A stretch of DNA of 39,335 nucleotides. Origin: Candidatus Shikimatogenerans bostrichidophilus (GTDB taxonomy: Bacteria > Bacteroidota > Bacteroidia > Flavobacteriales > Blattabacteriaceae). Below the pieces are notes generated by a model. The model saw only the letters and a program-made list of their open reading frames with translations. It made no database searches and had not been told where the DNA came from. How positions within the stretch are numbered: position 1 is the stretch's first letter; each line of letters begins with the position of its first letter. The translations under genes were made by a program, and so were the position numbers. Of this stretch, positions 1-39,335 are shown piece by piece. The DNA lies in NCBI GenBank assembly GCA_029851365.1, contig CP099832.1, positions 84,285 through 123,619 of the forward strand, in the 5' to 3' direction.

Positions 1-167
1 AATATATTAAAAAAGTAGAAATAGATTATAAAAATAATATACAATTAGAATTAATATCTATAGATATAAAAAATTCTCTTCAACATCTATATAAAATAAC
101 TGGTAAGTATTATACTAATAATAATATTTTAAATAATATATTTAAAAATTTTTGTATTGGTAAATAA
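1..167 (+). CDS. mnmE: MnmE (tRNA modification GTPase), C-terminal end only
   Basis: The reading frame enters from the left edge and ends at a TAA at 165-167. The visible last 54 residues finish in NIFKNFCIGK, the near-invariant MnmE ending whose Cys-Ile-Gly-Lys tail is required for activity in the family, preceded by a KITGKYY segment that matches the usual GEITG region. MnmE with MnmG builds the 5-carboxymethylaminomethyl group on wobble uridine 34 of tRNAs. The GTPase domain lies outside the window. The 3' end overlaps the convergent gltX by 26 bases. The family call is firm because of the C-terminal motif; integrity of the rest cannot be judged here. Confidence 0.9.
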   Translation, partial: YIKKVEIDYKNNIQLELISIDIKNSLQHLYKITGKYYTNNNILNNIFKNFCIGK

Positions 168-1641
168 ATTTTTTAAAATTTTTTAATCTTTTTATAATTA
201 TTTTTTTATTAATTTTATTTAAAATATAAATAATATCTATTAAATTAATACCTACAAGTTCACCAACTATAGATAATCTAATAATTTTTAATAAATTAAT
301 ATTATTAATATTTTTTATATAATTATTAATATTATTATATTTAATATTTTTTTTTTTAAAAAAAAATATAATATTATTTTTTATAAATTTTATTATATCT
401 TTATAATTAGTATTTATATATTTAATTATATCTTTTGGTATATTATATTTTATAGGATTTATAAAAAAATAAAAAGATACATTCCATATATCATTTATAA
501 GAGATATTCTATTTTTAGTTAAATTTATAATTTTGTAAATTATTTTCTTTTTAATATTATTATTATTTTTTTTTTTTAAAAATAAATACAATTTATAATT
601 AATATTTTTACTATTTCCATATAGTATATAATTACGATTAATTGAACAAAATAATTTATAATTAATTTTTATATCTGATTTATTAATTTTTTTTAAAGAA
701 AATAATTTAATTATTTTTTTTAAATTTAATATTTTATATTCACTTAAGTCTGATCTACCTAATAAAGCTAGTATATATATAAAAACATTTCTAAAAAATC
801 CATTAGATTTATAACTATTATTTGTAACTAAATTTTTATAATTTATAGGATAAATAGGAAGATTATTATAATTAAATCTTTTACTTATTTTACCTTTATT
901 ATTTAATAATAATGGTAGATGTATAAATTTAGGAATAGTCCAATTAAAATATTTATATAATATAATATAAATTGGAGTAGTAGATAACCATTCTTTTCCT
1001 CTTATTATATGAGTTATTTTCATAAGATGATCGTCTACTGCACTAGCTAAATGATATGTAGGTTTATTATTAGATCTATAAATTATTTTATCATCTATCT
1101 CTTTAGTATTAATTTCTATATTTCCAAATACTTCATCTTTGTAAATAATATTTATATTACTGGGTATTACTAATCTAATTACAAATTTTTTATTTTTTAT
1201 ATATTTTTTTATATATTTATTATTTTTATTTAAAGAATTATTTAATTTATGTCTTGTTAAAAAATTATATATAAAATTTTTATTCTTTCTATATTCGTTT
1301 AATTCTTTTTTAGTTTCAAATGCGTAATAAGCATATTTATTTTTTATTAAATAATTTAAATAACGTTTATATATATCATATCTTTTAGATTGTATATATT
1401 TTCTATTTTTATTTATATTATAACCTTTATTATATTTAATTTTACACCATTTTAATGCTTTCAAAATATATTTAATATATTCTTTTCTATTTCTTTTTAT
1501 ATCTGTATCATCTATACGTAAATAGAAATCACCATTATATTTTTTAGCATATATATAATTATAAAATGCAGTTCTTAATCCTCCTATATGTAGTGGACCA
1601 GTAGGACTTGGAGCAAAACGTACTCTAATTTTTTTTTTCAT
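142..1641 (-). CDS. gltX: Glutamyl-tRNA synthetase
   Basis: Class I synthetase that charges tRNA-Glu. The N-terminus carries RFAPSPTGPLHIGG at residues 8-21 (the HIGH signature) and GKISKR near residue 250 is the KMSKS loop; the SKRF/NNLP context is typical of Bacteroidota GltX. At 499 residues it is full length, with a Lys/Asn/Ile-rich anticodon-binding C-terminal half. A separate glutaminyl-tRNA synthetase is present at 4946-6445, so this enzyme need not misacylate tRNA-Gln. The ATG is 27 bases from the divergent tRNA-Cys gene, leaving little promoter space. The 3' end is convergent with and overlaps mnmE. Confidence 0.96.
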   Translation of the reverse strand: MKKKIRVRFAPSPTGPLHIGGLRTAFYNYIYAKKYNGDFYLRIDDTDIKRNRKEYIKYILKALKWCKIKYNKGYNINKNRKYIQSKRYDIYKRYLNYLIKNKYAYYAFETKKELNEYRKNKNFIYNFLTRHKLNNSLNKNNKYIKKYIKNKKFVIRLVIPSNINIIYKDEVFGNIEINTKEIDDKIIYRSNNKPTYHLASAVDDHLMKITHIIRGKEWLSTTPIYIILYKYFNWTIPKFIHLPLLLNNKGKISKRFNYNNLPIYPINYKNLVTNNSYKSNGFFRNVFIYILALLGRSDLSEYKILNLKKIIKLFSLKKINKSDIKINYKLFCSINRNYILYGNSKNINYKLYLFLKKKNNNNIKKKIIYKIINLTKNRISLINDIWNVSFYFFINPIKYNIPKDIIKYINTNYKDIIKFIKNNIIFFFKKKNIKYNNINNYIKNINNINLLKIIRLSIVGELVGINLIDIIYILNKINKKIIIKRLKNFKKFIYQYKNF

Positions 1642-1668
1642 AAATATTATATTTATATTATTTTTATA

Positions 1669-1739
1669 GGCACCATGGCCGAGTGGTTAGGCTAAGGTCT
1701 GCAAAACCTTATACAGTAGTTCGAATCTACTTGGTGTCT
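1669..1739 (+). tRNA. tRNA-Cys (GCA)
   Basis: The 71-base cloverleaf has an acceptor stem GGCACCA/TGGTGTC with one G-U pair, an anticodon loop CTGCAAA on an AAGGT/ACCTT stem giving anticodon GCA, a T-loop TTCGAAT, and discriminator T as expected for tRNA-Cys. No CCA is encoded. The last 13 bases overlap the end of trmD on the other strand. Confidence 0.95.
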
Positions 1740-2404
1740 TTATATTTATAAATTTTTTTTAAAATTTTATTATTTCTCCATTTTAATATCTTATTATGAT
1801 TACCAGATAATAATATTTTAGGAACTTTCATATTTTTATATTTATATGGTCTAGTATATAATGGATGATCATAATAATATTTATTAAAAGAATCACTATA
1901 TGTAGATTTTATATTACCTAATATACCTGGCAATAATCTAATTATTGAATCTATAACAATTAAAGTAGATAAATCTCCATTAGATATTATATATTTACCT
2001 ATAGAATATTCATTAGTTATAAGATTATCTCTTATCCTTTGATCTATACCTTTAAAATATCCTGATAAAAATAATATATGATTAGTTTTAGAAAGTTTTT
2101 TTGCAATATTTTGATTATATAAAGTAGAATCTGGTGTTAAATATATTATATTATTATAATTATTATTTTTTTTTAATGTATTAATACAATTATAAATAGG
2201 TTCTAATTTTAAAACCATACCATATCCACCTCCATATTGATAATCATCTACATATACTTTATTTCCTTTTTTTATACCATAGTTTCTTAAATTAACTATG
2301 TTAATTTTTAAATTATTTTTTAATAATGCTTTATTAATTATAGGTAATGTTTTTATTATATTAATCCAAAAATTTGGTAATAAAGTAATTATATCAATAT
2401 TCAT
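1727..2404 (-). CDS. trmD: tRNA (guanine-37-N1)-methyltransferase TrmD
   Basis: SPOUT-class enzyme that makes m1G37 in tRNAs with G36, preventing +1 frameshifts. I chose the ATG at 2404 (MNIDIITLLPNFW), the canonical TrmD start; the open frame runs on upstream only because it reads through the initiator tRNA gene. Conserved elements visible are GGGYGMVLKLEP, SGYFKGIDQRI (SAM pocket) and the trefoil-knot stretch SNGDLSTLIVIDSIIRLLPG. At 225 residues it matches the family. It lies 17 bases downstream of tRNA-fMet and is probably co-transcribed with tRNA-Asn, the DUF2797 gene and tRNA-fMet. It ends in TAG. Confidence 0.95.
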   Translation of the reverse strand: MNIDIITLLPNFWINIIKTLPIINKALLKNNLKINIVNLRNYGIKKGNKVYVDDYQYGGGYGMVLKLEPIYNCINTLKKNNNYNNIIYLTPDSTLYNQNIAKKLSKTNHILFLSGYFKGIDQRIRDNLITNEYSIGKYIISNGDLSTLIVIDSIIRLLPGILGNIKSTYSDSFNKYYYDHPLYTRPYKYKNMKVPKILLSGNHNKILKWRNNKILKKIYKYKDTK

Positions 2405-2421
2405 AGGAAAATAATAAAAAA

Positions 2422-2495
<74 letters not shown>

Positions 2496-2535
2496 GTATT
2501 ATATATAATATATATAAAACTTTATAAAAATAAAA

Positions 2536-3347
2536 TTAATATATTATTATATCTATTATATACCCTATAAAATTACGTATATTAATTACAGTTTTGTTAG
2601 AAAATATTAAATATTGTCCTTTTATACCTATTAATTTACTAAATATTATATTATTTTTTTTTCTATTAAATAATATTATTTTTCTTATATTTTTTAATAT
2701 AGGATATTTAAATTTATATATTTTATTATTAATATTTAAATATTTACTATATATTATAAAATTTTTAAATATATAATTATATAATTTATTTTTTATAAAT
2801 AATAAATTATTAGTTTTTATATTATTTATTATTAACATTTTTCTATAATTTGTTCTATCTGATAAAAATTTTTTAGATATATTTTCTATTATACCTGCAA
2901 TATATCTATTTGGAGTTATTGCTAATATAATAGATAATATTGCTCCTTGATCCATTAATCTATCTAAATAATTATTTTTTATAGTTATACCTATTTTAAA
3001 ATTACTAGTATAAGATATATAGACTATATGATCTTGTAATTCTATTTTTTTTTCTTTAATTAAATTTTTATTTTCTATATTTAAATGAGATGTACATCTA
3101 ATAGGATGATATATTCCTATATAAAAATTTTTATAAAAACATGATTTACAAAATCCATTTTTAAAAATTGGTATTTTTTTTTTACATGATAAACATATTG
3201 TAAAATGTAATATTATTTTAATATTTTTTTTTAATAATATATTTAAATTTATTTTTTTATTATAATTATATATTAAATAATATAATAAAATTTTTTTTTT
3301 ATAATTAATAATTTATTAGTTATTAAAATTTTTTTTTTAATTTTCAT
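2536..3347 (-). CDS. DUF2797 family protein, 5' frame broken at a poly(A)10 tract
   Basis: The C-terminal part beginning MDQGAILS at 2955 is only half of the gene. The same frame stays open upstream to 3312 and encodes matching family blocks: ICLSCKKKIP and GFCKSCF (paired CxxC zinc-type knuckles), then IELQDHIVYI, NRYIAG, and the C-terminal GIKGQYLIF. These agree in order with my memory of flavobacterial DUF2797 proteins of about 270 residues; their function is unknown. No ATG exists in this frame upstream of the zinc region. The nearest plausible ATG, at 3347, is in another frame, and the two frames join if a run of ten A residues (minus strand, 3291-3300) is read as eleven; the joined product would be about 270 residues, with YYLIY at the family position. 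Initiation at an in-frame ATT (3312 or 3309) is the alternative. The gene starts 9 bases after tRNA-Asn. Confidence 0.78.
3291..3300 (-). other. Poly(A)10 slippage tract in the DUF2797 gene
   Basis: Ten consecutive T on the plus strand (A on the coding strand) separate the ATG-containing frame from the frame that carries every conserved block. Adding one A restores a continuous gene. RNA polymerase slippage at such tracts is known to rescue genes in A+T-rich insect symbionts; whether it happens here is inference. Confidence 0.6.
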
Positions 3348-3356
3348 AATTTTTAT

Positions 3357-3429
3357 CTCCTCAAGCTGGATTCGAACCAGCTACCTTCTGATTAACAGTC
3401 AGATGCTCTACCAGATGAGCTATTGAGGA
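3357..3429 (-). tRNA. tRNA-Asn (GTT)
   Basis: Reverse complement gives acceptor TCCTCAA/TTGAGGA (7 perfect pairs), anticodon loop CTGTTAA on TCTGA/TCAGA giving GTT, T-loop TTCGAAT, discriminator G, no CCA. It leads a probable minus-strand unit with the DUF2797 gene, tRNA-fMet and trmD. Asparaginyl-tRNA synthetase is encoded at 23493-24872. Confidence 0.95.
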
Positions 3430-3487
3430 ATTATATAATTAGTTAATAAAAATATATATAAATATATATAATAATAAAAGAAATAAT

Positions 3488-4717
3488 ATGAAAAAAATAG
3501 AGTTATTATCACCAGCTGGTAATTATGATAGTTTATATGCAGCCATAAATTCTGGAGCTGATTCAATTTATTTTGGTGTAGAACAATTAAATATGAGAGC
3601 ATTGAGTAGTAATTTTTTAATTAAAGATATTAAAAAAATATCTAATATATGTAATAGATTTAATATTAAAAAATATATTACATTAAATACTATTATATAT
3701 GATAATGATATATTGTTAGTAAAAAAAATTTTAAATTATTCTAAATTATATAATATAGATGGAGTTATAGCTATGGATAATTTTGTTATAAGATATGCTA
3801 ATAAATTAAAAATACCTGTACATATATCTACTCAATTAAATATAACTAATTTAGAAACATTAAAATTTTATAGTAAATATTCTGATATAATAGTATTAAG
3901 TAGAGAATTAAATTTAAATCAAATTAAATTTATATGTGATTCTATAAAAAAAAATAAAATTAAAGGACGGTTTAATAAATTAATTAAAATAGAAATGTTT
4001 GCACATGGTTCATTATGTATGGCTATATCAGGTAAATGTTATTTAAGTTTACATTCAGATAATTCATCAGCCAATAGGGGAGCTTGTAAACAAAATTGTA
4101 GAAGAGAATATACAGTAAAAGATTACAATAATAATAGTTATAAAATAGAAAATAAATATATTATGTCTTCTAAAGATCTTTCTACTATAAATTTTTTAGA
4201 TAAAATTATAAATACAGGTATTAGTATATTAAAAATAGAGGGAAGAGGTAAATCACCAGAATATGTTAGTGTAGTAACTAAATGTTATAAAGAAGCTATA
4301 GAATCGATATATAATAATAATTATACTTATAATAAAATAAAAAAATGGGAAAAAGAAATAAAAAAAGTATATAATAGAGGATTTTGGTCAGGTTATTATT
4401 TAGGTAAAAATATAGGAGAATGGACTAATAAAAGTGGTTCTAGTTCATTATATAAAAAAATTTATATAGGTATAGTTAAAAATTATTTAGATAAAAAATC
4501 TATAATGATAGTATTAATAAATTCATATGATATAAAAATTAATGATTATATATATATAATAGGTAATAAAATAGGAGTAAAAATTATGAAAATAAAAGAA
4601 TTATATAATGAAAAAAAAAATAAAGTAAATATTATTAAGAATGGTAATATATGTACTATAAAAACTAATTTTAGAGTATATAAATATAATAAAATATATA
4701 AAGTTATAAAAAATTAA
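3488..4717 (+). CDS. Peptidase U32 family protein, likely RNA hydroxylase (TrhP-like)
   Basis: The protein begins KKIELLSPAGNYDSLYAAI, the typical U32 N-terminus, and carries the family signature around residues 170-205: EMFAHGSLCMAISGKC and RGACKQNCRREY, with the four cysteines that hold a 4Fe-4S cluster. U32 proteins are named as peptidases, but characterised bacterial members (TrhP/YegQ, RlhA, UbiU/V) are O2-independent hydroxylases, TrhP making 5-hydroxyuridine at tRNA position 34 with prephenate as the reported hydroxyl source. At 409 residues it is close to TrhP length. A ferredoxin gene follows after 1 base, which suggests a shared electron or cluster supply. Which RNA it modifies cannot be told from sequence; TrhP-like is favoured because the rest of the genome retained tRNA modification. 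Confidence 0.85.
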   Translation: MKKIELLSPAGNYDSLYAAINSGADSIYFGVEQLNMRALSSNFLIKDIKKISNICNRFNIKKYITLNTIIYDNDILLVKKILNYSKLYNIDGVIAMDNFVIRYANKLKIPVHISTQLNITNLETLKFYSKYSDIIVLSRELNLNQIKFICDSIKKNKIKGRFNKLIKIEMFAHGSLCMAISGKCYLSLHSDNSSANRGACKQNCRREYTVKDYNNNSYKIENKYIMSSKDLSTINFLDKIINTGISILKIEGRGKSPEYVSVVTKCYKEAIESIYNNNYTYNKIKKWEKEIKKVYNRGFWSGYYLGKNIGEWTNKSGSSSLYKKIYIGIVKNYLDKKSIMIVLINSYDIKINDYIYIIGNKIGVKIMKIKELYNEKKNKVNIIKNGNICTIKTNFRVYKYNKIYKVIKN

Positions 4718-4718
4718 T

Positions 4719-4949
4719 ATGTTATCGATTATATATAATAGAAAAAAATGTATAGGATGTAGCAATTGTGTTTTAGTTAATCCATTATATTTTATAATGT
4801 CTAAATTAGATGGTAAATCTATATTATTAAATTCTATTAATAAAAATGGTATTTATACATTAAAATTAATAAATAATATAAATTATAAATATATAATAAA
4901 ATCTGTTAAAGTATGTCCTGTAAAAATAATAAAAATAATAAAATATTAA
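4719..4949 (+). CDS. Small 4Fe-4S ferredoxin
   Basis: A 76-residue protein with CIGCSNC at residues 11-17 and a distal CPVKI near residue 67, the four-cysteine layout of a single 4Fe-4S ferredoxin. It is 1 base downstream of the U32 gene on the same strand, so the two are probably one transcript and one functional unit, with the ferredoxin giving electrons to the U32 enzyme or to MiaB, the other Fe-S enzyme here. The last 4 bases overlap the convergent glnS end. Its partner is inferred from position only. Confidence 0.88.
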   Translation: MLSIIYNRKKCIGCSNCVLVNPLYFIMSKLDGKSILLNSINKNGIYTLKLINNINYKYIIKSVKVCPVKIIKIIKY

Positions 4950-6445
4950 TATTTTTTTTTAAAATAAAATATTTTTATAAAATTATTAATTTTACAATAA
5001 TTAAAAAATCCAATTCTTAAAAATTGATAATTATTATTTAATTTTAAATTATTATATAAATATTTATCTATTATAATTTTCTTTTTATTTAAACTATTAC
5101 AATTAAATAATTTATTATTATTTATATATATATATTTATAGTCATTTATATACATATTTTTTTTATTTATTGATGATACCCATTGTATAGTACTTTTTAT
5201 TTTATTTGTATTTATATATTTATATATATTGCAATATATTATTTTTTTACCATATTTATTAATTTTTATTTTATAAGCTTTTATAGGATAATAATATTTT
5301 AATCTAACATAGTTTTTAAAAGATAATCTAAAAAAATTACTATTATGTTTAATACAAAAATCTTCCTCTTCTATATAAATTTTTTTACTTATAAGTATTT
5401 TATATGAATTATTAATATATATATATTTTTTTTTATAAAAATTTTTTAGAATTATCATTATAGGTTTTCTTACTCCCATAATTATTTTAGTTTTATTAAT
5501 AATTTTATTTTTTATATAATTATTAAATTCATCTATAGTTATGTTTGTATTTCTTTTAGTAAATCCATTTTTTTTTATAAAATCTATTAAATTTTTAGGA
5601 TTATAACCTTTATATATTAATGAATTTAATGTCATTAATCTAGGATCTTTATAATTTTTTATAATTTTTTTTTTTTTTAATATATTTAAATATCTTTTGC
5701 TAGTTATAGTGTTACTAATATTAAGTCTAGAAAATTCTATTTGTTTAGGTTTATAAATATTATATTTTTTATTATATATATTGTTTATAAACCAATTATA
5801 TAATGGTTTATGATTTTGGAATTCTATAGAACATAATGAATGAGATATTTTTTCTATATAATCAGATTGTCCATGTGCCCAATCATAAGTAGGATAAATA
5901 CACCATTTATAATTTGTTCTATAATGTTTTTTTTTTATTATTCTATACATAATAGGATCTTTAATATGATAATTTGGTAAATTATTTATAGTTTTAGCCC
6001 TTAAAACAAAATCATTATTATTATATCGTCCTATTTTCATATTATTAAAAATAAATAATATTTTATCTATATCATATATTTTTTTTTTATTAATAGATTC
6101 TATATACGCTTTATTATTAATTATCATATTTACAGCCATTTTATATAAAATATCAAAATAATTTGAAGTATAGGTAATTTTATTATATTTAAATCCTAAC
6201 CATTTAATATTATTAATAATATTATTTACAAAATAAATATTTTCATTTTTAGGGTTAGTATCATCAAATCTTAAATATATTTTAGTTTTAAAATATTTTG
6301 CTAAATAAAAATTTATATATATAGCTTTAAGGTGACCAATATGTAATACACCATTAGGTTCAGGAGCAAATCTAAATTTTAATTTATAAACTGGAAAACC
6401 TTTATTTATATCATTAATAATTTCTTTTATTATAAAATTATTCAT
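4946..6445 (-). CDS. glnS: Glutaminyl-tRNA synthetase
   Basis: Class I synthetase that charges tRNA-Gln directly. RFAPEPNGVLHIGH at residues 25-38 is the GlnRS form of the HIGH motif (APEPNG distinguishes it from GluRS), followed by DDTNPKNE; NTITSKRYL near residue 250 is the KMSKS-like loop (bacterial GlnRS has VMSKR). The 499 residues include both anticodon-binding beta-barrels, shorter than the roughly 550 of relatives. Along with gltX and asnS it suggests that the amidotransferase route GatCAB is not needed. tyrS upstream overlaps its start by 8 bases, so the pair is translated from one mRNA. Confidence 0.95.
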   Translation of the reverse strand: MNNFIIKEIINDINKGFPVYKLKFRFAPEPNGVLHIGHLKAIYINFYLAKYFKTKIYLRFDDTNPKNENIYFVNNIINNIKWLGFKYNKITYTSNYFDILYKMAVNMIINNKAYIESINKKKIYDIDKILFIFNNMKIGRYNNNDFVLRAKTINNLPNYHIKDPIMYRIIKKKHYRTNYKWCIYPTYDWAHGQSDYIEKISHSLCSIEFQNHKPLYNWFINNIYNKKYNIYKPKQIEFSRLNISNTITSKRYLNILKKKKIIKNYKDPRLMTLNSLIYKGYNPKNLIDFIKKNGFTKRNTNITIDEFNNYIKNKIINKTKIIMGVRKPIMIILKNFYKKKYIYINNSYKILISKKIYIEEEDFCIKHNSNFFRLSFKNYVRLKYYYPIKAYKIKINKYGKKIIYCNIYKYINTNKIKSTIQWVSSINKKNMYINDYKYIYINNNKLFNCNSLNKKKIIIDKYLYNNLKLNNNYQFLRIGFFNYCKINNFIKIFYFKKKY

Positions 6446-7688
6446 TATTTATAAATTTAATGATTAATAAAAAAAAATCTTTTTTACCTTTTTTTAAAAA
6501 TAAATATTTATTATATAATAAATTATTAATATTTATAATATTATTATTTAACTTTTTACAATTTATATATATAATTCCGTTGTTTTTTATATAATTATTA
6601 TATTCTCTATTTGATTTAAATATAATATTTTTATATTTAATAATATTATACATAGTTATATTATCAGTTTTTTTTATATTTATTTTTATTTTATTTATAT
6701 ATTTTTTTATTAAATAGAAATTATTAATAATTTTATTAAAATTATTTTTATATAATATATTCATTACTAATTTTATTTCTTTATATGTTTTTATATTATA
6801 AATCCATTTAATAAAAAATTTTAATAAAGATTTTTGTATTATTTTTTTTTTTTTATTAAAATTATGTTTATATATAATTTTTTTAATTTTTATTTTTTTT
6901 ACAAATGAAAAATATTTTAAATATTCTATAGATCTATTATCTGATAAATTAATAAAATATTTATACATATCATATATAGAAGTTTTTTTTTTAGATATCC
7001 ATATATTATTAATATTTTTTTTACTTTTACTAAATTTTTCACCCTTATTATTTAATAATAATGGATATGTAAATCCGTATGTTTTTACTTTTTTTATTTT
7101 TTTTATTAATTTTATACCAGTTAAAATATTATACCATTGATCTGATCCTCCTATTTGTAAATTACAATTATATTTTTTATTTAAAAATAAATAATCGTAT
7201 CCCTGTAATAAATGATATATAAAATCTGTAAATTTAATAGATTCATTATTATTTATCATATTATTTATTTTTTTTATTTTTAATAAACTATTAATAGAGT
7301 TTATATAAAATATTTTTTTTATAAATGGTATAAATAAAATTTTTTTATACCAATTTATATTATTTATAAATAATATATTTTTATTTATAGATAATTTTAA
7401 TATTTGTTTTTTTAATTTATTTATATTGTTATTTATAATTTTATTATTATATTTTTTTTTAATTAATGTAGTAGCTTTACCAAATAATATAATAGAATTT
7501 TTATATCCTAATTTATATAACCTATTTATAATTGATATACCTAATAAATGACCTAAATGTAAACTACTATAAGTAGGATCTATACCGAAGTAAAAACTAT
7601 TATTTTTTTTATTAAAAAATAAAATTAAATTTTTAGTTTTATTATATAATAAATTTCTAAATTTTAATTCTTTTATTAAATTTTTCAT
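6438..7688 (-). CDS. tyrS: Tyrosyl-tRNA synthetase
   Basis: Class I synthetase. HLGH occurs at residues 44-47 after FYFGIDPTYSSL, the tyrosine pocket shows QIGGSDQW near residue 180, and KFSKS near residue 217 is the KMSKS loop. The last 50 residues form an S4-type RNA-binding domain (GIIYINCKKL, then KYLFLKKGKKDFFL), so the protein is complete at 416 residues. It is first in a two-gene unit with glnS (8-base overlap). Its start is 56 bases from the divergent tsaD start; promoters for both must fit there. Confidence 0.95.
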   Translation of the reverse strand: MKNLIKELKFRNLLYNKTKNLILFFNKKNNSFYFGIDPTYSSLHLGHLLGISIINRLYKLGYKNSIILFGKATTLIKKKYNNKIINNNINKLKKQILKLSINKNILFINNINWYKKILFIPFIKKIFYINSINSLLKIKKINNMINNNESIKFTDFIYHLLQGYDYLFLNKKYNCNLQIGGSDQWYNILTGIKLIKKIKKVKTYGFTYPLLLNNKGEKFSKSKKNINNIWISKKKTSIYDMYKYFINLSDNRSIEYLKYFSFVKKIKIKKIIYKHNFNKKKKIIQKSLLKFFIKWIYNIKTYKEIKLVMNILYKNNFNKIINNFYLIKKYINKIKINIKKTDNITMYNIIKYKNIIFKSNREYNNYIKNNGIIYINCKKLNNNIININNLLYNKYLFLKKGKKDFFLLIIKFINNE

Positions 7689-7744
7689 ATATTAATTAAA
7701 ACTATGTTAATATATTTAAAAATAAATATATTAAATAAAAAACA

Positions 7745-8767
7745 ATGAATATATATAAAATATTTAAATCTAATAATATTATTTTAGGTATAGAAACATC
7801 ATTTAATGATACTGCTTGTGCAATTTTAAAAGGTAATAAAGTATTATCTAATATTATATATGTACAAAATCATAATAAATTTTGTGGTGTTAAACCAAAT
7901 ATAGCTTATGATCTACACTTAAATAATATATATAATATAGTTAATAAAGCAATTAAAAAATCAAATATAAATATATATGATATAAATGCTATATCTTATA
8001 CTATAGGACCTGGATTAATAGGATCTTTAATGATAGGTGAAAATTTTTCTAAATCTTTATCATTATCATTAAAAATACCTATAATAGATGTAAATCATAT
8101 ACATGCTCATTTATTTTCTATATATATATATAATGAATATAATAAATATCCTAAATTTCCTTATATATGTATAAGTATTAGTGGTGGGCATAGTAAAATA
8201 TTTATAATTAAAAATTTTTTTAATATAGTAGAAGTAGGAAAAACTTTAGATGAAAGCTTAGGTAGAGTTTATGATAAGATAGCCGTATTATTAAAATATA
8301 ATTATATTAATGGACCTAATATTATAGAAAAAAAATCTAAATTAGGTAAATTTAACTATAAATTACCTATACCTAAAATTAATGGGTTTAACTTTAGTTT
8401 TAGTGGATTATTAACAAAAATTAAAAATATAATATTAAAAAATAAGTATAATGAAAATAATTTATGTCGTTCATTTCAAGAAACAATATATATAATATTA
8501 AAAAATAAAATTAAATATTCTATAAAAAAATTAAAAATTAGAAATATAGTAATTACTGGAGGAGTATTCTCTAATAATTTTTTAAAAAAAAAATTAAAAA
8601 AAAATTCAATAAAAAATAATTATAATTTATTTTACAATAAAAATAAAAATTTATTAAAAGATAATGGTGCTATGATTGCTTTAATAGGACAAATAAAATA
8701 TTATTATAAATTATATAATAAATATAATCATATTAGTAATAGTAAATTAGATATAAATAAATTATAA
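7745..8767 (+). CDS. tsaD: TsaD, tRNA threonylcarbamoyladenosine (t6A) transferase subunit
   Basis: Kae1/Qri7 family ATPase that transfers threonylcarbamoyl to A37 of ANN-decoding tRNAs. ILGIETSFNDTACAIL is the N-terminal phosphate loop, the metal-binding HIHAH is at residues 118-122, and CISISGGHSKIF, GRVYDKIA, FSFSGLLT, VITGGVFSNN and DNGAMIAL follow in the family order. At 340 residues it is full length. The usual PEIASR motif is altered to PNIAYD. Its partner TsaB is at 20528-21148; TsaC and TsaE must lie elsewhere. The 3' end overlaps rpmE2 by 6 bases (convergent). Confidence 0.96.
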   Translation: MNIYKIFKSNNIILGIETSFNDTACAILKGNKVLSNIIYVQNHNKFCGVKPNIAYDLHLNNIYNIVNKAIKKSNINIYDINAISYTIGPGLIGSLMIGENFSKSLSLSLKIPIIDVNHIHAHLFSIYIYNEYNKYPKFPYICISISGGHSKIFIIKNFFNIVEVGKTLDESLGRVYDKIAVLLKYNYINGPNIIEKKSKLGKFNYKLPIPKINGFNFSFSGLLTKIKNIILKNKYNENNLCRSFQETIYIILKNKIKYSIKKLKIRNIVITGGVFSNNFLKKKLKKNSIKNNYNLFYNKNKNLLKDNGAMIALIGQIKYYYKLYNKYNHISNSKLDINKL

Positions 8768-8989
8768 TTTATATTTTTTATAAAATTTTTCTACTCTTCC
8801 TGTATTTTTAATATTTTTTTTATTTCCTATATAAAATTGATGAGAATATTTAGATATATCTGTTTTATATATAGGGTATATTTTATTATTATATTTTATT
8901 TTATATTTTGTATATACTGTAGATTTAGTAATAAAGAATTTATTATTATTAATATCTTTAAAAATTATTAATCTATATTTATTTTTCAT
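8762..8989 (-). CDS. rpmE2: Ribosomal protein bL31, type B
   Basis: The 75-residue protein begins KNKYRLIIFKDI and contains ITKSTV, SHQFYIG and the C-terminal NTGRVEKFYKKY, the bL31 signature. It has no cysteines in the positions used by type A L31 for zinc, so it is the zinc-independent B paralogue normal in Bacteroidota. It is located on the large subunit at the central protuberance and bridges to the small subunit. It sits between convergent tsaD and the downstream queA (26-base gap) and is likely transcribed with queA behind it or alone. Confidence 0.9.
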   Translation of the reverse strand: MKNKYRLIIFKDINNNKFFITKSTVYTKYKIKYNNKIYPIYKTDISKYSHQFYIGNKKNIKNTGRVEKFYKKYKL

Positions 8990-9015
8990 ATAATTTAATA
9001 TTATTATTATTTATA

Positions 9016-10083
9016 TTATATTACTAATAATAAATCACCATATATATTAAATTTATAATTATTATTTATTGCTTCATTATATATATAATTAATATATTTA
9101 CCACATAAATTATATAGGACCATAAAATTATTAGTATTAGGATTATTAAAATATGTTAATAATGAATTTATTTTTTTATATTTATATAGATAATCTATAT
9201 TATTATTTAAATATCCATTGTATTCAATAATATTATATTTTATAGATATTAAATTTTCTATAGCTTTTAAAGTATTAATACCTATACAACAAATATTATT
9301 AAATTTTTTATTTTTTATTTTTTTTAACTCTTTATTTAAAATTATTAATTTTTCATTATTGAAAGGTTTTTTTTTAAATTTTTTATTATATGTTTTATTT
9401 AGTTGATTATAACTTAAATGATAAGTAATTTTAAAAATATTTACATTTTTTAATTTTAATTTTAACAAAATATTTTTATCTATATATGCTCCAGAAGTAG
9501 GAAATATAATAGAACCAATTTTTTTTGAATATGAATTCTCATAATATTTATTTGATATATCATAATGTTTTTTAGTAAATGTATGTAATAAAAATTTACC
9601 AGATGGGAAAAATTTTTTTTTAAATAAAAAATTATTACGTTCATATAAAAATTTTAATATTCTACCTTTAGATGTTGTATTATTTAATACTTCTGATGTA
9701 ATAATATCATTTTTATTAATTTTAAAAAATAATTTATTACCTATTCTAACTTTTCTAGCAGGATTAACTAATACATCCCATATATTTTCTTTACTATTTA
9801 TTTCTTTTTTTAAATATATATCTATATATGATTTAATGTTATTTTTTATTTTATATGCTTTATATTTTATTGGATAAGCTTTACTATCATTAATAATTAT
9901 AAGATCATTTTTATTAAAATATTTATCTAAATTTATTATTTTATCATGTATTATTTCTTTATTTTTTTTATTAAATATCATTAGTTTAGGAATATCATAT
10001 ATTTGAGGATATCTTGTTATTATTCTGTTTTTAAAATTATTTATATTAATATTTATATTATGTATTGTATCTAATTTATACAT
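9016..10083 (-). CDS. queA: QueA-like S-adenosylmethionine:tRNA ribosyltransferase-isomerase, degenerate
   Basis: QueA moves the ribosyl group of SAM to 7-aminomethyl-7-deazaguanine at tRNA position 34 (queuosine path). The middle is clearly flavobacterial QueA: WDVLVNPARKVRIGNKLFF and NNTTSKGRILKFLYE, with IINDSKAYPIKYKAY at the N-terminal barrel and YKFNIYGDLLLVI at the end. The length (355) is normal. However, motifs that are nearly constant in the family are altered: PTAGLHF appears as PTSGAYI, the LHVGxGTF stretch as YHLSYNQLN, and GTTSxRALE as GINTLKAIE. The gene is open throughout, so it is either decaying, retained for another task, or simply very fast evolving. tRNA-His and tRNA-Asn in this window are Q-type substrates. 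Confidence 0.82.
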   Translation of the reverse strand: MYKLDTIHNINININNFKNRIITRYPQIYDIPKLMIFNKKNKEIIHDKIINLDKYFNKNDLIIINDSKAYPIKYKAYKIKNNIKSYIDIYLKKEINSKENIWDVLVNPARKVRIGNKLFFKINKNDIITSEVLNNTTSKGRILKFLYERNNFLFKKKFFPSGKFLLHTFTKKHYDISNKYYENSYSKKIGSIIFPTSGAYIDKNILLKLKLKNVNIFKITYHLSYNQLNKTYNKKFKKKPFNNEKLIILNKELKKIKNKKFNNICCIGINTLKAIENLISIKYNIIEYNGYLNNNIDYLYKYKKINSLLTYFNNPNTNNFMVLYNLCGKYINYIYNEAINNNYKFNIYGDLLLVI

Positions 10084-10221
10084 ATTAATATTTTTTTTAT
10101 TATTATTATAATATAATTATAAATTTGTATATTATAATATATATATATATTATATTTATAAATATATATTTTATAATATATATAATTTAGTTATTTTAAA
10201 AATAAAAATTTATGTCATTAC

Positions 10222-10248
10222 TTTGAGTTAATTATATGGATTAAATTG
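10222..10248 (+). promoter_or_regulatory. Possible rRNA operon promoter
   Basis: In the 190-base gap before 16S, TTTG at 10222-10225 followed after 15 bases by TTAAATTG resembles the Bacteroidota -33 TTTG and -7 TAnnTTTG boxes, but the spacing is short and the -7 box imperfect. The remainder of the gap is low-complexity TA sequence. Weak call. Confidence 0.25.
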
Positions 10249-10273
10249 TTATAAAAATATTAAAATTTTTATT

Positions 10274-11803
<1,530 letters not shown>

Positions 11804-11882
11804 TTAGAGTATAAAATATATACCATATAATTATACATATAATGACATTAATATTTTTTTTTAAAATTATTCATTTTTAAAT

Positions 11883-11956
11883 AGTCTTGTAGCTCATATG
11901 GTAAGAGCACTACACTGATAATGTAGAGGTACGTGGTTCAATTCCACGCAAGACTA
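11883..11956 (+). tRNA. tRNA-Ile (GAT)
   Basis: Lies in the 16S-23S spacer. Acceptor AGTCTTG/CAAGACT pairs perfectly, anticodon loop CTGATAA on CTACA/TGTAG gives GAT, T-loop TTCAATT, discriminator A, no encoded CCA. Confidence 0.96.
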
Positions 11957-11976
11957 TTAAAAATGAGCATGTAAAA

Positions 11977-12049
11977 GGGGAATTAGCTTAATTGGTAGAG
12001 CATCTGTTTTGCATGCAGAAGGTTAACGGTTCAATTCCGTTATTCTCCA
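11977..12049 (+). tRNA. tRNA-Ala (TGC)
   Basis: Second spacer tRNA. Acceptor GGGGAAT/ATTCTCC (one G-T pair), anticodon loop TTTGCAT on TCTGT/GCAGA gives TGC, discriminator A, no CCA. It is the substrate of the shortened alanyl-tRNA synthetase at 15292-16569; I did not single out the G3:U70 identity pair beyond the wobble in the acceptor stem. Confidence 0.96.
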
Positions 12050-12134
12050 TTTTTTTTTATAAACTTAATAAATTAATAAGTTTATATATTTTAGATATTT
12101 GAAAATTTTATAATAAGTAATTTTATGATTCTCT

Positions 12135-12166
12135 TTTAAATATTATTTTTATAAATAATATTTAAA
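12135..12166 (+). other. Perfect 14-bp hairpin just upstream of 23S
   Basis: TTTAAATATTATTT (12135-12148), loop TTAT, then AAATAATATTTAAA (12153-12166), 15 bases before the estimated 23S start. It could be part of an RNase III type processing site. In DNA this A+T-rich, palindromes of such length arise by chance more easily, so the call is modest. Confidence 0.35.
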
Positions 12167-12180
12167 TAAATTAATAAAGG

Positions 12181-15108
<2,928 letters not shown>

Positions 15109-15154
15109 TTAATTATCATAAAATTATTTATTATTAAATTTTTTATAAAATTAT

Positions 15155-15293
15155 AAAAAAAAAGATTAAATAGGTTGTTTATAGGAATAATAATCACCTC
15201 TTACCATACCGAACAGAGAAGTTAAAATTATTCACGCTGATGGTACTAATTTATAAATTGGAAGAGTAAGTACAGCCCATTTAATCTTTTTTT
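15155..15293 (+). terminator. Stem enclosing 5S and ending in a T-tract
   Basis: An A9-GA run before 5S is complementary to TC-T7 after it, extending helix I by about nine pairs and leaving a run of seven T at 15287-15293. This is the natural end of the rRNA operon, serving as processing stem, terminator or both. The same T-tract contains the stop codon of convergent alaS, so termination in both directions is packed into a few bases. Confidence 0.5.
15166..15284 (+). rRNA. rrf: 5S ribosomal RNA
   Basis: Contains the conserved ACCGAACAGAGAAGTTAA and GATGGTACT, with helix I formed by TTAAATAGGTTGT and ACAGCCCATTTAA (13 pairs including wobbles). Length 119 is normal. The ends were set on helix I. 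The pairing continues outward into an A-tract and a T-tract (see the terminator entry). Confidence 0.93.
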
Positions 15294-16569
15294 ATAATTC
15301 AATATCTTTTTTTACTTCTATAAATTTATCTATTTTAATTTTATTTTTAAGTGAAATTTTTTTTAATATGAAATAATATATACCATATGTTGAATATATA
15401 TATATAATTTTATCTTTATTTAAATATTTAATTTTATTTTTTTTTAAATATAATAACATTAATTTTATATTTTTATTTATACTAATAAAATAAAATATTT
15501 CTTCTTCTTTTAATTTATTTTTAATTAAAATAATTTTATCTTGATTTTTTTTTTTAAAAATAATTTTATATACTGTAGATACTAGTTTAAATAAAAATGG
15601 TTGTTTATTATTTAATATTTTATATCTATATATTAAACATCTTCTTATTATTTTTCTTAATACATATCCATATTTATTATTATTAGGATAAATTTTATTA
15701 TACATTATATAACAAATAGATCTAATATGATCAGATAAAATTTTTATTAATATATCATGTTTTTTATTTTTATTATATTTTATTTTTAATATTTTTTCTA
15801 TTTTTTTTATTATTGGTATAAATATATCTATATCATAAGTAGATTTTTTATTTTGAAGTATCATAGCTAATCTTTCTAACCCCATTCCAGTATCAATATA
15901 GTTATTAGATAATAAATTTTTATTTAATACAATTTTATTTTTTATTACTAAATATTTTATATTAACTATATTCCATAATTCTATTAAATTTTTATTATTA
16001 AAATTTATTTTTTTATATTTTTTTTTATTTATATTAATATATATTTCTGTACAAGGACCACATAAATTAAAATTATCTATTTTCCAAAAATTATTTTTTA
16101 TATTCCTAAAAAAAATTCTTTTTTTATTAATAAATTTTTTCCAATATTTATAACTCTTATAATCTTTTTTTAATAGTTTTTTTTTATCACCTTTAAAAAT
16201 AGTTATATATATATATTTAGGAGAAATTTTAAATATTTTAGTTATTAATATCCAAGAATATTGTATTGCTTTTTTAATACTATATTTACCTATAGACCAA
16301 TTACCTAACATTTCAAAATAAGTATGATGATAATTATCTATACCTACAGATTTTATATCATTAATTCTAATACATTTTTGTATATTGGCGATTTTATTAT
16401 ATTTTATTTTTTTATTATTTAAAAATAAATCTTTAAATATATTTATACCAGAATTAATAAATAATAATTTGCTATTATCTTTATTAATAATTCTAGAAGA
16501 ATTTAGTATTTTATGATTGTTTTTTTTAAAAAAATATATAAACTTTTTTTTTATTTTATTATATTTCAT
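15292..16569 (-). CDS. alaS: Alanyl-tRNA synthetase, catalytic part only (no editing or C-Ala domain)
   Basis: Class II synthetase for alanine. Family blocks: motif 1 and 2 region with HHTYFEMLGNWSIGKY (residues about 80-95), NLCGPCTEIY, the motif 3 region MGLERLAMILQNK, and the tRNA-binding helices DHIRSICYIMYN and GYVLRKIIRRC. The protein stops at 425 residues, just after the tRNA-recognition helices, where normal AlaRS continues to about 870 with an editing domain (HxxxH and CxxxH zinc residues) and the C-Ala domain. No remnant follows: 5S rRNA begins 7 bases beyond the stop. In E. coli, N-terminal fragments of about 460 residues retain aminoacylation, so it is plausibly functional but without Ser/Gly proofreading. 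Divergent from clpP with 26 bases between starts. Confidence 0.93.
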   Translation of the reverse strand: MKYNKIKKKFIYFFKKNNHKILNSSRIINKDNSKLLFINSGINIFKDLFLNNKKIKYNKIANIQKCIRINDIKSVGIDNYHHTYFEMLGNWSIGKYSIKKAIQYSWILITKIFKISPKYIYITIFKGDKKKLLKKDYKSYKYWKKFINKKRIFFRNIKNNFWKIDNFNLCGPCTEIYININKKKYKKINFNNKNLIELWNIVNIKYLVIKNKIVLNKNLLSNNYIDTGMGLERLAMILQNKKSTYDIDIFIPIIKKIEKILKIKYNKNKKHDILIKILSDHIRSICYIMYNKIYPNNNKYGYVLRKIIRRCLIYRYKILNNKQPFLFKLVSTVYKIIFKKKNQDKIILIKNKLKEEEIFYFISINKNIKLMLLYLKKNKIKYLNKDKIIYIYSTYGIYYFILKKISLKNKIKIDKFIEVKKDIEL

Positions 16570-16595
16570 ATTTTTATATAATTATTGAATTTAAG

Positions 16596-17264
16596 ATGAA
16601 CTATAAAATAATAAATTATATAAAAACTATAAAAAAAAATATTAATACTTTATTACTATATAATTATATAAATAGTAATAATATAATATATCCATATATA
16701 TATGAACATAACAATATAAATTATTCACAAATGGATATATTTTCTAAATTAATGATGAATAGAATAATTTTTATTGGTAGTGAAATTACAAGTGATATGT
16801 CTAATATAATACAATCTCAATTATTATTTTTAGATTCTGTTAATAATGATAATATAAAAATTTATATAAATTCTCCAGGTGGTGATATATATTCTGGATT
16901 AGGTATATATGACACTATGCAATTAATAAATTCTAAAATATCTACTACTTGTATAGGTTTAGCAGCTTCTATGGCTGCTATATTATTATGTTCTGGATAT
17001 AAAGGTAAAAGATATAGTCTAAAACATTCTAGAATTATGATACATCAACCAATAAGTAACCATATAAATGGACAAGAATCTGATATAGATATAAAAGCAA
17101 AAGAAATAAAAAAATTAAAAAATGAATTATATAAAATTATTTCTTATCATACTAAAAAAAATATAAAAAAAATTATTAAAGATGCTGATAGAGATTATTG
17201 GATGACTTCTAAAGAAGCATTGAAATATGGTATGATAGATAGAATTTTATATAAAAAAAAATAA
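16596..17264 (+). CDS. clpP: ClpP protease subunit
   Basis: Serine peptidase that forms the double heptamer chamber used with ClpX. The catalytic serine is S125 in GLAASMAA, the histidine H150 in MIHQP, and the acid lies in DADRD at 196-200; SPGGDIYSGLGIYD gives the conserved oxyanion loop. Length 222 is normal and the N-terminus looks like a short propeptide plus axial loop. The divergent alaS start is 26 bases away. clpX follows after 21 bases, then recA overlaps clpX, forming one unit of three. Confidence 0.96.
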   Translation: MNYKIINYIKTIKKNINTLLLYNYINSNNIIYPYIYEHNNINYSQMDIFSKLMMNRIIFIGSEITSDMSNIIQSQLLFLDSVNNDNIKIYINSPGGDIYSGLGIYDTMQLINSKISTTCIGLAASMAAILLCSGYKGKRYSLKHSRIMIHQPISNHINGQESDIDIKAKEIKKLKNELYKIISYHTKKNIKKIIKDADRDYWMTSKEALKYGMIDRILYKKK

Positions 17265-17285
17265 AAAAATAAATAATAAAATTAA

Positions 17286-18338
17286 ATGTATAATAAATTA
17301 ATAAATCCTAGGAATATAAAAAAAATATTAGATGAATATATAGTAGGTCAAAATAAAACTAAAAGAATTTTATCAGTTACTATATATAATCATTATAAAA
17401 AAATTTATTATAATAATATTTTAAATAATAAAAATATAGATATAGAAAAAACAAATATATTAATGATAGGTGATACAGGAACCGGTAAAACTTTATTTGC
17501 AAAAACTATATCTAAAATATTAGAATTACCTTTTGTTACAGTAGATGCTACAGTATTCACAGAATCAGGATATGTTGGAGAGGATGTAGAAAGTATATTA
17601 ACTAGATTATTACAAGTAGCTAATTATGATATTAAATTAGCAGAAATAGGTATAATATATATAGATGAATTTGATAAATTATCTAGAAAAAGTAAAAATC
17701 CTTCTATTACTAGAGATGTATCAGGAGAAGGTGTACAACAAGCTTTATTAAAATTATTTGAAGATAATTATATATATATATCACCTAATGTAGGTAGAAA
17801 ACATCCTGAAGAAAATATGATACAAATAAATACTAAAAATATTTTATTTATAGTGGGAGGTACTTTTGAGGGAATAGAACAAATTATAAAAAATAGATTA
17901 AAAAAAAATCAAATAGGTTTTAATAAAATAATAAATATAAAAAATAAAAATAATATATTAAAAAAATTAATTATTAAAGATTTACAAAAATTTGGAATTA
18001 TTCCAGAGATAATAGGAAGATTACCTGTAATAACATGTTTAGATAAATTAACTATAAATGATTATAAAAATATATTAATTAAACCTAAAAATTCATTATT
18101 AAAACAATATAAAGAATTATTAAAATTAGATAATATTTATATTATAATAAAAAGATCATTTATAAAAATAATAGTTAAAGAAACTGTAAAATTAAATATA
18201 GGAGCAAGAGGTTTAAAAAATATATGTGAATCTTTTTTTATTAATATTTCTTATTATTATATAAAAGAAAATAAAAAAAAGAAGTATATAGTAGTAAATA
18301 AGAGAAAATATTATAAAATAATAAAAAAAAATAAATGA
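17286..18338 (+). CDS. clpX: ClpX ATPase lacking the N-terminal zinc-binding domain
   Basis: AAA+ unfoldase that feeds ClpP. Walker A is GDTGTGKT (62-69), Walker B IDEFDKL (D127, E128), the pore loop is in SGYVGEDVES, RDVSGEGVQQALLKL follows, the ClpP-docking IGF tripeptide is kept (210-212), and sensor 2 is GARGLKNI. The protein begins directly with INPRNIKKILDEYIVGQ, the start of the AAA+ module; family members have about 60 more residues carrying a four-cysteine zinc finger for adaptor and some substrate binding. No upstream frame could hold it, since clpP ends 21 bases earlier. So the ClpXP machine is retained without adaptor docking. It ends in TGA overlapping the recA ATG. Confidence 0.95.
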   Translation: MYNKLINPRNIKKILDEYIVGQNKTKRILSVTIYNHYKKIYYNNILNNKNIDIEKTNILMIGDTGTGKTLFAKTISKILELPFVTVDATVFTESGYVGEDVESILTRLLQVANYDIKLAEIGIIYIDEFDKLSRKSKNPSITRDVSGEGVQQALLKLFEDNYIYISPNVGRKHPEENMIQINTKNILFIVGGTFEGIEQIIKNRLKKNQIGFNKIINIKNKNNILKKLIIKDLQKFGIIPEIIGRLPVITCLDKLTINDYKNILIKPKNSLLKQYKELLKLDNIYIIIKRSFIKIIVKETVKLNIGARGLKNICESFFINISYYYIKENKKKKYIVVNKRKYYKIIKKNK

Positions 18339-19303
18339 ATAATAAAATAAAAAAAATTATTAATAATATAAAAAATAAATATGGTAAAGAATCTATTATG
18401 TTAATGGGGAATAATAAAATAAATAATAAAATTAAGGTATTTAATACAGGATCTATAGCATTAGACATTGCATTAGGTATTATGGGATATCCTAAGGGTA
18501 GAATAATAGAAATATATGGTCCTGAATCATCAGGTAAAACAACATTAGCTCTACATGCTATATGTGAAGTACAAAAGAAAAATGGTATATGTGTATTTAT
18601 AGATGCTGAACATAGTTTTGATATAAATTATGCTAAAAATTTAAAAATAGATTTAAATAATTTAATTTTAGTACAACCTGATTATGGAGAACAAGCATTA
18701 GAAATAGTGGATAGTTTAATAAAAACTAAAATTATAGATTTAATAGTAATAGACTCTGTAGCTGCTTTAATACCTAAAAATGAATTAGAAGGAGAAGTAG
18801 GAGATAATAGAATAGGTTTACATGCTAGATTAATGTCTCAAGCTTTAAGGAAATTTATAGGTATAATAAATAAAACCAAAAGTACTGTTATATTTATTAA
18901 TCAAATAAGAGAAAAAATAGGTGTTTTTTTTGGTAATTCCGAAGTTACTACTGGAGGTAATGCATTAAAATTCTATTCTACTATAAGATTAGATATTAGA
19001 AGAATAGGTTACATAAAAAATAAAAATAATAAAATATTAGGTAATAATGTAAGAGTAAAAATAGTTAAAAATAAATTGTATCCTCCATATAGAATAGCAG
19101 AATTTGATATTATATATGGTAAAGGTATATGCAAATATAGAGAAATTTTAAATATAGCATTAAAGAAAGGTATAATAAAAATTAATGGTTCTTGGATAAA
19201 TTTTAAAAAAAAAAATATTATAAAAGGTAAAGATAATTTTATAAAATTATTAAAATATAATAATAAATTATTTTTTAAAATAAAAAAAAAATTAATAACT
19301 TAA
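18335..19303 (+). CDS. recA: RecA recombinase
   Basis: Strand-exchange ATPase. Walker A GPESSGKT at residues 62-69, VFIDAEHSFD, DLIVIDSVAALIP (Walker B), the L1 region EVGDNRIGLHARLMSQALRK, FINQIREKIG and L2 TTGGNALKFYST are all intact. Length 322 is slightly shorter than usual (about 340), lacking the acidic C-terminal tail. The start ATG overlaps the clpX TGA (ATGA). The 3' end overlaps the convergent methyltransferase gene by 12 bases. It is the only homologous-recombination gene seen in the window apart from the possible resolvase RuvX. Confidence 0.96.
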   Translation: MNNKIKKIINNIKNKYGKESIMLMGNNKINNKIKVFNTGSIALDIALGIMGYPKGRIIEIYGPESSGKTTLALHAICEVQKKNGICVFIDAEHSFDINYAKNLKIDLNNLILVQPDYGEQALEIVDSLIKTKIIDLIVIDSVAALIPKNELEGEVGDNRIGLHARLMSQALRKFIGIINKTKSTVIFINQIREKIGVFFGNSEVTTGGNALKFYSTIRLDIRRIGYIKNKNNKILGNNVRVKIVKNKLYPPYRIAEFDIIYGKGICKYREILNIALKKGIIKINGSWINFKKKNIIKGKDNFIKLLKYNNKLFFKIKKKLIT

Positions 19304-20080
19304 TTTTTTTTTTTGTCTTAGTATTTCAAATAATATAATAGAAACAGATATACTTACATTAAGAGAATTAATTTTACCATACGTAGGTATATTAATATTC
19401 TTAAATATATATTTATTCCATCTTGTAGATATACCATAATTTTCATTACCAAATATTATAGCTATATTATTATAATTACAAAAATTTATTTTATATAAAG
19501 AAAAACTTTTATTTTTTTTTATACTAGTACCAAAAAAATAAAATTTTTTAGATAAATATTTAATAATATTATTAAAATCTAAAATTATTATAGGACATAT
19601 AAAAACACAACCTAGACTCGCTCTAATTATATTAGGGTTATATATATCTTTGTAATCACTAATTATTATACAACTTATAAAAGATGTAGCTTCTACTGTT
19701 CTAATAATAGCTCCTAAATTACCAGGTTTTTCTATATTATCTATAATAATTATATTATTATTTTTTTTTATTATAGATTTTATTTTATTATTATAATTAT
19801 TTTTTTTATATTTAAAAATACCTAATATACCTTCAGTATTTTTCCTATATACTATTTTATTATAATTCCTTTTATTTATATAATTAATATTTTTAAATAA
19901 TAAACTATATTTTATATTTTTTTTTATAAAGATACTTTTACATATAATTATATTAATTAATTTTAATTTACTATTTAAAGCCATCAATATTTCATTATAT
20001 CCTTCAACTATAACAATTTTTTTATTATTACGTAATTTTTTAAATTTTTGTAATTTTATTATATATTTTATATTTAACAT
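19292..20080 (-). CDS. SpoU/TrmH-family RNA 2'-O-ribose methyltransferase
   Basis: SPOUT enzyme with an N-terminal L30e-like part (IVIVEGYNEILMAL) and the three C-terminal SpoU motifs: NIEKPGNLGAIIRTVEA (motif 1, catalytic Arg and Asn), IIFGNENYGIS (motif 2) and INSLNVSISVSIILFEILRQ (motif 3). This layout (about 260 residues) fits the RlmB/TsnR-like rRNA branch more than the short TrmL type, but the exact nucleotide cannot be named. It follows the HsdR-N-like gene with a 1-base overlap, so tsaB, that gene and this one form a tight minus-strand unit. Convergent with recA. Confidence 0.88.
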   Translation of the reverse strand: MLNIKYIIKLQKFKKLRNNKKIVIVEGYNEILMALNSKLKLINIIICKSIFIKKNIKYSLLFKNINYINKRNYNKIVYRKNTEGILGIFKYKKNNYNNKIKSIIKKNNNIIIIDNIEKPGNLGAIIRTVEATSFISCIIISDYKDIYNPNIIRASLGCVFICPIIILDFNNIIKYLSKKFYFFGTSIKKNKSFSLYKINFCNYNNIAIIFGNENYGISTRWNKYIFKNINIPTYGKINSLNVSISVSIILFEILRQKKKLSY

Positions 20081-20526
20081 TATATTTTAAAATTAGTAGG
20101 TATTTCTTTGATAAAAATTATTTTATTTTTTTTTTTATAAAAAATTAAATTATTAAATTTATTAGTTAACCAATAAAATTTTATTTTCATAATACTACCA
20201 TATTTAATAATTTGATCTAAATCTATATACTTAATTTTATTTTTATATGTTTTACATTCTATTATAATATAAGGTTTATTATTATTTTTTATTAATATAT
20301 CTATTTTAAATACTTTATTTTTTATTTTTATTTTATTTTCTAAATAAATATTTGATATATCATACTTTTTTATATATATTAAATATAATAATATTTTCTG
20401 TCTAATATATTCTTCATTGGTCAATATATAATAACGTTTTCTTTTTAAACAATATATAAATTTAAATGAATTATATTTATATATTTTTACTTTTCTTATT
20501 TTAAAAAATAATAATAAATTAACCAT
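20080..20526 (-). CDS. HsdR-N-like PD-(D/E)XK nuclease-fold protein (function unknown)
   Basis: A 148-residue protein that resembles the HSDR_N_2 group, which many Bacteroidota carry as a stand-alone gene. Supporting blocks: LTNEEYIRQKILLYLI at the front, KIDILI and YIIIECKTYK in the middle (the D...ExK pattern of PD-(D/E)XK nucleases), and DLDQIIKYGSIMKIKFYWLTN plus IFIKEIP at the end. No restriction system surrounds it. It is packed between tsaB (1-base gap) and a SpoU methyltransferase (1-base overlap), so a role in RNA or DNA maintenance is more likely than defence. The family has no known function that I can name. The apparent catalytic residues are kept, which argues for activity. Confidence 0.72.
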   Translation of the reverse strand: MVNLLLFFKIRKVKIYKYNSFKFIYCLKRKRYYILTNEEYIRQKILLYLIYIKKYDISNIYLENKIKIKNKVFKIDILIKNNNKPYIIIECKTYKNKIKYIDLDQIIKYGSIMKIKFYWLTNKFNNLIFYKKKNKIIFIKEIPTNFKI

Positions 20527-20527
20527 A

Positions 20528-21148
20528 TTAAATATACAATGAAGGAATAAAATTATTAATATTTAATATAAATTTTTTTTTCAAATAAAATAAATAAGAT
20601 AATTTTATTATGTATTTATAATTAATTTTATAATAATATATATATTTATTAGAAATATATTTTTTATTTTTATAATTATTTTTAATAAAGTATTTATAAT
20701 TTTTTTTTATTTTTAAAATTGATAAATTATTTATTTTATTATAATAAATAAAATTATTTAATTTTAAAGAGTATTTAAATATTAAATAATTATTTTTATT
20801 AATTAATATTAAAAAATATATTTTATTCTTATTTATTAATATTTTTTTATATTTTATTAAAAATAATAAAATACTAGTTAATACTATAAGTTTTATATTC
20901 AAACCTAAACAAAATCCTTTAGCAGCAGATAAAATATTTCTACTAATAGTATGAGATTTATCTGGAGATAAATAAATAGATACTGCATTTAAAATATTTA
21001 AATCTATTTTTTTATTTTTTATAATTTTAAAAATAGAATAATTTAAATTATTATAATTTTTAGGAAAATTTAAAAATATTTTACTATTATATGTAATATT
21101 AGAATAAATATATTGTTTTCTTTGATATATATTTAATATATAAGTCAT
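20528..21148 (-). CDS. tsaB: TsaB, t6A complex scaffold subunit (diverged)
   Basis: TsaB is a TsaD paralogue without catalysis that holds TsaD and TsaE together for t6A37 synthesis. MTYILNIYQRKQYIYSNI is the N-terminal actin-like strand pair, LNAVSIYLSPDKSHTISRNILSAAKGFCLGLNI (read in two parts, about residues 53-85) matches the family's SxGPGSYTGLR...AKGLCYALNIP block, and the end FIPSLYI corresponds to the family's P-x-Y-(L/I) tail. The GPGSYTGLR loop has eroded to SPDKSHTISR, and the middle is Lys/Asn/Tyr-rich low-complexity. Presence of tsaD supports the call. First gene of a minus-strand unit; 26 bases separate its start from divergent argS. Confidence 0.78.
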   Translation of the reverse strand: MTYILNIYQRKQYIYSNITYNSKIFLNFPKNYNNLNYSIFKIIKNKKIDLNILNAVSIYLSPDKSHTISRNILSAAKGFCLGLNIKLIVLTSILLFLIKYKKILINKNKIYFLILINKNNYLIFKYSLKLNNFIYYNKINNLSILKIKKNYKYFIKNNYKNKKYISNKYIYYYKINYKYIIKLSYLFYLKKKFILNINNFIPSLYI

Positions 21149-21174
21149 ATTATTAAAAATACTTTATATAATTA

Positions 21175-22938
21175 ATGAATTTTATAATTAATAAAATTAA
21201 TAAAATACTAGATAAAATTTTAATTAAAAAATTTAAAATAAAAAAATTTAAATTTTTTATTTATAATAATTATTTAAATAATCAATACGGTGATGTATAT
21301 ATAAATTTATCTACATTATATTTTTTAAATTCTAAGCAACAACAAGAAATTGGATATATTATAGGTAAAAAAATAATTAATAAATTAAAAAAATATATAA
21401 AATATTATAGAATTATTAATAATAATTTAAATATTTATTATAATAATTATTTTTATTTAAAAATTATAAAACTATTATTTAAAATTAAATTTAATAAATT
21501 ATTGATTTCTAATAAAAATAGAAAAAAAAAAATATTAATAGATTATTTATCACCAAATTCTAATAAACCTTTACACTTAGGTCATTTAAGAAATATAGTA
21601 ATTGGTAATACATTAGCTAATATTTATAAAAGTTTAGGATATAAAGTTATAGAAAGTCAAATTATTAATGATAGAGGTATACATATATGTAAATGTATAT
21701 TATCTTATAAATTATTTTTTAAAAATAAAAAAAATATAAAGATTAAAAAGGGTGATCATTTTGTAGGTAAATTATATATAAAATTTGAAAAAGAATTAAA
21801 TAAAGAGATTAATTATTTAATAAAAAAATATAATATAAATAAAAATGAAGCTTATGTAAAATCAAAATTATTAAAATTGGTTAATATAGAATTAATTAAA
21901 TGGGAAAATAATAATATAAAAATATTAAGTATATGGAAAAAATTAAATAATTTAGTATATAAAGGATTTAAAAAAACTTATAATAAATTAAATATAAAAT
22001 TTAATGAAATATTATATGAAAGTAAAACTTATTTACTAGGTAAAAATAAAATATTAGAAAATTTAAATAATATTTTTTTTTTAAATACTTATGATAAATC
22101 TATATATTATTTATATAAAAATAAAAAAATTATAGTATTAAGAAAAAATGGAACATCTTTATATATTACACAAGAAATTGGTACATTATTATATCGTATA
22201 AAAAAACATAAAAAATTATTTAATATAATTTATGTAGTAGGAAATGAACAAAGTGATCATTTTAATATTTTTTTTGAAATAATTAATAAACTAAAAATAT
22301 GTAATATTAAATTGTATCATTATTCTTATAATACTGTCAATTATTTAGGTAAAAAAATAAAATCAAGAAGAAAAATTAATAATATAATATTAATAGATGA
22401 ATTAATAAAATATTTAAATAAAATAATAAAAAAAAAATTTTTTAATAAAAAAATAAATAAAAAAAAAATATTAAATTTGTCTATTTCTGCTATAAAATAT
22501 GAATTTTTAAAAATTAATCCTAAAAAAATTATTAATTTTAATATAAATAATATATTAAATTTAAAAGGAAATACTGGTATATATATACAATATACATATG
22601 TACGTATTTTATCAATTGTAAATAAATTAAATAATTATAAATTAAAATTAAATAATATAAAAATTATTTTAGAAAATAATGAAAAAACTTTAATTAAACA
22701 ATTAATTGATAATAAAAATATCATTAAAAAAACTATTAAAACAAATGATACATCAATTTTAATTAATTATATATATAATATTTCAAAAATAATTAATAAT
22801 TTTTATAATTTTAATAAAATATTAAAAATAAAAAATTTAAAAATAATGGAAATTAGATTGATTATTTCGAAAATAATATTAAAATTTTTATATTTTAATA
22901 TGAAAATAATTAATATACCGATATTGAAAAAAATATGA
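21175..22938 (+). CDS. argS: Arginyl-tRNA synthetase
   Basis: Class I synthetase. SPNSNKPLHLGHLRN puts HLGH at residues 134-137, followed by GDHFVGKLYIKFEKE, NGTSLYITQEIG (the conserved substrate strand) and VVGNEQSDHF; a DALR-type anticodon domain forms the end with GNTGIYIQYTYVRILSI. The N-terminal Add1 domain is present but compressed. Length 587 is normal. It ends in TGA overlapping the frr start (ATGA), and it heads a plus-strand unit argS-frr-asnS-iscS-miaB with gaps of at most 6 bases. tRNA-Arg(TCT) is at 31767-31840. Confidence 0.96.
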   Translation: MNFIINKINKILDKILIKKFKIKKFKFFIYNNYLNNQYGDVYINLSTLYFLNSKQQQEIGYIIGKKIINKLKKYIKYYRIINNNLNIYYNNYFYLKIIKLLFKIKFNKLLISNKNRKKKILIDYLSPNSNKPLHLGHLRNIVIGNTLANIYKSLGYKVIESQIINDRGIHICKCILSYKLFFKNKKNIKIKKGDHFVGKLYIKFEKELNKEINYLIKKYNINKNEAYVKSKLLKLVNIELIKWENNNIKILSIWKKLNNLVYKGFKKTYNKLNIKFNEILYESKTYLLGKNKILENLNNIFFLNTYDKSIYYLYKNKKIIVLRKNGTSLYITQEIGTLLYRIKKHKKLFNIIYVVGNEQSDHFNIFFEIINKLKICNIKLYHYSYNTVNYLGKKIKSRRKINNIILIDELIKYLNKIIKKKFFNKKINKKKILNLSISAIKYEFLKINPKKIINFNINNILNLKGNTGIYIQYTYVRILSIVNKLNNYKLKLNNIKIILENNEKTLIKQLIDNKNIIKKTIKTNDTSILINYIYNISKIINNFYNFNKILKIKNLKIMEIRLIISKIILKFLYFNMKIINIPILKKI

Positions 22939-23486
22939 ATGAAATATTAAATAATATAAATAAAGATTTTAATAATAGTTTAAAATATTTTTATGATTAT
23001 TTATCTAATATACATTTTGGTAGAGCTAATATAAATATATTAAAAAATATTAATATAAATATTAATAATATTAAGTATAATATATTAAATTTAGCTAATA
23101 TAAGTATATTAGATAAAATTACTATAAAAATTATACCTTATGAAAAAAAAAATTTAAATTTAATAAAAAATGAAATATTTAAAAATAAAATAGGAGGTAC
23201 AATTTTTATAAAAGATAATTATATAATTTTAAAATTATCATTATTTACAGAAGATAAACGATTAGATTTAATAAAAAGAATAAAAATAGAATTAGATAAA
23301 ACTATAACTACATTAAGATTAATAAGGAATAAATATAATAATTTATTAAAATTAAATAATAATATATCTGAAGATGAAAGAAAAAATATAAAAATTGATA
23401 TACAAGTTCTTTTTAATAAATTATTATTAAAAATAAAAAAAGATTTTTATAAAAAAGAAAAAGAAATTATGAATATAAACAGTTAA
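22935..23486 (+). CDS. frr: Ribosome recycling factor
   Basis: RRF splits post-termination ribosomes along with EF-G. The 183 residues match the family length; IHFGRANINILKNI corresponds to the RTGRANP block of helix 1, LTEDKRLDLIKRIKIELDK (residue about 100) to the LTEERRKEL block, and TLRLIRNKYNNLLK to the RNIRRD helix. The ATG overlaps the argS TGA by the shared ATGA, which implies translational coupling, suited to a genome with a mutated anti-Shine-Dalgarno. Confidence 0.93.
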   Translation: MNEILNNINKDFNNSLKYFYDYLSNIHFGRANINILKNINININNIKYNILNLANISILDKITIKIIPYEKKNLNLIKNEIFKNKIGGTIFIKDNYIILKLSLFTEDKRLDLIKRIKIELDKTITTLRLIRNKYNNLLKLNNNISEDERKNIKIDIQVLFNKLLLKIKKDFYKKEKEIMNINS

Positions 23487-23492
23487 AAAAAA

Positions 23493-24872
23493 GTGAAAAA
23501 ATATTCTATAAAATATATATTATCTAACAAAAATATATATAAAAAACTAATAAATAAAATTATAATTATTCAAGGCTGGATAAAATATTATAGAAATAAT
23601 ATTTTTATAGATATTAATGATGGAACAAGCATAAAAAATTTACAAGTATTAATAAAGGATAAAAAGTTTTTATCTATTAAAAAAAAAATTAATATTGGAA
23701 TACCAATAAAAGTTATAGGTATTTTAGTATATCAAAAAAAAAATAAAAATAAAATAGAACTTATACCAAATAAAATAAAAATTTATAAAGGGTATGATTT
23801 AAATTATATTAATAATAGTATATTACAAAATAAATATCATAAATTATCAAAATTAAGAGAAGAAATATATCTAAGATTTAGAACTAATATTTTTAGTACT
23901 ATAATTAGGATAAGAAGTATATTATTTTTTGAGATACACAAATTTTTTTATAAAAATAAATATATATATATAAATACACCTATAATAAATAAAAATAATG
24001 CCGAAGGTGCAGGAGAAGTATTTAATATTACTTCTTTAGATTCTAATAATAAAAATTTAAAAGATTTATTTAATAATGAAGGTAAATTAACAGTATCAGG
24101 ACAATTAGAATTAGAAAGTTCTATGTATGGATTAGGTAAAGTATATACATTTGGTCCTGTATTTAGAGCAGAAAATTCTAATACATACAAGCATTTATCT
24201 GAATTTTGGATGTTAGAATCAGAGATAATGTATTATAAATTAAAAGATATTATTAATCTTGCTATAAAATTAATTAAGTATTTATTAAAAAAAATATTAA
24301 TTAAATGTAAAGATGAATTATTTTATTTAGATCAATATCATAAAAAACATAATAAATTTAAAGATTTAAATAATAGATTAAAAAAAATTATTAATAATAA
24401 ATTTATAAAAATTAGTTATACTAATATTATAAAATTATTAAAAAAAGAAGATAATGATATAATTAAATGGGGAGAAGATATAGGATCTATTCATGAAAAA
24501 ATAATTTTTAATAATATATTTAAAAAATCTTTACCTATTATAATTTATAATTTTCCTAATAAAATTAAACCTTTTTATATGAAACGTAATAAATATAATA
24601 ATACTACAAAATCAATTGATATATTATTACCAGGTGTAGGAGAAATTATAGGTGGATCAGAAAGAGAAACCTCATATAAAAAATTATTAAAAAGAATAAA
24701 AAAAAACAAAATGAATGTAAAAAATATTAATTGGTATTTAAATTTAAGAAAATTAGGTAAAATTTATCATAGTGGATTTGGATTAGGTGTAGATAGATTA
24801 ATACAATTTATAACAGGTATTAATAATATAAGAGATGTAGTACCATTTCCTATATATCCAGGACATATATAA
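23493..24872 (+). CDS. asnS: Asparaginyl-tRNA synthetase
   Basis: Class IIb synthetase. An OB-fold anticodon domain opens the protein (IIIQGWIKYYRNN), then NTPIINKNNAEGAGEVFNI, LTVSGQLELESSMYGLGKVY with RAENSNTYKHLSEFWMLESE (motif 2), and motif 3 GFGLGVDRLIQFITG followed by NIRDVVPFPIYPG. The AEGAGE and PFPxxPG blocks distinguish AsnRS from AspRS. No ATG exists at the right place, so GTG at 23493 (6 bases after frr) is the start, giving KKYSIKYIL. Length 459 is normal. It removes the need for Asp-tRNA-Asn amidation. Confidence 0.95.
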   Translation: MKKYSIKYILSNKNIYKKLINKIIIIQGWIKYYRNNIFIDINDGTSIKNLQVLIKDKKFLSIKKKINIGIPIKVIGILVYQKKNKNKIELIPNKIKIYKGYDLNYINNSILQNKYHKLSKLREEIYLRFRTNIFSTIIRIRSILFFEIHKFFYKNKYIYINTPIINKNNAEGAGEVFNITSLDSNNKNLKDLFNNEGKLTVSGQLELESSMYGLGKVYTFGPVFRAENSNTYKHLSEFWMLESEIMYYKLKDIINLAIKLIKYLLKKILIKCKDELFYLDQYHKKHNKFKDLNNRLKKIINNKFIKISYTNIIKLLKKEDNDIIKWGEDIGSIHEKIIFNNIFKKSLPIIIYNFPNKIKPFYMKRNKYNNTTKSIDILLPGVGEIIGGSERETSYKKLLKRIKKNKMNVKNINWYLNLRKLGKIYHSGFGLGVDRLIQFITGINNIRDVVPFPIYPGHI

Positions 24873-24877
24873 TATTT

Positions 24878-26023
24878 ATGAAAATTATTAATTTAGATAA
24901 TGCATCAAATACAAGGATGCGTAAATATGTAATAAAAATTTATAAAAATTTATTATATGATAAATATATATCTAATCCATCTTCTTTTCATTATTTAGGT
25001 AGACATTCTAAATATTATATAGAAAAATCTAGAAAAGAAATATCTAAATTAATTAATTGTAAATCTTCAGAAATAATTTTTACATCTAGTGGAACTGAAG
25101 CTAATAATTTAATAATTAGAAGTGTAATAAATAATTATAAAATAAAGTATATAATAACATCAAAGTTAGAACATTTATCTGTATTAGAAACAATAAAAAT
25201 ATTTAATAATAGAATAAATATAATTTATATAGGTAATGATAAATTAGGTAATTTAAATTTAAATCAATTAAATTTTATTTTAAAAAGTAAAACTAATTAT
25301 AAATATAATATATTAGTTTCTATAATGGCTATAAATAATGAAATTGGAAATATAAATAATATAAAATTTATTGGTTTATTATGTAAAAAATATAATTCTT
25401 TATTTCATTCAGATTTTATTCAATTTATAGGTCATTATAAAGTAAATGTTAAAAAAATATATTGTCATTTTTTTTCTGCTAGTGCTCATAAATTTTATGG
25501 TCCACTAGGAATAGGATTTATATATAAAAAAGAAGGTTATAATTTAAAAAAATATATAACAGGAGGTAGTCAAGAATATCAAATAAGATCAGGAACAGAA
25601 AATTTATATGGTATATTTTGTATTTATTATGCTTTAAAATTATGTTATAAAAATTATATAAAAGAAAAAAGAAGAATTTTATTATTAAAAAAATATACTA
25701 TTAAATTATTAAATAAAAATATAATAAATGTAAAATATAATGGATTATCAAATAATTTAAAAAAAAGTGTATATAATATATTGAGTATAAGATTACCAGT
25801 AAAAGATGATTTATTACATATAAAATTAGATTTAATGAATATAATTGTTTCTACTGGTAGTTCTTGTTATTCTAATAATAAAAAATCATATGTGTTAAAA
25901 AATATATTAAATAGGTATATTTATAATAATACTACATCATTACGAATCTCTTTAGGAATATATAATAATAAAAGTGATATATATATTTTTGTAAGAAAAT
26001 TAAAAAAAATATTATTATGTTAA
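24878..26023 (+). CDS. iscS: Cysteine desulfurase (IscS/NifS class)
   Basis: PLP enzyme that takes sulfur from cysteine for Fe-S clusters and tRNA thiolation. INLDNASNT opens the protein; SGTEANNLIIR, SKLEHLSVLET (PLP-stacking His), SASAHKFYGPLGIGF with the PLP lysine K205, RSGTEN and the mobile active loop STGSSCYS with C330 are visible. These place it in class I (IscS-like) more than class II (SufS). 381 residues, full length. The likely clients here are MiaB, the U32 protein and the ferredoxin; SufE at 29379-29783 may be a sulfur acceptor. miaB overlaps its end by 7 bases, an apt pairing of sulfur source and methylthiolase. Confidence 0.94.
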   Translation: MKIINLDNASNTRMRKYVIKIYKNLLYDKYISNPSSFHYLGRHSKYYIEKSRKEISKLINCKSSEIIFTSSGTEANNLIIRSVINNYKIKYIITSKLEHLSVLETIKIFNNRINIIYIGNDKLGNLNLNQLNFILKSKTNYKYNILVSIMAINNEIGNINNIKFIGLLCKKYNSLFHSDFIQFIGHYKVNVKKIYCHFFSASAHKFYGPLGIGFIYKKEGYNLKKYITGGSQEYQIRSGTENLYGIFCIYYALKLCYKNYIKEKRRILLLKKYTIKLLNKNIINVKYNGLSNNLKKSVYNILSIRLPVKDDLLHIKLDLMNIIVSTGSSCYSNNKKSYVLKNILNRYIYNNTTSLRISLGIYNNKSDIYIFVRKLKKILLC

Positions 26024-27378
26024 AGAATTTTTATATTATTAATTATGGATGTCAAATGAATATTTATGATAATGAAATAATTATAAGCATATTGACTAAA
26101 AATAAATATAATTATGTAAAAGACATATTTAAAGCTGATATAATATTAATAAATACTTGTTCAATTAGAGAAAAAGCTGAAATTACTGTAATTAATAAAT
26201 TAATATATTTAAATAGTTTAAAGAAGAAAAAAAAAATTTTTATAGGTATCATTGGATGTATGGCAAGAAGAATTCAAAAATTTATAAAAATAAAAAAAAG
26301 AATAATAGATTTTATAGTAGGTCCTGATAATTATAGAGAGTTACCAAATATAATTAAATCTATAGAAGATAATAGATATTTTATTAATATATTATTATCT
26401 AATGAAGAAACTTATTCTAATATTTTTCCTAGTAAAATATATAATATTAATAAAGTTACTTCATATGTAACTATTTCAAGAGGATGTGATAATATGTGTA
26501 CTTTTTGTGTAGTACCATTTACAAGAGGTAGGGAACGTAGTAAAAGTCCTAATGTAATAATAAAAGAATGTGAAAGATTATATAATTATGGATATAAAGA
26601 AATTACTTTATTAGGTCAAAATGTTGATTCATATTTATGGACACCTGAAACACATATTAAAAAAAATATAAAAGATAAAAAAAAAGCTATTGATTTTTCT
26701 AATTTATTAGAGATAATTGCTAAAAAATTTAATAATATAAGATTTAGATTTTCGACATCTAACCCTCATGATATGTCTATAAGAGTTTTGAAAGTTATTA
26801 AAAAATATAATAATATTTGTAAATATATTCATTTACCTGTACAATCAGGTAGTAATAGGATATTAAAATTAATGAATAGAAAATATAGTAGATTAGAGTA
26901 TATAAATTTAATAGATAATATTAAAAATATTATACCAGAATGTGCTATATCTTATGATATTATTACAGGATTCTGCACTGAAACTGAAAAAGATCATATA
27001 GATACATTAAATCTAATGAAATATGTAAAATATGATTTTGGATATATGTTTATGTATTCTCATAGAGAAGGTACATATTCTTATAATAAATTAAAAGATA
27101 ATGTACCATTAATAATAAAAAAAAGAAGATTAAATGAAATAATTAAATTACAAAGAAAACATTCTTATAATAAATTAAAAAAATATATTAATACAGTTCA
27201 AAATGTTTTAATTGAAGGTGATTCTAAAAAAGATAATAATTATTGGTATGGTAGAAATTCACAAAATACATTAATAGTTTTTAAAAAGAATAATGAATCT
27301 ATAGGAGAATATGTAAATGTTAAAATTTTAAAAAATACATCTGCTACATTAATAGGAGAAAGAGAAAAAAAATATTAG
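26017..27378 (+). CDS. miaB: MiaB tRNA-2-methylthio-N6-isopentenyladenosine synthase
   Basis: Radical SAM methylthiotransferase acting on i6A37 of UNN-reading tRNAs. N-terminal cluster cysteines occur in NYGCQMN (C12), INTCSIREKAE and GCMARR; the radical SAM CxxxCxxC is C157, C161, C164 in GCDNMCTFCVVP, followed by TRGRERSK, LLGQNVDSY, HLPVQSGSN and a C-terminal TRAM domain. 453 residues, full length; both 4Fe-4S sites are intact. It overlaps iscS by 7 bases. Its activity requires MiaA, which is not in the window. It ends in TAG. Confidence 0.96.
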   Translation: MLKNFYIINYGCQMNIYDNEIIISILTKNKYNYVKDIFKADIILINTCSIREKAEITVINKLIYLNSLKKKKKIFIGIIGCMARRIQKFIKIKKRIIDFIVGPDNYRELPNIIKSIEDNRYFINILLSNEETYSNIFPSKIYNINKVTSYVTISRGCDNMCTFCVVPFTRGRERSKSPNVIIKECERLYNYGYKEITLLGQNVDSYLWTPETHIKKNIKDKKKAIDFSNLLEIIAKKFNNIRFRFSTSNPHDMSIRVLKVIKKYNNICKYIHLPVQSGSNRILKLMNRKYSRLEYINLIDNIKNIIPECAISYDIITGFCTETEKDHIDTLNLMKYVKYDFGYMFMYSHREGTYSYNKLKDNVPLIIKKRRLNEIIKLQRKHSYNKLKKYINTVQNVLIEGDSKKDNNYWYGRNSQNTLIVFKKNNESIGEYVNVKILKNTSATLIGEREKKY

Positions 27379-27432
27379 GTTTTATTTATATTTTACTATA
27401 TATATATTATATATTATAAAAATTTATTAATA

Positions 27433-27717
27433 GTGGTAAAAATTAATATTAAACCATTAAATGATCGTGTTTTGGTAGAACCTTTACCAGTAGAAAATAA
27501 AACTTCTACAGGAATAATAATACCAGAAACTGCTAAAGAGAAATCACAAGAAGGTATAGTAATAGCAGTAGGTAATGGAAAAAATAATTCTAAAATGACT
27601 GTAAAAGTAGGTAACAAAGTATTATTTGGTAAATATTCTGGTACAGAAATTAAAATTAATAATAAGGTATATTTAATTATGTATGAGAATGATATATTTG
27701 CAATAATAAATAATTAA
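27433..27717 (+). CDS. groES: GroES co-chaperonin
   Basis: The 94-residue lid of the GroEL chamber: [15 protein letters not shown] at the front, [18 protein letters not shown] (mobile loop region), [10 protein letters not shown] and the ending [13 protein letters not shown]. The only fitting start is GTG at 27433; no ATG is available. The 54-base gap after miaB is pure A+T, ending in TATATATTATATATTATAAA, where a promoter may lie; I see no clear operator such as CIRCE. groEL follows after 15 bases. Chaperonin is typically very highly expressed in reduced symbionts, to buffer destabilised proteins. Confidence 0.96.
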
Positions 27718-27729
27718 AAAAATATATAA

Positions 27730-29364
<1,635 letters not shown>

Positions 29365-29370
29365 TTTTTA

Positions 29371-29404
29371 AACAGATTCTAATTTTTATTAATTAGAATC
29401 TGTT
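29371..29404. terminator. Perfect 14-bp hairpin between groEL and sufE
   Basis: AACAGATTCTAATT (29371-29384), loop TTTATT, AATTAGAATCTGTT (29391-29404). It is placed at the end of groEL and covers the last eight codons of convergent sufE, so it could end transcription in both directions. There is no long T-run after it on the plus strand (GTTTATT), thus it may rather protect the 3' end of the groESL mRNA. Confidence 0.6.
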
Positions 29405-29783
29405 GTTTATTAAATGCAAATTCTTTTATTTTTTTTATTATTCTTAAATAACCGATATATTTATTAATAGAAATAAAATTATTAAATTTTATTTTATTAA
29501 ATAAATCATTTTTATTATTAAGTATATAGTCAATAGTTTTATTAGAATAATATTTAATAATTAAATATATTATTCCATTAATTATTTTAGAATCAGATTT
29601 ACCTTTTATATATATTTTATTATTTTTATAATAAATATAAATCCAAAGTTTAGTTAAACATTTTTTAATTAAATTATTTTTATTTTTTAATTTATTAGAT
29701 AATTTAGGTAATTTTTTACCTATATTAATTAAAAAGTTATAAATATTTTTATTTTTTATTTTTTTTAAAATTTTATAATACAT
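29379..29783 (-). CDS. sufE: SufE sulfur acceptor
   Basis: SufE takes persulfide sulfur from a cysteine desulfurase and hands it to the SufBCD scaffold. Family blocks: YNFLINIGKKLPKL at residue about 15, NLIKKCLTKLWIYI with the acceptor Cys C42, SDSKIINGIIYLIIKYYS, and a C-terminal NKYIGYLRIIKKIKEFA (family: SxxRxNGLxxMIxxIK). Length 134 is normal. It is divergent from lepA with only 6 bases between the two start codons. Its C-terminal codons are inside the hairpin shared with groEL. SufB, C, D are not in the window. Confidence 0.88.
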   Translation of the reverse strand: MYYKILKKIKNKNIYNFLINIGKKLPKLSNKLKNKNNLIKKCLTKLWIYIYYKNNKIYIKGKSDSKIINGIIYLIIKYYSNKTIDYILNNKNDLFNKIKFNNFISINKYIGYLRIIKKIKEFAFNKQQILINKN

Positions 29784-29789
29784 ATTAAA

Positions 29790-31571
29790 ATGAAATTAAA
29801 ATATATAAGAAATTTTTGTATAATAGCCCATATAGATCATGGTAAAAGTTCTTTAGCATATCAATTATTAAAAGTAACTAAATCTATAAATAATAATAAT
29901 AATTTATTAGATAATATGGAATTAGAGAAAGAAAAAGGAATTACTATAAAAAATCATATAATACAAATTTATTATAAATATAAAAATAATAAATATAAAT
30001 TGAATTTAATTGATACTCCTGGTCATGCTGATTTTTCATATGAAGTTTATAAATCTATTTTAGCATCTGAAGGAGCTATTTTATTAATAGATATATCTAA
30101 AAATATACAAGCTCAAACTATTTATAATTTAAAATTAGCTTTAAATAATAATAAAAAAATTATACCAGTTTTAAATAAAATAGATTTAAATATAGATTAT
30201 ACTAATGTAATAGATAATGTAGTAAAATTAATTAAATGTAAACCTAAAAATATATTATTAATTAGTGCTAAATTTGGTGTAGGTATTAATAAATTAATTG
30301 AATATATTATTAAATATATACCTAGTCCAAATGGTAATATTAATAAATCATTACAAGCGTTAATTATAGATTCCTATTATGATAATTATAAAGGTATAAT
30401 TATATATTTTAGAATTTTTAATGGAGTAATAAAAGAAAATGATAAAATTAAATTGTTATCTAATAATAAAATTATAGTTGTAAAAGGATTATATACATTA
30501 GAATATAAAAATAGAAAAAAAAAATATATATCTGCAGGAGATGTAGGATCTTTTTTATATAAAAGTAAAAATATAGATGATATAATAATTGGAGATACAA
30601 TAGTATCATATTATGATAAAAATCCTATAAAAATTACTAATATTAAACGAATTCAATCAAATATTTTTATTAGTATTTTTCCTATAAATTCTAATGAATA
30701 TATTAAACTAGAAAATTCTATTAAAAAATTAAAATTAAATGATTATTCATTTACTTTTTATAAAGATTTTTCTAATACTTTTGGTAATGGATTTAGATGT
30801 GGATTTTTAGGTATATTACATTTTGAAATTATAAAAGAAAGAATAATAAGAGAATATAATATAGATATTATAAGTACTATACCAAATGTAAAATATAAAA
30901 TTATGCTAAAAAATAAATCTATTATATATATAGATAATCCTATAAAATATCCACCTAAAAATAGTATATTATATATAATGGAACCTAATGTTAAAATTAC
31001 AATATTAACTAATAATATATATATAGGTAATGTAATAACATTTTGTATTAAAAAAAGAGCTAAATTAATTAATCAAATATATTTAAGTAATAATAAAGTA
31101 AAATTAATTTTTAATATACCATTTAATGAAATATTATCAGATTTTAATAATAAATTAAAAATATTAACTAAGGGATATAATACTATGAGTTATAATTTAA
31201 TAGGATACTTAATATCTGATATAATTAAAGTTGATATTTTTATTAATAATATAAAAATAGAAGGATTTTCATTTTTTAGCAATATAAAGACTGCTTATAC
31301 TAAAAGTAAAAAAATATGTAAAAAATTAAAAGAATTGATCCCAAGGAAACAATTTAAAATTCCTATTCAAGCATATATAGATAATAAAATAATTGCTAGA
31401 GAAACTATAAGTCCATATAGAAAAGATGTAACTTCTAAATGCTATGGAGGTGATATAACTAGAAAAATGAAATTATTAAATAAACAAAAAAAAGGTAAAA
31501 AAAGGATGTATAGAATAGGTAAAATAGATTTACCTCAATCTATATTTTATTCATTAATAAATATTAATTAA
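29790..31571 (+). CDS. lepA: Elongation factor 4 (LepA)
   Basis: Translational GTPase that back-translocates or remodels stalled ribosomes. G1 AHIDHGKSS (13-21; the canonical T is S), DNMELEKEKGITIK (G2), DTPGHADFSYEV (G3), LNKIDL (G4) and a C-terminal LepA-specific domain with SFSFFSN, ELIPRKQFKIPIQA, IIARETISPYRKDV, CYGGDITRKMKLL and KKRMYRIG. 593 residues, full length. In E. coli lepA is dispensable, so keeping it in so small a genome is notable. Its start is 6 bases from the sufE start on the other strand. Confidence 0.96.
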   Translation: MKLKYIRNFCIIAHIDHGKSSLAYQLLKVTKSINNNNNLLDNMELEKEKGITIKNHIIQIYYKYKNNKYKLNLIDTPGHADFSYEVYKSILASEGAILLIDISKNIQAQTIYNLKLALNNNKKIIPVLNKIDLNIDYTNVIDNVVKLIKCKPKNILLISAKFGVGINKLIEYIIKYIPSPNGNINKSLQALIIDSYYDNYKGIIIYFRIFNGVIKENDKIKLLSNNKIIVVKGLYTLEYKNRKKKYISAGDVGSFLYKSKNIDDIIIGDTIVSYYDKNPIKITNIKRIQSNIFISIFPINSNEYIKLENSIKKLKLNDYSFTFYKDFSNTFGNGFRCGFLGILHFEIIKERIIREYNIDIISTIPNVKYKIMLKNKSIIYIDNPIKYPPKNSILYIMEPNVKITILTNNIYIGNVITFCIKKRAKLINQIYLSNNKVKLIFNIPFNEILSDFNNKLKILTKGYNTMSYNLIGYLISDIIKVDIFINNIKIEGFSFFSNIKTAYTKSKKICKKLKELIPRKQFKIPIQAYIDNKIIARETISPYRKDVTSKCYGGDITRKMKLLNKQKKGKKRMYRIGKIDLPQSIFYSLININ

Positions 31572-31598
31572 TTAATTAATATATTATTATAAAAAATA

Positions 31599-31680
31599 GG
31601 AGAGTTGCCGGAGAGGTTTATCGGACCAGTTTGCTAAACTGGCAGCTTATGCTACATGGGTTCGAATCCCATACTCTCCG
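31599..31680 (+). tRNA. tRNA-Ser (GCT)
   Basis: Class II tRNA with a long variable arm. Acceptor GGAGAGT/ACTCTCC, anticodon loop TTGCTAA on CCAGT/ACTGG giving GCT, T-loop TTCGAAT, discriminator G, no CCA. First of a run of three tRNAs leading straight into smpB. Confidence 0.95.
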
Positions 31681-31682
31681 AT

Positions 31683-31758
31683 CGGGGTGTAGCGTAGCCT
31701 GGATAATCGCGCCTGGTTTGGGACCAGGAGATCATAAGTTCAAATCTTATCACCCCGA
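31683..31758 (+). tRNA. tRNA-Pro (TGG)
   Basis: Acceptor CGGGGTG/CACCCCG, anticodon loop TTTGGGA on CCTGG/CCAGG giving TGG, T-loop TTCAAAT, discriminator A, no CCA. Only 2 bases separate it from tRNA-Ser. Confidence 0.95.
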
Positions 31759-31766
31759 TATAATAT

Positions 31767-31840
31767 GGTCACGTAGCTCAGTAGGATAGAGCAACTGCCT
31801 TCTAAGCAGTTGGTCACAGGTTCGAATCCTGTCGTGATCA
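31767..31840 (+). tRNA. tRNA-Arg (TCT)
   Basis: Acceptor GGTCACG/CGTGATC (one G-T), anticodon loop CTTCTAA on ACTGC/GCAGT giving TCT, T-loop TTCGAAT, discriminator A, no CCA. It reads AGA/AGG, which are the dominant Arg codons in these genes. A single base separates its end from the smpB ATG. Confidence 0.95.
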
Positions 31841-31841
31841 T

Positions 31842-32264
31842 ATGAATAAAGAAATTATTAATAAAAAGGCTAGATATTATTATACACTTATTAAAAAATT
31901 TAATGCTGGATTAATATTATATGGAAATGAGATTAAATTAATAAGGAATAATAAATGTAATATAACAAATGCATATTGTAAGTTATATAAAAATAATATT
32001 TATTTATTAAACTTTAAAATACATAATTGTAATTTAAGAGAAATAGAATTGTTATTATCTAAAAAAGAAATTCAAAAAATTAATAATTTAATTATAAATA
32101 AAATTTATACTATTATACCTACTAAAATTTTTTACTCTAAAAGTGGATTTGCTAAAATAGAATTATTTTTATCTAAAAGAAAAAAAAAATATGATATAAG
32201 AAGAATTAGTAAAAAAAAAGAAAAAGAATTGAATAAAAAAAAATTAAAAAAATATTATTATTAG
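31842..32264 (+). CDS. smpB: SmpB, tmRNA-binding protein
   Basis: Partner of tmRNA in trans-translation. KKARYYYTLIKKFNAGLILYGNEIKLIRN matches the family front (read in short parts, residues 8-36), with NCNLREIELLLSKKEI and YSKSGFAKIELFLSKRKKKYDIRR in the core and a basic lysine-rich C-terminal tail that would enter the mRNA channel. 140 residues, slightly shorter than usual. The ATG lies one base after tRNA-Arg, so 3' end processing of that tRNA would leave an almost leaderless smpB mRNA. The tmRNA gene is not visible in this window. It ends in TAG. Confidence 0.92.
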   Translation: MNKEIINKKARYYYTLIKKFNAGLILYGNEIKLIRNNKCNITNAYCKLYKNNIYLLNFKIHNCNLREIELLLSKKEIQKINNLIINKIYTIIPTKIFYSKSGFAKIELFLSKRKKKYDIRRISKKKEKELNKKKLKKYYY

Positions 32265-32288
32265 TAATATTTTTTTAATTTTTTAAAT

Positions 32289-33344
32289 TTATTTCAATTG
32301 AATTTCTATAGATTTTTTATGAATTATATCAAATAAATTTTGAATATAGTTATCATCTATATCTAAAAGATTACAAATTTTTTTATAATATTTTTTTAAA
32401 TCCAACATTTTTTCTTTTTGTATAATTTCAATATTATTTTTTTTTTTAATTTTACCTATATCTTTAGAAGTATTTAATCTATTTTTTAATAGATAAATTA
32501 TATTTTTATCTATTTCTAATATATTAGTTCTATATAAATCTAATTTATTTAATTTATTTTTTTTTTTATTTATAAATATTTTATTTAAAATATTAGTTAA
32601 GTTTTTAGGAGTTATTTGTTGATTTGCATCACTTAAAGCATTATCCGGATCTATATGTGTTTCTATCATTAATCCATCATATCCAAAGTTAATAGCTTTT
32701 TTAGATATTTCATAAATTAACTTTCTATTACCAGTTATATGTGATGGATCACATATTATAGGTATATTTGGATATTTATTTTTTATATTTACTACTTCTA
32801 ACCAACAAGGTATATTACGATATGTTTTACTAGGATAAATTGTGAAACCTCTATGAATTATACCTATATTAAATATATTTTTATTTACTAATCTTTCTAC
32901 ACCACCTAACCATAAATTAATATCTAATGATAAAGGATTTTTTATAAGTACTATTTTCTTTGTGTTACTTAATGAATTGGCTATTTCTTCTATTGTAAAA
33001 GGATTACAAGTACTTCTTGCACCTATCCATAATATATCTATATCATATTTTAAAGCTATTTCAGCTTGTTCTTTATTAGCTATTTCTGTAGATATTAAAA
33101 TATTATATTTTTTTTTAGCTTTTAATAACCATTTTAAACCTATTTCCCCAACTCCTTCAAACATACCTGGTTTAGTTCTAGGTTTCCATATACCCGCTCT
33201 AAATACTTCTACATAATCTTTATTTATATATTTAATAGTATTCATAATTTGTGACTCATTTTCAGCACTACATGGTCCTGCAATTATAAATGGATAAGAA
33301 AATTTATTTATCCATTTATAATTAATTTTTTTTAATAAATTCAT
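32289..33344 (-). CDS. aroG: Bifunctional DAHP synthase / chorismate mutase
   Basis: N-terminal DAHP synthase (residues 1-260, Bacteroidota type I-beta with the AroQ fusion): FIIAGPCSAENESQIM, RAGIWKPRTKPGMFEG, LWIGARSTCNPF, LIKNPLSLDINLWLGG, CDPSHITGNR, GLMIETHIDPDNALSDANQ. C-terminal chorismate mutase (about 265-351): LDLYRTNILEIDKNIIYLLKNRL with IGKIKKKN, showing the AroQ Arg and Lys residues. It condenses PEP with erythrose 4-phosphate and also turns chorismate to prephenate, so one protein makes both ends of the shikimate route. It is the only biosynthetic enzyme for a metabolite in the window, so it probably represents the symbiont's service to its host. It stands alone between convergent smpB and def. 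Confidence 0.95.
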   Translation of the reverse strand: MNLLKKINYKWINKFSYPFIIAGPCSAENESQIMNTIKYINKDYVEVFRAGIWKPRTKPGMFEGVGEIGLKWLLKAKKKYNILISTEIANKEQAEIALKYDIDILWIGARSTCNPFTIEEIANSLSNTKKIVLIKNPLSLDINLWLGGVERLVNKNIFNIGIIHRGFTIYPSKTYRNIPCWLEVVNIKNKYPNIPIICDPSHITGNRKLIYEISKKAINFGYDGLMIETHIDPDNALSDANQQITPKNLTNILNKIFINKKKNKLNKLDLYRTNILEIDKNIIYLLKNRLNTSKDIGKIKKKNNIEIIQKEKMLDLKKYYKKICNLLDIDDNYIQNLFDIIHKKSIEIQLK

Positions 33345-33385
33345 TTTTTTTCTTATTTTAATATATTTATAATATATAAAAAATA

Positions 33386-33817
33386 TTATTTATAATCTAT
33401 TATTAATTTTCCTTGTAGATGATCATATTCATGTTGAAAAATTATTGATAATAATTTATTAAATTTAATTACATATTTTACCCATTTTTCATTATAAAAT
33501 TCTATTAATATAGTTTTATATCTTAATATATTTGCATAATAATTAGGTATACTTAAACATCCTTCTTTAGACTCTATTTTTTTTTTACTTACTTTTAATA
33601 TTTTAGGATTAATAAAAACCATTTTATTTCTACTAATTATAAATAAATTTATATTAATTCCAATTTGTGGTGCTGATAACCCAATACCATTATAATAATT
33701 CATAGTTTCAAACATATTATTTATTAATTCTTTAATATTTAAATTTTTAGTAATATTAGTACTAATTTTTCTTAATATATTTTTATTATTTTTATATAAT
33801 AAAATAGGATAAATCAT
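33386..33817 (-). CDS. def: Peptide deformylase
   Basis: Metalloenzyme removing formyl from nascent fMet. All three motifs are present: GIGLSAPQIG (44-53), EGCLSIP with metal ligand C87, and HEYDH at 129-133 with two His ligands and the catalytic Glu. At 143 residues it is much shorter than the approximately 190 of relatives, because loops and the C-terminal extension are gone. Its ATG overlaps the ruvX TGA. The ruvX-def order is familiar from free-living Flavobacteriia. Confidence 0.95.
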   Translation of the reverse strand: MIYPILLYKNNKNILRKISTNITKNLNIKELINNMFETMNYYNGIGLSAPQIGININLFIISRNKMVFINPKILKVSKKKIESKEGCLSIPNYYANILRYKTILIEFYNEKWVKYVIKFNKLLSIIFQHEYDHLQGKLIIDYK

Positions 33818-34230
33818 AAATTATTAATTTTTAAATAAGATTGTAAAATTAATATAGCACTCATTATATTAGTTTCTTCTTTAATTTTATTTTTAGGAAA
33901 TTTAATTTCATTTAAATAATACTTAGATATATTTGATGTATATCTTTCATCTACAAAATCTATAATTAATTTAGGAAAAATATTTAATATTTTATTTTTT
34001 AAAGATCTAATTTCTTTAGTAATAAATTGATCTTTATTATTTTTTTTTTTAGGTAATCCCAAAACTATAATATTTATATTTTCTTTTACTATTATTACTT
34101 TTAAAAAATTAATTAAATTGTTAGTATTTATACATATTAATCCTATAGCTAATTTTTTAAAATTATCAGTTATTGATATACCACATCTTTTTTTACCATA
34201 ATCTATACCTAATAATTTATTTTTTATCAT
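33814..34230 (-). CDS. ruvX: RuvX/YqgF, RNase H-fold nuclease
   Basis: YqgF family protein described both as a Holliday junction resolvase-like and, with better evidence, as the nuclease that finishes 16S rRNA 5' maturation. LLGIDYGKKRCGISITD places the catalytic Asp at D10; INIIVLGLPKK and DFVDERYTS are the two further motifs. 138 residues, complete. In a genome stripped to translation genes the 16S maturation role is more plausible. It ends in TGA inside the def ATG; its start is 41 bases from the divergent cca start. Confidence 0.9.
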   Translation of the reverse strand: MIKNKLLGIDYGKKRCGISITDNFKKLAIGLICINTNNLINFLKVIIVKENINIIVLGLPKKKNNKDQFITKEIRSLKNKILNIFPKLIIDFVDERYTSNISKYYLNEIKFPKNKIKEETNIMSAILILQSYLKINNL

Positions 34231-34271
34231 ATTTAATTTTTATTTATTTTTTTATAAAAATAAAATTATGT

Positions 34272-35723
34272 ATGTTTAAAAAAAAAATATTAAATTTAAT
34301 TAAAAAAAATAAAATTTTTACTATTATATCTAAATTAAGTGATAAATTAAATTATAAAACTTATATAATAGGAGGATTCACAAGAAATATTTTTATTAAT
34401 AAAAAAAATAAAATATTTGATATAGATATAGTAACTACAGGAGATAGTTATATTTTAGCTAAAAATTTTACTAATATTTTATCAATAAAAAAAATATTTG
34501 TTTTTAAAAGATTTAAAACTGTTATAGTAAATTATAATAATATAAATATTGAGTTTGTTAGTACACGTAAAGAATATTATAATTTATATAATAATAAACC
34601 TTATGTAAAAAAATTAAATAATATTAATGAAGATCAAAAAAGAAGAGATTTTACAATAAATACTATTGCAATAAATTTAAATAAAAAAAATTTTTGTAAA
34701 ATTATAGATCCTTTTAATGGTATTAGAGATATTAATAAAAAAATTATAAAAACACCTATTAATCCAGATAAAATTTATTACGATGATCCATTAAGAATGA
34801 TAAGAGCTATTAGATTTGCTACACAATTAAATTTTAAAATTTCTAAAAAATCATTAAAATCAATTAAAAAAAATAAATATAGATTAAGAATCATTTCTAT
34901 AGAAAGAATTAATATAGAATTTAATAAAATTATATTAAGTAATAAACCGTCTAAAGGAATTAAATTAATGTATAAATTAGGTTTTTTAAATATGTATTTA
35001 CCTGAATTATTAGATTTAAATAAAGTAAAAATTATTAATGGATTTACTTATAAAAATAATTTTAAACATACATTAAAAGTAATAGATAAAATAAGTAAAT
35101 ATAGTAATAATTTATGGTTAAAATGGGCAACCTTATTACATGATATAGGTAAACCAGTATCTAAAAAATTCGATAATAAAAAAGGGTGGACTTTTTATAA
35201 TCATGAAATTATAGGATCTAATATGATTAATTATATATTTTATAAATTAAAATTGCCAATTAAAAAGAATATAGAATATATTAAAACTATTATAAAATAT
35301 AGTAATATATCAAATATTTTAATTAATAAAGAAGTTAAAGTATCAACTATAAGAAAATTTATTTATAAAATAGGTTACAATAATATAAAAGATTTATTAT
35401 TATTATCTAAATGTGATATAACTACTAGTAATTATAAACTAAAAAAAGAAAAAGAAAAAAATATAAAAAAACTATATAATAATATAAAAACAATTAATAG
35501 TAAAGATAATATTAATAATATAAAATTATATATTAACGGAAATTTTATAATGAAATATTTTAATATACCTCAATCTAAAATTATAGGTATAATAAAAAGT
35601 AAAATTAAAAAACATATTATAGAAGGTAAAATTAATAATACATTTAAAGATTCTATAAATTTAATGAAAATTTTAGGTAAAAAAATTATAAAAAAATATG
35701 ATAAAAAAAAAAATAAAAAATAA
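34272..35723 (+). CDS. cca: CCA tRNA nucleotidyltransferase (poly(A) polymerase family, HD domain)
   Basis: Adds CCA to tRNA 3' ends; essential here, as none of the nine tRNAs encodes CCA. I took the ATG at 34272 (MFKKKILNLI); the open frame extends upstream to 34173, but that extra part is hydrophobic noise antisense to ruvX. YIIGGFTRN then D50-x-D52 in FDIDIVTTGD form the nucleotidyltransferase site; RRDFTINTIAIN, DPFNGIRDI and DDPLRMIRAIRFATQ follow; an HD domain starts at LLHDIGKP (H290, D291). 483 residues, full length. A poly(A)11 run near the stop (35703-35713) overlaps the next gene. Confidence 0.93.
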   Translation: MFKKKILNLIKKNKIFTIISKLSDKLNYKTYIIGGFTRNIFINKKNKIFDIDIVTTGDSYILAKNFTNILSIKKIFVFKRFKTVIVNYNNINIEFVSTRKEYYNLYNNKPYVKKLNNINEDQKRRDFTINTIAINLNKKNFCKIIDPFNGIRDINKKIIKTPINPDKIYYDDPLRMIRAIRFATQLNFKISKKSLKSIKKNKYRLRIISIERINIEFNKIILSNKPSKGIKLMYKLGFLNMYLPELLDLNKVKIINGFTYKNNFKHTLKVIDKISKYSNNLWLKWATLLHDIGKPVSKKFDNKKGWTFYNHEIIGSNMINYIFYKLKLPIKKNIEYIKTIIKYSNISNILINKEVKVSTIRKFIYKIGYNNIKDLLLLSKCDITTSNYKLKKEKEKNIKKLYNNIKTINSKDNINNIKLYINGNFIMKYFNIPQSKIIGIIKSKIKKHIIEGKINNTFKDSINLMKILGKKIIKKYDKKKNKK

Positions 35724-36057
35724 ATTAGATTATATAATAAATAATATTTATATAAAAGAGAAAAATATTGTTTTTTATAATTATATATTATTGACTCCAT
35801 TTAAAATATTAATTCCAAAATTTGTTAATATATTAAATTTAAATTTTTTTTTATTATTATTAAAAATAATAAAAATTAAATATAAAATTTATTATTTTAG
35901 TATTTATTTTTTTAGTCTTCCTTTATTAATAAATAAAAAAGATATAGAAAAAATTTATTATATTATTTTAAATTTACCTAAAATAAAGAATATAAAAGTT
36001 AAAAAAAAAATATTATTTTATTTAATAAAAAAAATTATAAAAAAATATTTATATTAA
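35698..36057 (+). CDS. Small hydrophobic/basic protein of unknown function
   Basis: I do not recognise this 119-residue protein. It starts at an ATG inside the last 26 bases of cca (MIKKKIKNKLDYIINN), contains LTPFKILIPKFVNILNLNF and a hydrophobic, Tyr/Phe-rich stretch around residues 46-78 that could be one membrane segment, and ends in a lysine-rich helix. The frame is open for 360 bases with nothing on the other strand, so in such a compact genome it is likely real but fast evolving, or the eroded rest of a larger gene. Deleting one A from the shared poly(A)11 run would fuse it in frame to cca. Convergent with rsmG (4-base overlap). Confidence 0.5.
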   Translation: MIKKKIKNKLDYIINNIYIKEKNIVFYNYILLTPFKILIPKFVNILNLNFFLLLLKIIKIKYKIYYFSIYFFSLPLLINKKDIEKIYYIILNLPKIKNIKVKKKILFYLIKKIIKKYLY

Positions 36058-36665
36058 ATAATAGGTATATATATAATTTTTTTATTAAAATAAAAATCAT
36101 TTTTATATATGCTATATAAATCTCTAATATAGTATTTTTTTATTTTTATATTATTTTTTTTTACACCAGTTAAATATATAATACCATTTTTTAAATAATG
36201 ATTTGATTTTTTTTTTATGTTATTTTTAAACATATTATAAATATTATTAATATTTGTTAAATATCTACTTATAACAAAATCAAATTTTTTTTTAATATTT
36301 TCTATACGATTATTTATTATATAAACATTATTTATATTTAATATTTTTATTATTTTTTTTAAAATTAATATTTTTTTATTTATAGAATCAACTAAATAAA
36401 ATTTTGTATTTTTAAATATTATAGATAATGGAATACCAGGGAATCCTCCACCTGTACCAGCATCCATAATCTCACTATTAGGTAAAAATTTAATTAAATT
36501 AATTATTGATAGTGAATATTCTATATGATTTAAATAAAAATTATTTAAACTATTAGTAGATATTAAATTAATTTTTTTATTATAATAAGTGTGTATTTTT
36601 TTTAAATACTTAAATTTATTTAAATCATTTTTATAAAATCTTATATTATTATTAATAATTTTCAT
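36054..36665 (-). CDS. rsmG: 16S rRNA (guanine-527-N7)-methyltransferase RsmG
   Basis: Rossmann-fold methyltransferase: KKINLISTNSLNNFYLNHIEYSL in the N-terminal helical part, motif I IMDAGTGGGFPGIPLSIIF at residues about 66-84, FYLVDSINKKI (SAM acidic loop), NRIENIKKKFDFVISRYL. 203 residues, complete. It lies 13 bases downstream of tRNA-His and is likely made from the same transcript. Its neighbour on the other strand is the unknown gene after cca. Confidence 0.93.
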   Translation of the reverse strand: MKIINNNIRFYKNDLNKFKYLKKIHTYYNKKINLISTNSLNNFYLNHIEYSLSIINLIKFLPNSEIMDAGTGGGFPGIPLSIIFKNTKFYLVDSINKKILILKKIIKILNINNVYIINNRIENIKKKFDFVISRYLTNINNIYNMFKNNIKKKSNHYLKNGIIYLTGVKKNNIKIKKYYIRDLYSIYKNDFYFNKKIIYIPII

Positions 36666-36678
36666 ATTTTAATTTATA

Positions 36679-36752
36679 GGTGAACGACTGGATTTGAACC
36701 AGCAACTATCAGAACCACAATCTGATGCTCTACCTATTGAGCTACGTCCACC
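36679..36752 (-). tRNA. tRNA-His (GTG)
   Basis: Reverse complement has acceptor GTGGACG/CGTTCAC, with an extra encoded 5' G opposite discriminator C, the G-1:C73 pair unique to tRNA-His. Anticodon loop TTGTGGT on TCAGA/TCTGA gives GTG, T-loop TTCAAAT, no CCA. Confidence 0.95.
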
Positions 36753-36818
36753 ATATATTATTATTTTATAATAATTTTTTTTTTAGTAAATTTATAATTA
36801 TTAATAAAAAAAAAATAA

Positions 36819-38468
36819 ATGTATAGGACACACAATTGCGGTGAATTAAATAAAAAACATTGTAATAGTATTGTAAAATTATCAGGATGGGTTCATAGTA
36901 TAAGGTTAATGAAAAAAATAACTTTTATAGATTTAAGAGATTTTTATGGTATTACACAATTATTAATTCCAACTATAAAAATAAATATTAAAAAAGAATA
37001 TGTAATACAAATAATAGGTAAAGTAGTAAAAAGAAAATTTCCAAATTTTAATATAAATACAGGAGATATAGAAATTTATGTAAAAAAAATAAAAATATTA
37101 AATAAATCTATAAAAATTCCTATAGATATAAATAAAGAATATAATAAAAATAAGGTAAAATTATTTAAATATAGATATATATATTTAAGAAATTTAAATT
37201 TAAAAAATAATTTAATAATAAAATCTAAAATATTAAATATTATTAGAAAATTCTTTATTATAAATAATTTTTTAGAAATAGAAACTCCTTTATTAGTAAA
37301 ATCTACTTCAGAAGGTGCTAGAAACTTTATAGTATTATATAGAAAAAAATTAGGATATTATTATTCTTTACCACAATCTCCTCAAACTTTTAAACAATTA
37401 TTAATGATTGGTGGTATAGATAAATATTATCAAATTGTTAAATGTTTTAGAGATGAAGATGCACGTAAAGATAGGCAACCAGAATTTTTACAATTAGATT
37501 TAGAAATGTCATTTATAAATAGAAAAAATATATTTAATATAATAATAAAATTAATTAAATATTTATTATATAAAATTCATAAAATAAAATTTATTAACAT
37601 AAAAATATTGTCTTATAAAAATATTATAAAAAAATATAATACAGAAAAACCTGATTTAAGATATAAAGTTTATGAACTTAATAATAATAAATTTAAATAT
37701 AATATAAATAATAAATTTTTAAATTATAAAATATATGGTTTAATTTTACCGAATTATTTTAATATAGTAGGTATTAATAAAGATGTAATTATAAATTTAT
37801 TAAAAAATAAAATTAATAAAATATTATTATATAATTATAAAAATAATATTATTAATAAATTAGATAATAAAGTTTTTAATAAAATTAAATTAATAAAAGA
37901 ATTAATTAATAAAGAATTTTTTTCTAATAAAGATTTATTATTATTTTTAATATTAAAAAAAAATAAATATTATAAAACAATAAAAAATAAAATAAATAAT
38001 TTTCTTTTAAAATCTAAATATTTAAATAATATTTATATCCCTATAATTATATATAAATTTCCTTTATTTAAATATAAAAATGGTAAATATTATTCTTATC
38101 ATCATCCATTTACTAAACCTTATAATAATAAATTAAAAAATAATTTAGCTGATTCTTATGATTTGATTATTAATGGTATAGAAGTTGGTAGTGGATCTAT
38201 TCGTATAGATAATAGTAAAATGCAGAATAAAGTATTTAAAATATTAGGATTATCTAATAATAAAATAAAAAAAGAATTTTCTTTCTTTTTAAAATCTTTA
38301 AAATTTGGTACTCCTCCTCATGGTGGTATTGGTATAGGTATTGACAGATTAATTTTATCATTATTAAATAAAAATAATATTATAGATTTTATAGCTTTTC
38401 CTAAAAATTATTTAAATAAAGATTTAATGATAAAAACACCTTCAAAAATTAAAAATATAAAAATATGA
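36819..38468 (+). CDS. aspS: Aspartyl-tRNA synthetase
   Basis: Class IIb synthetase. It opens with MYRTHNCGELNKKHCN and an OB-fold (LSGWVHSIRLMKKITFIDLRD); motif 1 FLEIETPLLVKSTSEGAR, SLPQSPQTFKQLLMIGG, motif 2 FRDEDARKDRQPEFLQLDLE, YHHPFTKP after the bacterial insertion domain, and motif 3 GTPPHGGIGIGIDRLI. At 549 residues it is about 30 shorter than typical bacterial AspRS, mainly in the insertion domain, which is degenerate Lys/Asn/Ile sequence. The stop TGA overlaps the rpsO ATG. Confidence 0.96.
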   Translation: MYRTHNCGELNKKHCNSIVKLSGWVHSIRLMKKITFIDLRDFYGITQLLIPTIKINIKKEYVIQIIGKVVKRKFPNFNINTGDIEIYVKKIKILNKSIKIPIDINKEYNKNKVKLFKYRYIYLRNLNLKNNLIIKSKILNIIRKFFIINNFLEIETPLLVKSTSEGARNFIVLYRKKLGYYYSLPQSPQTFKQLLMIGGIDKYYQIVKCFRDEDARKDRQPEFLQLDLEMSFINRKNIFNIIIKLIKYLLYKIHKIKFINIKILSYKNIIKKYNTEKPDLRYKVYELNNNKFKYNINNKFLNYKIYGLILPNYFNIVGINKDVIINLLKNKINKILLYNYKNNIINKLDNKVFNKIKLIKELINKEFFSNKDLLLFLILKKNKYYKTIKNKINNFLLKSKYLNNIYIPIIIYKFPLFKYKNGKYYSYHHPFTKPYNNKLKNNLADSYDLIINGIEVGSGSIRIDNSKMQNKVFKILGLSNNKIKKEFSFFLKSLKFGTPPHGGIGIGIDRLILSLLNKNNIIDFIAFPKNYLNKDLMIKTPSKIKNIKI

Positions 38469-38680
38469 TTAAAAAAACAAAATATTATATAAATTTAATA
38501 GTTTCTTTTAGTAATAGAATTAATAGATTAAGTAAGCATTTAAAACATAATCATAAAGATTATAATACTGTAAGATCTTTATTAAAAATTGTATCTAAAA
38601 GAAAAAAAAGTTTAAAATATATAAAAAAAAATAATAAAAAATTATTTATTAAAATTAAAAAAAAAATAAATATTAGATAG
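38465..38680 (+). CDS. rpsO: Ribosomal protein uS15, shortened N-terminus
   Basis: Small-subunit primary binder of 16S rRNA. INLIVSFSNRINRLSKHLKHNHKDYNT and RSLLKIVSKRKKSLKYIKKNN (short parts of residues 9-57) match S15 helices 2 to 4, ending in KKKINIR like the family's LGIRR. At 71 residues it lacks the first 15-18 residues (helix 1) of the usual 89. The start is fixed by the ATGA overlap with aspS. pnp follows after 4 bases, the classical rpsO-pnp order. Confidence 0.9.
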   Translation: MIKKTKYYINLIVSFSNRINRLSKHLKHNHKDYNTVRSLLKIVSKRKKSLKYIKKNNKKLFIKIKKKINIR

Positions 38681-38684
38681 TATA

Positions 38685-39335
38685 ATGTACAAATTAATTA
38701 AAAATAAAATTAAAATTAAAAATAATAAAACTATTACATTAGAAACCGGTATAATTGCAAATTTATCAGATGGTTCAGTAATTATTAAGTTAGGAAATAC
38801 TATATTATTAACTACTGTAGTAATAGGTGATGTTGTAGAGAATAATTTAAATTTTTTACCTTTAACTATAGATTATAGAGAAAAATATTTTGCTAGTGGT
38901 AAAATACCTGGAGGATATATTAAAAGAGAAGGTAGACCATCTGAAGAAGAGATAATTACTATGAGAATTGTAGATAGGTTAATAAGACCATTATTACCTA
39001 GTAATTTACTTAATGAGATACAAATTATGATATCTTTATTGTCTTATGATAAAAAAGTATCACCTGATGGATTAGTAGGATTATCAGCTTCTACAGCTTT
39101 ATTAATTTCCGGTATCCCTAATTATGGTCCTGCTTCACAAGTAAGGATTGCAAGAATAAATAAATTAATTATAATAAATCCAACTATAAAAGAAATAAAT
39201 AAATCAGATGTTAATTTAATAATTGGTGGAACATATAATTCTATTTTAATGATAGAAGGTGATATGAAAGAGATAAAAAATAAAGATTTTATTAAAATTG
39301 TAAAATATGCACATTTTTATATTAAAAAACAAATA
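38685..39335 (+). CDS. pnp: Polynucleotide phosphorylase, N-terminal part (runs off the window)
   Basis: Starts at ATG 38685 (MYKLIKNKIKIKNN) and is open to the window end, 217 codons. The first RNase PH domain is clear: LETGIIANLSDGSVIIKLGNT, FLPLTIDYREKYFASGKIPG, KREGRPSEEEIITMRIVDRL with IRPLLPSN, and VSPDGLVGLSASTALLISGI. PNPase degrades RNA 3' to 5' in the cytoplasm. The usual C-terminal core, KH and S1 domains would lie beyond the edge. rpsO is 4 bases upstream. Confidence 0.95.
   Translation, partial: MYKLIKNKIKIKNNKTITLETGIIANLSDGSVIIKLGNTILLTTVVIGDVVENNLNFLPLTIDYREKYFASGKIPGGYIKREGRPSEEEIITMRIVDRLIRPLLPSNLLNEIQIMISLLSYDKKVSPDGLVGLSASTALLISGIPNYGPASQVRIARINKLIIINPTIKEINKSDVNLIIGGTYNSILMIEGDMKEIKNKDFIKIVKYAHFYIKKQI

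Follow-up and report, generated by a model that had tools for sequence, protein, structure and literature searches.

Gene content of the locus

The DNA analysed here (39,335 nucleotides, referred to as the window) is part of the single-contig, 184,356-bp genome of Candidatus Shikimatogenerans bostrichidophilus, which carries 27 tRNA genes. Closed genomes of these symbionts of bostrichid beetles, which possess the shikimate pathway up to prephenate, have an average GC content of 15.1% (PMC10284843). On the forward strand (3488–4717), the window encodes a short-type U32 protein of 409 amino acids, which reached 213.9 bits against the Pfam family Peptidase_U32 (PF01136, gathering cut-off 22.4 bits) and is proposed here to be a prephenate-dependent tRNA U34 hydroxylase. 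It is followed on the same strand by the gene of a single-cluster [4Fe-4S] ferredoxin of 76 amino acids (4719–4949; Fer4_15, 32.4 bits, cut-off 22.4 bits), the putative partner of the U32 protein. As already described in the first-pass annotation of this DNA, one base separates the stop codon of the former gene from the ATG of the latter.

The sequence identity of the U32 protein over five sister strains (70–73%) exceeds that of the neighbouring tRNA synthetases (about 49–63%) and is similar to that of the DAHP synthase/chorismate mutase (67–76%), which argues against a chance open reading frame. The latter enzyme, a DAHP synthase fused to a chorismate mutase (CM) and the putative source of prephenate, is encoded on the reverse strand (32289–33344, PF00793 and PF01817; CM domain at about 32298–32549). 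Furthermore, the window contains genes for the Fe-S/sulfur-transfer factor SufE (29379–29783, reverse strand; PF02657, 87.5 bits), for a class-V aminotransferase, which is a probable cysteine desulfurase (24878–26023, forward strand; PF00266), and for a MiaB-type methylthiotransferase, an Fe-S tRNA modifier (26017–27378, forward strand; UPF0004, Radical_SAM and TRAM domains).

Four other genes, all on the reverse strand, showed peculiarities. A QueA-like gene of the queuosine pathway (9016–10083; substrate preQ1-tRNA) is retained despite the genome size of 184 kb. The DUF2797 protein (2536–2955) aligns to just the last 60% of its family profile, differs in length between strains and is possibly in erosion. 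A 148-aa protein (20080–20526) with a match to HSDR_N_2, the N-terminus of the type I restriction R subunit, also has a homologue in strain G002. The alanyl-tRNA synthetase (15292–16569, 425 aa) aligns to positions 1–413 of the 552-position class II (A) profile and, judged from this alignment, is apparently shortened at the C-terminus.

Residues and fold of the U32 protein

In an alignment to TrhP (YegQ) of E. coli, the residues E169, C177, C184, C200 and C204 of the window protein (encoded at 3992–4099, forward strand) correspond to E162, C170, C177, C193 and C197, all of which are identical. E162, C170 and C177 are required in E. coli TrhP (PMC6599085). The five positions are the same in RlhA and in all short and long U32 proteins of Bacteroidota that were aligned, and the set was invariant in 18 relatives as well as in a second set of 40 sequences. 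The earlier statement that the four Fe-S cysteines are kept was therefore confirmed; together with the essential glutamate, they give the protein the predicted active site of a U32 RNA hydroxylase of the TrhP or RlhA kind.

The C-terminal part (residues 322–408, 4451–4711, forward strand) most probably forms a beta-barrel similar to the Peptidase_U32_C domain of TrhP. In the AlphaFold2 model of the protein (mean pLDDT 78.8, low near the cluster), this domain superimposed in Foldseek on the C-terminal domain of a Geobacillus U32 protein (4he6/4he5) with an rmsd of 1.0 and a TM-score (target) of 0.84–0.90. The Pfam match to Peptidase_U32_C was weak (16.7 bits) and below the threshold, so that the domain is recognized in the predicted model and not by the sequence profile alone. 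A search of solved structures by sequence gave no match. YrrO reportedly shares a C-terminal motif with TrhP (Sakai et al., PMC6599085), and the modelled barrel resembles the domain of YrrO (TrhP2) from Bacillus and Geobacillus; however, YrrO works with a second U32 protein (YrrN), whereas the system in the window consists of a single U32 protein and a ferredoxin.

Placement among TrhP, RlhA and UbiU

The best NCBIfam model for the window protein was TrhP (NF011996), which also gave the best E-value across the 18 short U32 members; the score of 167.6 bits is, however, far below the curated equivalog cut-off of 534 bits. UbiU followed as the second-best model (141.9 bits). The amino acid identities to the E. 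coli proteins were 32% (TrhP), 33% (RlhA) and 30% (UbiU). In the phylogenetic tree, RlhA grouped with the long Bacteroidota U32 proteins (L002–L004, 605–632 aa; support 100/99) and apart from the clade of the short-type proteins. The comparison with the three characterised enzymes, which had been suggested before, thus set RlhA apart and did not resolve the placement of TrhP and UbiU, owing to long branches. Orthology to TrhP was rejected, as the curated cut-off was missed and the tree did not settle the position of TrhP and UbiU. By its sequence, the window protein belongs to a Bacteroidota-specific subfamily, which is related to TrhP and, by the curated test, is not a TrhP orthologue.

The ferredoxin as part of a conserved unit

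The ferredoxin possesses the motif CxxCxxC...CP, the four cysteines of which were the same in each of 18 sequences compared. At the level of the order, the ferredoxin gene adjoined the U32 gene in all 18 short-type loci, whereas the three long U32 genes of the order occur without a neighbouring ferredoxin. In the larger set, 186 of 212 short-type loci showed this adjacency; those without the ferredoxin belong mostly to separate Bacteroidales-type lineages. The pair also occurs in Flavobacterium johnsoniae (L194). A profile search in 40 relatives detected the ferredoxin in exactly the genomes that have a short U32 gene, which confirms the co-loss of these two genes, one part of the test suggested in the first-pass annotation. 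In G010, a 1.3-Mb relative of the same family, U32 and ferredoxin are both pseudogenes, and the loss of the pair is caught in progress there. These observations show that the U32-ferredoxin pair is an old Bacteroidota unit, which is real and conserved and in the window most probably functional, and that the ferredoxin belongs with the U32 protein.

TrhP of E. coli lacks a ferredoxin encoded next door. Its YfhL ferredoxin is reportedly needed for ho5U formation and would be the counterpart of the window protein, as both are small Fe-S proteins for which cooperation with a U32 hydroxylase is proposed; YfhL, however, is longer (86 aa), has more cysteines and is encoded away from the U32 gene.

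Directly 3' of the ferredoxin gene, a YhbP-family protein is encoded in 13 loci. The E. coli member of this family, YhbP, is encoded near ubiTUV and carries an FMN-binding annotation; the neighbour might serve the ferredoxin as a flavoprotein reductase. A 569-aa recurrent neighbour of U32 loci was discarded; it is merely an antisense frame of the U32 gene.

Chorismate mutase and the supply of prephenate

The DAHP synthase/chorismate mutase reported before at this position was verified by both domains, and its CM domain retains R11, R28, K39, S84 and Q88 of E. coli PheA. Of the catalytic residues, only E52 is replaced, by Met; this position is occupied by Trp or Leu in other Bacteroidota CMs that were aligned. 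Since prephenate dehydratase was detected in none of the genomes of the symbiont genus (with masked sequence in G003, in G007 and, to some extent, in G008), prephenate represents the end of the path in the symbiont.

In a sample of 396 genomes of the class Bacteroidia, CM_2 was found in 109 of the 114 genomes with a short U32 and in 227 of the 282 genomes without it (Fisher p = 8e-5, uncorrected for kinship). Among the five short-U32 genomes lacking CM_2, G087 and G393 yet have a prephenate dehydratase, as does G199, whose CM gene is truncated at the edge of a contig; in G386 and G405, neither CM_2 nor prephenate dehydratase was matched. A weak CM match in G386 (E = 0.005) was rejected, as the sequence is unlike a chorismate mutase. 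Relatives with a U32 gene and no source of prephenate, which the first-pass annotation had named as evidence against the link, were absent from the symbiont family, in which no genome with U32 lacks a chorismate mutase; at the level of the class, G386 and G405 are possible counter-examples.

A CM gene adjoins the U32-ferredoxin pair in 11 loci. Seven of these are stand-alone CMs immediately 5' of the pair and in the same orientation, one is a ThiF-like fusion, and three are divergently oriented, longer CMs. The adjacent gene was the sole CM_2 match of its genome in eight of nine cases from the class sample, and the catalytic residues are retained in those CMs that were aligned. By our estimate, chance adjacency of a single-copy gene in a genome with thousands of genes would account for about 0.1 of these loci. 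Because the arrangements differ, it is suggested that the adjacency arose more than once. In the fusion (L324:4295-5374, reverse strand), whose gene immediately precedes the U32-ferredoxin pair, the CM is joined to a ThiF/MoeB-like adenylyltransferase, which is an unusual combination. No report of CM or TrhO genes adjacent to U32, nor of YfhL with YegQ, was found in a literature search, and the Bacteroidota version of the unit and its gene neighbourhood appear to be undescribed. The earlier idea that prephenate is the likely co-substrate agrees with the neighbouring CM genes of related loci and with a symbiont that produces prephenate and lacks a dehydratase that would consume it.

Evidence for tRNA U34 as the probable target

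TrhO (match of 264 bits, cut-off 170 bits) is encoded directly beside U32-ferredoxin in 15 loci, 12 times upstream and three times downstream. This enzyme is an O2-dependent tRNA U34 hydroxylase, and TrhP and TrhO represent redundant routes to ho5U34 in E. coli (PMC6599085). In the symbiont genome, the Ala, Pro, Thr, Val, Ser-UCN and Leu-CUN boxes each have one U34 tRNA, and these are the same six boxes as those of the E. coli TrhP and TrhO targets. They make up 14% of the codons of the window, and 54% of these end in U. Two of the proposed ho5U34 substrates are encoded in the window on the forward strand, the sole tRNA-Ala (UGC, 11977–12049) and the sole tRNA-Pro (UGG, 31682–31759).

The first-pass annotation had left the choice between tRNA wobble and rRNA hydroxylation. 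As RlhA groups with the long U32 proteins and the adjacency of TrhO indicates U34, the tRNA part of this proposal is favoured and the rRNA part is disfavoured. Its designation of the protein as a hydroxylase rather than a protease is supported by the retained Glu and Cys residues and by the CM and TrhO neighbours in related loci.

Loss of U32 and ferredoxin in the symbiont family

In G002, the shortest strain, U32 and ferredoxin are gone, and tRNA-Asn and glnS are separated by only about 100 bp of sequence free of genes and of N. This strain retains the DAHP synthase/chorismate mutase and aroC. It also lacks MiaB and SufE and keeps the cysteine desulfurase (L366, G002:C1:104500-118500, and L249), whereas five other strains retain all of these genes. 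The loss of U32 in G002, a single event, accompanied a shrinking Fe-S system inside a single symbiont species and not a loss of prephenate. U32 was further absent from all 49 Blattabacterium-like genomes, of which the six tested possess a CM, and from G013, for which the check for masking covered the first 20 kb. Since U32 was lost in these lineages, it is dispensable. G014 lacks U32, CM, DAHP synthase and aroC, but this is one lineage and masking of the sequence is possible. G003 and G007 seemed at first to have lost U32 along with the shikimate pathway; this was dismissed, as their sequences, in the parts examined, consist of N beyond about 80 kb. The sequence of G008 is partly masked.

A co-loss of U32 and ferredoxin with the chorismate mutase, for which a test had been suggested, did not hold, as G002 and the Blattabacterium-like genomes keep the CM without U32. 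Likewise, the suggestion that retention of the CM is tied to translation is contradicted by G002. Prephenate may permit U32, but U32 does not explain why the chorismate mutase is retained. The dependence is plausibly one-way: U32 would need prephenate, whereas provisioning of the host would be the reason why the symbiont retains it.

Alternative explanations

An RlhA-type enzyme forming ho5C in 23S rRNA, as RlhA does at position 2501, would likewise depend on prephenate and an Fe-S cluster. It belongs to the same family, has the same essential residues and is slightly more similar to the window protein than TrhP is, but the long U32 proteins with which RlhA groups have no ferredoxin and either reside in different genomes or represent an additional copy, whereas the short protein has a predicted C-terminal domain like that of TrhP and YrrO and, in related loci, TrhO as a neighbour. 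This makes an rRNA target unlikely. A different substrate, for example a quinone as for UbiU/UbiV or a protein, or even a function as protease, has a rather slim chance. The second rank of the UbiU model, the family name, which derives from peptidase activity, and the YhbP-type neighbours, whose E. coli counterpart lies near ubiTUV, speak for it; however, the genome encodes a single U32 protein and no UbiV partner, the fourth cysteine, which is missing in UbiU, is present, no canonical protease site was identified, and the CM and TrhO neighbours indicate prephenate and tRNA.

The ferredoxin might also be a general electron carrier that merely lies beside U32. The radical-SAM enzyme MiaB encoded in the window needs electrons, and G002 lost MiaB along with the pair. 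Such a role is nevertheless improbable, considering that the ferredoxin was restricted to short-U32 genomes among the 40 relatives and adjoins U32 in most loci. Least of all is it to be expected that U32 and translation are the reason why the symbiont retains its chorismate mutase. The absence of CM-less U32 genomes from the symbiont family would fit this explanation, but the CM persists without U32 in G002 and in Blattabacterium-like genomes, provisioning of the host is enough to explain it (PMC10284843), and the seeming joint losses in G003 and G007 come from masked sequence.

Proposed function and significance

We consider U32 and ferredoxin most likely to be a Bacteroidota-type prephenate-dependent tRNA wobble hydroxylase (probability about 0.7). 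The U32 protein would carry an Fe-S cluster bound by its four cysteines and convert U34 to 5-hydroxyuridine, with prephenate as the oxygen donor or co-substrate, while the adjacent ferredoxin probably supplies the electrons and the C-terminal beta-barrel may assist in tRNA binding. The likely substrates are the six U34 tRNAs mentioned above, each of which alone reads a whole four-codon box, and the prephenate would originate from the symbiont's own DAHP synthase/chorismate mutase. With TrhP, this enzyme would share the U32 domain, the essential residues, the C-terminal domain, the codon boxes and, as proposed, the use of prephenate and the U34 target; with RlhA, it would share the U32 core, the Cys set and the dependence on prephenate.

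There is about an even chance that this is one case of a distinct Bacteroidota unit for prephenate-dependent wobble hydroxylation, consisting of U32 and a single-cluster ferredoxin, which in some lineages has an operon-encoded chorismate mutase of its own for RNA modification instead of Phe and Tyr formation, and that the beetle symbiont has one prephenate pool common to the host cuticle and its own decoding.

The hydroxylation chemistry is already known from E. coli. The gene orders CM-U32-ferredoxin and TrhO-U32-ferredoxin point to cultivable species that would allow direct tests of whether this as yet unassigned U32 subfamily depends on prephenate, what its ferredoxin does and which tRNA it modifies. 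If the proposed function is true, two genes of a 184-kb genome are still devoted to a single wobble modification, and prephenate, which is exported, would double as a cofactor for the symbiont's own translation.
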